DNA from: Akkermansia massiliensis
Lineage (GTDB): Bacteria > Verrucomicrobiota > Verrucomicrobiia > Verrucomicrobiales > Akkermansiaceae
NCBI RefSeq assembly: GCF_023516715.1
Contig: NZ_JAMGSI010000002.1
Coordinates: forward strand, 496,001-560,000
DNA length: 64,000 nucleotides
Direction of reading: 5' to 3'
In this document: positions 1-64,000 of the stretch, one piece after another
Layout of the letters: every line of letters begins with the position of its first letter
How positions within the stretch are numbered: the first letter of the stretch is position 1
Translations under genes and position numbers: made by a program
Notes under the pieces: generated by a model
Seen by the model: only the letters and a program-made list of their open reading frames with translations
Databases searched by the model: none
Told to the model about the DNA's origin: nothing

Positions 1-368
1 CGCAGACCCGGATACTCCGCATTCGCCCGCACCAGGGCTTCCATCAGGTCCGGCCCGCTCACGCGTTCGGCGCTCCTTTCCCCTGCGGGAAGGCCCCTGT
101 TCAGCTTCCACACCACAGGCATTCCGTCCGGGCAAACCACGTCCATCCGTTCCAGCACGGCCCCATAACCCCGGTCATGAACGCCGAGGGTTATCACGTG
201 CACGTCCGCGGCGGCCACCAGGCACGGGGCCTGCGCTTCCAGGGCACGTTCCGCCAGGGCAGAGCTCATTTCCTCCACGGAGCTGACGGCCACGGAAAAG
301 CCGAACACCTTTCTGGTCTCGCACGGCATCCGCGCGCCGGGCTGGTCAGGGTTGTTTGCAGCAGTCAT
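1..368 (-). CDS. WecG/TagA/CpsF family glycosyltransferase (3' part outside window)
   Basis: My own translation of the minus strand from the ATG at 368 gives about 122 residues that run off the window edge. They match the N-terminal half of the WecG/TagA/CpsF family, which moves an N-acetyl-mannosaminyl-type sugar onto an undecaprenyl-diphosphate-linked GlcNAc at the cytoplasmic face of the membrane. Visible family signs are the start VFGFSVAVSSVEEM, the nucleotide-sugar part with VITLGVHD, the highly conserved CPDGMPVVW block and the ERVSGPDLMEAL block. The donor and acceptor cannot be told from this part. The hydrolase gene on the same strand lies upstream and ends at 395, 26 bp before this start, so the two may be cotranscribed. 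Confidence 0.82.
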   Translation of the reverse strand, partial: MTAANNPDQPGARMPCETRKVFGFSVAVSSVEEMSSALAERALEAQAPCLVAAADVHVITLGVHDRGYGAVLERMDVVCPDGMPVVWKLNRGLPAGERSAERVSGPDLMEALVRANAEYPGL

Positions 369-394
369 GGCCTGATGGAAATGAAGGGTGAAAA

Positions 395-1168
395 TCACGG
401 CAGGGACAGCCTCAGCCCGTCGTAGGCAGGCATGACGTTCTCCGGCAGCTTGCCGGAAAGAATCCCGTAATCCATGTCGTGGGACATGTGGGTCAGCACG
501 GCGCGCCCGGGCCGGATGGCGGCAATGGCGGCCAGGGATTCCTCCAGGCACAGGTGCGTGGGGTGCAGATGATAGCGCAAGCCGTCAATAATCAGCAGGT
601 CAACCCCTTTCATGGCCTCCAGGGAGGCCTCCGGAATGCTTTTCACATCCGGCATGTATGCCAGCCGCTGCCCTTCCGCCTCCAGCACGTAGGCATAAGT
701 CTCCACCCCGGCATGCATTACGGGAAGAGGCGTCACCAGCACGCTCCCTACGCGGAACGGCTCCCTCACTTCGTGAGGTTCCGGCCTGACGTAGCCGCTC
801 CGGCCCGGTTTCGGTTCAAACGCCCAGCCGTACATGGTCCGCAGGGCTTCCATCGTCTGCGGTGAGGCGTACAGGGGCAGGCCGCCGGACCTGCGCCAGC
901 AGAAGGCGCGCAGATCGTCAAAGCCGCCCACGTGGTCCACATGGGCGTGCGTGTACAGCACGGCGTCCACGTCCGTGATGTTTTCCCGCAGGGCCTGCTG
1001 ACGCAGATCCGGGGAGGAATCCAGCAGAATGCGGGTGCCCGCGGCCTCCACGTAAACTGAAGAACGCAACCGCTTGTTTCTGGGGTCCGGGGACGTGCAG
1101 ACCGCACAGGAGCAACCTATCTGCGGAACTCCGGTGGACGTTCCGGTGCCCAGAAAGAGAATGTTCAT
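395..1168 (-). CDS. PhnP-like metallo-beta-lactamase-fold hydrolase
   Basis: 257 residues from the ATG at 1168; a second in-frame ATG at 1180 would add MTSV. I chose 1168 because family members start directly at the first strand (here MNILFLGTGTSTGVPQ). The metal site is seen as THAHVDH at residues 73-79. An early GCSCAVC cysteine cluster (residues 18-24) is typical of the PhnP-like branch, which hydrolyses cyclic phosphodiesters and can bind an extra zinc. A late THMSHDMDY segment supplies further ligands. No phosphonate genes are nearby, so the substrate is unknown. The gene is divergent from recN with only about 60 bp between starts, so the promoters share that gap. Confidence 0.8.
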   Translation of the reverse strand: MNILFLGTGTSTGVPQIGCSCAVCTSPDPRNKRLRSSVYVEAAGTRILLDSSPDLRQQALRENITDVDAVLYTHAHVDHVGGFDDLRAFCWRRSGGLPLYASPQTMEALRTMYGWAFEPKPGRSGYVRPEPHEVREPFRVGSVLVTPLPVMHAGVETYAYVLEAEGQRLAYMPDVKSIPEASLEAMKGVDLLIIDGLRYHLHPTHLCLEESLAAIAAIRPGRAVLTHMSHDMDYGILSGKLPENVMPAYDGLRLSLP

Positions 1169-1232
1169 CACAGAGGTCATGATTGCGTTTAGAGCAAATG
1201 ATGCCATAATGCATTCAAAATCCAAAGCCCGA

Positions 1233-2891
1233 ATGCTTACATTGCTGAAAATTAGAAACCTGGCCCTCGTGGACCAGCTGCTCTGGGAACCCAGCTCCGG
1301 TTTCATCTGCATCACGGGGGAAACGGGGGCGGGCAAATCCGTCATCATCGGCGCCATACGCCTGGCGCTGGGAGAACGCGCGGACAAAACGCTCATCCGG
1401 TCCGGAGAACAGCAATGCAGCGTGGAGGCCGTGTTCCACCTGCCGGACTCCTCCCCGGTGCACGCCATTCTGAACGAACACGGCGTGCCGCCCTGCGAAG
1501 ACGGCAACCTGATCATCAAGCGCATCATTTCCTCCACGGCCAACCGCCAGTTCCTGAATGACAGCCCGTGCACCCTGAACCTGCTGCGGGAGGCGGGCGC
1601 CTGCCTGGTGGACATGCACGGCCCCAGCGACCACCGCTCCCTGATCTCCCAGGAGAGGCAGCTTTCCCTGCTGGACGCCTTTGGGGAGCACGCCCCCCTG
1701 CTGCACGCCTACGCGGACGCGTGGCGGCAATGGCAGGACGCGCGCCGGGCCTATGACGACCTGGAGCATGCGGAAGCGGCCACCGCGCGGGAAATAGAGC
1801 TGCTGCGCCACCAGGTGGACGAGATAGACGCCGCCGCCTTTACGCCGGAGGAAGTGCTCACGCTGGAAGAACGCTGGCAGCGCGCCCGCAACGGCACCAG
1901 GCTTCAGGAACAGGTTTCCAGAATGCTTGCCATGCTGGAGGAAACGGACGTGCCCGGCCTGGGTTCCCAGTTGAGGGAACTGACCCGGGCGGCGCACGAA
2001 CTGGAACGCATGGACGCCTCCACAGCCGCGTGGCTGGCCCCGCTGGCGGAAGTGAATCTGGAGCTTAAGGAAATTGAAGGACGCCTGGCGGATTATTCCT
2101 CCGAGCTGGATTGTGATCCCCGGGAGCTCTTCCAACTGGAGGAGCGCATCAACCTGCTGGAATCCCTGAAAATGAAATACGGCCCTTCCTTTGAAGACGT
2201 CTGCGCCCGGAGGGAGGAGGCGGCCCACCGCCTGGACCGCATCGAGCACCGCACGGAACGCCTGGAAGAACTGCGGGCCTCCATGGCCGTCCTGCGCAAG
2301 CAGGTGGACGCCGCCGGACAGGCCCTGACCAAAGCGCGGCAGGCATCCGCGCCCAAACTGGCTTCCTCCATCGTCAGGCACTCCCGGGAACTGGGCTTCC
2401 GCCAGGCCGTCTTTGAAGTAGGGCTCTCCCCCCTCCAGGAACCCGGCTCCCAGGGAATGGAAACGGTGGAATTCCTGTTCGGCCCCAATCCGGGCGAACC
2501 CTCCAAGCCTCTCCGGCTGATTGCCTCCAGCGGGGAGCTGGCGCGCATCATGCTGGCGATTAAAAGCGCCCTGGCGCACAAGGACTCCACCCCCCTGCTG
2601 GTATTTGACGAAATAGACGCCAATGTGGGCGGGGAAGTGGCGCGGGCCGTCGGCTTCAAGATGCAGCAGCTCGGGAACAGGCACCAGGTCATCTCCATCA
2701 CGCACTTTCCGCAGGTGGCGGCCCTGGCCTCCCATCACTACCTGGTCCAGAAGGCTTCCGCGGGCAACCGCACCATCTCCTGCCTGCGGGAGGTGAGCCA
2801 TGAAGACCGGATAGACGAGCTGGTCCGCATGCTGGGCGGCGGCGGGGACCACGCCCGCACGCTGGCCCAGGCCCTGCTGCAGCCCTCCTGA
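1233..2891 (+). CDS. recN: DNA repair protein RecN (SMC-like ATPase)
   Basis: 552 residues, normal for RecN, an SMC-like cytoplasmic ATPase that acts in double-strand break repair together with RecA. The N-terminal half has the Walker A motif GETGAGKS at residues 29-36. The middle (about 150-370) is rich in charged heptad-like helices, matching the antiparallel coiled coil. The C-terminal half has the signature/Walker B region with SGELARIMLAIK and LLVFDEIDANVGGE, then the H-loop segment VISITHFPQVAA. Start chosen at 1233 (MLTLLKIRNLALVD), where family members begin; an upstream in-frame ATG at 1209 adds eight residues. It stands alone and is convergent with copA, 30 bp away. Confidence 0.95.
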   Translation: MLTLLKIRNLALVDQLLWEPSSGFICITGETGAGKSVIIGAIRLALGERADKTLIRSGEQQCSVEAVFHLPDSSPVHAILNEHGVPPCEDGNLIIKRIISSTANRQFLNDSPCTLNLLREAGACLVDMHGPSDHRSLISQERQLSLLDAFGEHAPLLHAYADAWRQWQDARRAYDDLEHAEAATAREIELLRHQVDEIDAAAFTPEEVLTLEERWQRARNGTRLQEQVSRMLAMLEETDVPGLGSQLRELTRAAHELERMDASTAAWLAPLAEVNLELKEIEGRLADYSSELDCDPRELFQLEERINLLESLKMKYGPSFEDVCARREEAAHRLDRIEHRTERLEELRASMAVLRKQVDAAGQALTKARQASAPKLASSIVRHSRELGFRQAVFEVGLSPLQEPGSQGMETVEFLFGPNPGEPSKPLRLIASSGELARIMLAIKSALAHKDSTPLLVFDEIDANVGGEVARAVGFKMQQLGNRHQVISITHFPQVAALASHHYLVQKASAGNRTISCLREVSHEDRIDELVRMLGGGGDHARTLAQALLQPS

Positions 2892-2921
2892 ACGGAGGGC
2901 GCCAAAAAGGAAGAGGCCGCC

Positions 2922-5165
2922 TTATTTTTCCAGACGGGGCTTGAAGCCGCGCAGCCGCAGGGAATTGAACACCACGCACAGGGAGCTTAAACTCATGGCC
3001 CCGGCGGCAATCATGGGATTCAGCGTAAGGCCGAAGGCCGGATACAGGCACCCGGCGGCCAGCGGAATGCCGATGATATTGTAAAAGAAGGCCCAGAAGA
3101 GGTTCTGCCTGATGATGTGCAGGGTGGTGCGGCCCAGTTGAAGGGCTTCCGCCACGCCCACGGGATTGCTCTTCATCAGCACGATGTCGGAGGACTCCAT
3201 CGCCAGCTCCGTTCCGGACTTCATGGAGATGCCCACCCGGGCGCAGGCCAGCGCCGGGGCGTCGTTCACGCCGTCCCCCACCATCGCCACCTTGTCCCCG
3301 CGTTCCTCCATCTTCATCACATGGGAGGCCTTCTCATCCGGAAGCACGTCGGAAATCACTTCATCAATATGCAGTTCCCCGGCCATGTGCCGCGCCGTGG
3401 CGGCATTGTCCCCCGTCAGCATGACCACGCGCAGGTTCATCCGCTTCAGATAATCCACCGCCGCCCGGCTGTCCGGTTTCAGGGAATCCGCCACCATGAT
3501 CACTCCCGCAGGACGGTCTCCCCTCCCTACATACAGCGGGGACGCGCCCTGCCGCATGAACTCCCGGAGGCGGCCTTCCTCCTCCTTCCAGGAGATGCCC
3601 TTGTCCTGCATGAAGCCGGGATTGCCCACCGCATAGGGCACGCCGTCCACTACGCCGGAAATGCCGCGGCCCGGCACAACGGACAAATCCGCCACGGCGC
3701 GGATGGGGAGTTCCAGCAGCCTGGCGTGTTCATAAACGGCTTTCCCTACCGGATGTTCCGATCCCTGCTCCAAAGCCGCCGCCATTTCCACCAGTTCATC
3801 CGCATTCATGCCCGGCTCCGGCAGAACGGCCACCACACGGGGCTCCCCTTCAGTCAGGGTGCCCGTCTTGTCAAAAACGACGGTATCCACGCGGCTCAAA
3901 GCCTCCAAAGCTCCGGCGGACTTGCACAGGATGCCCAGCCGCGCGCCCCTGCCCGTCCCTACCATGATGGCGATGGGCGTGGCAAGCCCCAGAACGCAGG
4001 GGCAGGAAATCACCAGCACCGCAATCGCCCTGGCAAGGGCGAAGGAAAATCCCTCCCCGGCAGCCAGCCACGCAACCAACGACACCAGGGCAATCGCAAT
4101 CACCGCAGGGACAAAGAAATAACACACCCGGTCCGCCAGCCGTGCAATCGGAGCCTTGGACTGGCTGGCCTCCTCCACCAGGCGGATCATGCGGGCCAGC
4201 GTGGAGTCCCTGCCCACGCGTTCCGCACGTACCTTGAGATACCCGGCCCGGTTGAACGTGCCGCTGATCACCCGGTCTCCCGCCGTCTTGTCCACCGGCA
4301 TGCTTTCCCCCGTCAGGTCCGATTCATCCAGCGCGGCCTGCCCTTCTTCAATGACGCCGTCCACCGGAATCCTCTGCCCGGTTTTCACCACCACCAGGTC
4401 CCCGGAATGAAGTTCATCCAGCGGGACGGCGCGCTCCGCGCCGTCATGCCAAACCAGGGCCTCCTGGGGAACCAGCTTCACCAGCCCTTTCACGGCGGCG
4501 TTCGTCTTGCGGTAGGAACGGCGTTCAAGATATTTCCCCAGGGAAATCAGGGTGACGATCATGGCCGCGGATTCAAAATACAGTTCCATTCCGTCCACGT
4601 TGGCGCCCTGCCACAGCGCCGCAATCAACAGATACAGCCCGTACAGGAAGGCGGAACCGGAGCCGATGGCGATCAGGGAATCCATATTGGGAGACAGCGC
4701 GGCAAGCTGGCGCACGCCGTTGATTAAATAATGCCGGTTCAGCCACAGAATCGCGGCCGCCAGAATGCACTGCGCCCACAAATTCATCCAGAGCCCCCAG
4801 CCCCCTCCCGGAACGGGCCAGTGCCACATGGGCCCCATGGACAGATACATCAGAGGCGCCAGCAGCAGAACGGACCAAACGAGGCGGGAGCCTCCCGTTT
4901 CCTCCTGCCCCTGGCTTTCCTCCCCATCCGCACCGGAAAACGGTTCCTCCCGCCAGTCCGCCAGGTGGAAGCCGGCTTTCTCCACTACGGACGCAATGCG
5001 CCCCCTGGCGGGCGAATCTGGCTTTTCAAACAGAACGGTCATCCGCCCCGTCAGCAAATTCAGCTCTACGCGCTCCACCCCCTCCAATCCCTCCACGGCG
5101 CGCTCCACCTTGGCAGCACAACCGGCGCAATGCATGCCGGAAACAAGATAGTTCTTTTCTTCCAT
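2922..5165 (-). CDS. copA: Copper-exporting P1B-type ATPase
   Basis: 747 residues with a single N-terminal heavy-metal-associated domain (GMHCAGC, Cys13 and Cys16), then membrane helices, an actuator domain with TGES (residues 285-288), the metal-binding CPC in SCPCVLGLATP (388-390), the phosphorylated Asp432 in DKTGTLTEG, the SEHPVGKA nucleotide-binding motif, and the hinge VGDGVNDAPALA. CPC plus this layout places it in the Cu(I)-exporting P1B-1 group, which pumps copper out of the cytoplasm. The start at 5165 follows a short leader. No copper chaperone or CueR-type regulator sits beside it. In the leader at 5220-5233 there is an imperfect palindrome that resembles the perfect one before the enolase gene. 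Confidence 0.93.
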   Translation of the reverse strand: MEEKNYLVSGMHCAGCAAKVERAVEGLEGVERVELNLLTGRMTVLFEKPDSPARGRIASVVEKAGFHLADWREEPFSGADGEESQGQEETGGSRLVWSVLLLAPLMYLSMGPMWHWPVPGGGWGLWMNLWAQCILAAAILWLNRHYLINGVRQLAALSPNMDSLIAIGSGSAFLYGLYLLIAALWQGANVDGMELYFESAAMIVTLISLGKYLERRSYRKTNAAVKGLVKLVPQEALVWHDGAERAVPLDELHSGDLVVVKTGQRIPVDGVIEEGQAALDESDLTGESMPVDKTAGDRVISGTFNRAGYLKVRAERVGRDSTLARMIRLVEEASQSKAPIARLADRVCYFFVPAVIAIALVSLVAWLAAGEGFSFALARAIAVLVISCPCVLGLATPIAIMVGTGRGARLGILCKSAGALEALSRVDTVVFDKTGTLTEGEPRVVAVLPEPGMNADELVEMAAALEQGSEHPVGKAVYEHARLLELPIRAVADLSVVPGRGISGVVDGVPYAVGNPGFMQDKGISWKEEEGRLREFMRQGASPLYVGRGDRPAGVIMVADSLKPDSRAAVDYLKRMNLRVVMLTGDNAATARHMAGELHIDEVISDVLPDEKASHVMKMEERGDKVAMVGDGVNDAPALACARVGISMKSGTELAMESSDIVLMKSNPVGVAEALQLGRTTLHIIRQNLFWAFFYNIIGIPLAAGCLYPAFGLTLNPMIAAGAMSLSSLCVVFNSLRLRGFKPRLEK

Positions 5166-5347
5166 TGTCGTTAAAACGGAGTGTTTGATTTTCCGGGACC
5201 AAAGAAGGCTCCCATGTTGTTAGGTGAAACTAATCCCATCAATCCCGTTTCTCAAGCCGCTTTCGCGGCTTCACCCTTTTCCAATAAAAAATGACAAAAA
5301 AACGCCCGCGGCCCCGTAACAGTAACAAACACCTTCATCCCTTCATA

Positions 5348-6340
5348 ATGACCGCTCCCACCCTGTTCCGAGTCCTGGCCTGCACGGCCCTGTTGTCCGC
5401 CCCCCTCCATGCCCAGCTTTACACCCTGCACGGGGACGGCGTCAAAAAAACCGAGAGGGTGGTGGAAAAAGCGGATTATTCCGATTACGAACTCGTCTGG
5501 CACGACGAGTTCGACAAGGACGGCCGCCCGGACCCCGCCAAGTGGAATTACGAACACGGATTCGTCCGCAACAAGGAGGAACAGTGGTACCAGCCGGAAA
5601 ACGCCCGGTGCGAGGACGGCATGCTGATTATTGAAGGCAAAAAGGAAAAACACGCCAATCCCCATTATGACCCGGCGGGAAAGAATTGGCAGACGACGCG
5701 CAAGGAAGCGGATTACACCTCCGCCTCCCTGACCACGCGCGGCAAGTTTTCCTGGCTGTACGGGCGGTTTGAAATCCGGGCCAGATTCAGCCCGCGGGAG
5801 GGCATGTGGCCCGCCTTCTGGACCATGGGCGTCAAGGAAGGATGGCCCATGTGCGGGGAAATAGACATCATGGAGTACTACCAGTCCACCTACCTGGCCA
5901 ACCTCTGCTGGGCCTCCCCCAAAAAACACGTGGGCAAATGGAGCACTACCTACACGCCGCTCAAATGGCTCCAGGAAAGGCATGCGGACTGGGCGGACAG
6001 CTTCCATGTCTTCCGCATGGACTGGGATGAAAAGGAAGTGCGCCTGTATGCGGACGACATCCTGCTGAACAGGACGCCCCTGGACAACACCGTCAACGCC
6101 GTTTACAAGGAAGTCGCCAATCCCTTCCGTCAGCCCCATTTCATCATCCTGAACCTGGCCATGGGCGCCACAGGAGGCGATCTGAATAAACTGCCCCTGC
6201 CCCAGAAGTATGAAATAGATTACGTCCGCATATACCAGAAGAAGGATTCCCCCCACAAGGGCACCATTCCCTACCGGACAGAGAAGAAAAAGGATGCTCC
6301 CGTGGAACTGTCCCGCCTTCAGAAAGCGCTAGACGAATAG
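5348..6340 (+). CDS. Secreted glycoside hydrolase family 16
   Basis: 330 residues from the ATG at 5348, which gives a clean signal peptide (MTAPTLFRVLACTALLSAPLHA). The mature part is a GH16 jelly-roll domain: it starts with LVWHDEFDKDGRPD, and has the catalytic motif GEIDIMEYY, with the two Glu as nucleophile and acid/base flanking the helper Asp. GH16 enzymes cut internal beta-1,3 or beta-1,4 bonds in galactans, glucans and related chains. In Akkermansia several are known to act as endo-beta-galactosidases on mucin O-glycans, so that is a likely role, but the exact specificity is inference. The gene is divergent from copA and stands alone. Confidence 0.9.
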   Translation: MTAPTLFRVLACTALLSAPLHAQLYTLHGDGVKKTERVVEKADYSDYELVWHDEFDKDGRPDPAKWNYEHGFVRNKEEQWYQPENARCEDGMLIIEGKKEKHANPHYDPAGKNWQTTRKEADYTSASLTTRGKFSWLYGRFEIRARFSPREGMWPAFWTMGVKEGWPMCGEIDIMEYYQSTYLANLCWASPKKHVGKWSTTYTPLKWLQERHADWADSFHVFRMDWDEKEVRLYADDILLNRTPLDNTVNAVYKEVANPFRQPHFIILNLAMGATGGDLNKLPLPQKYEIDYVRIYQKKDSPHKGTIPYRTEKKKDAPVELSRLQKALDE

Positions 6341-6483
6341 GGAACGTGAACGGCCAGGGGCGCATGGAACGGATAGAGCAAAAAGGGAATTCCGGCTTCG
6401 CCGTATCCGTAAGGTCCATCCAGTTTCTTTAACCCCTTCCAATTCATATAAAAGTCCCTGCCTTCGGGAACGGGGGCGGCCTG

Positions 6484-7137
6484 TTACTCGGCAGCCTTCC
6501 CCTTGAGCACCAGGAGAATGTGCTCCGCCATGAGGGCGTGCCCTTCCGCATTGGGGTGCACGCCGTCCACCAGCAGGGAGCCCTTGTCCTTCATCACCTT
6601 GTTGAGGTCGATCACCCTGGATTTGGTGCTCTTGGCCACCTGCCGGATGAGCGGAATGATTTCCTTTTCAATGCATTCCCTGCTGATCCCCCCTTCCCTG
6701 GCCTCCTGGGAGGGAATGGGCAGCAGGCAGTATACCTTCAATTTGGGATTCTGCTTGCGGAATTCCGTAATGATCTCCTTGTAATTGTTTACAAAATCAT
6801 CCTTGTGGCTCCAATTCACTTTTTTGCTGTCATTGGTGCCCAGGCCTATCAACAGCATGTCAGGCTTGAACGCCAGCGCGTCCTGATAAGCCTTCTCCCG
6901 CGTGATGGGGCGGTCCCCCTTGAACAGCAGGCAGCGCGCCGATACGCCGAAGTTTCCTACTTCCGCCTTCCTGTCCAGGGTCTTCGCAATCCGGGATACC
7001 CAGCAGTCTTCCTTTTTAACCCCCATCCCGGCGGTGATGCTGTCCCCCAGACAGGCCAGCTTCACTGCGGCGGCACAATCCGCCGGCAGAAAAGCGGCCA
7101 GCAGCCCTATCCACAACAAGACAATAAACTTTTTCAT
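6484..7137 (-). CDS. Secreted SGNH/GDSL-family hydrolase
   Basis: 217 residues. The N-terminus MKKFIVLLWIGLLAAFLPADCAAA is a signal peptide. Block I is LACLGDSITAG with the catalytic Ser, block II the Gly in NFGVSA, block III the GTND with its Asn, and block V DGVHPNAEGH with the catalytic Asp-x-x-His pair. Such enzymes hydrolyse esters, often O-acetyl groups on sugars or acyl chains of lipids. In a mucin-degrading organism, removal of glycan O-acetyl groups is plausible but unproven. It is convergent with the GH16 gene, and no strong terminator is seen in the 143 bp between them. Confidence 0.82.
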   Translation of the reverse strand: MKKFIVLLWIGLLAAFLPADCAAAVKLACLGDSITAGMGVKKEDCWVSRIAKTLDRKAEVGNFGVSARCLLFKGDRPITREKAYQDALAFKPDMLLIGLGTNDSKKVNWSHKDDFVNNYKEIITEFRKQNPKLKVYCLLPIPSQEAREGGISRECIEKEIIPLIRQVAKSTKSRVIDLNKVMKDKGSLLVDGVHPNAEGHALMAEHILLVLKGKAAE

Positions 7138-7240
7138 GGAGTAAAATATTACAATGAGAATGGCTTACTGGACGCGGCTTCAAATGTAAAGCCCGTACTC
7201 CGGCCCGTCTTCTGGTCTTTTTCCGTGCCGTCCCCTCATG

Positions 7241-7274
7241 AAAAAGCCCCGGCCGGATAAAACCCGGACGGGAC
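7241..7274 (-). terminator. Rho-independent terminator after efp
   Basis: Read on the minus strand, CCCGTCCGG and CCGGCCGGG pair with one mismatch around the loop GTTTTAT and are followed by GCTTTTT. It lies about 28 bp past the efp stop. Confidence 0.65.
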
Positions 7275-7301
7275 TCTTCAAATAACAGGAAAAGGGAACG
7301 T

Positions 7302-7868
7302 TTAATTCACGCGGCCCAGGTAGGAGCCGTCTTCCGTCTTTACGGAAATCTTTTCGCCGGGCTTGATGAAAAGGGGCACCTGCACCACCAAGCCGGTGGT
7401 CATCGTGGCGGACTTGTAAACGTTGTTCGCGCTGTCGCCCTTGACGCCTTCCGGAGCTTCCGCCACTTCCATGGTGATGGCGGCGGGGAGTTCCACGGAA
7501 ACAACCGTCTCATCCGTGAAAAGCAGAATGTAGATGTTGCCTTCCATCAGGTAATCCTTGACGGGTTCCACGATGTCCGGAGACACGGTAATGTCTTCGT
7601 ACGTATCGGGGTTCATGAAGTGGTAGCCCATGCCGTCAATGTAGCTGAACTCATATTCCTCACGGGCGAGGTTCACGCCTTCCAGGGATTCATTGGAAGT
7701 CAGGCGAAGGTTATATACCTTCTTGGTGGAAATGCTGCGGATGCTCATTTGCACGTAGGAGGCCATGCGGGGGGGGCACTTGTGCTCCATGCTGACCACG
7801 ACGCAAACGTCATTGTTATGATTAACCGCGTGTCCCTTGCGAAGATTGATTACGGGTACTTTTGCCAT
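7302..7868 (-). CDS. efp: Translation elongation factor P, Arg34 type
   Basis: 188 residues, the normal EF-P length, with the three beta-barrel domains: N-terminal KOW-like part (1-65), the middle part with FSYIDGMGYHFMNPDTYED, and the C-terminal part ending in ATMTTGLVVQVPLFIKPGEKI. EF-P binds between the ribosomal P and E sites and relieves stalling at polyproline. In Escherichia coli the tip of domain I is PGKG, with Lys34 modified by beta-lysyl addition. Here the aligned stretch is CPPRMAS with Arg at residue 34, encoded next to a run of eight C. An Arg at the tip is known for EF-P that is rhamnosylated by EarP, and for the YeiP/EfpL relatives. It could therefore be either an EF-P with a different modification or an EfpL-like paralogue. 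Confidence 0.88.
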   Translation of the reverse strand: MAKVPVINLRKGHAVNHNNDVCVVVSMEHKCPPRMASYVQMSIRSISTKKVYNLRLTSNESLEGVNLAREEYEFSYIDGMGYHFMNPDTYEDITVSPDIVEPVKDYLMEGNIYILLFTDETVVSVELPAAITMEVAEAPEGVKGDSANNVYKSATMTTGLVVQVPLFIKPGEKISVKTEDGSYLGRVN

Positions 7869-7990
7869 GCGGCCCGTACCATACCATGTTTTCCCCTCCC
7901 GTCAAGCCGAAAAAACGCGCCAAACCCTTGATGCGCTTGGAGAAAACGCCTTTGGCCGGGTGACCGGAAAGGCCGGAAAAACCATCGTTC

Positions 7991-8449
7991 CTACCGGCTG
8001 AGATCCTGCTGGAACAGGACCTTGATGCCGCTGGAATTCAGCACGGTGCGCCCGAAGTTGAGGTCATCCACATGGAGGGCGACCAGGGAGCCCCGCGCCA
8101 TGCAGGGCATCAGGGGGTACAGGAAGTTGACGTTCATTTCCGCGGCATACAGCACATCCAGGCACTTCTTGAGGTCCGCGGGGCCATGGCGGAGAACCGC
8201 CACCAGAACCTCGGACTCCGTGTAGCAGATGCCCTTTTCCAGAAAGATTTCCGACGTTCGTTCCGGATCGCTGACAATCAGGCGCGCAATGGTCGCCTCA
8301 TGGCAGTCGTGCATGCTGAACCCCAGGCAGAAGATGCCGTGCATGTCCAGCAGGCCGAGGAGGGCGGACAGCGCCCCCACCCGGTTCTGGAGCATGATGG
8401 AATATTGCCTTATCGTACTGCCGGGGGCTTTGATGGCTTCTTCCTTCAT
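7991..8449 (-). CDS. ACT-domain protein, likely small regulatory protein
   Basis: 152 residues built of two ACT-like halves: the first has the typical ligand-binding turn LQNRVGALSALLGLLDMHGI (about residues 21-40), the second LKKCLDVLYAAEMNVNFLYP. ACT domains bind amino acids and regulate enzymes of amino-acid metabolism. No catalytic domain is present. It lies 26 bp downstream of argD on the same strand, which suggests an operon and a link to arginine or branched-chain amino acid metabolism, but the ligand is unknown. Confidence 0.65.
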   Translation of the reverse strand: MKEEAIKAPGSTIRQYSIMLQNRVGALSALLGLLDMHGIFCLGFSMHDCHEATIARLIVSDPERTSEIFLEKGICYTESEVLVAVLRHGPADLKKCLDVLYAAEMNVNFLYPLMPCMARGSLVALHVDDLNFGRTVLNSSGIKVLFQQDLSR

Positions 8450-8475
8450 GACAATAAAGCAAACGGGGTTGAGTT

Positions 8476-9732
8476 CTATTTAACGTATGTCTTAAGCACG
8501 CGCCTGATGATGGCAAGCGCCTGCTGGACTTCCTCTTCACTCACGTTCAGCGGAGGCAGCAGGCGGACGGTTTCCGGCCCGGCGGGAACGGAAAGCAGGC
8601 CCTCCTGCCGCAGAGCCTCCACCACCACGGCGGCAACCGTCTTGCCTTCCGGCGCGTCCACCATCTCCGGATTGAGGCCGATGCCCAGCAACAGGCCCAG
8701 GCCGCGCACGCCCTGGATCACGGGCAGGTTCCAGGATTCTATTTCCGCGCGGATTTCCGCGCCCAGGCGCCGCGCCCGTTCCGGGAGCCCCTGGGAGACG
8801 ATTTCCCGCAGCACGGCCAAGCCGACCGTGGTGCCGAGCGGATTGCCGCCATACGTGGAACCATGGGAGCCGGGATCCATGATGGAGGCAAGCTCCGTGC
8901 CCTGGTCGTCAATGGCGCGGTCGGAAATCCAGAAGCCGCCGATGGGAAAACCGCCGCCAAGAGCCTTGGCCCAGGAAACGCCGTCCGGCTCCACGTCCGG
9001 AGCCACGGCGCGCCATCCCATGATGTCGCCGCAACGGCCAAAGCCGCACTGCACTTCATCCATCAGCAGGAGAAGATCGTGCTCCTGGCACAATTGTGCC
9101 AGGCCGCGCAGGAATTCCGGAGTCACGCAGTTGACGCCGCCTTCCCCCTGGATGGTTTCCAGCATGAAGGCTACTGTTTCCGGCCTGATGGCTTCGCGGG
9201 CCGTTTCCAGGTCATTGAAAGGCAGATGGCGGAATCCCGGCAGCATGGGGTCAAAGCCTATCTTGATTTTATCCTGCCCCGTGGCGGACATGCTGCCCAG
9301 CGTTCTTCCGTGGAAGGATTTGTTGAACGTAAGCACTTCATAACGGGGTTTGCCGTCCGCCTGGGGCTTCCGGTGGCCGTAGCGGCGCGCCACCTTGATC
9401 AAGCCGTCATTGGATTCCGCGCCGCTGTTGGAGAAAAAGACCTTCCCCGGACGCTCCACGCATTTGGTCACGATGAATTCCGCCAGATCCGCCTGCTGGG
9501 GAATCTGGTACAGGTTGGAGCAGTGCACCAGCGTGGCCGCCTGCTTTTGCAGGGCCTGCGTTACCACGGGATGGCAATGCCCCAGCGCGCAGGTGGCAAT
9601 GCCGGCACAGAAGTCCAGATAGCACTTCCCCGTGCTGTCCCACAGTCGGGAGCCTTCCCCGCGGACGGCAGCCATGGGATAACGGCCATAGGAATGGAGT
9701 ACGTACCGGTTGAGTTTTTCTTCTGTGTTCAT
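8476..9732 (-). CDS. argD: Acetylornithine aminotransferase (class III PLP enzyme)
   Basis: 418 residues, a class III aminotransferase. The PLP lysine is in SWAKALGGGFPIGG, the PLP-ring-contacting Asp in LLLMDEVQCGFGRCG, and the phosphate-binding part in NSGAESNDGLIKVARR. It would convert N-acetylglutamate semialdehyde and glutamate into N-acetylornithine in the cytoplasm, in arginine biosynthesis; close relatives work on succinyl-ornithine or succinyl-diaminopimelate. The fit with ArgD is good from length and motifs, and argH is also in this window (48.98 kb). It is the first gene of a likely pair with the ACT protein. Confidence 0.88.
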   Translation of the reverse strand: MNTEEKLNRYVLHSYGRYPMAAVRGEGSRLWDSTGKCYLDFCAGIATCALGHCHPVVTQALQKQAATLVHCSNLYQIPQQADLAEFIVTKCVERPGKVFFSNSGAESNDGLIKVARRYGHRKPQADGKPRYEVLTFNKSFHGRTLGSMSATGQDKIKIGFDPMLPGFRHLPFNDLETAREAIRPETVAFMLETIQGEGGVNCVTPEFLRGLAQLCQEHDLLLLMDEVQCGFGRCGDIMGWRAVAPDVEPDGVSWAKALGGGFPIGGFWISDRAIDDQGTELASIMDPGSHGSTYGGNPLGTTVGLAVLREIVSQGLPERARRLGAEIRAEIESWNLPVIQGVRGLGLLLGIGLNPEMVDAPEGKTVAAVVVEALRQEGLLSVPAGPETVRLLPPLNVSEEEVQQALAIIRRVLKTYVK

Positions 9733-9919
9733 AAGCTAAGGTAATACGCGTGTAGTTTGCGCTTCTGGCCCCGTCTGTAAATGATTTTTTTGGGAGCCAC
9801 GTCATGATTCTCACATTTTATCCCGGCGGGTAGTCATATCTCTGTTCGGCGGCATTTCATTTTTCTTTTCTTTTATCCTTTTGCCGCCAGAATAAATCTA
9901 CAACCAGCAGCAATCCATC

Positions 9920-10333
9920 ATGGCACATTTTTTCAATCCCAAAGGTTTTCTGGAGGAATTCAAGGCATTCGCCCTTAAAGGAAACGTCATTGACCTAGCG
10001 GTGGCGGTCGTCATCGGCGGCGCGTTCAACAAAATCGTTTCCGTCTTCGTCTCCAGCATCATCACCCCCATCATCGGCTACCTCACCTCCGGCGTGAACC
10101 TGGCGTACCTGACCTTGAAACTGGGGGACGTGGAATTGAAATACGGGGAATTGCTTCAGGCGACCATCGACTTCATCATCATCGCCTTCTCCATCTTCGT
10201 GGCCATCAAGCTCATCGGCTCACTGAGGCGCAAGAGCGAAGAAACGCCGGCAGCCCCCGCGCCCAAGCCGGATGACGTCGTTCTGCTGGAACAGATCCGG
10301 GACATCCTGCAAAAACAGGCGGACGTCAAATAA
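9920..10333 (+). CDS. mscL: Large-conductance mechanosensitive channel
   Basis: 137 residues, the usual MscL length. The first transmembrane helix contains the pore sequence VIDLAVAVVIGGAFNKIVSV, then a short periplasmic loop, the second helix TIDFIIIAFSIFVAIKLIG, and a charged C-terminal helix after a Pro/Ala linker. MscL forms a pentamer in the inner membrane and opens on high membrane tension to release solutes in hypo-osmotic shock. It is divergent from argD and followed by a strong terminator, so it is transcribed alone. Confidence 0.95.
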   Translation: MAHFFNPKGFLEEFKAFALKGNVIDLAVAVVIGGAFNKIVSVFVSSIITPIIGYLTSGVNLAYLTLKLGDVELKYGELLQATIDFIIIAFSIFVAIKLIGSLRRKSEETPAAPAPKPDDVVLLEQIRDILQKQADVK

Positions 10334-10350
10334 GGCCGCCAACAGCATTT

Positions 10351-10386
10351 GTGCCGGTTTCCCGCGGAACCGGCACATTTTTCCTC
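10351..10386 (+). terminator. Rho-independent terminator after mscL
   Basis: An 11-bp stem GTGCCGGTTTC / GGAACCGGCAC with the loop CCGC, followed by ATTTTTCC, begins 18 bp after the mscL stop. Confidence 0.8.
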
Positions 10387-10421
10387 TTTACTTGTTCCGC
10401 CGCGGGCGGGAAAGTGGCAGC

Positions 10422-11573
10422 ATGTATTCCCTCCTGCGCTCCCTTGCCTGTGCCCTGCTGCTTGCGCCGTCCCTGCTTCCGGCGGCGGAGACCCAGCGCT
10501 TCGTTCTGGAACGCCCCTACCAGGTGGCGGAAATTCCGGAGCCTGACCGGAACCTCCCTGCCACCAACGTCATCCTGATGATTGGGGACGGCATGGGCAT
10601 CCATCACCTTTCCGCGGCCTGGGCGGCCAACCGCGGGCGCCTGTTCATTGAAAACTGCCCGGTGACGGGCATCTCCAAAACATGGTGCGCGGACAAGCTG
10701 GTAACGGACTCCGCCGCCGCAGGCACCGCCATGGCGACGGGTACCAAGACGCTCTACAAGAGGGTGGCCGTGTGCCCCAGGGGCAACAAGCTGGACTCCC
10801 TGGTGGACAAGGCGGCGGACATGGGCAAATCCACCGGCGTGATCGCCACCTGCGAGCTGAACGACGCCACCCCGGCCGCTTTCTGCGCCAATAATGAAAA
10901 AAGGTCGGATTCCTACGGCATCATCGGGGATTACCCCCGTTCCCGCGCCGACTTCATTTTCGGCGGCGGCGGCAAGTATTTCACGCAAAGGCCGGACGGG
11001 AGGGACATTTTCAAGGAGATGCAGGCGCAGGGCTACCGGATCGCCCGCAGCTGGGAGGAAGCCGCCGCACTGCCGCCCGGAAAAACGCTGGCCGTCACCG
11101 CTCCGGGGAATCTTCCCCCGCCCTCCAGGCGGGGAGACGTTCTGCGCCGGGCCACGCTGAAGGCGCTGGATACCCTATCCCGTAATCCCGAGGGATTTTT
11201 CCTGATGGTGGAAGGCTCCAACATCGACAAGGCCGCCCACCGCAACAACCTGGAAGAAATGATGGAGGAGCTTCTCGACTTCGACCGGGCCGCGGGAGCC
11301 GTGCTGGACTGGGCTTCAAAACACCCCGGCACCCTGGTCGTCATCACGGCGGACCATAACACGGGCGCGTTCGCACTCACAGGCGGCAACCGGGAGAAAG
11401 GGGAAATAAACGCCCAGTTCGGCTCCGGCAATCACGACGGCATGGCCGTTCCGGTGTACGCCTTCGGCGCGGGAAGCGGCGCGTTCACCGGCATTTACGA
11501 AAATACGGACATCTTCCACAAGATCATGAAGGCCTTCAAAAAAGGGACGGTCAAACCCGCACCCGGGCGTTAG
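10422..11573 (+). CDS. Secreted alkaline phosphatase
   Basis: 383 residues from the ATG at 10422, giving a signal peptide (MYSLLRSLACALLLAPSLLPAAE). Alkaline phosphatase superfamily: first metal Asp in VILMIGDGMG, nucleophile Ser in TDSAAAGTAMATG, metal ligands in FFLMVEGSNIDKAAH and in VITADHNTGAFAL, and a late GSGNHDG histidine. It hydrolyses phosphomonoesters outside the cytoplasm and could free phosphate from diet or host molecules. A Pho box was not searched for in detail. It ends 8 bp before the convergent MFS gene. Confidence 0.9.
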   Translation: MYSLLRSLACALLLAPSLLPAAETQRFVLERPYQVAEIPEPDRNLPATNVILMIGDGMGIHHLSAAWAANRGRLFIENCPVTGISKTWCADKLVTDSAAAGTAMATGTKTLYKRVAVCPRGNKLDSLVDKAADMGKSTGVIATCELNDATPAAFCANNEKRSDSYGIIGDYPRSRADFIFGGGGKYFTQRPDGRDIFKEMQAQGYRIARSWEEAAALPPGKTLAVTAPGNLPPPSRRGDVLRRATLKALDTLSRNPEGFFLMVEGSNIDKAAHRNNLEEMMEELLDFDRAAGAVLDWASKHPGTLVVITADHNTGAFALTGGNREKGEINAQFGSGNHDGMAVPVYAFGAGSGAFTGIYENTDIFHKIMKAFKKGTVKPAPGR

Positions 11574-11581
11574 AACTTCTG

Positions 11582-12781
11582 TCAGGCTCCGTTCCGCCCC
11601 TGCTCATCCATGTGCCGCGCCACCAGCCCGGCCCCGGCGGTAGCCAGGCCGCCTATCAGGAACACCGCCTGCGGACCGCCCGTATTCATCCAGATCACGC
11701 CGCCCAGCACGCCGTAAGTGATGGAAGCCACATGGTTGATGGCCAGCCCGGTGTAAATGCTCGGCGTGATGTCCTCCGGCTTCTCGCAGATGCGGGCCAC
11801 ATAAGTGCTGCGGGCCATGCCCAGGGCGAACAGCAGGTTGTCCAGCACGAAGCAGGCGGTCACCACGCCCACGGCCCAGTGCAGGGGGAGCAGCTCCGGG
11901 GCGAAGGCATACGCCAGGCACAGGAGGGACAGCGCAATGCTGTCGAAAATCGTTACCTTCCGTTCCCCATACCGCTTGATGCTCCAGCCGATGAGGGGCT
12001 GCGTGACCAGCCCGATGACGCCGGCAATGAGCAGGGTTTTTCCGATGTATCCGGGCGGCTGGCCCAGCGTGCTGACCATCAGCCAGAAGCCGAAGGTCAG
12101 ATAAAGCTGCTTGCGGATGCCGTGCAGGATTTCCAGCCCGTAATAAACGGCATACCTGCGCTTGAAGACGAAGCACTGCCGCCAGCCGCGCTGCTGCGGA
12201 AAGACGGGCGTTTTCACCCGGCTCAGGAACAGGAACGCCAGCAGGCACACGCCGCCCGTAACGAAAAAGTCCACGGCAAAAGACTGGTTGAATTTCCACT
12301 TGATCCATACGCACAGCGCGCCCAGCAGCGCGGCCGCCGTCCCCAGCGCCTTCATCTGGCCGAGCCTCAGGCTACGGTTCTCCGGCCTCGCCGTATGGAT
12401 GACGATGGTATCAATCATGCCCATCAGAATGTGCTGCCCCAGGCTCACCGTCAGAATCCACGCAGACAGCGCCCACAGGCTGGTTCCGGCGCCGCAGAAG
12501 GCCAGCGCGTACATGCCGCCGAACATCAGCAAGCACGCCACCCCGGCCATGCGCACCTCATTGAACATGAAAAGCAGGCTGACCACAAAAAGGGACAGGA
12601 TGCCGGGCAGTTCCCTGGGGAGTTCAATGAACCCGCGCATCTCCACGTCCAGATGCTGGGCGTCACGCAGGAAGTTGCTGAAAATGAGATCATACACGCC
12701 GCTTCCGAACTGGCCCAGAAAGAGAGCCAGCAGCACAAAAACCATCGTCTTCCTGATGCGGGGGGAAGCGGCTTCACTCAT
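11582..12781 (-). CDS. MFS transporter
   Basis: 399 residues with about 11-12 hydrophobic helices and two halves joined by a basic loop (PVFPQQRGWRQCFVFKRRYA), the layout of the major facilitator superfamily in the inner membrane. The loop GWSIKRYGERKVTIFDS in the second half resembles the MFS G-x-x-x-D-R-x-G-R-R loop. The substrate cannot be deduced. It is divergent from the GH20 gene (128 bp between starts), which could mean import of released sugar, but that is only a guess from position. Confidence 0.78.
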   Translation of the reverse strand: MSEAASPRIRKTMVFVLLALFLGQFGSGVYDLIFSNFLRDAQHLDVEMRGFIELPRELPGILSLFVVSLLFMFNEVRMAGVACLLMFGGMYALAFCGAGTSLWALSAWILTVSLGQHILMGMIDTIVIHTARPENRSLRLGQMKALGTAAALLGALCVWIKWKFNQSFAVDFFVTGGVCLLAFLFLSRVKTPVFPQQRGWRQCFVFKRRYAVYYGLEILHGIRKQLYLTFGFWLMVSTLGQPPGYIGKTLLIAGVIGLVTQPLIGWSIKRYGERKVTIFDSIALSLLCLAYAFAPELLPLHWAVGVVTACFVLDNLLFALGMARSTYVARICEKPEDITPSIYTGLAINHVASITYGVLGGVIWMNTGGPQAVFLIGGLATAGAGLVARHMDEQGRNGA

Positions 12782-12783
12782 AG

Positions 12784-14559
<1,776 letters not shown>

Positions 14560-14649
14560 ATACGGAGGGAAGGCCCCCGCGCAGCCTCCTTCCGGAGGCC
14601 GCATTATGGGCTAGCCAACCTTCACGAAAACCATTACATTGGCGGCATT

Positions 14650-15798
14650 ATGAATTTGGAACTGCTTCGTCAGGTTTGCGTGACTCCGGGCGCTCCGGGG
14701 TTTGAAGACAAAATCCGTGATTTCATCATTCAGGAAGTGGCCCCTCTGGTGGACGCCGTGCGGGTGGACAACCTGGGCAGCGTGATTGCCATCGTGGAAG
14801 GCAAGGATACGGAAAAAACCATGATGGCCGCCGCCCACATGGACGAAATCGGCTTCATGGTCCGTCACATTGACGACAAAGGGTTCATCAAATTCCTCCC
14901 CCTGGGCGGCTTTGACGCCAAGACGCTGACGGCCCAGCGCGTCATCGTCCACGGCAAAAAAGACCTCATCGGCGTCATGGGCGTGAAGCCAATCCACGTG
15001 ATGTCCCCGGCGGAACGCACCAAGCTGCCGGAAGTGACCGATTTCTTCATCGACCTGGGCATGAGCAAGGAGGAAGTGGAAAAATACGTCTCCGTGGGCG
15101 ACTCCGTCACCCGTGAACGCGACCTGGTGGAAATGGGGGACTGCGTGAACGTGAAGTCCCTGGACAACCGCGCCGGATGCTACGTGCTGATTGAAGCCCT
15201 CCGCGCCATCAAGGCTTCCAAAAAGAAGCCCTCCTGCAACTTCGTGGCCGCCTTCACCGTTCAGGAGGAAGTGGGGCTGAGGGGCGCGCAGGCCGGCACG
15301 CTGGACATCCAGCCGGACTTCTCCATCGCCCTGGACGTCACCATCGCCTGCGACATTCCCGGCACCCCGGCGCACGACCAAGTCTCCCACCTGGGCGCAG
15401 GTGCCGCCATCAAGCTGTATGACGGCTCCGTGATTGCGGACCGCCGCATGGTGAAGTTCATGAAGGCCATGGCGGACGCCAACAAGATCAAATGGCAGGT
15501 GGAAATGCTGCCGGCAGGCGGCACGGACGCCGGAGCCATGCAGAAGTTTGTTCCGGGCGGCTCCATTGCCGGGGCCATCTCCGTTCCCACCCGCAACGTT
15601 CACCAGGTCATTGAAATGGCGCACAAGGATGACCTGGACGCTTCCGTAGCGCTCCTGACCGCCTGCGCCATGAACGTGGACAAATGGGACTGGTCCTGGA
15701 ACTCCGTCAACGAATGCCCGGCAGAAAAACCCGCCAAGGCATCCAAAACGGCAGCCAAGCCGGCCAAAGCCGCCGCCAGGAAGAAAAAGGCCAAATAA
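14650..15798 (+). CDS. M42 family metallo-aminopeptidase with Lys/Ala-rich tail
   Basis: 382 residues. Peptidase family M42 (PepA/YsdC/TET-like aminopeptidases, large tetrahedral cytoplasmic complexes). Metal and catalytic residues seen: His63 in AAHMDEIG, the bridging Asp172 in SLDNRAG, the catalytic pair Glu206-Glu207 in VQEEVGLRG, Asp229 in ALDVT, and the last His in RNVHQVIEMAHKDDL. The family usually ends near residue 350; here about 25 extra residues rich in Lys, Ala and Pro follow (ending KAAARKKKAK), like histone-H1-type tails. No signal peptide. It starts 90 bp after the GH20 gene on the same strand. Confidence 0.88.
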   Translation: MNLELLRQVCVTPGAPGFEDKIRDFIIQEVAPLVDAVRVDNLGSVIAIVEGKDTEKTMMAAAHMDEIGFMVRHIDDKGFIKFLPLGGFDAKTLTAQRVIVHGKKDLIGVMGVKPIHVMSPAERTKLPEVTDFFIDLGMSKEEVEKYVSVGDSVTRERDLVEMGDCVNVKSLDNRAGCYVLIEALRAIKASKKKPSCNFVAAFTVQEEVGLRGAQAGTLDIQPDFSIALDVTIACDIPGTPAHDQVSHLGAGAAIKLYDGSVIADRRMVKFMKAMADANKIKWQVEMLPAGGTDAGAMQKFVPGGSIAGAISVPTRNVHQVIEMAHKDDLDASVALLTACAMNVDKWDWSWNSVNECPAEKPAKASKTAAKPAKAAARKKKAK

Positions 15799-15827
15799 AA
15801 GCCCCGGCGCCAACCGATCACTCACCC

Positions 15828-15865
15828 GCAGGCCGCCCCGGAAACGGAGGCGGCCTGCCTGTTTC
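15828..15865 (+). terminator. Stem-loop after the M42 peptidase gene
   Basis: A perfect 10-bp stem GCAGGCCGCC / GGCGGCCTGC with an 11-base loop starts 29 bp after the stop. The T-run after it (CTGTTTCC) is short, so termination is likely but not certain. Confidence 0.5.
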
Positions 15866-16072
15866 CGGATGTCTTCAAGCGTTCCGCGCAATACGCCCGC
15901 GGCGTTGCCCCGTCCAGTCAAGAAGCGCCGCAGCCCCTTGCGCCAGTCAAACCTGAAATTGAGCGGCAGTGAACTCTGTTCCCTGAAGCAGGGCATCCTG
16001 TCGGACGCATGCGTTTCAGCTGCCGCAGAGGCCTGAGGCACGCCACGGAGGCTTTTCAGGACGGCCTCCCCA
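15866..16072. other. Non-coding stretch between convergent genes
   Basis: About 200 bases without a convincing gene. A minus-strand frame is open here but it also runs through the peptidase gene as its antisense, and its residues show no domain that I recognise. It may hold the remains of an old gene, but I cannot support that. Confidence 0.4.
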
Positions 16073-16104
16073 TAAAAAATCCTCCGGCACCCAGAGATGC
16101 CGGA
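16073..16104 (-). terminator. Strong Rho-independent terminator
   Basis: On the minus strand CCTCCGGCA and TGCCGGAGG pair perfectly around an 8-base loop and are followed by ATTTTTTAT. It lies about 26 bp downstream of the secreted coiled-coil protein gene that ends at 16130. Confidence 0.88.
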
Positions 16105-16129
16105 GGAGGATCAATCCTGAAAAAGAAAG

Positions 16130-16684
16130 TTACTTGGCGGCGGGAGCGGGAGCTTCCTTTGGAGCGGGAGCGGGGGCCGGAACGGCTTCCACTTCCACTT
16201 CTTCCTCCACTTCAACGCCTTCTTCGGGACCGGAAGCTCCGGTCTGCTTCATGGCGTCCTTCAGGGCCTGGCTTCCGAAGAAGTCGGCCTGCTGCAAGCG
16301 CTGCATGTCGGTCATCATGCCCATGAAAATGGGCAGGAGTTCGGCTTGGCGCGCCTGCATGGCGGCATCCATTTCAGCCTGGACCTTCTGGGCGCTCTTG
16401 GAAAGGGCTTCGCCCTTTTCATTGATCTTCGCCATCTTTTCAGCAGCCGCGTCTGCGGTGGCCTTGTCCTTCACCGTGCTGAGCGTGGCGGACATTTCCT
16501 TCATCAAAGCCAGCATCTGGTCAGCGGCTTCCTTCGCTTCCTTGGAAACTTCAGCGGCCGGCGCGGTGGGCGCGGCAGGGGTTTCAGCGGCCGGGGCGGG
16601 TGCCGGAGCCGGGGCATCCTGGGCGGAAGCCATACCTGCAAATGCCAGGGCACATGCCGAACTAATTGTTACAATGCTCTTCAT
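16130..16684 (-). CDS. Secreted Ala/Pro-rich protein with coiled coil, unknown function
   Basis: 184 residues from the ATG at 16684 (signal peptide MKSIVTISSACALAFAGMASA, then QDAPAP). Three zones: an Ala/Pro-rich linker (about 22-50), a central helical part of about 90 residues with many Ala, Lys, Glu and Met in heptad-like order (coiled coil likely), and a C-terminal acidic EVEEEVEVE stretch plus a Pro/Ala/Lys tail. I do not recognise a family. The low-complexity ends suggest a structural or periplasmic spacer protein. It is divergent from the rubrerythrin gene and has its own terminator. Confidence 0.7.
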   Translation of the reverse strand: MKSIVTISSACALAFAGMASAQDAPAPAPAPAAETPAAPTAPAAEVSKEAKEAADQMLALMKEMSATLSTVKDKATADAAAEKMAKINEKGEALSKSAQKVQAEMDAAMQARQAELLPIFMGMMTDMQRLQQADFFGSQALKDAMKQTGASGPEEGVEVEEEVEVEAVPAPAPAPKEAPAPAAK

Positions 16685-16838
16685 AACGTTTCCGTTGTAC
16701 AGGCTCGCCATGCATGCGTCAATGAATCATTGTGTAACGGCTCCCCGTGATGCCGCAGAAAGGGGAATTTGCGTTTTTTCTTCCCTTGGAGGATTTTTTC
16801 AGTTGCATCTTTTTAGAATTATTATAAATTCATTCCCG

Positions 16839-17387
16839 ATGACTAAAACCATAGAAAACCTGAAAGCCGCCATTACGGGCGAAAGCACCGCCTCCGCCAC
16901 TTACGCAGCCTATGCCGCCAAAGCCGCCCAGGAAGGGCAGCCCCTCATTCAGAAATTGTTTGAAGCCGCCTCCAAGGCGGAATCCGTCCACGCCGCCAAC
17001 CACAACAAGGTTCTGGAAAAGCTGGGCGCAACGATGGACCCCATCGATATCCAGATTCATGTAGGAACCACCGCGGAAAACCTGAAAGCCGCCATCGCCG
17101 GGGAAACCCACGAATTCGAAAGCATGTATCCGGAATTCATCGCCGTGGCGGAAGAGGAAGGCCAGAAGGCCGCCGTCCGCTCCTTCACGTGGGCCACGGA
17201 AGCGGAAAAGGAACACGCCGATTTTTATGCCGCCGCCCTCAAGGCCCTGGAAAACGGAGACACCAGCGCCCTGCCCAGGCAATACTGGGTATGCCTGGTG
17301 TGCGGGGACACCTTCAAATCTCTGGAAGGCGTGGACGCCTGCCCCCTCTGCGGCACCAAGGCTGAAAAATTCCTCGTCATCGGGTAA
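16839..17387 (+). CDS. Rubrerythrin
   Basis: 182 residues from the ATG at 16839. The N-terminal ferritin-like four-helix domain shows the diiron ligands in ITGESTASATYAAYA, AESVHAANH, AGETHEFESMYPEF and ATEAEKEHADFY; the C-terminal rubredoxin domain has WVCLVCGDTF and CPLCGTKAEKF for one Fe(Cys)4. Rubrerythrins reduce hydrogen peroxide in the cytoplasm of anaerobes using NADH-derived electrons. The region before it (16760-16838) is AT-rich and must contain its promoter. A strong terminator follows. The role in oxidative stress defence agrees with an oxygen-tolerant anaerobe. Confidence 0.93.
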   Translation: MTKTIENLKAAITGESTASATYAAYAAKAAQEGQPLIQKLFEAASKAESVHAANHNKVLEKLGATMDPIDIQIHVGTTAENLKAAIAGETHEFESMYPEFIAVAEEEGQKAAVRSFTWATEAEKEHADFYAAALKALENGDTSALPRQYWVCLVCGDTFKSLEGVDACPLCGTKAEKFLVIG

Positions 17388-17424
17388 ACTCCGTCTGAGC
17401 ACCGGAGGCCATCCATGGCACACA

Positions 17425-17456
17425 AAACCCGCCCGGAACATTCCGGGCGGGTTTTT
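17425..17456 (+). terminator. Strong Rho-independent terminator after rubrerythrin
   Basis: AACCCGCCCGGAA pairs with TTCCGGGCGGGTT across a 2-base centre and is followed by TTTTT, with an A-run before it, so it could act in both directions. Confidence 0.88.
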
Positions 17457-17683
17457 ACAGGCCGGAAACCGCTGCCATCTGGGGAAGCGGCCAGAGAAGA
17501 AGCATCGCCGGCTTTTCCCTTCCGGTCATTCCGCAAGCGCCGTTCCAGAACCGTGTTCCGGCCCTTTTCCGGACTTCAAGACTTTTCTCCACTTCCGACT
17601 GTCCGGGTGGCCCTGGTCCTCTCCTCCCACGTGCATCCGGCCCCGGACCTTTTTTGAATGCCCGGATTGATGGACTTGTTCAT

Positions 17684-17971
17684 TTAAAACATTAAATACA
17701 TGCATTCCGTTCCGGCTACGGCGCAGGCGAGCATCCCGATTAAAATCATGATGATGCCGAATGCGACGGATTTTCTGCACAAGGCGACAACGGCGCAGGC
17801 AACGGAAGCCACCCCCAGCAAAATCCCGGCTGCGCCCAGCACGGTTCCGGGAACAAGCCCCAGGCCGGAAGCCGCTGCGACCCAGGGCAATGACACGGCC
17901 CCCACGACACAAATACAGGCGGCTCCTTTCACAGCTTGAGGACATTGCAGCACAACGGGCTGATTTTCCAT
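17684..17971 (-). CDS. Small hydrophobic membrane protein, unknown function
   Basis: 95 residues, nearly all hydrophobic, with two or three possible membrane helices (residues about 15-35, 38-62, 70-92) and a short polar loop with RKS. GGGAAG lies just before the ATG at 17971 and could be a ribosome binding site. I recognise no family. Length, start signal and clean hydrophobic pattern make a real gene likely, but there is no neighbour evidence: it lies between two terminated or divergent genes. Confidence 0.5.
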   Translation of the reverse strand: MENQPVVLQCPQAVKGAACICVVGAVSLPWVAAASGLGLVPGTVLGAAGILLGVASVACAVVALCRKSVAFGIIMILIGMLACAVAGTECMYLMF

Positions 17972-18293
17972 AAGCTTCCCTATACCCTCCCAAAACCGGG
18001 CCTGTCAACTACAACCGGAAAGTCCCCTCTTTCCGTCAACCCCGCATGCCGGACGGGCTGCCCCCACAACCAATTGCCCCCACGACCAATTGCCTGCGCC
18101 GCCATCCGCACCAAGCCCCAAGCGCAAAAAATGGCGGATGCTATCGGCACCGCCGTTTCAACGGCGGTTCCCTTTTCCTGCCTGGGCCCTTCCATGAAAA
18201 GGCGTTCCGCCACATTCTGCTTGAGCATCACCGTGAAACCCTTACAATGGCTCACCCCTTCAAGCAGGAAGAATACTTTATCCTTTCTTTGCG
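17972..18293. other. 322-base gap before the phosphoethanolamine transferase gene
   Basis: It must carry the promoters of the flanking divergent genes. A 110-residue minus-strand frame across it (17980-18312) has odd composition, would overlap the start of the plus-strand gene, and is not accepted. Confidence 0.4.
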
Positions 18294-20018
18294 ATGACCC
18301 CTCCCCATGCATCCACCCGTTCCGCAGAACGGTACGCAGGCCGGCCAGGCGCTCTTTCCGCCGTCTTCCAGGCTCTTCGCGCCGCGTTCTTTCCGCGCCG
18401 CATGCGCTGCCTGTGGGCAGCCGGACTCGCGGCGGCTCTGGTGGTCAATCCTTATGTGCTCAATGACGGCCAGAGCGTGCTGATGAGCTGCATGGGCATC
18501 GCCTGTTCCGCCTCCCTGCTCTGCGGCACCATCCTTCTCTGCCTGAAATACCGCTTTACCGCCTACGTCGTCCTTCCGGCCATCATCCTGTTCAACGCGG
18601 GCCTGTACATGATGCAGATGCGGTACGGGCTGACGCTGAACCTCTCCGTCCTTTCCAGCATGGCGGAGACCAACTTCCGGGAAGCCTGCGCCTTCTGCAC
18701 CGCCGCCTCCGCCACCGGGGCCCTGCTGCTGGCGGCCTTCATTTACCTGGCCATTTACTGGAGCCGCCGTTCCCTGCGCCAGAAGGCCACGTGGGGCGCG
18801 CTGGCGTGCATCTGGAGCCTGTACGGAATCTTTCTGCTGCTGGGCATTCCGGCCACCTCCTACAGCTCGGAACCCCTTTACCTTTACTACACCTCTGACA
18901 AGGCCAAGGGCTGGCCCCTCGTGGACTTCGTGATGGCGTACAAGCTGGCGGACGAATACGTCACCCAGGACGCAAGCCGTTTCAATGAACTCCGGAACCT
19001 GCCGTCCTGCGCGGAACCCCTCTCCGGATGCGACGCTCCGGACGACCTGGCCGTGGTCTTCCACATGGGCGAGAGCGTGCGCGCGGACCACCTTTCCCTC
19101 AACGGCTACCACCAGAACACGATGCCCCTGCTTTCCCGGGAACCCAACGTCGTTTCCTTCCCCCACGCCACCTCCTTCGGCATCGTGACCAGGATTTCCG
19201 CCATCGGCATGTTTACGGATGCGGAACTGTCCCGCCGCCGCCCCGCCCATTCCTCCTTCATTGACCTGTTCAACAAGCACGGTTTCCGCACCGTCCGGAT
19301 CATGGACCTGTGCGGAGACTCCATCCATGACTATTCCCTGGGCATCCTGACCCGGAACTGCCGGGAACGGAAGCAGACGCCGCCCATGCACGAAACGCCC
19401 GGAATGATGCAGGAACGCACCTCCCTGGTCATGGAGGAATCCCTGAAACGGCACGGCCGGGAAAAACAGCTTTACGTCATTTACAACAACGGCAGCCACA
19501 TGGCGTTCAGCTACCCCGCACAGGCGGAACGCTTTACCCCGGCGTCCTGCAACATGGACGACCCCAAGGCCCGTCTGGAAGAAACCGTCAATGCGTATGA
19601 CAATTCCATCGTGGACCTGGACGCCTCCGTCCACCGCATGATTGCACTGTTGAAGGACAGGCCGGCCATTTATTTTTACTGCTCCGACCATGGCGTGGCG
19701 CTGGGCGAGGAAGGAAAAATGTTCCAGGGGCATGTTCTGCCGCCTGTTTACCGTCCCGCCATGTTCGTGTGGTATTCGGACGCCTTCGCCTCACGCTACC
19801 CGGACATGGTGCGCGCGCTGAAGGCCAACCGCCTGAAAGCCGTCTCCCACGACCACATTTTCCACACCCTCCTTTCCCTGGCCTCCATCCGGTCGGAAGT
19901 CGTCCGGAACGGCCTGAATCTGGCCTCTCCGGACGCCCGGGAAACCCCGGCCCCCCTCCAGCCGGAAGTGCTGGCGGAATGGCTGGCCGCTCCCGCACCG
20001 CCGCAGCCGCTTCCGTAA
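18294..20018 (+). CDS. Phosphoethanolamine transferase (EptA/CptA-like sulfatase fold)
   Basis: 574 residues. The N-terminal 185 residues have about five membrane helices; the rest is a periplasmic sulfatase-fold domain. The metal/nucleophile motif is HMGESVRADHLSLNGY (Glu260, Ser261), with Ser where EptA has its catalytic Thr. Other metal ligands are in YNNGSHMAF and YCSDHGVALGE. The family transfers phosphoethanolamine from phosphatidylethanolamine onto lipid A, other lipopolysaccharide sugars or membrane glycans in the outer leaflet of the inner membrane. The acceptor here is unknown. Convergent with the GH105 gene. Confidence 0.85.
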   Translation: MTPPHASTRSAERYAGRPGALSAVFQALRAAFFPRRMRCLWAAGLAAALVVNPYVLNDGQSVLMSCMGIACSASLLCGTILLCLKYRFTAYVVLPAIILFNAGLYMMQMRYGLTLNLSVLSSMAETNFREACAFCTAASATGALLLAAFIYLAIYWSRRSLRQKATWGALACIWSLYGIFLLLGIPATSYSSEPLYLYYTSDKAKGWPLVDFVMAYKLADEYVTQDASRFNELRNLPSCAEPLSGCDAPDDLAVVFHMGESVRADHLSLNGYHQNTMPLLSREPNVVSFPHATSFGIVTRISAIGMFTDAELSRRRPAHSSFIDLFNKHGFRTVRIMDLCGDSIHDYSLGILTRNCRERKQTPPMHETPGMMQERTSLVMEESLKRHGREKQLYVIYNNGSHMAFSYPAQAERFTPASCNMDDPKARLEETVNAYDNSIVDLDASVHRMIALLKDRPAIYFYCSDHGVALGEEGKMFQGHVLPPVYRPAMFVWYSDAFASRYPDMVRALKANRLKAVSHDHIFHTLLSLASIRSEVVRNGLNLASPDARETPAPLQPEVLAEWLAAPAPPQPLP

Positions 20019-20072
20019 AAAAGATGGAAGCTGCCGTCATCCTCTGCGGGGAACGGCAGGATAGGACGAACT

Positions 20073-22307
20073 CTACCGTACCCGGACTCGCAGGGGATGC
20101 CTGACGCACTCCCGGACGCGGCGTGCCTCCGCCTCCCAGGCGGCAGAGGATTTGAACGGAGAAGCCTTGTCCCAAACCGCCCCCATGTACCACTCAAAGG
20201 GCTTTCCGTTCGCCGCCTCCCTGATCCAGTAGGTACAGCCTTCCGAGTCCACTGCCCCGCCTTCCGGACCCCAGGGAACTATCACGGCGGTTCCCAGGCA
20301 TCCGTCATTCTTCCGGGGCCTGCTCCATGCCGTCATCAAGCCGCCGTCCTCCCGGTCCTTCGTGACCGTTTCATAATCATTCCTGCCCTTTCCGGTATCC
20401 ATTCCCACGCCGGCCTTCACCGTTTCCGCCCCCCGGATGGTCAAGGTGCTGCGGACTTTGGAAAAACGGCTTCCTGCGTCCAGAGCCACCCTCCGCGTCT
20501 CCGCCACGCGTACGCCGCCGCCAATGTCCCACGGCGCATAAACCACCTCAAAAGCGGTCTGGACCGGACCGTTGTACAATGCCCGCGCGCTGGCCCAGTT
20601 TCCGGATGCATGCGGTTTCCCATCCCTGAACACGGCAATGCCGCCGCAGCCCCGTCCCGGCCCTACGTTGTACATGTCCAGTCCCCTGCCATGATCCCGG
20701 TGGTAATCCCCCCGCTTGTAGAATTCATTGATGACGGGAGCACCCGCGCGCTTGCTCCATACATCCGTTCCGCTGGAAACCAGGCCCTCCCCCTCAGGGG
20801 CCGGCCTGGCAACGGCCGGACCGTAAATCCGGTGCGCCGTAAGATCGTTCTCCCACGCGAAATCATCCAGGCGTTCCGGGACCAGGCGGCTGAAACAGAC
20901 GTCCGCGGAAGGAGCCGCCTTCAGGGAGGAATCGTTCAGAATCCAGAAATCACGGGCCGTTCCGGGCCGGAAATTGCTCTGGAACAAAAGAGTATCCGTC
21001 CTTCCGTCTCCATCCGTATCCGCCAGTTGGTGCGGGATGACGCGCCCGTGGCGGACGTCAAACACGCGAAGGGCGGCGGCATTCCCGGAAGTTCCGGACG
21101 TCCAGGGCACCGACACGGTTTCAGCAGGACGGAACTTGGCCAGTGGGTTCGTGACGGTTACAGTCTTTCTCTGCGGATGGTCCCGGCCAATGACGTATTT
21201 GCGCAGTTCGGTGCCGGCCATCAGGTAGGCGCCCGCGCCGTATGCTTCCGTATCCTCCCCGGAATAATGGCCCGGCTTGTCGGCAATGGGCTGCACCCAG
21301 CCCAGCGCGCCTTCCGCGTTGACGGAATCACAGGCGGCCTTCCACGCCCTGCGGATGACGGGAAGATATTCATCCGCATCCAGATACCCCTGGTTCACCC
21401 CCCACAGCATCCCGTACATGATAAAGAGGGTGCCGCTCATCTCCTTCAAGGGGGGCTCTTCCGGGTCCAGCAGGCTGGCGTGCCAGGAACCGTCGGGCGA
21501 CTGGCATTTTTTCAGGGATGCCGCCATACGCTTGAGCAGATCCTCATAAAAGGGGCGGGAAGGCCAGTCCGCGGGCATGTCCTGAAGAATAAGCGGCAGT
21601 CCGGCAATCACCCAGCCGTTGCCCCGGCTCCAGAACATCTTTTTCCCATTAGCCGCCGGAATGGTGAAGTAACGGGAATCACGGAAAAACAGCCCTTCCT
21701 TCCGGTCAAAAAGATAGTCGCAGGTGAGCTTGTATTCCCTGTCCATGAATTCCAGATACCGGCGGTCTCCGGTATAGGCCGCCAGCTTCACGAACACGGG
21801 AGGGGACATGAACAGGGCGTCCGACCAGCTCCAGCGGTCCTGGCAGCCGGGAGTCCCGAACTGGAGGGAAGCGGAGGAGGGCCGGTTCATCACCCCGTCC
21901 AGCACGGCGCGTATTTTCTCCGCCGCAGCGGTATTTCCGTCTTCCATCGCCATCTCCATCCAGGCGTGGCCCACGGCGTGATCGTCCGCATGGTAATGCC
22001 GTTTCAGGGTTCTCCATTCCTGTTCCCCTCCTGTTTTCCTCAGCAGCGGCAATCCCGGCCCTTCCGGGACGGCCAGGCCATACTGCACCAGGCCGGAATA
22101 AAAGGCGCCGTAGGTCCAGTGCAGCGGCGAGCGTTTTCTGGGATGCTCCGCCTGCCATTTCGCCACCAGGCGGAGATTATCCCGGATGGTCTTTTCATTC
22201 CAGTCCGCGGGAGCGCCGGAAGCGGGGCTCCCCGCAGAAAGCGCGGGAAGAACCAGCAGCAGGAAGGATTTACGCCATCCGTTTTTTGAAAAGGAAAAGA
22301 AATTCAT
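20073..22307 (-). CDS. Secreted GH88/GH105 unsaturated glycuronyl hydrolase fused to DUF4861
   Basis: 744 residues from the ATG at 22307 (signal peptide MNFFSFSKNGWRKSFLLLVLPALSAGSPASG). Residues about 35-385 form the (alpha/alpha)6 barrel of GH105/GH88 enzymes, with HADDHAVGHAWMEMA, WSWSDALFMSPPVF, FWSRGNGWVIAGLP and QSPDGSWHASLLDP as family-like parts. These remove unsaturated uronic acid from the end of lyase products. The second half, from about TVTNPLAKFRPAETV, matches the beta-rich DUF4861 domain, which often accompanies such hydrolases in Bacteroidetes and Verrucomicrobia. The substrate (rhamnogalacturonan, or a host or bacterial uronic-acid glycan) is unknown. No lyase is nearby. Confidence 0.82.
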   Translation of the reverse strand: MNFFSFSKNGWRKSFLLLVLPALSAGSPASGAPADWNEKTIRDNLRLVAKWQAEHPRKRSPLHWTYGAFYSGLVQYGLAVPEGPGLPLLRKTGGEQEWRTLKRHYHADDHAVGHAWMEMAMEDGNTAAAEKIRAVLDGVMNRPSSASLQFGTPGCQDRWSWSDALFMSPPVFVKLAAYTGDRRYLEFMDREYKLTCDYLFDRKEGLFFRDSRYFTIPAANGKKMFWSRGNGWVIAGLPLILQDMPADWPSRPFYEDLLKRMAASLKKCQSPDGSWHASLLDPEEPPLKEMSGTLFIMYGMLWGVNQGYLDADEYLPVIRRAWKAACDSVNAEGALGWVQPIADKPGHYSGEDTEAYGAGAYLMAGTELRKYVIGRDHPQRKTVTVTNPLAKFRPAETVSVPWTSGTSGNAAALRVFDVRHGRVIPHQLADTDGDGRTDTLLFQSNFRPGTARDFWILNDSSLKAAPSADVCFSRLVPERLDDFAWENDLTAHRIYGPAVARPAPEGEGLVSSGTDVWSKRAGAPVINEFYKRGDYHRDHGRGLDMYNVGPGRGCGGIAVFRDGKPHASGNWASARALYNGPVQTAFEVVYAPWDIGGGVRVAETRRVALDAGSRFSKVRSTLTIRGAETVKAGVGMDTGKGRNDYETVTKDREDGGLMTAWSRPRKNDGCLGTAVIVPWGPEGGAVDSEGCTYWIREAANGKPFEWYMGAVWDKASPFKSSAAWEAEARRVRECVRHPLRVRVR

Positions 22308-22472
22308 TTGACTGGTACGGAAAAAGCCGCGCTGAAATTTCTCCGTGAGGAATGAATCTTCCCTTTTCGGCCTGTCCCGTTTTCCCCCGGTCCCCGGAAA
22401 GGGGAGGCAAGGGCACATATGGTGCCATGACGGAAGGGAATGCCGCGTTATCAACCATTCCCTGCAGCATAT

Positions 22473-22488
22473 ATACAACATATTGTAT
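22473..22488 (+). promoter_or_regulatory. NrdR-box-like palindrome upstream of nrdD
   Basis: ATACAACATATTGTAT has perfect 6-base arms around CATA. It agrees at 13 of 16 positions, including the whole invariant core, with the published NrdR-box consensus acaCwAtATaTwGtgt as I remember it. A weak half-like copy (ATACATTATTTATACA) begins 31 bases further on, the usual spacing of paired NrdR boxes. It lies before the cobalamin riboswitch, inside the AT-rich promoter region 22470-22525. Confidence 0.5.
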
Positions 22489-22552
22489 CATTATAAATAT
22501 TTAATACATTATTTATACATTTTCCTTGCGGGGGCTCTCTTTCTGTGGTTCA

Positions 22553-22700
22553 TTGCGTTTCAGCGCAGGTAACGGAAGACGGTGAAAATCCGTCGCGGAC
22601 GCGCCGCTGTAACCGGTAGACGATGGACCGGACACTGACTGCCAGCAGTCGGGAAGTCCCCATCACATGTCGCACCGGAAGCCAGAAGACGACCTGATGC
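22553..22700 (+). ncRNA. Cobalamin riboswitch in the nrdD leader
   Basis: The conserved core is present in order: GGTGAAAATCCGTCGCGG (22581-22598), GCGCCGCTGTAACCGG (22601-22616), CACTGACTGCCAGCAGTCGG (22633-22652), GGAAGT, and the B12 box GCCAGAAGAC with CCTGATGCC after it (22681-22701). These are the hallmarks of the cobalamin (B12) riboswitch. It sits about 165 bases before the nrdD start. The expression platform was not resolved. B12 binding is expected to reduce expression of the operon downstream. Confidence 0.9.
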
Positions 22701-22863
22701 CCCCGTATCCCATCCCGCGGACAGGATGAACATACGCACAGGTCCTCATCGTGCCCCTTGTTAAAAATGCACGCATGCGGCGGCCCCTGCCTATGATTTT
22801 TCCAGGCTTTTGCCCAGGCTCGCGGATGAGCGGTCATCATCCCTTCCAAGCGAGACACCCACC
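22701..22863 (+). promoter_or_regulatory. nrdD leader after the riboswitch aptamer
   Basis: 163 bases with no gene. This must contain the expression platform. I could not decide between a terminator and masking of the start region: no clean stem with a T-run is seen, although a TTTTT run occurs around 22797-22801. Confidence 0.4.
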
Positions 22864-24960
22864 ATGGCAACAAGCATCATCAAGCGTTCCGGAAAAAAGG
22901 AACAATACCAGGGCTACAAAATTGAGGAAGCCGTCAAGAACGCGTTCCACAGCTCCGGCACCGCCTACAACCGTTCCATTTACGAAGAAGTGGAAGCCAA
23001 GCTGAGCCATCAGGACTGCGCGCATGTGGAAGAAATCCAGGACATGATAGAACGCGCCCTGTTCCGCTGCGGATACTTTGACACGGCCAAGACCTTCATC
23101 ACCTACCGCTTCCTGCACAAAATGCAGCGCGAACAGCTCGGGGGCCTCTATTCCGGCAACACGTACGTGGACTGCAAGCAGACGGTGGAGGAATACATCG
23201 GCCAGAGCGACTGGCGCATCGCCGCCAACTCCAACACCACGTATTCCAACGCCGGCCTCATCAATAACACGGCGGGAAAGGTGATTGCCAACTACTGGCT
23301 GGACCAGGTTTATTCCGCACGGGAGGGGGCCGCCCACCGGGAAGGGGACTACCACATTCATGACCTGGACTGCCTGACCGGGTACTGCGCCGGGTGGAGC
23401 CTCCGCAACCTGCTCAACGAAGGATTCAACGGCGTGCGCAGCCGCGTGAACAGCAGGCCGCCGCGCCACTTCCGGGAAGCACTGGGCCAGATGGCCAACT
23501 TTCTGGGCATTCTGCAAAGCGAATGGGCCGGAGCCCAGGCCTTCAGCTCCTTTGACACCTTCCTGGCGCCTTACGCCTTCAAGGACCAGGCGGATTTCAC
23601 GCGCATCAAGAAGGACATCCGCAGCTTCGTCTACAACCTGAACGTGCCCTCCCGCTGGGGGCAGTCCCCCTTCACCAACGTCACGATCGACTGGACCGTG
23701 CCGCGGGACCTGCGGGACCAGGCCCCCTTCAGCGGCGGGGAGCACCTCTTTGAAGGGGTGGAGGACCCGGGCCTGCTCTCCCTGGCGCGGGAACGCGGCG
23801 TGAACAAGCTGACAGAGCTGACCTACAAGCATTTCCAGAAGGAAATGAACCTGATCAACAAGGCCTTTTACGAGGTGCTCACGGAAGGGGACAGCACCGG
23901 GCAGCCCTTCACCTTCCCCATCCCCACCGTCAACATCACGGAAGACTTTGACTGGGAAGGGGAAAACGTGCCGCTCCTGTTTGAAAACGCCGCCAAGATC
24001 GGCTCCTCCTACTTCCAGAACTTCATCGGCAGCCAGTACACCGTGAATGAAAACGGGGAACGCGTGCCGGACGAACGGGCCTACAAGCCGGACGCCGTGC
24101 GCTCCATGTGCTGCCGCCTCCAGCTGGACCTGCGGGAGCTGCTCAAGCGCGGCGGCGGCCTCTTCGGCTCCGCGGAAATGACCGGCTCCATCGGCGTGGT
24201 GACCATCAACCTGGCCCGGCTGGGCTACCTGTTCAAGCAGAACCGGGAAGCACTGTTCGCCCGGCTGGGGGAACTGCTGGACCTGGCCAAATCCTGCCTG
24301 GAAAAGAAAAGAACCTTCGTCCAGGAAATGTACGACCGCGGCCTGTACCCCTACACCAGGCGCTACCTGCCCACCTTCCGCAACCACTTCTCCACCATCG
24401 GGGTCAACGGCATGAACGAACTGCTGCGCAACTTCTCCAACGACTCGATGGACATCACCTCCGAGGAAGGCAGGACCTTTGCGGAGGAAATCCTGGAATT
24501 CATCCGCCTGCGCATGCAGGAGTACCAGGAGGAAACCGGCAACCTGTACAACCTGGAAGCCACCCCTGCGGAAGGCACCACCCACCGCTTTGCCCGGGAG
24601 GACCAGAAGCGCTATCCGGACATCCTCCAGGCCGGGCCCGTGGGGCAGCGTTACTACACGAACAGCTCCCAGCTCCCCGTGGACCACACGAGCGACCTGT
24701 TCCGTGCGCTCCAGCTCCAGGACGAACTCCAGTGCTGCTACACGGGGGGAACCGTCTTCCACATGTACATGAATGAAGCCATCAGCTCCCCGGAAGCCTG
24801 CCGGGACATCGTCCGCAAGGTGCTGACCCGCTTCCGCATGCCGTACCTGACCGTCACCCCGCTCTTCTCCGTCTGCGACAAGCACGGCTACCTGCGCGGG
24901 GAGCACCAGTACTGCCCCTTCTGTGATGAAGAGCTGCTCCACATCCACAGGCATGAATAA
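22864..24960 (+). CDS. nrdD: Anaerobic ribonucleoside-triphosphate reductase, body without glycyl-radical end
   Basis: 698 residues. N-terminal ATP-cone (about 4-95, beginning IIKRSGKKEQYQGYKIEE), then the class III reductase barrel (YIGQSDWRIAANSNTTYSN, HIHDLDCLTGYCAGW, conserved CC in SMCCRLQLD). This enzyme makes deoxyribonucleotides without oxygen. The zinc region near the C-terminus is present (Cys671, Cys684, Cys687 in SVCDKHGYL and YCPFCDEEL), but the chain stops at 698, before the glycyl-radical loop R-V-x-G-Y that normally follows. That loop is found in the next gene at 25010. The start at 22864 matches family N-termini. Preceded by a cobalamin riboswitch and a NrdR-box-like site; first gene of a four-gene run. 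Confidence 0.93.
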   Translation: MATSIIKRSGKKEQYQGYKIEEAVKNAFHSSGTAYNRSIYEEVEAKLSHQDCAHVEEIQDMIERALFRCGYFDTAKTFITYRFLHKMQREQLGGLYSGNTYVDCKQTVEEYIGQSDWRIAANSNTTYSNAGLINNTAGKVIANYWLDQVYSAREGAAHREGDYHIHDLDCLTGYCAGWSLRNLLNEGFNGVRSRVNSRPPRHFREALGQMANFLGILQSEWAGAQAFSSFDTFLAPYAFKDQADFTRIKKDIRSFVYNLNVPSRWGQSPFTNVTIDWTVPRDLRDQAPFSGGEHLFEGVEDPGLLSLARERGVNKLTELTYKHFQKEMNLINKAFYEVLTEGDSTGQPFTFPIPTVNITEDFDWEGENVPLLFENAAKIGSSYFQNFIGSQYTVNENGERVPDERAYKPDAVRSMCCRLQLDLRELLKRGGGLFGSAEMTGSIGVVTINLARLGYLFKQNREALFARLGELLDLAKSCLEKKRTFVQEMYDRGLYPYTRRYLPTFRNHFSTIGVNGMNELLRNFSNDSMDITSEEGRTFAEEILEFIRLRMQEYQEETGNLYNLEATPAEGTTHRFAREDQKRYPDILQAGPVGQRYYTNSSQLPVDHTSDLFRALQLQDELQCCYTGGTVFHMYMNEAISSPEACRDIVRKVLTRFRMPYLTVTPLFSVCDKHGYLRGEHQYCPFCDEELLHIHRHE

Positions 24961-25009
24961 CCCTTTTCAACCAGCCGCCTCGTTTCAAAACCCAGCCATC
25001 AATACGACA

Positions 25010-25204
25010 ATGACCAAACAGGAAATATTAAGCAAATACGCACAGGACCGTACCCGCTGCACCGTTTACACGCGCGTCATGGGCTATCACCGCCCTGTGG
25101 AAACCTTTAACGCCGGCAAACAGGGCGAATTCCACGACCGCGTCCACTTCGTGGAACCGGACCGTCCCTGCTCCTGCTCCGCCCAAACGGAACAGCCGCG
25201 GTAA
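25010..25204 (+). CDS. Stand-alone glycyl-radical domain of class III ribonucleotide reductase
   Basis: 64 residues with its own ATG at 25010, 49 bp after the nrdD stop and in a different frame. Residues 14-47 match the very C-terminus of one-chain NrdD: TVYTRVMGYHRPVETFNAGKQ and so on, with Gly25 as the expected radical site in RVMGY, then RPV, N-x-GK and EF. Cys17 may complete the zinc site of the body. Residues 1-13 are extra and look helical. A charged Cys-containing tail (PDRPCSCS) ends the protein. It lies between the body and the activase nrdG, 26 bp before the latter, so all three can assemble. Small separate NrdD proteins of this kind are annotated in some other genomes as I recall, so the split is probably natural and not an error. 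Confidence 0.85.
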   Translation: MTKQEILSKYAQDRTRCTVYTRVMGYHRPVETFNAGKQGEFHDRVHFVEPDRPCSCSAQTEQPR

Positions 25205-25230
25205 TTTTCCCAATAACATATGCGAAGTCA

Positions 25231-25947
25231 ATGGGAACGGGCCGGGGCATAGCGGACATCACGCCGCTCACCTTGCTGGATTTTCCAAACAAGGTGGCCT
25301 GCATCTTCTGGCTGAGAGGCTGTAACTTGTTTTGTCAGTACTGTTACAACGTCTCCCTGGTCAGAGGAACGGGCTCTCCTGCCGGAGACCGGACGGACTA
25401 CCTTGATTTCCTCAGAGATCGGGTGGGATTTCTGGACGGGGTAGTCCTGTCCGGCGGCGAGTGCACGCTGTGTCCCGACCTTATCCCCATCTGCCGCGAG
25501 ATACGGCAGCTAGGCTTCGCGATTAAAATAGACACCAACGGCACGAGGCCCGGCGTGGTGAAAGCGCTGGTGGAAGAGGGGCTTTGCGACTACATCGCCC
25601 TGGACTACAAGGCGCCCCCCGAACAATACGGCGCCGTCACCGGCAGGCCCGACCTTTTCCCCTCCTTTTCCGCAACTCTGGACTACCTGATCGCCTCCCA
25701 AACCGCCTTTGAAGTCAGAACCACCGTCCATCCCGATTTATTGACGGAAGATCACGTCAACAACATCATACGCGACTTGACAAAGCGCGGGTATGGGGGC
25801 AACTACTTCGTGCAAAATTTCTACCTGACCAAACAAACACTCAACTCTCTCCCCGCGCCGAGCCGGTTGTTTGACCGGACCAGGCTGGAGCCGGCCTCCA
25901 TCCCCGTCCACTTCCGCAACTTCGAGTTCGCTCCGGGCAAAGTCTGA
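25231..25947 (+). CDS. nrdG: Anaerobic ribonucleotide reductase activating protein (radical SAM)
   Basis: 238 residues. Radical SAM motif RGCNLFCQYCYN with Cys31, Cys35 and Cys38 for the 4Fe-4S cluster, and the SAM-binding LSGGECTL. It makes the glycyl radical on the reductase, here on the separate 64-residue protein. The chain is longer than Escherichia coli NrdG (about 154) and resembles the longer NrdG/PflA-type activases of strict anaerobes. Start at 25231; it overlaps nothing. The AspT-like gene begins 11 bp after its stop, suggesting cotranscription. Confidence 0.9.
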   Translation: MGTGRGIADITPLTLLDFPNKVACIFWLRGCNLFCQYCYNVSLVRGTGSPAGDRTDYLDFLRDRVGFLDGVVLSGGECTLCPDLIPICREIRQLGFAIKIDTNGTRPGVVKALVEEGLCDYIALDYKAPPEQYGAVTGRPDLFPSFSATLDYLIASQTAFEVRTTVHPDLLTEDHVNNIIRDLTKRGYGGNYFVQNFYLTKQTLNSLPAPSRLFDRTRLEPASIPVHFRNFEFAPGKV

Positions 25948-25958
25948 CCCAGCCGACC

Positions 25959-27572
25959 ATGTTCGACATCCTGCTCAACCACAACACCCTGGTTCTCTTC
26001 GGAATCATCTTCTTTGGCATCGCCCTCGGCAGCATTAAAATATACGGCCTGAACCTCGGCCTCTCCGGCGTTCTCTTCGTAGCGCTGGCCGCCGGCCACT
26101 ACCGCCTGGCCATCCCCAACGGCGTGGGCCAGCTGGGCCTGGCGCTCTTTGTGTACTGCGTGGGCCTGAGCGCGGGCAACCGCTTCTTCTCCGCCATCGC
26201 CAAGCAGGGAAGCAAGCTCGCGGTCATGTCCGCCGTGATTGTAGGCGTTTCAGCCCTCTTCACCTGCCTCTTCGGCATCTGGTTCAATGTTCCCGCGGGG
26301 ATTTCCTCCGGCATCTTCGCCGGCGCGTGCACCAGCACCCCGGCCCTGGCGGCAGCCACGGAAAGCCTGCCGGGAGCCTCCGGAAGCGGCGTCAGCATCG
26401 GCTACGGCATTGCCTACCCGTTCGGCGTGGTGGGCGTGGTCCTCTTCGTCCAGCTTCTCCCGCGCCTGCTGCACTTTGACCTGAACAAGGAGGCCAAGGC
26501 CATGCACTCCAAGCAGGAGGCCAGCATCATCTCACGCTTGGTCCGCGTCACGCAGCCCAACCTGATCGGCCAGAACATTGCGGACTGCAAGCTGCTGGAC
26601 GGCCTGCACTGCATGGTCACCCGCGTGGTGCGCAACGACAGGCTGATGCCGCTGACGCCGGAAGACACGTTCCGGGAGGGAACGGAAGTCCTCATCGTGG
26701 GCAACAGCGACACCATGCCGCATGACGTCGCTTTCCTGGGGGAAGTATGCGACAACCCCTACCCCATGGACTCCCAGAAGGAGCGCCGCAAGCTGATCCT
26801 GACCAACAAGAACTACGCCGGGCGCAAACTCCGCGATCTGAAAACCCTGCGAACGGACGGCGTGATCATCTCCCGCATCTCCCGCCTGGGCTTCACCTTC
26901 GTCCCCACGGGGGACACCACGCTGGAGCGCAATGACGTGCTGACCGTGGTGGGTTCTCCGGAAAACCTCACCAAGTACGGGGACAAAATCGGCCACCGCA
27001 GCCAGGACATGAACCAGACGGACCTTCTTTCCCTCGGGTTCGGCCTCTCGCTCGGTATCATTCTGGGGCTGGTCAACTTCAGTCTGGGTAACGGCCTGGG
27101 CATCTCCCTAGGGATTGCCGGCGGCCCGCTGATTGTGGCCCTGCTGCTCGGCCACTTCGGGCGCCTGGGCCCCATCGTGGGTTACATCCCGCGCCCCACC
27201 CGACTTCTTTTGCAGGACCTGGGCCTGGTCTTCTTCCTGGCTGACGCCGGCATCAAGGGCGGCGCGGACCTGGTCACCACCGTAGCCACGCACGGCGCGG
27301 CCGTGTTCATCATGGGCGTCATCGTCACCTGCTCCGGCATGTTCGCCGGTTACTTCGTGGGCATGAAGGTCTTCAAGATGAACATCCTGGAATGCCTGGG
27401 CGGCATCTGCGGTGGCATGACCTCCACCCCGGCCCTGGGCGCCATCGCCAGCAAGACGGACTCCCAGGCTCCCGTGGTCAGCTACGCCACCGCCTACCCC
27501 GTGGCCCTCATCCTGATGACTATCATCGCGAAAGTCATCATCCAGACCATCGGCGGCGTGGTGGGCGTTTAG
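25959..27572 (+). CDS. AspT/YidE/YbjL family transporter with two RCK_C domains
   Basis: 537 residues with the YidE/AspT duplicated layout: five or so helices, two RCK_C/TrkA_C regulatory domains in the middle (about residues 185-350, with TRVVRNDRLMPLTPEDTFREG and NDVLTVVGSPENL), then a second helix set. The signature T-S-T-P-A-L occurs twice, in ACTSTPALAAATES and GGMTSTPALGAIAS, as expected for the duplication. AspT exchanges aspartate for alanine in Tetragenococcus; the substrates of most relatives are unknown. The position 11 bp after nrdG is odd and may be chance. Confidence 0.85.
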   Translation: MFDILLNHNTLVLFGIIFFGIALGSIKIYGLNLGLSGVLFVALAAGHYRLAIPNGVGQLGLALFVYCVGLSAGNRFFSAIAKQGSKLAVMSAVIVGVSALFTCLFGIWFNVPAGISSGIFAGACTSTPALAAATESLPGASGSGVSIGYGIAYPFGVVGVVLFVQLLPRLLHFDLNKEAKAMHSKQEASIISRLVRVTQPNLIGQNIADCKLLDGLHCMVTRVVRNDRLMPLTPEDTFREGTEVLIVGNSDTMPHDVAFLGEVCDNPYPMDSQKERRKLILTNKNYAGRKLRDLKTLRTDGVIISRISRLGFTFVPTGDTTLERNDVLTVVGSPENLTKYGDKIGHRSQDMNQTDLLSLGFGLSLGIILGLVNFSLGNGLGISLGIAGGPLIVALLLGHFGRLGPIVGYIPRPTRLLLQDLGLVFFLADAGIKGGADLVTTVATHGAAVFIMGVIVTCSGMFAGYFVGMKVFKMNILECLGGICGGMTSTPALGAIASKTDSQAPVVSYATAYPVALILMTIIAKVIIQTIGGVVGV

Positions 27573-27702
27573 CCCAAGGCGCAAACTTCACCACCCGGAA
27601 AGACCGCGTCTCCGGCGGTTCTCTCCGGGCGCCATGCTTCACGGAAAAAGGAATATCGATTGCGGATCAGCGCCGTTTACCTCCTTGCCACCAGCCGGAA
27701 GT

Positions 27703-29838
27703 TTAAGACCCCGTTTCCGTCACTTCCATGCAGACGGACTGGAAGGCATTTTTCCAGTTGATGCGGATTCCGAAGTCCATCAGAAAATCACCACCAAGCA
27801 CCCGTTCATGGACGTTGGCCAGGGGGCCGTTTTCATCCAGGTTGATCTCCCTGACCAGGTATCTGGCGGCAGGATTCAAGCCTTTCAGGCGCAGGGGCGG
27901 CGGGGAATCCGCCAGCCATTTGTCCATTAGCCAGGCGAAGACGACGGCCCTTTTTTCATGCACGTACATCAGGGAGGCCACCCGGCTTTCATACGGGGAA
28001 GATAGTCGGTACAGGTCCCCGAACTGGACCACGGGGCGGATGCGCTTATATTCCGCCAGCGCCCGTTTGGAAAATTCCACTTCCTCCTTCGTCATGTCAC
28101 AGGGCTGAAGCTCGAATCCCAGACGGCCCGACATGGCGACGTCAAAACGGAATTTGAGCGGCGTGACGCGCTTCGTCTGATGGTTGGGGGAGGCCGTCAC
28201 ATGGGCGGCCATGGTAATGGCCGGGAACAAATGGCCTATGCCCCACTGCATGAACACGCGTTCACAGGCGTCCGTATTGTCGGACGTCCAGAATTCATGA
28301 TGCCTCCGCATGGTCCCGTAGTCGGCGCGGCCTCCGCCGGAGGAGCAGGCCTGAAACGTCACGTCCGGAAATTCCGCCGCCAGCGCATCAAGAATGGCTT
28401 CATAGCCGCGCACGTAGTCAATGGACAGGTTCCCCTGATGGCTGGCGTCCAGCCAGGGGGAGCCGGGATCGGAAATCTTGCGGTTGCAGTCCCATTTCAC
28501 GTAGGAAATGCCCGGATGTCCTCCCAACAGTTTCCGCATGGCTTCAAGAATGTATGCGCGCACGTCCGGATTGCTCAAATCCAGCAGGTACTGGCTGCGT
28601 TCCAGCCTGTTTTCCCGGTGCGGAAGGCCGATGACCCATTCCGGATGCTTCTGATAAAGTTCCGAGCAGGGGTTCACCATTTCCGGCTCCACCCAGATGC
28701 CGAAGCGTATCCCCAGCTTTTCCGCCTGGCGGATCAGGCCTTCCAGCCCATGGGGCAGTTTAGCACGGTTTACCTGCCAGTCCCCCAGACCGGCCCGGGC
28801 GTCATTGCGCGGGAATTGTCCGCCAAACCAGCCGTCATCCAGCACGAAAAGCTCTATTCCCAAGTCCGCCGCACGTTTCATCATGCCGTGCAGCACTTTT
28901 TCCGTGAAGGTAAAGTACACTCCCTCCCATGAGTTCAGCAAGGTCAGCCGCTCCGTGCCGCCGCTGCGCAGGCCGTAGCGTCGCGCCCAGCGGTGGATGC
29001 GCCGGGAGGCTTCCCCCTTGCCGTTTCCACTGTGCGCCAGAATGAGGGGAGGCGTTTCAAACACTCCGCCGCCGTCCAGCAGATAGGGAGCGGGGGCCAC
29101 GTCCAGCCCCGCTCCCGCAAAGAGGTAGTGATACGGGCTGTGGCGGAACCATATCCGGTAGTTGCCGGGCCACGCCAGCGCTCCCAGCACCACTTCCCCG
29201 GAGTCCTCCCGCGCCGGACCATCCAGGGAGATGACGAAGCCGGGGCTTCCCTCCTGGGCGGCGCGGGTTCCGGTGCCGGAAACCAGGGCAAGTTCATGCC
29301 CCCGCGCCACTTCCTCCTCGCTCATCAGGGATTCCCCGCCCCATGTGCCGCGGAAGCTGGTGACAAAGTAACGTTCCGCTCGCAAATTCAGTTGCGCGGA
29401 CGCCGCGCGGTGCAGGCGGATGCCTTCCCTCCCCTCGTTCCGTATCACCGCCCATTGAAGGAAGGCGTCCGATTCCCGGTGGGAGCGAACATGAATTTCC
29501 ACCCGCACGGGGTAGGAAGGGTCTTTCCCATAGAAGACGGCTTCTTCCCGGTCGTCATCCAGTTCCAGCACTTCCCATCCCTGGCATTCCAGGCGCAGAG
29601 AAAGAGTTCCGTCCGCCTGGGTCGCGCAAATGCAGTATTCATCCGACGCATTGGGAAGCCCCGTCACGGAGTCCGCCAGGGCGGAATACAGAAGAGGCGC
29701 ATCCGCGGCGCTTTCCAGGGCATCCTCCGGTTCACGCAGCCGCGGTCCGTAATAGGCGCGGCGCACGCGGCCCTGTTCATCCCTGAACAGGATCATCTGG
29801 GAGGAACGGGTCAGCAAATGAACGGAATCCGGAGTCAT
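27703..29838 (-). CDS. Alpha-galactosidase, GH36
   Basis: 711 residues from the ATG at 29838; an in-frame ATG at 29907 would add 23 residues. N-terminal beta-sandwich (about 1-290), catalytic barrel (300-620) and C-terminal beta domain. Catalytic residues: nucleophile Asp450 in YVKWDCNRK and acid/base Asp520 in WTSDNTDA; also FVLDDGWFGG and ACSSGGGRADYG are GH36 hallmarks. It removes terminal alpha-1,6 or alpha-1,3-galactose from oligosaccharides. No signal peptide is visible, so it probably acts in the cytoplasm on imported oligosaccharides, unlike the secreted hydrolases in this window. Confidence 0.92.
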   Translation of the reverse strand: MTPDSVHLLTRSSQMILFRDEQGRVRRAYYGPRLREPEDALESAADAPLLYSALADSVTGLPNASDEYCICATQADGTLSLRLECQGWEVLELDDDREEAVFYGKDPSYPVRVEIHVRSHRESDAFLQWAVIRNEGREGIRLHRAASAQLNLRAERYFVTSFRGTWGGESLMSEEEVARGHELALVSGTGTRAAQEGSPGFVISLDGPAREDSGEVVLGALAWPGNYRIWFRHSPYHYLFAGAGLDVAPAPYLLDGGGVFETPPLILAHSGNGKGEASRRIHRWARRYGLRSGGTERLTLLNSWEGVYFTFTEKVLHGMMKRAADLGIELFVLDDGWFGGQFPRNDARAGLGDWQVNRAKLPHGLEGLIRQAEKLGIRFGIWVEPEMVNPCSELYQKHPEWVIGLPHRENRLERSQYLLDLSNPDVRAYILEAMRKLLGGHPGISYVKWDCNRKISDPGSPWLDASHQGNLSIDYVRGYEAILDALAAEFPDVTFQACSSGGGRADYGTMRRHHEFWTSDNTDACERVFMQWGIGHLFPAITMAAHVTASPNHQTKRVTPLKFRFDVAMSGRLGFELQPCDMTKEEVEFSKRALAEYKRIRPVVQFGDLYRLSSPYESRVASLMYVHEKRAVVFAWLMDKWLADSPPPLRLKGLNPAARYLVREINLDENGPLANVHERVLGGDFLMDFGIRINWKNAFQSVCMEVTETGS

Positions 29839-29968
29839 GGTCGGCAAATGGGGAAAGGGTAGGTCATTTTTTCCGGGCAGGCGCACGGCCGCCCCTGCCT
29901 TGTCCATTAATCCCTGCCCCGGACAGGGAAGTCAATGGCAAAATGGCAGGAGAGCCCGGGCGTTTCTC

Positions 29969-30241
29969 CTACTTTTTCCACAAACGGGAGGAAGGCCGGA
30001 ATTTCATGGTGCTTGATTCATGCACAAACAGTTTGCTGCCGTTTTCCGGATGGCGTACCACGCGGGCACGCCGCCGCTTGATGCTGAACGAACCAAAGCC
30101 GCGGAATTTGACCAGTGAGCGCCTCAGGACCGACCGGGCAATCGTGTCCAGCACCGCGTCCAGCGCACGTTCCGCCTGCCTGGGGGTAACGCCGTCCCCC
30201 AGCTCCCGCTGAAGTTCCCTGACGAATTGTGTTTTATTCAT
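29969..30241 (-). CDS. HU/IHF-family DNA-binding protein
   Basis: 90 residues, the usual HU length, from the ATG at 30241. The family parts are the helical start MNKTQFVRELQRELGDGVTP, the VKFRGFGSFSIKRRRARVVRHP arm region and the KLFVHES / MKFRPSSRL ending. HU-type proteins bend and compact DNA. The beta-arm here is Arg-rich (KRRRARVVRHPENGSK), and the protein has a basic end. Divergent from the membrane protein gene at 30396. Whether it is a core HU or an extra copy cannot be said. Confidence 0.85.
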   Translation of the reverse strand: MNKTQFVRELQRELGDGVTPRQAERALDAVLDTIARSVLRRSLVKFRGFGSFSIKRRRARVVRHPENGSKLFVHESSTMKFRPSSRLWKK

Positions 30242-30395
30242 AGGCCGCCCAGCATGATATGCCCCGTTCTCCCGGTAAAGCGGAGAAGGGGCGCAGGCAT
30301 TCCTGCCACCAGCCCCATACGGGGATGCCCTTCCGTTCCGGGCTGCAAGTTTCATCCTTGCCCCCCTCCGGCGGACCCATTAAGGTTCAGGGAAG

Positions 30396-31865
30396 ATGCC
30401 TTCCCCCGCCGCCGATGCTCCATTCCCGGAACGAGCTTTCAACGTGACCGCGTTGAAATGGAATACCTGCGCCTGGCTTCTGCTGCCCGTCCTGGTGTTC
30501 ATGGCCTGGTGGATGCACTGGTATGTCTCTATCCCCCTCGCGGCCCTGATGGCCGCGGGACTGGCTCCCGGAAGGCGCAAGGAACTACCGGAAAGGGAAT
30601 CCCTCCCCTCTTTTCCCCTGTTCAACCGATCCTCGTTTCTTGTCCTGGGCGCATTCATCGCCCTGATGGTCCTGTCCGGATGGGGGGAATGGGTCAATCA
30701 GCACCCGGACCACATCGTCAGGAACGCCTGCCTTCGTGAATTGGTCGCCAGCCCGTGGCCCGTCGTTTTTCCGGACGGAGACGTCTTGATCTACAACACA
30801 GGGTTCTGGCTGGTTCCGGCCCTGGCAGGCAAAGTGGCTGGGCTGGAAGTTGCCCGGGCATTTGTCGTGCTGTGGGGTGCATGGGGCCTGTTTCTTGCCT
30901 GGCTGTGGCTCTGCGTTTTCTCCGGCCGCCGTTCCCTGCTGCTCGCCCTGCTGATGGTAATGTTCGGCTCCCTTCTGAATTTCCAATGCTGGCTGGGGCT
31001 GGATCTGTTCCGCCTGCATTACTTCGGCACGGCGGAACAGGTCATGTGCAGCGCAAACGCCTCCATCCCTGTCATGCTTTTTTTCATCTTCCTGGCTTCG
31101 GGACGCATGCCCCCGCACTGGATGCCCCTTTTGTTCGCGGCCACGGCCTTTTATTCTCCCCTCGCGGCTCTAGGGGGGCTGCCCCTGGCGGTCTGCCAGT
31201 GGCTCCGGCAATGGAAAGGCAGCCGCTCCCCCCGGCGCAGCCTGCTTCATCCCTCCTTTCCGGCAGCCGTCATGCTGGGGGCGTGCTTCCTTCTTTATTA
31301 TGCGGCGGTAAACGCGCCGTCCTCCCATATGGGCTGGCGGCCTTTTTATACGCGGCCGGGGGATTTTCTGCTGGCAGGGACCTCCTTCCTGCTGTACGCC
31401 CTGTTCTGCTGGCGGGATTTCCGGCGGAATTCCCTCTTTATCTGTACGCTGGCAACCGGACTGCTGCTGCCCTTCTTTTACGTCAACGGAGACGTCAACG
31501 ACCTGCTCTGCAAGGGGAGCGTTCCGGCGATGGCCTGCCTGCTCGCCTTTCTGGCCTTCACCTGGGCGCGGCATCCCCGTCTCCGGATATGGATATGGCT
31601 TCTGCTGGCGCTCGGATTGGCGCCCCGGTTCAATGTTCCCTATTACTGCTGTTCTTCCAGCGCCCTCCAGGCATTTCTGACGCCTTGCGCCTCATGCACG
31701 GAGCCTTCCTCCTTTCCCTGCCGGGAATGGCGGCAGCTCACCTATGCGCCGCAGGCACGCCACCAGGATGAATGGGGCCGCACCATGCACCACCCCGGAC
31801 ACCGGTGGCATCCCTATTATTCCGGCACGCCGCGCCCATGGTTGCGCTTCATTTACCGTTTTTGA
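30396..31865 (+). CDS. Polytopic membrane protein, paralogue of the one at 46600
   Basis: 489 residues with about 10 hydrophobic helices and a C-terminal polar stretch of about 65 residues. I know no named family. Residues 102-144 (QHPDHIVRNA, WPVVFPDG, IYNTG, WLVPALA) are similar without gaps to residues 92-134 of the protein encoded at 46600 (QHADFAVRNA, WPLVMSDG, IYYLG, WLPPALA), and there are further matches such as NDLLCK/NELLFK near a late helix. The conserved loop with QH-x-D after the second or third helix, on what may be the outer face, resembles the early loop of GT-C-type glycosyltransferases. That function is only an inference. The start codon has AGGGAAG directly before it. Confidence 0.7.
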   Translation: MPSPAADAPFPERAFNVTALKWNTCAWLLLPVLVFMAWWMHWYVSIPLAALMAAGLAPGRRKELPERESLPSFPLFNRSSFLVLGAFIALMVLSGWGEWVNQHPDHIVRNACLRELVASPWPVVFPDGDVLIYNTGFWLVPALAGKVAGLEVARAFVVLWGAWGLFLAWLWLCVFSGRRSLLLALLMVMFGSLLNFQCWLGLDLFRLHYFGTAEQVMCSANASIPVMLFFIFLASGRMPPHWMPLLFAATAFYSPLAALGGLPLAVCQWLRQWKGSRSPRRSLLHPSFPAAVMLGACFLLYYAAVNAPSSHMGWRPFYTRPGDFLLAGTSFLLYALFCWRDFRRNSLFICTLATGLLLPFFYVNGDVNDLLCKGSVPAMACLLAFLAFTWARHPRLRIWIWLLLALGLAPRFNVPYYCCSSSALQAFLTPCASCTEPSSFPCREWRQLTYAPQARHQDEWGRTMHHPGHRWHPYYSGTPRPWLRFIYRF

Positions 31866-31949
31866 CGTAAAGAAAACAGTTGCGGGAAAAACGCCCGGGA
31901 AATGAACATTCCGGATTCACTCCTTTCTTCATGGGAGGGGTCCGAATGC

Positions 31950-32501
31950 TCAGGCGGTCTTTTGACCTTCCTTCTGGAAGTTTTTCCAGCATTCCTCGAT
32001 AACCGCGGGCAGGGACTTGCCTTCCTTGTCCATATCCCCCTGGCTTACCATTTTCTTAATCATTTTTCCGGAAACGGGGTCCAGGATGATGACGGCGGGA
32101 GGCCCGAAAACGACATAGGGGGCCTTGGAGCCTATGCATCCCACTACTTTGCCCGCTTCCTCCGGAACGAACTGGAAGGTAAAGGAACCCGGTGTCCTTC
32201 CCGGGGCCTGCCTGGTATCCACCATCCAGAAGATGAATTTTTTGCCGGAGGCCCTCTTGAAAGTCCGCTCCTTGATATGCTTGTCCGTAAAAATATTGCA
32301 ATACACGCACCAGGAAGACCCCGTCAGGTAGATGACCAGGGGAACCTTCTTGGCGATGGCCTCATTGCGCAGCTTGTCAAAGGCGGGACTGCCCGATTCA
32401 TTCACGGCTGGAACGGGAGCCTGCTGCGCCAGGGCGGAAGCGGGAGCCAGCATGCCTGCCACGGCGGCGGCGCAAAGCACGGAAACGGCAAACTTGATCA
32501 T
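31950..32501 (-). CDS. Secreted thioredoxin-fold protein
   Basis: 183 residues. A signal peptide (MIKFAVSVLCAAAVAGMLAPASALA) precedes a thioredoxin-like domain with the active-site motif SSWCVYCN (CxxC) and a later conserved Pro in YVVFGPPAVIILDP. Such proteins reduce or exchange disulfides in the periplasm; the partner is unknown. A third Cys (VVGCIG) lies in the middle. It stands alone and is divergent from the DUF3750 gene. Confidence 0.78.
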   Translation of the reverse strand: MIKFAVSVLCAAAVAGMLAPASALAQQAPVPAVNESGSPAFDKLRNEAIAKKVPLVIYLTGSSWCVYCNIFTDKHIKERTFKRASGKKFIFWMVDTRQAPGRTPGSFTFQFVPEEAGKVVGCIGSKAPYVVFGPPAVIILDPVSGKMIKKMVSQGDMDKEGKSLPAVIEECWKNFQKEGQKTA

Positions 32502-32592
32502 ATTACAGTAACCATAAGTCTCCCTGCGCAGAAGTCAAACTTCAAGATTCCGCCATTGCCATCATTTGCCGTTCAAGGTATATACATTCGCC

Positions 32593-33522
32593 ATGCGCCA
32601 TTCCAACCCCTATAACCGCAGGCACCCCTCACGGAATAAATGGCGCTTTGTTTTCTGGCTGTTCATGGCGTTCCTGCTCCTGGGCGCAGCCCTGGTTTAT
32701 TTCCACCCTGCGGAAGACTGGAAAACTGCGGACCGCAGCAGCAGCAGCCTGGCCCCTCTACCCGCTGAAGAACCGGAAGCCGTCGTCCAGGTTTATTCGG
32801 CACGCGCCTTCGGCTGGCGCAGGTATTTCGCCGTGCACACCTGGATAGCCGTGAAGGAGAAGAATGCCGGCTTTTACACCGTGTACCAGGTCATGGGCTA
32901 CCAGCTTCCCTCCCGGGGAACCAGCGTTTCCATCGCGCGGGACATTCCGGACCGCAAATGGTTCGGCGCGGAACCGGAATTGATTCAGGAATTGCGCGGA
33001 GCAGCGGCGGAAAAGGCCATTCCCGTCATCAGCCGCACGGCGCAGGATTACCCCTATGCCGATACCTACTGGATCATTCCCGGCCCCAACAGCAACACGT
33101 TCACCGCCGCGCTGATGAGGGAAGTGCCGGATCTGACGGTGGAGCTTCCGCCTCATGCGGTGGGGAAGGATTATCTGCCCGGCGGCATTGCCGGACGGAC
33201 GGAAAGCGGCACGGGCATCCGCATCAATTTATGGGGTCTCGCCGGGTTCAGCCTGGGGCTGGCGGAAGGAGCGGAAGTCAGCCTGCTGGGCCTGAACGCA
33301 GGCTTTGACCTGTTGCGCCCCGCCCTTAAACTTCCGATGATCGGGCGCATAGGGCTGCCGGACGCTCCTGTGGGCTGGGACTGGTGGAGCGTCACGCTGC
33401 TTCTTTCCGCCGGAGGGTTCATCTTCTTCCGCATGCTCCGCCACATGCGCAGGAAGCGGAGGCAGGCGCACCGCATCCCCTACTTCCGCCATCCGCGGAC
33501 AAAAACGAGCGAGCGCATTTGA
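32593..33522 (+). CDS. DUF3750-type membrane-anchored protein
   Basis: 309 residues from the ATG at 32593 (the two upstream codons in frame are not needed). An N-terminal membrane helix (FVFWLFMAFLLLGAALVYF) after a basic start, then an outer domain beginning VQVYSARAFGWRRYFAVHTW, and a C-terminal second helix (WWSVTLLLSAGGFIFFRML) with a basic end. The YSAR-x-x-GWR-x-x-F-x-VHTW pattern matches DUF3750 as I remember it, a family without known function, with conserved His and polar residues like cysteine-peptidase or NlpC-like folds. The spacing with the lipoprotein gene downstream suggests a possible pair. Confidence 0.65.
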   Translation: MRHSNPYNRRHPSRNKWRFVFWLFMAFLLLGAALVYFHPAEDWKTADRSSSSLAPLPAEEPEAVVQVYSARAFGWRRYFAVHTWIAVKEKNAGFYTVYQVMGYQLPSRGTSVSIARDIPDRKWFGAEPELIQELRGAAAEKAIPVISRTAQDYPYADTYWIIPGPNSNTFTAALMREVPDLTVELPPHAVGKDYLPGGIAGRTESGTGIRINLWGLAGFSLGLAEGAEVSLLGLNAGFDLLRPALKLPMIGRIGLPDAPVGWDWWSVTLLLSAGGFIFFRMLRHMRRKRRQAHRIPYFRHPRTKTSERI

Positions 33523-33635
33523 GCCGCATGGTACGGAAGCCTTTTTCCCTTATTCCGTTCCCCGTACACGGGAAGAAGGGGAATAAAGCGGAAATTCGAT
33601 TGCCAAGCGCGGATGAAGCTGTAAGAATCCGCGCC

Positions 33636-33959
33636 ATGAAAAAGCTCCTGATCCGCTCCTGTCTGATTGCCGGGCTGGCCTGGACCGCTTCCTGTTCCTC
33701 CAACAAGGAAACGGCGCCTCAGGAACCCGCTCCCGCCCCAGCCGTTCAACCGGAACAAACCGCCGCGGCGGACCGCCCCGCCCCCTGGGCTCCGGCCCCG
33801 GTGAAACCGGCCATTTTTCCGGAGGAGGAGAACGCAGAGTCCGTGCCGGGACCAGCCGTATTGCCTGGCGACTTCCGCCCCGGGCTGCGCACCCCCCGGC
33901 TGCCGGAAACCCTGCTGTATGATCTGGACGGCAAGCTGATCACCCCCTCCGCCCCGTAA
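33636..33959 (+). CDS. Small Pro/Ala-rich lipoprotein
   Basis: 107 residues. The N-terminus MKKLLIRSCLIAGLAWTASCSS is a lipoprotein signal with the lipobox TASC; the mature chain starts at that Cys. The rest is Pro-, Ala- and Glu-rich with no fold that I know. It probably sits in the outer or inner membrane. It lies 20 bp before the methyltransferase gene, perhaps in one transcript. The earlier frame from 33384 overlaps the DUF3750 gene and is not used. Confidence 0.65.
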   Translation: MKKLLIRSCLIAGLAWTASCSSNKETAPQEPAPAPAVQPEQTAAADRPAPWAPAPVKPAIFPEEENAESVPGPAVLPGDFRPGLRTPRLPETLLYDLDGKLITPSAP

Positions 33960-33979
33960 CCCTTTTCTTTTCCTTCACC

Positions 33980-35203
33980 ATGACTGCGACCATTCCCAAG
34001 GGCTTCCACCCGGAACCTTTTTCCTACCATCAGGAGCTTGAACTGGACATTGACGCCCTTTCCAATGCGGGCGACGGCATCGGCCGTGTGGACGGCTGGG
34101 TGGTTTTCGTCCCCTTCGCCCTGCCGGGAGACCGCGTGAAGGCCCGCGTCTGGCGCAACGACAAGAATTATTCCTCCGCGGACCTGGTGGAAGTGCTTCA
34201 CCCCAGCCCGGACCGCGTGGAGCCCGGCTGCCGCCTGTTCGGCACCTGCGGCGGATGCCAGTACCAGCATTTTTCCTACGACCGCCAGCTTCTCTGGAAA
34301 ACCCGGCAGGTGGCGGACCTGCTCCGGTTGCAGGCAGGGCTGGAACTGCCCGTCAATCCGGCCATTGCCTCCCCCCGCCAATACCATTACCGCTCCAAGA
34401 TTACGCCCCATTTTGACAAGCCCAAGGAAGCCAGCCGGCCGGCCATCGGCTTCCTGAAGGCGGGTTCCAGAAGGGAAGTGGTGGATGTGCCGCAATGCCC
34501 GATTGCCATGGAGTGCATCAACGAGGCCCTGCCGCTGGCCCGCAAGAGCGTTTACCAGGCCGCGGCCCGGTTCAAGCGGGGAGCTACCATTCTGCTCCGC
34601 GCCTCGGAAGGGACCGTCATTACCAATAACAACGCCGTGGCCTGCGAGCGCGTGGGCGGTCTGGAATTTCATTTTTTGGCGGGAGATTTTTTCCAGAACA
34701 ATCCTTTCATTCTTCCGCTTTTTACGGACTACGTGGCCCAACAGGCGAGCATGGACGGGGAGGAGTTCCTGGTGGACGCCTATTGCGGTTCCGGCCTGTT
34801 CGCCCTGAGCCTAGCGAAGAAATTTAAAAAAGTGCTGGGCGTGGAAGTCAGCGAGACTTCCGCGGACTGGGCGCGCAGCAATGCCCGGAGCAACGGGATT
34901 AAACACGCGGAATTCCTGGCGGCGGACGCCGGAGCCATTTTCGCCCAGGTGGATTTCCCCGCGGAAAAAACCGCCGTGGTGATCGACCCGCCCCGCAAGG
35001 GATGCAGCATGGAGTTCCTGACCCAGTTATTCGCCTTCGGCCCCGGAAAAGTGGTGTACGTTTCCTGCAATCCCGCCACCCAGATACGGGACCTGGCGGA
35101 ATTTGACAAGGCCGGGTACGCCGTTACCGCCGTCCAGCCCTTTGACCTGTTCCCCCAGACCAAACATCTGGAATGCGTGGTCACCCTGAAAAAGAACATC
35201 TGA
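33980..35203 (+). CDS. RlmD/TrmA-type RNA (uracil-C5)-methyltransferase
   Basis: 407 residues. N-terminal TRAM domain (about 15-75), a 4Fe-4S cluster site with Cys84, Cys90, Cys93 and Cys173 (CRLFGTCGGC and VPQCP), and a Rossmann-type SAM domain with DAYCGSGLFALSLA and VIDPPRKGC. The catalytic Cys is in VVYVSCNPAT. These enzymes methylate C5 of uracil in 23S rRNA (U1939 or U747) or tRNA (U54); which one is open. The start at 33980 gives MTATIPKGF. miaB begins 8 bp after the stop, so the two RNA-modifying enzymes appear cotranscribed. Confidence 0.9.
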   Translation: MTATIPKGFHPEPFSYHQELELDIDALSNAGDGIGRVDGWVVFVPFALPGDRVKARVWRNDKNYSSADLVEVLHPSPDRVEPGCRLFGTCGGCQYQHFSYDRQLLWKTRQVADLLRLQAGLELPVNPAIASPRQYHYRSKITPHFDKPKEASRPAIGFLKAGSRREVVDVPQCPIAMECINEALPLARKSVYQAAARFKRGATILLRASEGTVITNNNAVACERVGGLEFHFLAGDFFQNNPFILPLFTDYVAQQASMDGEEFLVDAYCGSGLFALSLAKKFKKVLGVEVSETSADWARSNARSNGIKHAEFLAADAGAIFAQVDFPAEKTAVVIDPPRKGCSMEFLTQLFAFGPGKVVYVSCNPATQIRDLAEFDKAGYAVTAVQPFDLFPQTKHLECVVTLKKNI

Positions 35204-35211
35204 TTTTCCCC

Positions 35212-36588
35212 ATGCCCAAGCTTTACATCAAAACCTACGGCTGCCAGATGAACGAGCGGGACTCCGAGCAGGTGGCCCGCATGTTCGTGCAGAAGGGCTA
35301 TACCATGACGGACCGCGAGGATGAGGCGGACGTCATCCTGTTCAATTCCTGTTCCATCCGGGAGCAGGCGGAACAGAAGGCGCTGGGGAAGATGGGCCTG
35401 CTGGCCAAGCAGCAGCGGCACCGGCCGCACGTGGTGTACGGCATGATGGGCTGCATGGCCCAGAGCAGGAAGGATGAGTTGTTCAAGGAACTGCCGCGCC
35501 TGGACCTGGTGATAGGCACCCAGAAGTACCACCGCGTGTTTGAGCATGTGGACGGCATTCTGCGCGCGCGCCAGGAACGCCGCATGGATGAATTGCAGAC
35601 CGCTTTTTCAGGCACTCACGTGTGCGACGTGGCGGATGAGGAGGATTCCCAGAACCGCATCCGGGACCACCTGAATCCCGGCGCGCGCTCCACGGCGTAT
35701 GTCTCCATCATGCAGGGGTGTGAAATGAAGTGCGCCTACTGCATCGTCCCCTACACCCGCGGCAAGGAACGCAGCCGCCCCGTCCGGGACGTGGTGGACG
35801 AGGTGAAGATGCTGGTGGACGCCGGCGTGAAGGAAGTCACCCTGCTGGGCCAGATCGTCAACCGGTACGGCAGGCAGATGGAAACGGCGGACGGCAAGGG
35901 CGGCTTCGTCCAATTGCTGGAAGCCGTGCATGAGGTGGAAGGCCTCCGGCGCATCCGCTTCGTTTCCCCCCATCCCATCGGCTTCCGGCAGGATCTGGTG
36001 CAGGCATTCACCTACCTGCCCAAGCTGTGCAGCCACATCCATTTCCCCATGCAGAGCGGCAGCGACCGCATCCTGAAAATGATGCGCAGGCCGTACAGGA
36101 ATGAAACCTATCTGGACCTTTGCGCCCGGATGAAGCAGGCGCGCCCGGATTTGTCCATCACTACGGACATCATCGTGGGCTTCCCCGGAGAAACGGAGGA
36201 AGACTACCTGCTGACCCGGCAGGCCGTGGAACGGGTCCAGTTTGACAACGCTTTCATTTTCCGCTACTCCCCGCGCCGCGGCACGCCCGCCGCCGCCATG
36301 GAGGAACAGATTCCGGAGGAAGTGAAGGAAGCGCGCAACCAGGACCTGCTGGCCGTGGTCAATGAAATCGCCATCCGGAAAAACCGGGAACTGGTCGGCA
36401 CCGTTCAGGAAGTCCTGCTGGAAGGACCGTCCAAAACAAATGAAGCGCGCCTCTCCGGACGCACCTCCCAGAACAAGCCCGTGATGGTGGATGCCGCCCC
36501 TGACCTGACGGGAGAGCTTCTGCCCATCCGCATTGAGGAAAGCACGGGGTTCACCCTGTACGGCGTCCCATGCCCTTCCAGGGGATGA
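35212..36588 (+). CDS. miaB: tRNA-2-methylthio-N6-dimethylallyladenosine synthase
   Basis: 458 residues. N-terminal methylthiotransferase domain with cluster cysteines 11, 47 and 81 (TYGCQMNERD, FNSCSIRE, MMGCMAQ), radical SAM domain with Cys170, Cys174 and Cys177 (MQGCEMKCAYCIVPY), and a C-terminal TRAM domain. It adds a methylthio group to i6A37 in tRNAs reading U-starting codons. Length and motifs are typical. Its last 38 bases overlap the end of the convergent comEC gene. Confidence 0.93.
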   Translation: MPKLYIKTYGCQMNERDSEQVARMFVQKGYTMTDREDEADVILFNSCSIREQAEQKALGKMGLLAKQQRHRPHVVYGMMGCMAQSRKDELFKELPRLDLVIGTQKYHRVFEHVDGILRARQERRMDELQTAFSGTHVCDVADEEDSQNRIRDHLNPGARSTAYVSIMQGCEMKCAYCIVPYTRGKERSRPVRDVVDEVKMLVDAGVKEVTLLGQIVNRYGRQMETADGKGGFVQLLEAVHEVEGLRRIRFVSPHPIGFRQDLVQAFTYLPKLCSHIHFPMQSGSDRILKMMRRPYRNETYLDLCARMKQARPDLSITTDIIVGFPGETEEDYLLTRQAVERVQFDNAFIFRYSPRRGTPAAAMEEQIPEEVKEARNQDLLAVVNEIAIRKNRELVGTVQEVLLEGPSKTNEARLSGRTSQNKPVMVDAAPDLTGELLPIRIEESTGFTLYGVPCPSRG

Positions 36589-38662
36589 TTTGCACGCCTT
36601 CCTCTTCCACCCGCAAATAGATGGCTCCGGTTTCCGGGAGACGGTACACGGCCGTTCCCTCCGGCACGGGGCATTCATGCTCCGTGGTGAAAATGACCGC
36701 GCGGGCGCCCGTGGCCCTGATCCATTCGGCGCTGTCCACCGGATCGCGCGGATGGTGCCCGATGACCAGCACATCCGCCCGCGGCGCTATTGCCGCCCGC
36801 GCCAGGGAGGAAAACCCGGCATTCCCTATCATCAGGACGAACCGCCCGCGGCATTTCCACGCCAGCACCCGGTTCCGGTCCTGATGGATTCCCGTGGACA
36901 ACGGTACGGGAAAATCTTCCAAAACAAGTTCATTTCCAGGGCGGAACCTCCATTGCCGAACGGGACATTCCGCATCCGCTGCGCCCCAGTTCCGGATTCC
37001 GGGATATTCCTTCGCCAGCGCTTCCACTCCGGCGCGCTCCGCCCTGCCGTTTCCGGAAGCCAGTACGCCGCAAGGCCGGATACTGCGCGCCTTCAACACG
37101 GGAAGGAGGGTGTACCGGACCGCGTTTTCCGTTCCTGCGGCCACGACCAGCGCGGGATTGGAGATGACCGCGGACCAGGCGTCCTTCTGCAACGGAACGA
37201 GGACGGCTTCATTTTCCCCGGCAGGCGGCGCGGAAGAAAGATAGCTGCACGGCAGGGAAGCCACTCCCCCCGCCACCGCCAGCATGGCGGAGGCCAGCCA
37301 GGAAGCCGCCGTATTGCAAGCGCATGACATCCACGGGCACCATGCGAACACCAGCCCGAACAGGGAGACGCCCATGAGCGGAAAAACGAGCACGCTCAAG
37401 CACAAATTGGTCAGGGGAGCGTACAGGTTCCAGGTGTCGAAGTGCCATGCCGTCAGGGGAATGGACATCAGCCACGCCCCCACGGAGATGAGCAGCGCGC
37501 CGCGGCACGCTTTTTCCAGGCGCACCAGGCCTTTTTCCCGCGCATTGTAAATCCGGGAAGGAATGAACGGGTCCGGAGCCCACAGGGGCCTTTCCCGGCT
37601 GCTCCATCCTGCCAGGCAGACAATCACGGCGAAGACGCAGAAGGAGAGCTGGAACCCCGGCTGGAAAACCTGGAGCGGGTCCATCAGGCAAAGGAGGATG
37701 AAAGCCAGCGCCAGAATATTGGCCGGATGCCCCTTCCGGCGCAGCACGGACGCCAGCAGCCAGACCGCCGCCATGATGAAGGCCCGCAGGGCGGAGGCGG
37801 ACATCCCGGTCACAAACACGTACACCGCCAGCAACGGAATGCAGGCCAGCCGCGCCGCACGGGGGCGCACGTACAACAGCCTCAGCATTCCCAGAACCAG
37901 CATGGCCGCCACCCCCACATGCATGCCGCTGACGGCGAACACGTGCATGCAGCCGCTTTCCAGAAACTTCGCCATCGTTTCCGGCCTCGCGTCCGTCTTG
38001 TCCCCCAGCACGGCGGAAACCATCACCTGCCGGGCCTCGTCATCCGCCGGCGCGCCTTCCCTCAGCAGGCCTGCGGCCCCCTCCCGGAGCCGCAGGGAAA
38101 ACGCCCGGAGGCGGCTGCGCCAGTCGCCCGGCCCCACCCGGCAGGCGCCATCCAGCCGAATCCCGGCAATAATGCCGTGCAGGTATCCCCACCGCTCCCG
38201 GTCAAAGATGCCGGGGCCGCACGGGGCCTGGAGCGGATATGTCTCTCCCTCAATCCGGTACCGTTCCCCTACTGCCAGGGGGCATTCCCCGCCACGGGAG
38301 GAAACTGCGTACAGCCACCGGGAGCCATCCGGGCGGAACAGAACGGACTTTCCGGAAACGGCGTTAACGGAACCCTCCATGGCGACAGTCCTTCCCGCCT
38401 CTACGGGAACATTCCCGTATTCCCGGTCATACGCCAGCAGATGCATGGCCGCCCACACCGCCAGGGCAATGGCCAGCAGGCTCATGGAAGGGGCCCGGAA
38501 CAGGCAGGGCAATAGCGCCCAGCAGAGGCAGAGGCCCCAGAACCAGGGGGAAACGTCCACCGCCGCGCATGCGCACAGCATGGCGAGAGCGGGAGCCAGC
38601 AGGGGAGCCGCGGCCATGGTCCGTTCCAGCCACGGCCGCCGCAGGTGGCGCTCCTGTTCCAT
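36551..38662 (-). CDS. ComEC/Rec2-type DNA uptake channel with degraded nuclease domain
   Basis: 703 residues. N-terminal helices and OB-like domain DUF4131 (about 20-190), then the competence domain with FAVSGMHVG (242-250) and many helices, then a C-terminal metallo-beta-lactamase-like domain. In this last domain the metal motif HxHxDH is missing: the position reads GVLASGNGRAERAG and a late HHPRDPVDSAEW remains. ComEC forms the channel that brings one DNA strand through the inner membrane, and the C-terminal domain is thought to act as a nuclease; here that activity is probably lost. The start at 38662 is 12 bp after the upstream YhaM-like gene, so the two form a likely operon. Confidence 0.88.
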   Translation of the reverse strand: MEQERHLRRPWLERTMAAAPLLAPALAMLCACAAVDVSPWFWGLCLCWALLPCLFRAPSMSLLAIALAVWAAMHLLAYDREYGNVPVEAGRTVAMEGSVNAVSGKSVLFRPDGSRWLYAVSSRGGECPLAVGERYRIEGETYPLQAPCGPGIFDRERWGYLHGIIAGIRLDGACRVGPGDWRSRLRAFSLRLREGAAGLLREGAPADDEARQVMVSAVLGDKTDARPETMAKFLESGCMHVFAVSGMHVGVAAMLVLGMLRLLYVRPRAARLACIPLLAVYVFVTGMSASALRAFIMAAVWLLASVLRRKGHPANILALAFILLCLMDPLQVFQPGFQLSFCVFAVIVCLAGWSSRERPLWAPDPFIPSRIYNAREKGLVRLEKACRGALLISVGAWLMSIPLTAWHFDTWNLYAPLTNLCLSVLVFPLMGVSLFGLVFAWCPWMSCACNTAASWLASAMLAVAGGVASLPCSYLSSAPPAGENEAVLVPLQKDAWSAVISNPALVVAAGTENAVRYTLLPVLKARSIRPCGVLASGNGRAERAGVEALAKEYPGIRNWGAADAECPVRQWRFRPGNELVLEDFPVPLSTGIHQDRNRVLAWKCRGRFVLMIGNAGFSSLARAAIAPRADVLVIGHHPRDPVDSAEWIRATGARAVIFTTEHECPVPEGTAVYRLPETGAIYLRVEEEGVQIIPWKGMGRRTG

Positions 38663-38674
38663 CCGGGGAAAAAC

Positions 38675-39739
38675 TTACTGCATGGCGTCCGCGCCGTCCC
38701 GTTCCAGGGGAAGAACGGAAGGTAGCGGAAGAACGACGTTGGCAGGCAGGGGGGCCTTGCGCTGGAGCACCTTGGGAGCCAGCGCCTCGCTCGTCTCATA
38801 GGCGCCGCGGAACATCTCCAGCTTGGCGTCCAGATTGTCAATGTAATGCAGGGCCACCGCCTCCGGGGTCTTGGGGAACACGGGGGAGCCGAAGGCCAGT
38901 TCCCCGTGGTGGGAGGCGATCAGGTGCAGCAGGTGCATGCGCACGTCCGGGGAGGCGGGGTCCAGCGTCTTCCAGGATTCCGCTTCCGGAAGGGCCATGA
39001 TGCGCTTCCACAGATTGTTGACCAGTTCAATGCCCAGCGGAATGTGGCCCAGCAATTCCCCGGCTTCCGAATAGGGCATCGTGAAATCCTCCTTCGGGTA
39101 GCAGTTTTCCCACAGCTTCCCGCAGTCGTGAAACAGGCATCCGGCCAGCAGGAGGTCGCGGTTCAGCTCCGGATTCGCCTGGCAGACGGCAGAGGCCGTG
39201 CGCATCATTCCCGCCACATGCTCCACCAGTCCGCCGCGGCGGGCGTGATGGTAAGTGCGGGCGGCGGCGGCGCGCTGGAGGCGTTCCCCGAACTGTTCGA
39301 TGAATTCAATGCACAGGGCGCGAATGCGCGGATCATTCATGCCCTTGATGAGCACGCAAATCTCCTTCAGGTCCGCTTCCTGCTTCTTCTTCAAGGTTCC
39401 GGACCCGGCCAGGAAGCTTTCCTTCTCCTGTTCGTCCAGGGGGCGCACTTCCAGATCGGCCGCTTCCATGCCGAAGCCCCCCTTGGTCCACTGGCCGCGC
39501 AGGCTCACGAAACTGCGGAGAGGCAGGGAGGCCAGCGTGCGGAACCAGGGCTTGTCCTCCCACACCTTCAGTCCCATCGTCCCTTCCGCATCGGCAAAAG
39601 ATACGTCCAGATACGGCTTGTTGCTCTTGGTCATCTTCTGCGCGCACTGGGCGATCTGGGCAAAAACTTCCGCTTCCACCTGGCCCTCCGCGGCCAGCTT
39701 GCCCAACTCCATGAGACTGACTTGTTCCATGCGGGCCAT
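38675..39739 (-). CDS. YhaM-like 3'-5' exonuclease (OB fold plus HD domain)
   Basis: 354 residues from the ATG at 39739; the ATG at 39730 (MEQVSLM) and 39766 are also possible. I favoured 39739 because GGAGGG lies in front of it. An N-terminal OB-like domain (about 15-100, with SNKPYLDVSFADAEG) is followed by an HD domain with HHARRGGLVEHVAGM, FHDCGKLWE and ASHHGELAFGSP, the order seen in YhaM, a 3'-5' exonuclease on RNA and DNA. The C-terminal Leu/Pro tail is short. It stands before comEC in the same transcript, a curious link between nucleic-acid degradation and DNA uptake. Confidence 0.72.
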   Translation of the reverse strand: MARMEQVSLMELGKLAAEGQVEAEVFAQIAQCAQKMTKSNKPYLDVSFADAEGTMGLKVWEDKPWFRTLASLPLRSFVSLRGQWTKGGFGMEAADLEVRPLDEQEKESFLAGSGTLKKKQEADLKEICVLIKGMNDPRIRALCIEFIEQFGERLQRAAAARTYHHARRGGLVEHVAGMMRTASAVCQANPELNRDLLLAGCLFHDCGKLWENCYPKEDFTMPYSEAGELLGHIPLGIELVNNLWKRIMALPEAESWKTLDPASPDVRMHLLHLIASHHGELAFGSPVFPKTPEAVALHYIDNLDAKLEMFRGAYETSEALAPKVLQRKAPLPANVVLPLPSVLPLERDGADAMQ

Positions 39740-39807
39740 CTTGCCCCGCTTCCCTCCATCCGTCAAGAAAACGCCGGAGGACTACGATGATAAAAAAAGG
39801 AAACCGC

Positions 39808-41931
39808 TTATTTTTCCAATACTCCCAACTCAGCAACGGCAACATGGCTGCCTTCCACTACCCGCTTGCCTACAAAACGCAGGTAACGGGCTTTCACGGG
39901 CGTCTCCAGGTCAATCCGCTGCGGAACGGGATTGGCGCGGATATTGGAAAACTCTCCCTCCGCGGCGGGAGCTCCCCAATCGTTTCCGTCCGCACTCAGG
40001 TAGACGGCGTAGCGGTCAACCGTCCCCTTTGCGGAATCCTTGCGGGGCGTGTAGATGACGGCGGCAACGTTGACCGGACGCCCCATGTCGATTTCCAGCG
40101 CCTGCGGAGGAGCTATTTCCCCCTGGGCGGCATGCGTATGCCAGAGGGTGGAGGGGTTGCCGTCAATGGCCAGCTCCGGGGCGGCGGCGCTTCTTTCCCC
40201 GGCCGCCACCTTCCAGTCCCTCGTGGGGACGGGGATGATCTGCGCGGTTACGGAAGACCTTCTGCCGCGGTATTCGCCCACCGCCTTCACCGTCCCCCCG
40301 GCAGGGAGAAGGAAAGGCTCCCTGTACACGGCGGACTGCGGGCCGGGATCCGTTCCGTCCGTGGTGTACCTGGTCACCACGCCCTCTGCGGATGCCAGGG
40401 TCACCCGGCCGTCGCGGTCGTAATTCACCGCCGGCGCATTCAAGATGACAGGGTGCTTCCACAGGGAAACCTCGCACAAGGCCGGAACGGCCCGGGACTC
40501 TTCCAGCACCACGCGCACTCCATCCGCCGTCACGGGCCTGCCCTTCAAAAGAACCCTGGCTCCTATGCTGGAACCTTCTGTCCATTTGCTCCATCGGCCG
40601 TTTTCACGCACCTCCACGCGGAACTTGCGCACCCTCTGCCCCAGCTGGACGGGTTCCGCCAGCCGGATGACGTCAAACGCCGCAGGTTCCGGCAACTTCA
40701 ACACCAGGGAGGGATCTTTATCTTCCGGAGCGGCCGCCCAGTACGTCGCCCGCTTCCGGTCCAGAACCTGTTCCGGACCGTGCCCCTTCCATGAGGAGGA
40801 AGACTCCGCGCGCGCTCCGGAAGCGAAGTTGCGGGAATACAGTTCATCCAGCAGCGCACGGAAGCCCGCCAGGGACTTTTTATCCTCTTCATGAATGCGG
40901 CCGCGGCGGTCCGGCGGCACGTTCAGATTCAGGTTGGCCCCTCTGCCTACGCTGTCAAAGTACAGTTTCAGCAGATTCTCCGGCGTCCGGACGCGGGAAT
41001 TCTCATGCTCATGCCAGAACCAGCCGGGACGGATGGAAACATCCACTTCCGCGGGAATCCAGTACTTGCCGTCCACGGTGCCTTCCGTGCCCAACTGGTA
41101 GCGCACGGTGCCGGGCGCGGGTTCCGTCCCGGCTTGCAGCGGAACGGGGGTGTACGTGGCCCAGCAGGGATAGCCCGCATAACCGCTTTCGTTCCCCACC
41201 CAGCGGGCGCCCGGCCCCACGTCGGAAAAAATCACCGCTCCGGGCTGCCGTTTCTTCAGTTCCCCCCACGTCGTCTTCCAGTCGTAATACGTGCTCCGGT
41301 CAATGGAGCGCTTCTCCCGCGTTCCACCGTAATAGCCGTCCCCTCCGTTCGCTCCGTCAAACCACGCCAGGAAAACGGGACCGTATCCCGTCGCCAGCTC
41401 CTTCAACTGCTGGCGGTACATTTTGATATATTCCGGGGTGCCGTAGGAGGAAGCGTTGCGGTCCCAGGGCGACAGGTAAATGCCGAACCTGACGCCGTAT
41501 TTTTTGCACGCGCGGGAAATCTCCTTCACCACATCGCCCTTCCCCTGCTTCCACGGGGAGGCCGCCACGCTGTGCTGGGTAGTCTTCGTGGGCCACAGGC
41601 AGAAACCGTCATGGTGCTTGCAGGTCAGCACCACTCCCTTGAACCCGGCATCCGCCAGCGTTTTGACGAGGTCGTCCGCATCAAAATCGGAAGGGTTGAA
41701 CAGCTCCGGCTTCTCGTCGCCATAACCCCATTCCTTCCCGGTAAAGGTATTGATGGTGAAATGGATGAAGGCATACATCTCCATATCGTGCCATGCCAGT
41801 TGAGCCGGAGAAGGAACAGGCTTCAACGGGGGAACCCCATTCTTCACTTCCGCTTCCGCCAACCCGGCGGCCAGCATGCAGGTTCCCAGAAGGGCCGGGG
41901 CCAATTGATTCAATCTTCTCATCAAATGCAT
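39808..41931 (-). CDS. Secreted alpha-L-fucosidase GH29 with two F5/8-type domains
   Basis: 707 residues; signal peptide (ending AAGLAEAE). GH29 barrel (about 30-360) with LTCKHHDGFCLW, GIYLSPWDRN, the likely nucleophile Asp in FLAWFDGANGGDGYY and NLNLNVPPDRRG. Then an F5/8-type C carbohydrate-binding domain (about 370-490), a chitobiase C-terminal-like strand domain (TRYTTDGTDPGP), and a second F5/8 domain (about 570-705). It would remove terminal fucose from mucin glycans outside the cell. The start at 41931 is used; 41922 is also possible. This is the largest modular hydrolase in the window. Confidence 0.9.
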   Translation of the reverse strand: MHLMRRLNQLAPALLGTCMLAAGLAEAEVKNGVPPLKPVPSPAQLAWHDMEMYAFIHFTINTFTGKEWGYGDEKPELFNPSDFDADDLVKTLADAGFKGVVLTCKHHDGFCLWPTKTTQHSVAASPWKQGKGDVVKEISRACKKYGVRFGIYLSPWDRNASSYGTPEYIKMYRQQLKELATGYGPVFLAWFDGANGGDGYYGGTREKRSIDRSTYYDWKTTWGELKKRQPGAVIFSDVGPGARWVGNESGYAGYPCWATYTPVPLQAGTEPAPGTVRYQLGTEGTVDGKYWIPAEVDVSIRPGWFWHEHENSRVRTPENLLKLYFDSVGRGANLNLNVPPDRRGRIHEEDKKSLAGFRALLDELYSRNFASGARAESSSSWKGHGPEQVLDRKRATYWAAAPEDKDPSLVLKLPEPAAFDVIRLAEPVQLGQRVRKFRVEVRENGRWSKWTEGSSIGARVLLKGRPVTADGVRVVLEESRAVPALCEVSLWKHPVILNAPAVNYDRDGRVTLASAEGVVTRYTTDGTDPGPQSAVYREPFLLPAGGTVKAVGEYRGRRSSVTAQIIPVPTRDWKVAAGERSAAAPELAIDGNPSTLWHTHAAQGEIAPPQALEIDMGRPVNVAAVIYTPRKDSAKGTVDRYAVYLSADGNDWGAPAAEGEFSNIRANPVPQRIDLETPVKARYLRFVGKRVVEGSHVAVAELGVLEK

Positions 41932-42085
41932 AACTAACGTTCGGAACTATGTACGCTCCGGGCATCCCGTTCTTTCAGACAACTCTACGAGTTAAAGCCG
42001 TACCGCCCGCTGAAGATGGCCTGTTTCCCGCAATCGCGGGAGAAACGGGGCGCCTGCGCTTTTTTCCTTTTCCGCCCATCAGGGA

Positions 42086-43060
42086 TTATGGAGCAATCAA
42101 TATATTGAACACGTATCCGGACAGAATGATAAACGCCGTCACTGTTCCGAAGAAAATCCAGATCAGCTTCCAGGTCATCACCTTCTTCAGAAGGGCCGCC
42201 TCCGGCACGGAAAGCCCTACCGTCGCCATCATGAACGCTATCGCCGTGCCGATCGGAACGCCTTTCGCCACAAACACCTGGATCACCGGAACTATCGCCG
42301 CCGCATTCGCATACATCGGAACCGCGCAAATTACCGCAACCGGCACCGCCCACCAATGCTCCCGGCTCATGGACGCTTCAAAAAATCCCTCCGGCACATA
42401 GCCGTGCACCGCCGCTCCCATAGCGATGCCGATCACCACATACAGCGCCACTCCCTTTACGATTTCCCACGCATCATGCATGATGACGGCCCATCTCTTC
42501 CGGAACGGCGTCCCCTTCCGCTCCCACGCGCCGCTTTCCTCCCCGGACTGGACAAGCAGCCCCCGTATCCAGGGGGACAGATAGCGTTCCAGCCTGAACC
42601 TCTCCAGCACAGCCCCTCCCATCATCCCCAGCAAAATGCCGGAGACCGCATAAATCACCGTGATCTTGACCCCGAACGCCCCCAGGAACAGGGCGATGGC
42701 AACCTCATTCACCAGAGGCGATGTGATCAGGAAGGCAAACGTCACGCCCAGCGGAATCCCTCCTTTCACAAAGCCGATAAACAGGGGAATGGAGGAACAT
42801 GAACAGAACGGCGTGACCGCCCCGAACAGGGCGGCGAAAAAATACTGAAACCCGTAGAGCTTCTTTGTCGTCAAAAACACGCGGATGCGTTCCACCGGGA
42901 AATAGGCGTTCACCACGCCCATGAAAAGACTGATCGCGTACAGCAGGAAGAGGATCTTCACCGTGTCGTACACGAAGAAGTTGACCGCCTCCCCCAGACG
43001 GGTATGGGGTGTGAACTCCAACACCCCGTAAACCAGCCAGTCAGCAAAATCCTGAATCAT
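42086..43060 (-). CDS. ArsP/DUF318-type permease
   Basis: 324 residues with about eight helices. The motif TPFCSCSSIPLFIGF in helix 2-3 and TSPLVNEVAIALF are the hallmark of the DUF318/ArsP permeases, some of which export trivalent organoarsenicals; others have unknown substrates. In the second half ICAVPMYANAAAIVPV is the related repeat. It is the third gene of an arsR operon: it starts 17 bp after the thioredoxin-like gene. The Cys pair in the membrane helix could bind a soft metal or metalloid. Confidence 0.85.
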   Translation of the reverse strand: MIQDFADWLVYGVLEFTPHTRLGEAVNFFVYDTVKILFLLYAISLFMGVVNAYFPVERIRVFLTTKKLYGFQYFFAALFGAVTPFCSCSSIPLFIGFVKGGIPLGVTFAFLITSPLVNEVAIALFLGAFGVKITVIYAVSGILLGMMGGAVLERFRLERYLSPWIRGLLVQSGEESGAWERKGTPFRKRWAVIMHDAWEIVKGVALYVVIGIAMGAAVHGYVPEGFFEASMSREHWWAVPVAVICAVPMYANAAAIVPVIQVFVAKGVPIGTAIAFMMATVGLSVPEAALLKKVMTWKLIWIFFGTVTAFIILSGYVFNILIAP

Positions 43061-43077
43061 AACCGGGAAGAATTCTC

Positions 43078-43593
43078 CTACCGCTCTGCGGAAACAGACG
43101 GGCGGGGAGGTTCCCCGCCCCCGGAACGTTCCCGGTGATTCATCATCTTAACCACCGCCAGCAGAATGAGCAGCGCCGCAGCCCAGACGGCAGCCCTTTT
43201 CCATCCGCCCTTTCGCTTGAAGGAAGCGCTGCCGCAGCAGCCCCCTCCTCCGCACCCGCAGGAACCTGCCTCCGGATGGGGAAGATTCCCCTTTACTGCC
43301 CTTGAATCCTCCGGCCTTCCGCTACAGCAACCCTTCTCCGGAGAATCCGCTTGAAGCGCTTTTTGGAGCATCCTCCTGATTTCATCCCGGGAGGGTACCG
43401 TGCCGGAAACAAGAATCCTGCCGTCCACCTCAAGAGCCGGGGTTTCCAGCACTCCGGCGGCGGCAAGTTGCGCGGCATCCGTCACCTTTTCCGGAAGCGG
43501 TTCCAGACAGAGTTCCCGCATGACCTGCTCCGTCACCTGCGCCAATGCCGTACATTTGGCGCACCCCGGTCCGTAAATTACTATCCTCTTCAT
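43078..43593 (-). CDS. Cysteine-rich redox thioredoxin-like protein with membrane anchor
   Basis: 171 residues. Residues 1-80 are a small redox-active-disulfide (thioredoxin_3/MTH895-type) domain with YGPGCAKCTAL, a CxxC site. A Cys-rich linker follows (KGCCSGRP and SCGCGGGGCCGS), then a membrane helix (RAAVWAAALLILLAVVKMM) and a basic and Pro-rich tail. The 10 Cys suggest metal or metalloid handling. It lies between arsR and the permease, and its leader carries a second copy of the AT-rich element found before arsR. Confidence 0.75.
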   Translation of the reverse strand: MKRIVIYGPGCAKCTALAQVTEQVMRELCLEPLPEKVTDAAQLAAAGVLETPALEVDGRILVSGTVPSRDEIRRMLQKALQADSPEKGCCSGRPEDSRAVKGNLPHPEAGSCGCGGGGCCGSASFKRKGGWKRAAVWAAALLILLAVVKMMNHRERSGGGEPPRPSVSAER

Positions 43594-43609
43594 GTAATTA
43601 TTGATTTAT

Positions 43610-43631
43610 ATTTTTAAGAATATCAAAATGT
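43610..43631 (-). promoter_or_regulatory. AT-rich element, copy 2 (before the thioredoxin-like gene)
   Basis: On the minus strand ACATTTTGATATTCTTAAAAAT. It agrees with copy 1 at 17 of 22 positions without gaps, and its near edge is 16 bases before the ATG at 43593, exactly the distance of copy 1 from the arsR start. A promoter or an ArsR operator is likely. Confidence 0.5.
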
Positions 43632-43670
43632 ATGAATAAAAAATACTGAACAAACTGAATACCAATACCG

Positions 43671-43997
43671 TTACCCCTTTAACGCCGGGCTTTCCTGCAA
43701 ACACGACAGCACGCTGCTGAGGCAGGGGCAGCACAGGGAATAATACACATTTTTCCCCCGCTGCTCACAGGACACTATCCGGCTGTTCTTCAACACGTTC
43801 AAATGGCTGGAAACGGTAGACATGTCACGTCCGGAATCCTTCTGCAGTTCGCAGACGCAGCGTTCTCCATCCAGAAGCATCTCCACAATCATGAGGCGCA
43901 CGGGATGCCCCAGCGCCTTGAAAACACCGGCAAGAGGTTCCAGCTCCTTGACGGAGTGAACCGGACGGGATGAAGAGGTGCAGGAGCAATCGGACAT
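43671..43997 (-). CDS. ArsR-family transcriptional regulator
   Basis: 108 residues from the ATG at 43997. The winged-helix part covers [50 protein letters not shown] and [12 protein letters not shown]. The recognition-helix cysteines in ERCVCEL match the metal-sensing CxC (ELCVCDL) of ArsR/SmtB. Extra Cys at the start (SDCSCTSS) and end (CCPCLSS, SCLQ) may help bind metalloid. It likely represses this operon and releases on metalloid binding. The upstream frame reaching 44177 adds 60 unsupported residues. Confidence 0.88.
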
Positions 43998-44013
43998 AAG
44001 CAATGGATTTATT

Positions 44014-44035
44014 ATTTTTAAAATCGTAAAAATGT
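44014..44035 (-). promoter_or_regulatory. AT-rich element, copy 1 (before arsR)
   Basis: On the minus strand ACATTTTTACGATTTTAAAAAT, 16 bases before the arsR ATG. See copy 2 at 43610. It may be a promoter/operator for autoregulation. Confidence 0.5.
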
Positions 44036-44166
44036 CAATCTGTTTTCCCGCCACGGCCATGGCACACCGCGCAGGCACGGAGCCATGCGGCAGCCGCTTG
44101 AAACCACCCCCCATGCTGGACACGGCAATTCCCTTCCGATATGCTCGTTTACACACCTTTACCGCC

Positions 44167-45000
44167 ATGCTGTACATCGGATGCCACCTCTCCTCCGCAA
44201 AAGGTTACGAAGCCATGGGCAGGGTTGCCCTTTCCATCGGCGCCAACACCTTCCAGTTCTTTTCCCGCAACCCGCGCGGAAGCAAGGCCAAGGCCATTGA
44301 CGAACCGGACATTGCCCGTTTTCTGAAGCTGGCGGAAGACAACGGCTTCAGCACGCTGCTGGCGCACGCCCCTTATACGCTGAACCCCTGCTCCGCTGAC
44401 CCCAAAGTCACCCGCTTTGCGGCCCAGGTGCTGAGGGAAGACCTGGAGCTCATGGAGCATCTGCCGGGCAACCTTTACAACTTCCATCCCGGCAGCCACG
44501 TGGGACAGGGAGTGGAAAAAGGCATTGAACTGGTGGCGGACCAACTGAACGGCGTGCTTGCTCCGGACCAAAAAACCACCGTTCTGCTGGAAACCATGTC
44601 CGGCAAGGGAAGCGAGCTCGGCAAGACCTTTGAAGAACTGGCCGCCATCATTGAGCGCGTGGACCTGAAAGAAAAGCTGGGCGTCTGCCTGGACACCTGC
44701 CACGTTTATTCCGCCGGGTACGACATTGTCAACAGCCTGGACGCCGTGCTGGAACAGTTCGACTCCGTGCTGGGCCTGGAACGCCTGCACGCCATCCACC
44801 TGAACGACAGCATGACGCCTTTCTCCTCCTTCAAGGACCACCATGAAACCATCGGCAAGGGGAGCCTGGGAGAACAGGCCTTCATCAACATCATCAACCA
44901 TCCTTCCCTCCGGGAAGTGCCCTTTTTCCTGGAAACGCCCCGGGACGACGCCGGGCACGGCGAGGAAATAGCCTGGCTGAAAGAACATTACCGCGGCTGA
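44167..45000 (+). CDS. nfo: Endonuclease IV (AP endonuclease)
   Basis: 277 residues from the ATG at 44167 ([10 protein letters not shown]), the normal length. Zinc-site parts: [74 protein letters not shown] and [10 protein letters not shown]. The TIM-barrel enzyme cuts DNA 5' of abasic sites and repairs oxidised ends. It is divergent from arsR with 169 bp between starts and is transcribed toward enolase. Confidence 0.95.
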
Positions 45001-45083
45001 GCGTGATTCCCGGATCAACCGGGTTGCCTGTGATGGAGAAAAAGCTTGCATGCGCGCCGGATACGGGATACATAAGGCCTGTA

Positions 45084-46430
<1,347 letters not shown>

Positions 46431-46462
46431 CCTCTTTTGCCGGAACTGGTATAAAGCAACCC

Positions 46463-46500
46463 AAATCCCCGGTCGTCGTGAGGCGGCGCGGGGATTTTTC
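46463..46500 (+). terminator. Rho-independent terminator after enolase
   Basis: AAATCCCCG pairs with CGGGGATTT across a GC-rich inner part, followed by TTC; the stem starts 33 bp after the stop. Confidence 0.7.
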
Positions 46501-46599
46501 ATTCTCCGGGGTAATTGCATCCTTTTCTTTGGGACAAAATATGCAATGCTGGGCTTTCGGATTCCGCATTGCCAAAAAGCCCCATCTCCGTTCCGCGCC

Positions 46600-48087
46600 A
46601 TGTCTCCCAGCCTTTCCCTGCCCACACGCCCCCTGCTGTGCGCGGCACTGGCGTACCTGGCGCTTCCTCTGGGCCTCTTCCTGTGGGGATGGCTGCATCC
46701 CGCCTTCTCCGTTCCGCTTTGCGCCGCACTGGCGTATGGATTGTACGCCTGCACCCGGAATCTTCCGGAACAACGGCTTCCTCTGAAAGCCCGCGGACTG
46801 GCCGTGCTGGGCTTTCTGTCCGCCTTCTGCCTGCTGCTGGTGCTGCTGTGCGGCTTCACGGGCCACTGCCAGCAGCACGCGGACTTTGCAGTCCGCAACG
46901 CCGTTTACGAACAGCTTGCGGCAGGCTCCTGGCCCCTCGTCATGTCGGACGGGCGCCACTTCATCTACTATCTGGGCCATTGGCTGCCTCCTGCGCTGGC
47001 CGCCTCCTGCTGTCCGGATGCATGGGCTCCCTGGCTGCTGGCCCTGTGGACCTTCCTGGGGCTGGAACTGGCGCTGCTGGCGGCTGCCTCCCGCTGGGGC
47101 GTCCGGCAAACGGCCTGGTGGGCGCTGGTTCTCTTCTGCCTGGGATCTCCGGCAGCGGCGCTGGACTGCCTGGGAATGCCCCTCCCCTCCCTGTTCGCGG
47201 AATACAATGCCCAGATGGTGCTGTTCATCGGCATGCCCGCCCAACTCTTCAACACGTTCAACCATGCCGTTCCGGCGCTGTTGTGCGCCGTGCTTATTCT
47301 GACCCGCTCCCTGCCTGCCGCGGGATATTATTTCATGGGGGCATTGCTGCTGCCGTCCTCCCCGCTGGGCGCTCTTCTGCTCCTTCCGTACATAGTGTAT
47401 GAAACCCTGTTCTGCCGCCCAACGGAGCAGGCTCCTCCTTCCCGGCTCCGGTCCCTCCTGCTCCAGCCGGCTTTCTGGGTTGCCGCCCTGTGCGCGGCGG
47501 TCATGGCCGTCTTTTATGCCCATCTGGACGGTGGGGGGCAATTTTCCTGCCTTTTTGCCGGGAAGTATGCGGAAATCTACCACTACGGCCAGCAGCGGCT
47601 GCTGCTCTATCCCGGCTCCGTCAAATACGCCAGTTTCCTGCTGGCTCTGGCCCTGGGCGTTCTGCTGCCGGGTGCGCTGCTCTTCCAAGCATGCCGGAGG
47701 AATCCGCTGTACTACATCACGCTGGGGATAATGGCAGGCAGCCTCTTTTTCCGCACGGGCATCATGAATAATGAACTTCTCTTTAAAGCCCCGGCGGTCC
47801 TCTATCCCTTCCTCTCCCTGCTCTTTCTCCATGCCTTCCGCCAGGGGGGCACGAAATACCGGACACTCCTGATTCTTTACCTGGCCTGCACGGCCCTTCC
47901 GTCCCTGCAATGCATGATGGAAAAAGCGGGTACGTTCTCCACCCGGGCGAGCACTATGCAGGAGCATCAGCTGACGGCGCACGGCGGCATGCTTGACCGC
48001 CGGAAAGACCCCGTCTGCCGCCAATTCGTCAAAAAGGACGACCATCCCCTCCCCGCCTGGCTGTTCAAGACCGGAACAAGGCCATAA
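46600..48087 (+). CDS. Polytopic membrane protein, paralogue of the one at 30396
   Basis: 495 residues from the ATG at 46600 with about 11 helices and a polar C-terminal region of about 60 residues. The loop QHADFAVRNA ... WPLVMSDG ... IYYLG ... WLPPALA (residues 92-134) matches the paralogue at 30396 without gaps. The late part NELLFKAPAV corresponds to its NDLLCKGSVP. I cannot name a family; a GT-C-like sugar or lipid transferase is one possibility because of the charged outer loop after an early helix. It is isolated behind enolase. Confidence 0.68.
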   Translation: MSPSLSLPTRPLLCAALAYLALPLGLFLWGWLHPAFSVPLCAALAYGLYACTRNLPEQRLPLKARGLAVLGFLSAFCLLLVLLCGFTGHCQQHADFAVRNAVYEQLAAGSWPLVMSDGRHFIYYLGHWLPPALAASCCPDAWAPWLLALWTFLGLELALLAAASRWGVRQTAWWALVLFCLGSPAAALDCLGMPLPSLFAEYNAQMVLFIGMPAQLFNTFNHAVPALLCAVLILTRSLPAAGYYFMGALLLPSSPLGALLLLPYIVYETLFCRPTEQAPPSRLRSLLLQPAFWVAALCAAVMAVFYAHLDGGGQFSCLFAGKYAEIYHYGQQRLLLYPGSVKYASFLLALALGVLLPGALLFQACRRNPLYYITLGIMAGSLFFRTGIMNNELLFKAPAVLYPFLSLLFLHAFRQGGTKYRTLLILYLACTALPSLQCMMEKAGTFSTRASTMQEHQLTAHGGMLDRRKDPVCRQFVKKDDHPLPAWLFKTGTRP

Positions 48088-48104
48088 CGTCACGGCGGCG
48101 GGAA

Positions 48105-48794
48105 TCAATCCAGCCTGATGCCGAACATGTCCGACAGGGACCCGGCATCCTTGTCCAGCGCGTCTTCTCCTCCGGGAACGGCTTCCGGAGCCTTCGGAAT
48201 CAGGACGGAGGCGTCCATTCCGCGCAGGGTGAACAGCAGTTCCGGCTGTTCGTCCAGCATCACGCCGAAGGCGTACAGGACCGCGGACGCATGCTTGCAC
48301 AAATCCGCCCAGTCCGGGCAGGAACAGGAAAAACGCCACTCTTCCGGCGCAGGGAACAGGCCGCCCTCCGGATCGCACAGGATTTCCAGCAGCTCCGGGG
48401 AAAGGTTCCCCTTCAGCAAGTCAATCCAGGAACCGATATGCCCGGCGCACCGCGCACGCAACCGGGCAAGCGCCTCTTCATCCGGAGGGGCGGCATGCAC
48501 GCGGACCTCATACAAATGCTCCCCCATCACCAGCGCGTCAATGCGGCCGGGAGCCGCTTTCACGTCCAGAACGCAGCCATAGCGCAAATAAGTACGCCCG
48601 GGGGCCAGCCGCATGCCGTACACCTCGCACGCGGCCAGGCTCTTCATCCATTCCTTTCCCCAGAACTTTTTCGCCAGATTTCGCCCGGAAGCCGTCACGG
48701 GATGCAGCTCCATCCCCTCCGCGGCCAGTTCCGCCGCCTTCTCCTCCGCGCGTTTCCGCAAATCCGCCCGTTTCAGGGGCTTTTCATCATCCAT
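48105..48794 (-). CDS. SWIM zinc-finger protein
   Basis: 229 residues from the ATG at 48794. The C-terminal half holds FSCSCPDWADLCKHASAVLYAF, the C-x-C-x(n)-C-x-H SWIM pattern, which binds zinc. SWIM proteins of this bacterial type are often linked with helicases or a Mg-chelatase-like or ATPase partner; none is adjacent. The N-terminal part has KFWGKEWMKSLAACEVYGMRLAPGRTYLRYG, which is like the usual lead-in of SWIM proteins. The function is unknown. Confidence 0.8.
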   Translation of the reverse strand: MDDEKPLKRADLRKRAEEKAAELAAEGMELHPVTASGRNLAKKFWGKEWMKSLAACEVYGMRLAPGRTYLRYGCVLDVKAAPGRIDALVMGEHLYEVRVHAAPPDEEALARLRARCAGHIGSWIDLLKGNLSPELLEILCDPEGGLFPAPEEWRFSCSCPDWADLCKHASAVLYAFGVMLDEQPELLFTLRGMDASVLIPKAPEAVPGGEDALDKDAGSLSDMFGIRLD

Positions 48795-48977
48795 GCACAC
48801 GGAGCCATAGTAACATATGCGGCCCTCTTGCCACAGGCAAAAGGCAGCCATGCGCCGTTTCCCTTTTTCTTCCGGCCTCATTCCGGTTTTCCAGGCACAC
48901 GGATTTTCTCCCGTTCCGCGGAATCTGCCTCCATTACCCATTTCAGGCTTTTAAAACGGAAGCTCCTGGGGCACAAC

Positions 48978-50354
48978 ATGTGGGTCATGTGGAAAGGCAG
49001 ATTTTCTAAACCCACCGCTGATCTGGTACAACGCTACGGCGAATCCGTCTCCTATGACTGGAGGCTCTTCCGCCAGGACATTGCCGGATCCATCGCCCAT
49101 GCGCGGGCACAGCTCAAGGCAGGGCTGCTTTCGCAGGAGGAATTCAGCGCCATTGAATCCGGCCTGAAGGATATCCTGAAGGACATAGAGGCAGGCAGCT
49201 TCACCTGGAGCCGTGAGCTGGAAGACGTGCACATGAACATTGAAAGCGAGCTGACCCGCCGCATCGGCGCGCCGGGAGCCAAGCTGCATACGGCACGCTC
49301 CCGCAACGACCAGGTGGCCACGGATACGCGGCTTTACTGCCGCGCGGAGATTGATGAAATCCTGGAAAAAGTGCGCCACCTCCAACGGGCCCTGGTTATG
49401 AAGGCGAAGGAATACGCGGACGCCATGATGCCGGGGTACACCCACCTGCAGCGCGCCCAGCCCGTCACGATGGGCCACCATTTGCTGGCTTACGTGGAAA
49501 TGCTGAACCGGGACGCAGACCGCCTCACGGACTGCCGCAGGCGCCTGAACGTTTCCCCGCTGGGTTCCGGAGCCATCGCCGGTTCCACCATCTGCCTGGA
49601 CCGCCACGGAATTGCCGCGGAACTGGGCTTTGACGCCGTAACGGAGAATTCCATGGATGCGATTGCGGACCGGGATTACATCATGGAAACCCTCTTTGAC
49701 CTGGCCGTGATCGGCGCGCACCTTTCCCGCATGAGCGAGGACGTCATCCTGTGGTGCACGGCGGAATTCGGCTTTGCCACCCTTTCTGACGCCCATACGA
49801 CGGGCTCCTCCCTGATGCCCCAGAAAAAGAATCCGGACGTGGCGGAACTGACCCGCGGCAAGACGGGACGCCTGTACGGCAACCTTACCGCCGTGATGGT
49901 GGCCGTCAAGGGGCTGCCCCTGACCTACAACCGCGATCTCCAGGAAGACAAGGAACCCCTCTTCGATTCCATTGACACGATCAAGCTGGCCCTGGACGTC
50001 AACGCGGAGATGATGGCCGCCATGACGGTCAACACGGCCCGAGCCCTGGAAGCGGCTTCCGATCCCATGCTGCTGGCTACGGACCTGGCGGACTACCTGG
50101 TTCGCCGCGGCGTTCCCTTCCGGAAGGCTCACGAACTGGTTGGAAAAGCCGTCGCCATGAGCATTTCCACGGGTACGCCCCTCAACCAGTTGAGCGACGA
50201 ACAGTTCGCCTCCATTTCAGACGCGTACGGAACGGACGCGCGCGACGTATTTGAATTGACAAAAGCCTTCGCCCAGCGTACCAACCCGGGGGCTCCCAAT
50301 TCCGGGAACACCCGCCGCCGCATCGCCTACTGGGAAGACATTCTTTCCAAATAA
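48978..50354 (+). CDS. argH: Argininosuccinate lyase
   Basis: 458 residues from the ATG at 48978 (a second ATG at 48987 gives MWKGRFSKP, also seen in relatives). Fumarase/aspartase fold: TARSRNDQVATDTRL, PGYTHLQRAQPVTMGHH, and the signature loop TTGSSLMPQKKNPDVAELTRGKTGRL with the catalytic Ser. It splits argininosuccinate into arginine and fumarate, the last step of arginine biosynthesis. argD is also in the window, but the two genes are unlinked. Divergent from the SWIM gene. Confidence 0.95.
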   Translation: MWVMWKGRFSKPTADLVQRYGESVSYDWRLFRQDIAGSIAHARAQLKAGLLSQEEFSAIESGLKDILKDIEAGSFTWSRELEDVHMNIESELTRRIGAPGAKLHTARSRNDQVATDTRLYCRAEIDEILEKVRHLQRALVMKAKEYADAMMPGYTHLQRAQPVTMGHHLLAYVEMLNRDADRLTDCRRRLNVSPLGSGAIAGSTICLDRHGIAAELGFDAVTENSMDAIADRDYIMETLFDLAVIGAHLSRMSEDVILWCTAEFGFATLSDAHTTGSSLMPQKKNPDVAELTRGKTGRLYGNLTAVMVAVKGLPLTYNRDLQEDKEPLFDSIDTIKLALDVNAEMMAAMTVNTARALEAASDPMLLATDLADYLVRRGVPFRKAHELVGKAVAMSISTGTPLNQLSDEQFASISDAYGTDARDVFELTKAFAQRTNPGAPNSGNTRRRIAYWEDILSK

Positions 50355-50489
50355 CACTGCCTGCGGGGAGCGGACGGAACGGGGAACCTGCCGTCCGTCT
50401 CCGCGGCGCGCCTCCGGGTGCAGGAAGGGGACGTTTTACACCCCTCCGGCGGCGGCATTCCACCGCAGCCGGCCAACATCCCGGCAGCC

Positions 50490-52169
50490 ATGTTCAGACC
50501 TGCTCTCCTTTCCTCTCTCAAGACCTATACCAAGCAAACCTTTCTGGCGGACCTCTTCGCGGGGCTCACCGTCGGCGTAGTGGCCATTCCGCTGGCGATG
50601 GCCTTTGCGATTGCATGCGGGCTCTCTCCCACCCAGGGCCTCATCACCGCCATCGTGGCCGGCTTCCTCATTTCCCTGTTCAGCGGAAGCAAGTACCAGA
50701 TAGGCGGCCCCACCGGCGCCTTCGTCATCATCATCATGGGCGTGCTGGAACAGTACCACGCGTCCGGACTGCTGGTCTGCACGCTGATGGCGGGCCTCTT
50801 TCTCATTATCCTGGGCTTCTGCCGCATGGGGGCGCTTATCCGCTTCATTCCATTCCCCGTCACCACGGGATTTACCTCCGGCATTGCCGTGGTGATTTTC
50901 TCCACGCAGATCAAGGACATCTTCGGCCTCACCATCACGGAAAAAATCCCCGGCGACTTCATTGAAAAATGGGCGTGCTACTTCAACTACTTCCACACCA
51001 TCAACTGGGCGGCGCTGGCGCTGGCCGTCGGCACCGTCGCCATCACCCTGCTGAGCCGCCGCTTCTGGCCCAGGGTGCCGGCCATGCTGGTGGGCATGCT
51101 GGGCATGACCGCCGTTTCCGTAGCCTTCTCCCTGCCCGTAACCACCATCGGGCAGGCCTTCGGCAGCCTTCCGAACACGCTTCCCCTCCCTTCACTGCCC
51201 CACATTGAATGGCACAACCTGGGAGCGCTGACGGCTCCGGCCTTCACCATCGCCCTGCTGGCGGCGATTGAATCCCTGCTGAGCGCCTCCGTGGCGGACG
51301 GCATGACGGGAGGACGCCACAAACCCAATATGGAACTCATTGCCCAGGGAATCGGCAACATCGGGTCCGCCCTGTTCGGCGGCATTCCGGCCACCGGGGC
51401 CATCGCCCGCACCGCTACCAACATCAAGGCGGGGGCCAAAAGCCCGGTTTCCGGCATGATTCACGCGGTGACCCTTCTTGCCATCCTGATGGCCTTTGCC
51501 CAGTACGCGCAGCAGATTCCCCTGGCCGTGCTGGCGGGCATCCTGACGGTGGTGTGCTACAACATGAGCGAAATGCACACGTTCAGCCGCCTGCTGAAAG
51601 GGCCGCGGCAGGATGCGGCGGTGCTGGTAATCACCTTCCTGCTGACCGTCTTTGTGGACCTGGTCGTGGCCGTGGAGGTGGGTGTGGTGCTCGCCGCCCT
51701 GCTCTTCATGGGCCGCATGGCCCAGATCAGCGACGTTTCCGCCATTAAAAACGAGCTGCTGGACAACGACGAGGAAGACGACGAAGACCGTTCTACGGCC
51801 AAACTCAGCATTCCGGAAGGCGTGGAAGTTTTTGACGTGAAGGGCCCCTTCTTTTTCGGCGCCGTGGAACAGTTCAAGGACCAGGTGCTGGAAACGCTGG
51901 AGCACGATACCAAGGTAGTCATTCTGCGCATGCGCCTGGTTCCCGCGCTGGACGCCACCGGACTGAATGTTCTTTCCGACTTCTGCCATCAGTGCCGGGA
52001 GCACGGCTCCACCCTGCTGGTCTGCGGCGTGCAGCCGCAACCTCTGGACGTCATCCGCCACGCGCCCTTTTACCGGGAGCTGAAACGCTACAACATCTGC
52101 GAGAATATTGACGCCGCCCTGAACCGCGCCCGCAAGATCATCAACGGTCCCGCGCCAAAACACCTGTAA
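50490..52169 (+). CDS. SulP-family anion transporter with STAS domain
   Basis: 559 residues from the ATG at 50490. The membrane part (about 10-420) has the SulP pattern LADLFAGLTVGVVAIPLAMAFAIACG, IGGPTGAFVIIIMG, PATGAIARTATNI and KSPVSGMIH. A STAS domain forms the end (about 445-555; VFDVKGPFFFGAVEQ, LRLV-like PALDATGLNVLSDF). Relatives carry sulfate, bicarbonate or dicarboxylates across the inner membrane; the ion here cannot be told. Ends 6 bp before the convergent hxlR gene. Confidence 0.9.
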   Translation: MFRPALLSSLKTYTKQTFLADLFAGLTVGVVAIPLAMAFAIACGLSPTQGLITAIVAGFLISLFSGSKYQIGGPTGAFVIIIMGVLEQYHASGLLVCTLMAGLFLIILGFCRMGALIRFIPFPVTTGFTSGIAVVIFSTQIKDIFGLTITEKIPGDFIEKWACYFNYFHTINWAALALAVGTVAITLLSRRFWPRVPAMLVGMLGMTAVSVAFSLPVTTIGQAFGSLPNTLPLPSLPHIEWHNLGALTAPAFTIALLAAIESLLSASVADGMTGGRHKPNMELIAQGIGNIGSALFGGIPATGAIARTATNIKAGAKSPVSGMIHAVTLLAILMAFAQYAQQIPLAVLAGILTVVCYNMSEMHTFSRLLKGPRQDAAVLVITFLLTVFVDLVVAVEVGVVLAALLFMGRMAQISDVSAIKNELLDNDEEDDEDRSTAKLSIPEGVEVFDVKGPFFFGAVEQFKDQVLETLEHDTKVVILRMRLVPALDATGLNVLSDFCHQCREHGSTLLVCGVQPQPLDVIRHAPFYRELKRYNICENIDAALNRARKIINGPAPKHL

Positions 52170-52175
52170 CGGCGG

Positions 52176-52508
52176 CTACTCCCCCCGTGCGGCCAGGTAG
52201 GCCGCGCCCCATTCATTCATGGCTTCCAGTACGGGCAGCACGCTCCTGCCGAAGGCCGTCAGGGAATACTCCACCCTGGGCGGAATGACGGGGTACGCCT
52301 TGCGTTCCACTAATCCGTCCGCCTCCAGTTCCCGGAGCTGCTGGGTGAACATCTTGGTGGTGGCCTCCGGGATCAGGCGGTGCAGCTCGTTAAACCTCAC
52401 GGGAGCCTTCTGGTAAAGATGCCAGAGGATGACAATCTTGTACTTCCCGCCGATCAGGGAAAGCGTGACGCCGCAGGGGCAACGGTAGGAGGATGAAGGC
52501 TTTTTCAT
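52176..52508 (-). CDS. HxlR-family transcriptional regulator
   Basis: 110 residues. The HxlR winged helix has the typical start CPCGVTLSLIGGKYKIVILWHL, then RFNELHRLIPEATTKMFTQQLRELEADGLVER and PPRVEYSLTAFG. Cys10 and Cys12 are close to the N-terminus, as in redox- or aldehyde-sensing members. It is divergent from the ferredoxin-nitroreductase gene, with a dyad in the shared promoter, so it probably regulates that gene and itself. Confidence 0.9.
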   Translation of the reverse strand: MKKPSSSYRCPCGVTLSLIGGKYKIVILWHLYQKAPVRFNELHRLIPEATTKMFTQQLRELEADGLVERKAYPVIPPRVEYSLTAFGRSVLPVLEAMNEWGAAYLAARGE

Positions 52509-52524
52509 CGTTACAGTATCTTTT

Positions 52525-52560
52525 TTGACACTATATTACAAAATAGTGCCTACTTGTCAA
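52525..52560. promoter_or_regulatory. hxlR promoter with overlapping dyad operator
   Basis: On the minus strand TTGACA (52560-52555) and TAATAT (52538-52533) are 16 bases apart, a near-consensus sigma-70 promoter. The dyad CACTAT-N8-ATAGTG (52529-52548) overlaps spacer and -10. This is well placed for an HxlR operator controlling both divergent genes. Confidence 0.6.
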
Positions 52561-52607
52561 AAACTCCCTGTCTCCCTATGCTGGCGGGAATTCCAATCCA
52601 CACAGCC

Positions 52608-53462
52608 ATGAAACTGACCATCGACCAAGACAAGTGCATCCACTGCCATTTATGTGAAAAAGCCTGCTTCCTGACCCGCTTCTGCGGCTTCGATTCCCTG
52701 GAAGGAGCTGCGGAACAATACTGCATCGGCTGCGGCCATTGCGTAGCCGTCTGCCCGCGGCAGGCCATTACCCACTCCGGAGTAAAAAGCACGGAACCCA
52801 TAGGCCCCGTTCCGGGCGAAGCGGAAGTGCTGAACCTGCTGATGAAAACCAGGAGCGTGCGGCACTTCAAACCGGACCCCGTCAGCCGGGAAACGTGGAA
52901 CGTCCTGCGCCGCGCGGCGGAATACTCCCAGTCCGGCCTGAACGCCCAGAGCATCCGCCTGACGGCGGTGGAAGACCCGGATACCCTCTCCGGCATCAGA
53001 AAGGCCCTGCTCCGCATGTACGACAAGCTGGAAAGGCTGGCCGCCTTCCCCGTCACCCGCCTGGCCGCCCGGCTAGCCCTCTCCCCGCAGGATTACCACG
53101 CCGTCATCTCTGAAACCGCTACGCAACCCCTGCGCAGGCAGGCGGAGGAACGGGGGGAAGACCCCGTACTGTACGGCGCCCCGGCCCTGCTCCTGCTGAC
53201 CGGCCCGGCGTCACAAACCGCGCGGGAAGACGCTACGGTCCTCTCCCATAATATCATGATGGCCCTGACCGCGCTGGGGCTGGGGAGCTGCTACATGGGC
53301 GGCCTGGTCCTGGGATGCAGGGTTTTCAAGTACAAGCCGCTTCTCCGCGCCCTGGATTTGCCGAAAGGCCACGCGGTCCATCAGGCCCTTGTGCTGGGGA
53401 CGCCCACCGTACAGCTCAAACGCATGCCGGAACGGAAGCGCCGTAAAATCAGGTTCCGGTAA
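52608..53462 (+). CDS. Nitroreductase with N-terminal 2(4Fe-4S) ferredoxin domain
   Basis: 284 residues from the ATG at 52608. Two 4Fe-4S motifs at Cys10, 13, 16, 20 and Cys39, 42, 45, 49 are followed by an FMN-dependent nitroreductase domain (SVRHFKPDPVSRETWNVLRRAAEYSQSG, LSHNIMMALTALGLGSCYMGGL). It probably reduces nitro groups, flavins or quinone-like compounds using ferredoxin electrons, in the cytoplasm. Regulated by the divergent HxlR gene in all likelihood. The last residues are very basic (ERKRRKIRFR). Confidence 0.88.
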   Translation: MKLTIDQDKCIHCHLCEKACFLTRFCGFDSLEGAAEQYCIGCGHCVAVCPRQAITHSGVKSTEPIGPVPGEAEVLNLLMKTRSVRHFKPDPVSRETWNVLRRAAEYSQSGLNAQSIRLTAVEDPDTLSGIRKALLRMYDKLERLAAFPVTRLAARLALSPQDYHAVISETATQPLRRQAEERGEDPVLYGAPALLLLTGPASQTAREDATVLSHNIMMALTALGLGSCYMGGLVLGCRVFKYKPLLRALDLPKGHAVHQALVLGTPTVQLKRMPERKRRKIRFR

Positions 53463-53471
53463 GCTTCCCCG

Positions 53472-53999
53472 TCAACGGTCCGCTTCCTGCTCCTCATAGC
53501 GGGAAAGGAGGAAATCCAGGTCTTCCAGCAGGGTCTGGCAGGAACGGTCCCACCGCTTCCTGCCCTGGAGCGCCATCACGCATTCCTTTCTCCCGGTAAA
53601 ACAGTATTTGGTAATGCCGTGCACCTGCAATTCTTCCACCTGCTTTTTCAGCTCACAGGCAAAAAACAGCCAGAACGGCACGCTGCGGGCAATCTCCGCC
53701 ACGCTGACCGTCATGGGGGGCGTTTCCTCCTTCAGCTCCCTTGCCAGGTGCGCCAGGCCTACCTCCGTAAGCATGCGGCGCAGGCGTTCATACAGCTCGG
53801 ACACCTGCATGACGGACAGGTCGCACTCATGCTCCAGATAATAGCGCACAGAGGCCAGCAGGTCATCCTTGAACGGCAGGGTGGTTCCGGCGCGCCGGGC
53901 GGCATGTTCCAGGGCATCCGCCAGCCACTGTTCCCCGTACTCGGTGATCAGGCAATCACCAAGCTTGAGCAGCGGTCTGTTGTTTCGGAAGCCGATCAT
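53472..53999 (-). CDS. Hypothetical protein downstream of nrdR
   Basis: 175 residues from the ATG at 53999; mostly helical, soluble and charged, with two Cys (KYCFTGRKECV). I do not recognise the family. It lies 22 bp after the nrdR stop on the same strand, so cotranscription is likely. ORF length and position support a real gene. Confidence 0.6.
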   Translation of the reverse strand: MIGFRNNRPLLKLGDCLITEYGEQWLADALEHAARRAGTTLPFKDDLLASVRYYLEHECDLSVMQVSELYERLRRMLTEVGLAHLARELKEETPPMTVSVAEIARSVPFWLFFACELKKQVEELQVHGITKYCFTGRKECVMALQGRKRWDRSCQTLLEDLDFLLSRYEEQEADR

Positions 54000-54021
54000 G
54001 GAACAGGGAAAAGGGGAAAAT

Positions 54022-54513
54022 TTAAAGGATGGGAAGCTTGCGCTGGAGAGGATCAATCAGCGTCTGGTGGCGCATCTGCGTGATCTCCTGGATGAACTCC
54101 TCCACATTGGAAAACTGGCGGTACACGGACACGTAGCGGATGTAGGCGACGGGATCGATGGCGTAAAGTTTTTCAATCACTTTCTTGCCGATCTCGCTGG
54201 AGGGAACTTCGCGCAAATGGTCGCGGTGCAATTCGGAAATAATTTCTTCCACGGCGCGGTCCAAGCGGTCCATGCTCACGGGCCTCTTTTCACAGGCCTT
54301 CACCAAGCCGCGCAAAATCTTCTCGCGGTTCAGGGCCTCCCGCAGGTTGTCTCTTTTTACAACGCGCAGCTCCGTACGTTCAATCTGCTCATAGGTCGTG
54401 TAACGGTAATCGCACCTCAGGCACACGCGGCGGCGGCGGATGGTCGTCCCGTCCTTGGACATACGGGAGTCAATGACCTTATCCTCCAAATGACCGCACT
54501 GAACGCATCTCAT
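54022..54513 (-). CDS. nrdR: Transcriptional repressor NrdR
   Basis: 163 residues. A zinc ribbon CVQCGHLEDKVIDSR with VCLRCDYRYTTYE is followed by an ATP-cone (VVKRDNLREALNREKILRGLVKAC) and VYRQFSNVEEFIQEI. NrdR senses ATP/dATP and represses ribonucleotide reductase genes through NrdR boxes; a good box-like site is found before nrdD at 22473. A weaker box-like sequence (54558-54573) lies before its own start. Confidence 0.95.
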   Translation of the reverse strand: MRCVQCGHLEDKVIDSRMSKDGTTIRRRRVCLRCDYRYTTYEQIERTELRVVKRDNLREALNREKILRGLVKACEKRPVSMDRLDRAVEEIISELHRDHLREVPSSEIGKKVIEKLYAIDPVAYIRYVSVYRQFSNVEEFIQEITQMRHQTLIDPLQRKLPIL

Positions 54514-54817
54514 GGCACGACCATACTACTACATAACGCATCCATAAAGGAAAAAGTACGCCAAATATAGTACAGAGGCCTTAATGGCCAGCATCTCCCA
54601 ACCAAGACTTCCTGTGAATAAGCCGGGGACAAAAATACTCCCGTCCGCGTTTCCGCACGGGTTGACGGAAATGCCGGAATTGTGAATAAGAGGCAGGCAG
54701 GCTTCCATGTACTCCGGGTGTGAAGACACATTTTTTATGCTCTCCTCCCACCGGAATAAAAACTGGAAAAGCCCTGAACGGATTCCGGTCCGCGCCAGGG
54801 TCGTTCATGGCCGTCCG
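54514..54817. other. Gap between nrdR and the SGNH esterase gene
   Basis: 304 bases. It holds the nrdR promoter region and, at 54558-54573, a weak NrdR-box-like sequence. A 66-residue minus-strand frame (54529-54729) has no recognisable feature. Confidence 0.4.
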
Positions 54818-56374
54818 TTACGGGTTCACCGTTCCGCCTTGATTGACGATACTGCCCGCAGCCAGCCTAGCGCCATTCAGATTCAACACAGCGCCGTCTT
54901 TGACGAGGACTCTGCCCAGATTCAGGGCCTGCCCCTCCATTCCTTCCAGGGACATTTCCACCTTTCCGGACAAGATCCAGGAACATTTCAAGGAAGCGGG
55001 CAGCACCCGTTCCAACACGACGCGGGCCATTCCCTCCGCTCCCCCTCCGCCTTCCGCACGAACCACCTGCACTTCCGCCTGTCCGGACAAGCGGACGGGG
55101 TGGGCTTTGTCCTGGACCGGCGAGGGCTTGAGTTCCACGGTGGAGCCTCCCGGAATATTCCAGGCCTGACGACCCGCAAGCTGTACATTTGTCTCCAACT
55201 GCAAATTTTTCCCCTCCGCCAGACGGATGCCTCCCGGCCCAAGCGCCAAACGGTCGCCGGAGCCCCCTCCTTTGCTCTGAATAATCACGGTATTAACGGC
55301 GGGGTCCTCCACACGGATGCCGAACAGCTTCACCACGCCCGATACAATGCTGGGTTTTACGGAAGAAGCCAAGTTCCACACGCCTACGTTTTTCCCCGGC
55401 ATTTTCCGATTCATCCAGGCATCCGGAGAACCGAGAGGAGCCTCATAACGGCCGCTGCGGACGGAGCCGGCATCCTTCCCGGCCAGACGGGCGGCTTCAT
55501 AGGCAAAGCGCGCGCCGATGCTGATCTGGGACTGGCCGTTGTAATGCACCCCCATCTGGTCGCCGGCAGTCAGCTTGGGAAGGTCCCTGGTAGGGGCATA
55601 GCCCAGGGACGGACGGGAGGCGGCCAGCTCCTTCATCACCTGGTGGGTCGTTTTTCCCTGAACTTCGGTATCGCGCCCTTCCAGGCCGCCGGTAACATTG
55701 CCCGTCTCCGGATCGCTTTCATTCTTTCCGGCCCAGTTGGCATTCTCGCCAATGACGGCTCTCTGTGCGGCCAGGGCGGACGTATCCCCGTACGGTTTCA
55801 AGTCCGCCGCCAGATTGCCCAGAAGCTCCAGAAAACGGGAAGCGCTCTCCGGCACGGAAGCGCCGATATTGCTTTCCCCCTGCAAATACAGCAGCCCGGC
55901 AAACTCCACTTTGGAGTGCTTGGACTTGTCTACCGCGGCACAGGCGTTTTTGACGGCCTGCACCAGCGCCTTGTAAGCCTGGCCGTTCTTTTGCCAGTGG
56001 GAATTGTCGCCGCCGTCCCTGGAAGCCTTCACGACCGCCACGTCCGCATCCCTGAACCATCCGTTCTTCTCCAGCGCAAAGGCAAACCCGTACTCCGGCC
56101 CCATGCACAAACTGCCGTTATACCGCGGCATGGCGGGCCGTACCTGCTCCCAGGACGTGGAGGCCCCGGGAAACACCCCTTCCCTCTGGCCGAAGTTCTC
56201 ATGCCAGTAGAGCGTATTCTTCGGCTCATACTTCTTCAACAACTCCGGAGAAGCGGGACTGCCCTTCACGGCTCCCAGGGAATTGGATTGGCCCGTCAGC
56301 AAAAAAATCTTCAATTCTTTTGCGGAGCATACCGAAACAAGGCACAGGAACAGGAAGGACAGCAGATAGGTCAT
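54818..56374 (-). CDS. Secreted SGNH carbohydrate esterase with strand-rich C-terminal part
   Basis: 518 residues from the ATG at 56374 (signal peptide MTYLLSFLFLCLVSVCSA). The catalytic domain is of the sialate O-acetylesterase/acetyl xylan esterase type (DUF303): FLLTGQSNSLG with the Ser, LLYLQGESNIG, and DQMGVHYNGQSQ with the late His. Such enzymes remove O-acetyl groups from sialic acids or other sugars. From about residue 340 a different part begins, with repeated short strands (NTVIIQSKGGGSGDRLALGPGG, LILNGAR-like runs at the end), like autotransporter-associated beta repeats. No sorting signal or membrane helix follows. It would help open acetylated mucin glycans for sialidases. Confidence 0.8.
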   Translation of the reverse strand: MTYLLSFLFLCLVSVCSAKELKIFLLTGQSNSLGAVKGSPASPELLKKYEPKNTLYWHENFGQREGVFPGASTSWEQVRPAMPRYNGSLCMGPEYGFAFALEKNGWFRDADVAVVKASRDGGDNSHWQKNGQAYKALVQAVKNACAAVDKSKHSKVEFAGLLYLQGESNIGASVPESASRFLELLGNLAADLKPYGDTSALAAQRAVIGENANWAGKNESDPETGNVTGGLEGRDTEVQGKTTHQVMKELAASRPSLGYAPTRDLPKLTAGDQMGVHYNGQSQISIGARFAYEAARLAGKDAGSVRSGRYEAPLGSPDAWMNRKMPGKNVGVWNLASSVKPSIVSGVVKLFGIRVEDPAVNTVIIQSKGGGSGDRLALGPGGIRLAEGKNLQLETNVQLAGRQAWNIPGGSTVELKPSPVQDKAHPVRLSGQAEVQVVRAEGGGGAEGMARVVLERVLPASLKCSWILSGKVEMSLEGMEGQALNLGRVLVKDGAVLNLNGARLAAGSIVNQGGTVNP

Positions 56375-56654
56375 TTGAGTTACAATTGCAGGAACACAAC
56401 TATAACTGCCGGAATTTTCCTTTTCAATCGTCAACTGCCGGATATGGGAGCCGGAAGGAGGAGGAAAAGGAAAAGACCAGTTCTTCTTCTATGCTCCCGA
56501 TGGACAGCATAGCCGCTTTATTGATTTTTTACCGAAGAGCTTGGAGGAAGCAAAGGCGCGACGGCTCGGACAGGCGGCATGTACCAAATATTCCTTTTAG
56601 CAAAGTATAGGAAGAGAAGGAGATTCAAGATCGCGCCATCAAGAAAACGAACAA
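56375..56654. other. Gap between the rrn operon end and the SGNH esterase gene
   Basis: About 280 bases with no gene; part must be the esterase promoter. It is AT-rich and has no clear repeat. Confidence 0.4.
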
Positions 56655-56682
56655 GCCCCGCCAGTTGAGGAACTGGCGGGGC
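56655..56682 (-). terminator. Terminator of the rRNA operon
   Basis: A perfect 12-bp stem GCCCCGCCAGTT / AACTGGCGGGGC with the loop GAGG (CCTC on the minus strand), followed on the minus strand by TTGTTCGTTTTCTT. It is 15 bases past the 5S gene. Confidence 0.8.
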
Positions 56683-56697
56683 CTGATGAAAAAAAAT

Positions 56698-56812
56698 CCC
56701 GGCGGCGACCTACTCTTGCGGGACCTATCGTCCGACTACCATTGGCGCGGCAGCGTTTCACTTCCGGGTTCGGAACGGGACCGGGTGGGACCACTGCGCT
56801 CTGGCCACCGGG
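56698..56812 (-). rRNA. rrf: 5S ribosomal RNA
   Basis: About 115 bases. The 5' part is CCCGGTGGCCAGAGCGCAGT and the inner CCGTTCCGAACCCGGAAGTG is the conserved 5S loop. It is the last gene of the operon. The ends are estimates. Confidence 0.93.
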
Positions 56813-57045
56813 CTTCAGGGGGAAGAGTTTTTCATTTTCTTCATCCTGCCTGCCCGGGAGCCCTTGGGGGGGCTTTGAGGGGGATTTTTTAAGGGTTGTT
56901 GTGTGTGTGGCTAAGAAGATTTCCTCTCGTTACGAGGGGAAGGAATCAGCGTAAACTGACATCTGCGTGGCTGGTGGTGTTACTTTTAAACATACATCCA
57001 ATGAACAAGACAACAGCAAGTTGTTATTCACGAACGGGAGTGATG
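56813..57045 (-). other. 23S-5S spacer
   Basis: About 233 bases of AT-rich spacer without gene or tRNA. Confidence 0.5.
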
Positions 57046-59893
<2,848 letters not shown>

Positions 59894-60095
59894 AAAGTTT
59901 TTTACCACTTCCACAATACCACAAAGCCCTTTCGTGACTTACTGTATTGTCTTATTTCTTGGTATGCATGTTTTAAATTGTGTATTGTAGTTGTTTTTCA
60001 ACTACCCACTTTGTTGGAAAGCAATTGCTTCTCAGCAATTGTTTTCTTTGCCACGCAGATGTCAATTTTCGCTTTCCCTCAATAATCGATTTTTT

Positions 60096-60172
60096 TGGTG
60101 GGCCTGACAGGACTTGAACCTGTGACCCCGCGCTTATCAAGCGCGTGCTCTAACCAACTGAGCTACAGGCCC
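60096..60172 (-). tRNA. tRNA-Ile (GAT)
   Basis: 77 bases including an encoded CCA. The acceptor GGGCCTG/CAGGCCC, D-arm, anticodon loop CTTGATAAG (anticodon GAT) and T-arm GGTTCAAGTCC are all intact. It is second after the 16S gene, downstream of tRNA-Ala. Confidence 0.95.
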
Positions 60173-60254
60173 GGCTTTGGGTCTCTGAGAGACAGTTACC
60201 AAATACTAAAGTTTAGTTACTAAAGTTTTCCGGCTCCCGCCTTCTTACCGAAAC
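60173..60254 (-). other. Inter-tRNA spacer with direct repeat
   Basis: 82 bases. ACTAAAGTTT occurs twice (around 60205-60229), separated by AGTT. Confidence 0.5.
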
Positions 60255-60330
60255 TGGTGGAGGCACGGGGACTCGAACCCCGGACATCCAGCTTGCAAAG
60301 CTGGCGCTCTACCAACTGAGCTATACCCCC
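60255..60330 (-). tRNA. tRNA-Ala (TGC)
   Basis: 76 bases including an encoded CCA. The acceptor GGGGGTA/TGCCTCC, anticodon loop TTTGCAA (anticodon TGC) and T-arm GGTTCGAGTCC are intact. It is the first tRNA after 16S. Confidence 0.95.
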
Positions 60331-60497
60331 AGTTGCGGTTCTTTTTGAAAAAAGGTCGTCACGCACGTCGTGCCTAGTTTCGCTCCAAGCGAACTGGCTG
60401 TTTACACATCTTTGGTTCGTTGCGGGCCCTCGCGGGTTCCGCTCTCTCTTCCCTCGGGAAGAGATCCGACCTGTGCATTTTTCATGCACTTTCTCCA

Positions 60498-62017
<1,520 letters not shown>

Positions 62018-62402
62018 ATTTTTGAAATTGCTGGACCAAATGGAATCTTTCGATTTCATCTGCGCCATGCTTCAGTCAGCTCTTCCCTCAAGTTGTGTCT
62101 CTTGAAGTCCTCTTCGCTCTGCCAAGCACGGCGCGCGTCACGACCTTTTTTCTTTCCCCTTGCTTCTACCAATCCGCCCCTCTCGGAGCTAGGTCGCTCC
62201 TTTGGGTTTTTTCTCCCTCACACGTCTCTCGACGCATTCGGGAAAACCCTCGGCGGGTTCGGTAGTCATTCCCTTGAAATCTTCTTATCGGCCCCTTTAA
62301 TGAGGCTCTTCCGGGTGGCCGGCCCCGGCTTCATTCAGGCCCTCTTTCGAGTCCCTCCTGCCGCCGGGCTTTTCATCCCGTCGCCGTGTTGGCGTGCCGA
62401 GA
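62018..62402 (-). other. rRNA operon leader
   Basis: 385 bases transcribed before 16S, expected to contain antitermination and processing signals. I could not define boxA or the processing stem exactly. ORFs here are not genes. Confidence 0.5.
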
Positions 62403-62430
62403 AGTCTACCATTTTCACCTCCCTTGTCAA
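62403..62430 (-). promoter_or_regulatory. Likely rRNA operon promoter
   Basis: On the minus strand TTGACA (62430-62425), 16 bases, then TAGACT (62408-62403). An A-run CGAAAAAAA directly upstream could act as UP element. It is about 390 bases before 16S. Confidence 0.6.
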
Positions 62431-62764
62431 TTTTTTTCGAGTCGTTTTTTGTGAGAGTCTTTCACCCATTTTATCACGTCCATTCATAACTTCCAATTTA
62501 TAAAATAGTTAGGCTTTTGTCATACTCCCCCTTCTTCGTGCCATTTTTTTGAACATTTTCTCCCGTGATGTTTCCGCAATAACTACAGTTCCTCTTTTTT
62601 GCCCCCTGCCAGGACGAAAAAAAGGGCTATTGAACGCAGGTGCTTCCTCCGCCCACCTCCATTGCATTCCTTCCCTTGAAAAGGAGGCTGAACCATTTTG
62701 TTTTCCCATGGACGGAAAGGATTTTTTCTGCTATCTATAGGAAGTTTTTATTATTTTGCCATCT
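62431..62764. other. Gap between rrn promoter and the metallopeptidase gene
   Basis: 334 bases, AT-rich in the part 62431-62520. An ATGACA at 62523-62518 and TATAAA at 62502-62497 on the minus strand may form a second, weaker rRNA promoter (15-base spacing). No gene is seen. Confidence 0.4.
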
Positions 62765-63733
62765 ATGAAAAGATCATTCTGGATTGGAATTATCTGCGCT
62801 GCCTGCTGCCTGGGAAACATTCCTTCCTCATCCGCTGTACAAACAGCCAGTATAGGCTCCACTTTTTCCTGCACCTTCCTGGATTCCGGGGACCAGGGAT
62901 TTTTTGATTCATCAAGCACCCATACATGGGACCAAGGCCAGATAGACGCTGCCATGCGGGCGTTGACCACATGGGATAGCTTGATCAATTCCACCCCGGG
63001 CAGAACACTTACTGTTGGCCTCACCTGGTACGACGGAGCCAATTCCTCCACTCTGGCCTCCGCCTATTCCCCTTACTTCTACTACCAGTCAAATGGACCG
63101 CAACAGGTTTCCACCCTGGTGGAGTCCGTCTGGCGCGATGGGAGCACGAGGACTGCAACGGGCTACGATATTTACATCCAGTGCAATACCTCTCATTTGA
63201 ATTCTCTTTATTACGAGACCGCCTTACCGGCGGAGCATACGGGAAAATATGATTTTCAAAGCATCCTGACCCATGAGATAGGGCATGCCGCAGGGTTTCT
63301 TTCCCTGGCGACACAAACCGGTACCTTCCAGGTCCAGTCCGGGAATGCTTCAGCAGCTTACAGCACCATGCTGTACACCAGGTATGATTCCCTGTTAACC
63401 AACCAGGAAGGCCAATCCATCGTGAATAAGGCCGGAAACGGGAATACGGCATTTACACTTGGAGAAACCCTGTCCCTGGGCGATACGGGGCTCACCGCCT
63501 ATAACCCCGCCACCTGGCAGCAAGGGTCCAGCATGGCCCACATCGACAGCGCGAGCGATCCGGACGCCCTCATGCAGTATTCCATTTCGCCGGATACCTA
63601 CCACCGTACCCTGACGGATGGAGAAATGGAATTGATGCGTTCCATGGGCTGGAAGATGGTTCCGGAGCCCGGCACCTCCACGCTTTCCCTGCTGGGGCTG
63701 GCCGTGCTCGCTTTACGAAGACGCCGCTGCTGA
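62765..63733 (+). CDS. Secreted zinc metallopeptidase with PEP-CTERM sorting signal
   Basis: 322 residues from the ATG at 62765; the two codons before it start with TTG. A signal peptide (MKRSFWIGIICAACCLGNIPSSSA) and the zinc motif ILTHEIGHAAGFLS (HExxHxxG). The C-terminus VPEPGTSTLSLLGLAVLALRRRRC is a PEP-CTERM tail: P-E-P, a membrane helix and an Arg-rich end, a signal for exosortase-linked surface sorting. The third zinc ligand at the normal metzincin position (His or Asp ten residues after the first His) is Ser here. The 62.7 kb start has a promoter gap shared with the rrn leader. Target proteins are unknown. Confidence 0.82.
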   Translation: MKRSFWIGIICAACCLGNIPSSSAVQTASIGSTFSCTFLDSGDQGFFDSSSTHTWDQGQIDAAMRALTTWDSLINSTPGRTLTVGLTWYDGANSSTLASAYSPYFYYQSNGPQQVSTLVESVWRDGSTRTATGYDIYIQCNTSHLNSLYYETALPAEHTGKYDFQSILTHEIGHAAGFLSLATQTGTFQVQSGNASAAYSTMLYTRYDSLLTNQEGQSIVNKAGNGNTAFTLGETLSLGDTGLTAYNPATWQQGSSMAHIDSASDPDALMQYSISPDTYHRTLTDGEMELMRSMGWKMVPEPGTSTLSLLGLAVLALRRRRC

Positions 63734-63813
63734 CGGTTTCCTCTCCCGGATTTTCCTTTCACGCCGGCCAGACGGCAGTTTCCTTTAGCCGCCAGGGAGT
63801 GGATTGGTAGCAG

Positions 63814-63841
63814 AAGGGCGTTCCTGCCAGGGAACGCCCTT
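63814..63841. terminator. Terminator between the metallopeptidase gene and clpB
   Basis: AAGGGCGTTCC and GGAACGCCCTT form a perfect 11-bp stem with a 6-base loop; TCATGGTTTTT follows on the plus strand. Confidence 0.75.
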
Positions 63842-63884
63842 CATGGTTTTTCCCGGCGGCACACCGGAAAAGCAGCCTTTTCAG

Positions 63885-64000
63885 TTATTTCTTTTCCTTG
63901 GTAAAGTCCAGCTTGCCGCCCTTTTCCCGCACCACGATTTCCGTCCCTTCCGGGAAGTCGCCCTCCAGGAGCTTGAGGCTGAGGGGGTCCAGCAGGTCAT
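63885..64000 (-). CDS. clpB: ClpB chaperone, C-terminal end (5' part outside window)
   Basis: The last 37 codons of a minus-strand gene translate to DLLDPLSLKLLEGDFPEGTE, then IVVREKGGKLDFTKEKK and a stop at 63885. This is like the end of the disaggregase ClpB (D2 small domain, I-x-(D/N)-P-L-x-x-x-L-L-x-G-x-F-x-x-G). Only this tail is in the window, so the assignment is moderately safe. Confidence 0.65.
   Translation of the reverse strand, partial: DLLDPLSLKLLEGDFPEGTEIVVREKGGKLDFTKEKK

Follow-up and report, generated by a model that had tools for sequence, protein, structure and literature searches.

In the Akkermansia massiliensis DNA analysed here, a stretch of 64,000 nucleotides that we call the window, the class III ribonucleotide reductase (RNR) is probably an enzyme of two polypeptides, with the glycyl-radical loop alone on a separately translated chain of ~7 kDa; we put the probability of this reading at about 85%. 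Class III enzymes are usually built from one chain, and in glycyl-radical enzymes oxygen cuts at the radical, normally at the cost of the entire ~80 kDa chain. The perishable part of the enzyme that makes DNA precursors in anaerobes appears here to have been moved to a ~7 kDa chain, at least twice and perhaps three times. That this two-chain class III reductase is natural is well supported, as its two parts lie in separate frames under selection, their pairing with nrdG is conserved, and each is homologous to the matching part of one-chain NrdD.

The divided nrdD locus of Akkermansia

The genes of the locus lie on the forward strand. The large one, nrdD (22864..24960, with its ATG at 22864 and its stop at 24960), encodes a body of 698 aa with an ATP-cone, the reductase barrel, the finger loop and a complete Zn site, and without the glycyl-radical loop (Pfam, NCBIfam). 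In Pfam, the ATP-cone covers residues 4–86 and the NRDD profile is matched from position 2 to 536 of 562 with 531 bits, so that its last ~26 positions are absent from the body. The best NCBIfam matches are anaerobic reductases, B12-dependent models matching the ATP-cone region only, and the five solved sequences that match the body are all class III RNRs. Within SMCCRLQLDLRELLKRGGGLFGSAE, the body has an MCCR motif (residues 415–418; 24106..24117, forward strand), which precedes the finger loop GLFGSAEMTGS with its Phe. A predicted Zn site, CDKHGYLRGEHQYCPFC, is found at the C-terminal end (24874..24924, forward strand), and the body ends 11 residues after CPFC.

A gap of 49 nt (24961..25009) separates the body stop from the ATG of a second gene (25010..25204, forward strand; +1 frame relative to the body), which encodes the small glycyl-radical subunit of 64 aa. 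It matches NRDD positions 532–562 (33.6 bits, E 2.4e-8, cut-off 26.2), and its radical site is presumed to be Gly25 (codon 25082–25084), within CTVYTRVMGYHRP (RVMGYHRP), followed by FNAGKQGEF. After a further 26 nt begins nrdG (25231..25947, forward strand), which encodes a radical-SAM activase of the NrdG2 family with 238 aa (TIGR02495, 181 bits, cut-off 131; Radical_SAM). These observations bear out the preliminary description, which had placed the loop in a small ORF in another frame between a shortened body and nrdG. NrdD matches in the whole genome comprise this one body and this one small ORF, nothing more; as the body itself lacks a radical loop, it should depend strictly on the small protein. 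Among solved structures, the sole match of the small protein is a glycosidase, which looks like chance (E 0.014).

Upstream of nrdD lies a cobalamin riboswitch aptamer (22538..22711, forward strand; Rfam RF00174, 76.5 bits, gathering threshold 31.5), which covers the whole model (1–189). The riboswitch thus precedes a B12-independent class III RNR, and the same genome encodes a class II, B12-dependent RNR of 1208 aa. When B12 is present, the class III operon would likely be shut off.

The separation of the two genes is constant throughout the genus. NrdD is present in 74 of 76 Akkermansia genomes (no match in G061 and G071), and we compared 75 loci from 73 of them, including the window and leaving out the partial G042. 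In all 75, a stop closes the body and the loop has an ORF of its own, whose frame relative to the body stop is distributed 27/26/22 over the three classes; this spread excludes that the loci share a frameshift or read-through. Among 12 close loci, indels change the length of the gap between 49 and 55 nt, while the small ORF is constant at 195 nt and has a conserved start. The small ORF is under purifying selection: pooled over pairs of these 12 loci, pN/pS is 0.105 for the small ORF and 0.000 for its first 16 codons, compared with 0.053 for the body; the DNA of the small gene read in a wrong frame gives 2.06.

The preliminary description had preferred a natural split to a sequencing error and had named a related strain with one continuous frame as the observation that would speak against it; such a frame occurs in 0 of the 75 Akkermansia loci, which, along with the purifying selection, strongly supports the natural split. 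An indel introduced into a one-chain gene by sequencing or assembly would explain why the frame changes at the break and would restore the usual class III form, but its probability is close to nil given that every locus of the genus is split, including those in single-contig genomes, with varied gap lengths and frames. It is also very improbable that a programmed frameshift or stop read-through yields one fused protein. The small frame does continue without a stop 5' of its ATG in some loci, the window among them, but the three relative frames are almost equal in number, the first in-frame ATG can lie up to 38 nt before or up to 141 nt after the stop of the body, the gap carries indels and in some loci several in-frame stops, and small-gene copies occur without a nearby body. 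The 75 split loci, the spread of frames and pN/pS rule out sequencing error, recoding and a broken pseudogene.

Split and one-chain forms across phyla

Within the family, 20 of 145 genomes match, all of them Akkermansia (0 of 15 other genera sampled), and two genomes from other genera of the family (G103, G088) have a very distant one-chain NrdD (L288, L289). In the order, the small protein is found in 44 of 288 genomes and 2 of 50 genera, that is, in one genus beyond Akkermansia; of 387 genomes sampled across the phylum, 236 have an NrdD of some kind, and very many of the matches listed are one-chain. A scan of genome contigs returned at least 585 relatives, the best 80 of which were kept. 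The loci L199–L259 (61 loci, two from Akkermansia) are split in all 59 cases that could be typed, L226 being masked and L230 too short, which again argues against an indel; three of them (L199, L233, L243) were long at first reading, but have loop and body in different frames.

Split loci of the window's kind, in which the break falls after CPxC (type A), are found in Campylobacterota, Bacteroidota, Pseudomonadota, Omnitrophota and PVC bacteria. Of 140 Campylobacterota genomes sampled, 55 encode the small protein, in ORFs of 48–92 aa with the exception of one of 746 aa. Plasmids contribute 28 matching records; five of the eight examined are split and two one-chain, the body of H10 not being resolved. 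Six named genomes that were searched whole have one NrdD body each. An origin of the split inside Akkermansia is ruled out by the split relatives in another genus of the order and elsewhere. The comparison across genus and phylum that the preliminary description had proposed thus found the split kept in 75 of 75 genus loci and also common to other phyla; it marks a cross-phylum NrdD clade, which that description had not foreseen, and is not an oddity of Akkermansia.

We distinguish two further types. In type B, found in other genomes of the phylum (L267, L272, L275, L277–L282, L292–L294; a 13th body, L295, runs off its contig, with the small gene unseen), the break lies within the zinc CxxC, with bodies that end like HGYIPGEHxECPLE and small proteins that start like M[S/A]KCGxKTEVYSRVCGYFRP. 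It may therefore be the small chain that supplies the fourth zinc ligand, in which case the zinc would be shared between the chains. In type C, which comprises L283–L286 of the YMGCR lineage (with identical bodies in L283 and L284), the stop of the body follows its zinc site, and KFERIRRITGYLVGT occurs in a small ORF before an nrdG-like ORF. These bodies have a Cys-containing tail where the radical domain would be.

In a quick tree of 123 bodies, from which the one-chain L288–L290 were omitted for their low scores, types A, B and C are each set apart by a branch with SH-aLRT 100. A and B are sister groups (95), and C falls among one-chain enzymes; this placement points to at least two fissions, possibly three, at nearly the same joint. 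A and B may go back to a single fission whose boundary shifted or to two separate ones, a point on which long branches that meet call for caution. Nested in type A are one-chain members from an Acidiphilium plasmid (L387), an Actinomyces oris plasmid (L388, on a long branch) and a Campylobacterota genome (L394), in which body and radical loop are one protein, joined by short linkers. Since such members exist in nature, the split is not required for function.

A previously studied enzyme belongs to the split forms as well. On plasmid pHG1 of Cupriavidus necator H16 (L384), the body (1262–3292) is followed by a 66-codon small gene with the loop (3435–3635). The body has a computed mass of 76.2 kDa, and its G650 lies in CPTHGYLAGEH, which is the zinc site and not the radical loop. 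Siedow et al. are said to have assigned the radical to G650 of the 76.2-kDa NrdD in 1999, and the separate small gene may explain why this residue was once taken for the radical site. The NrdG of C. necator was reportedly 30.9 kDa; an upstream start does not account for this mass, as the longest ATG form has 27.1 kDa. In H16, B12 makes good the loss of nrdDG, as stated in the accessible part of PMC2864759. The NrdDG of C. metallidurans is listed as Rmet_5137 and Rmet_5139, and our guess would be that Rmet_5138 is the small gene.

Predicted docking, possible exchange and stand-alone copies

For a view of how the parts may fit together, the type-A locus L200 was modelled with AF2 as a single chain, with stops read as Gly and an alignment of 45 rows. 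This read-through model reached a pLDDT of 79 and a pTM of 0.76; pLDDT is below 50 in the linker (703–720), ~72–88 in residues 721–770 and again below 50 in the last ten. In VIA-align, class III RNRs fill its first 21 PDB rows (Z 26–32), and P. copri NrdD (8p2s_B) superimposes with Z 32.2 and rmsd 2.8 over 555 residues. Model residues 78–773 align to residues 85–735 of this chain, so that the match runs through the small chain, whereas P. copri chains of the dATP form end at model residue 664–665, and the accessible part of PMC11226230 states that the radical domain was not visible to its authors in this form. Foldseek likewise lists class III enzymes first, with TM-scores of 0.49–0.60 by query length and larger rmsd. 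The placement of the small chain is based on the end points of the aligned ranges, and the model suggests that the small part sits in the barrel of the body; because a single-chain model partly imposes this proximity, we take the docking as support, not proof.

In the mechanism that we propose, the large chain would contribute the ATP-cone, barrel, finger loop and zinc ribbon, and the small chain the glycyl-radical loop only. NrdG would install the small chain's radical at Gly25, probably while this chain is on or near the body, and the loop would enter the barrel, hand the radical to the finger-loop cysteine region and take it back. A small chain cut by oxygen would be replaced by a fresh one, and phages or prophages may add small chains for the host body. 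The radical on Gly25, the heteromeric activity, the exchange of oxygen-cut chains and thus repair, and the use by phages are what we infer; exchange is plausible because stand-alone copies of the small gene occur in viral DNA. How the loop moves between activase and barrel is a long-standing question that now becomes testable, as a loop that is a separate protein can be added, labelled, swapped or withheld.

These stand-alone copies were collected by scanning IMG/VR with query A1, from which we took 80 of 129 relatives, and with a prophage-copy query, which added three to give 83 loci. A loop ORF is readable in 80 of them (68 distinct loop stretches), with no loop in L352, L366 and L382. In 79 of these 80 the small gene stands without an NrdD body in the DNA examined, which extends at least 3 kb to both sides in 45 and less in the remainder; L315 is the sole readable locus with body, small gene and nrdG. 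Fifty of the 83 records were searched whole: one (G720, the record of L315) has a body, 48 have the small part only (including G722, where a second, weak match was seen), and the profile missed G726, though its loop was read directly. The records were mostly found by radical-loop patterns, some may be host DNA, and none is rated at least 90% complete, so that a body may lie in the missing DNA.

A comparison of 20 neighbours from 17 viral loci with PHROGs identified terminases (L316, L318, L350), a portal (L380), a tape measure (L362), tail proteins (L329, L357, L377), a lysis amidase (L306), DNA polymerases (L338, L340), a helicase (L327), an SbcC-like protein (L370) and an HNH endonuclease (L371), and gave no clear phage assignment for the neighbours at L300, L303, L314 and L344. 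Among 20 genes directly after the small gene, Pfam matches five to cell-wall enzymes (L314, L322, L325, L326, L330), one to a terminase small subunit (L308) and five to assorted families (L300, L303, L309, L332 and L345, the first two of which could be bacterial); nine have no match. Directly 5' of cell-wall lysis enzymes of varied families, the small gene is found at L306, L314, L322, L325, L326, L330, L398 and L399.

Copies also occur in bacterial genomes. One in an Akkermansia genome (G022) is a prophage copy directly downstream of portal and terminase genes, and copies in the Campylobacterota genome G879 and in C. concisus (G762) adjoin an endolysin; the neighbours of the two extra copies in G843 match families without known function or nothing. 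In the PVC-phylum genome G611, five extra copies lie on other contigs. One of them, L265 (4020–4268), sits between genes for a Sak4-like AAA protein and for an SSB-like protein; judging by ORF sizes, L264, L268 and L269 probably share this phage-replication-like module. At L271 the copy lies between bacterial-type genes, and at L266, L270, L274 and L276 the neighbours have no phage assignment, so that carriage by phages is documented for some of the extra copies, not for all.

Each of the seven small proteins tested matches phrog_4132 (E 5.9e-6 or better), a PHROGs family without a function so far, within positions 110–161 of its 179-position profile. In an annotated phage collection, the small protein of the window found no match and a phage copy one weak match; this collection being nearly empty of relatives, the viral claim rests on the IMG/VR records and the prophages.

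In bacteria with a split class III RNR, a phage or prophage small subunit, of ~45–75 aa in most cases, may plug into the host NrdD body and either keep host dNTP synthesis running or free it from host control, with phrog_4132 as its family, a reading to which we give even odds. If it is true, a phage supplies only the perishable radical part of an enzyme to a host body, and phrog_4132 gains a suggested function. The viral proteins might instead inhibit or hijack the host RNR, as a decoy or a variant that escapes dATP control, without being working radical chains. Their position apart from any body in the DNA examined would fit this, as would the dATP inhibition of P. copri NrdD, which, according to the accessible part of PMC11226230, works through the mobility of the radical domain; still, we consider it unlikely, since both the radical loop and an N-x-G-K-like motif persist in the copies read, though scan and reading pattern had selected for both.

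The copies also bear on whether exchange takes place at all. A neutral fission, which left a permanent two-chain complex with no role in exchange or repair, is a serious possibility that falls somewhat short of even odds. Body and small gene are adjacent and presumably co-transcribed, and the one-chain forms nested in the split clade indicate that a single chain also works; against it stand the repeated fissions at nearly one joint and the stand-alone copies in viral and prophage DNA, which suggest action in trans.

Comparison with known systems

The preliminary description had likened the small protein to GrcA/YfiD, the spare part of pyruvate formate-lyase (PFL). The analogy is apt in so far as both are small stand-alone proteins with a glycyl-radical loop that dock into a large barrel enzyme, here presumably so. 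It does not extend to a spare beside an intact enzyme: according to the accessible part of PMC8683613, YfiD repairs PFL that was cut by oxygen and PFL retains its own radical loop, whereas the NrdD body of the window type never has one and no second NrdD is present. Homology of the small protein to the PFL C-terminus was not detected, as Pfam at E up to 1 gives NRDD only, and no gene in the T4 region that we inspected is labelled as a GrcA relative.

Other reductases in pieces differ in kind. Phage nrdD is in pieces in six genomes, e.g. in Aeromonas phage phiAS4, and phage nrdA occurs in two functional pieces; as far as the accessible part of PMC3653736 describes them, the split nrdD genes go back to introns, homing endonucleases or recent breakage, in contrast to the conserved radical subunit here. 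NrdJa/NrdJb resembles our system as a two-chain RNR with its C-terminal part apart, but in the portions of PMC9669993 and PMC4520616 at hand, it is a class II enzyme without a glycyl radical and with another split point and other domains; in NCBIfam, the window body does not classify as a B12-dependent class II catalytic chain. In the open-licence literature searched, we found no paper that describes the class III radical protein as a conserved subunit in its own right. The small gene is nevertheless already annotated: RefSeq names it nrdD, 'anaerobic ribonucleoside-triphosphate reductase', in Sulfuricurvum, C. necator and Thiothrix, and 'hypothetical' in Paracoccus.

The closest relatives are thus the class III enzymes themselves. 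The accessible part of PMC4493059 defines the NrdDh4 group by MCCR (for SCCR) and a Phe at the finger-loop position, and its description of the group there makes no mention of a separate radical protein; the window body shares both features and was matched to the group by this description, not by NrdDh4 profiles. The same source gives the zinc motif of T. maritima NrdD as CxxxHx6CxxC. Of the class III traits, the window system has the barrel fold, the R-V-x-G-Y loop and the NrdG activase, and lacks a radical loop on the polypeptide of the barrel, the two being separate in all loci of the genus. Compared with the one-chain NrdD of T4, T. maritima, P. copri and S. thermophilus, it has the same ATP-cone (which not all of them possess), barrel, zinc ribbon, loop motif and activase, and differs in carrying the radical loop on a separate chain of ~50–75 aa.
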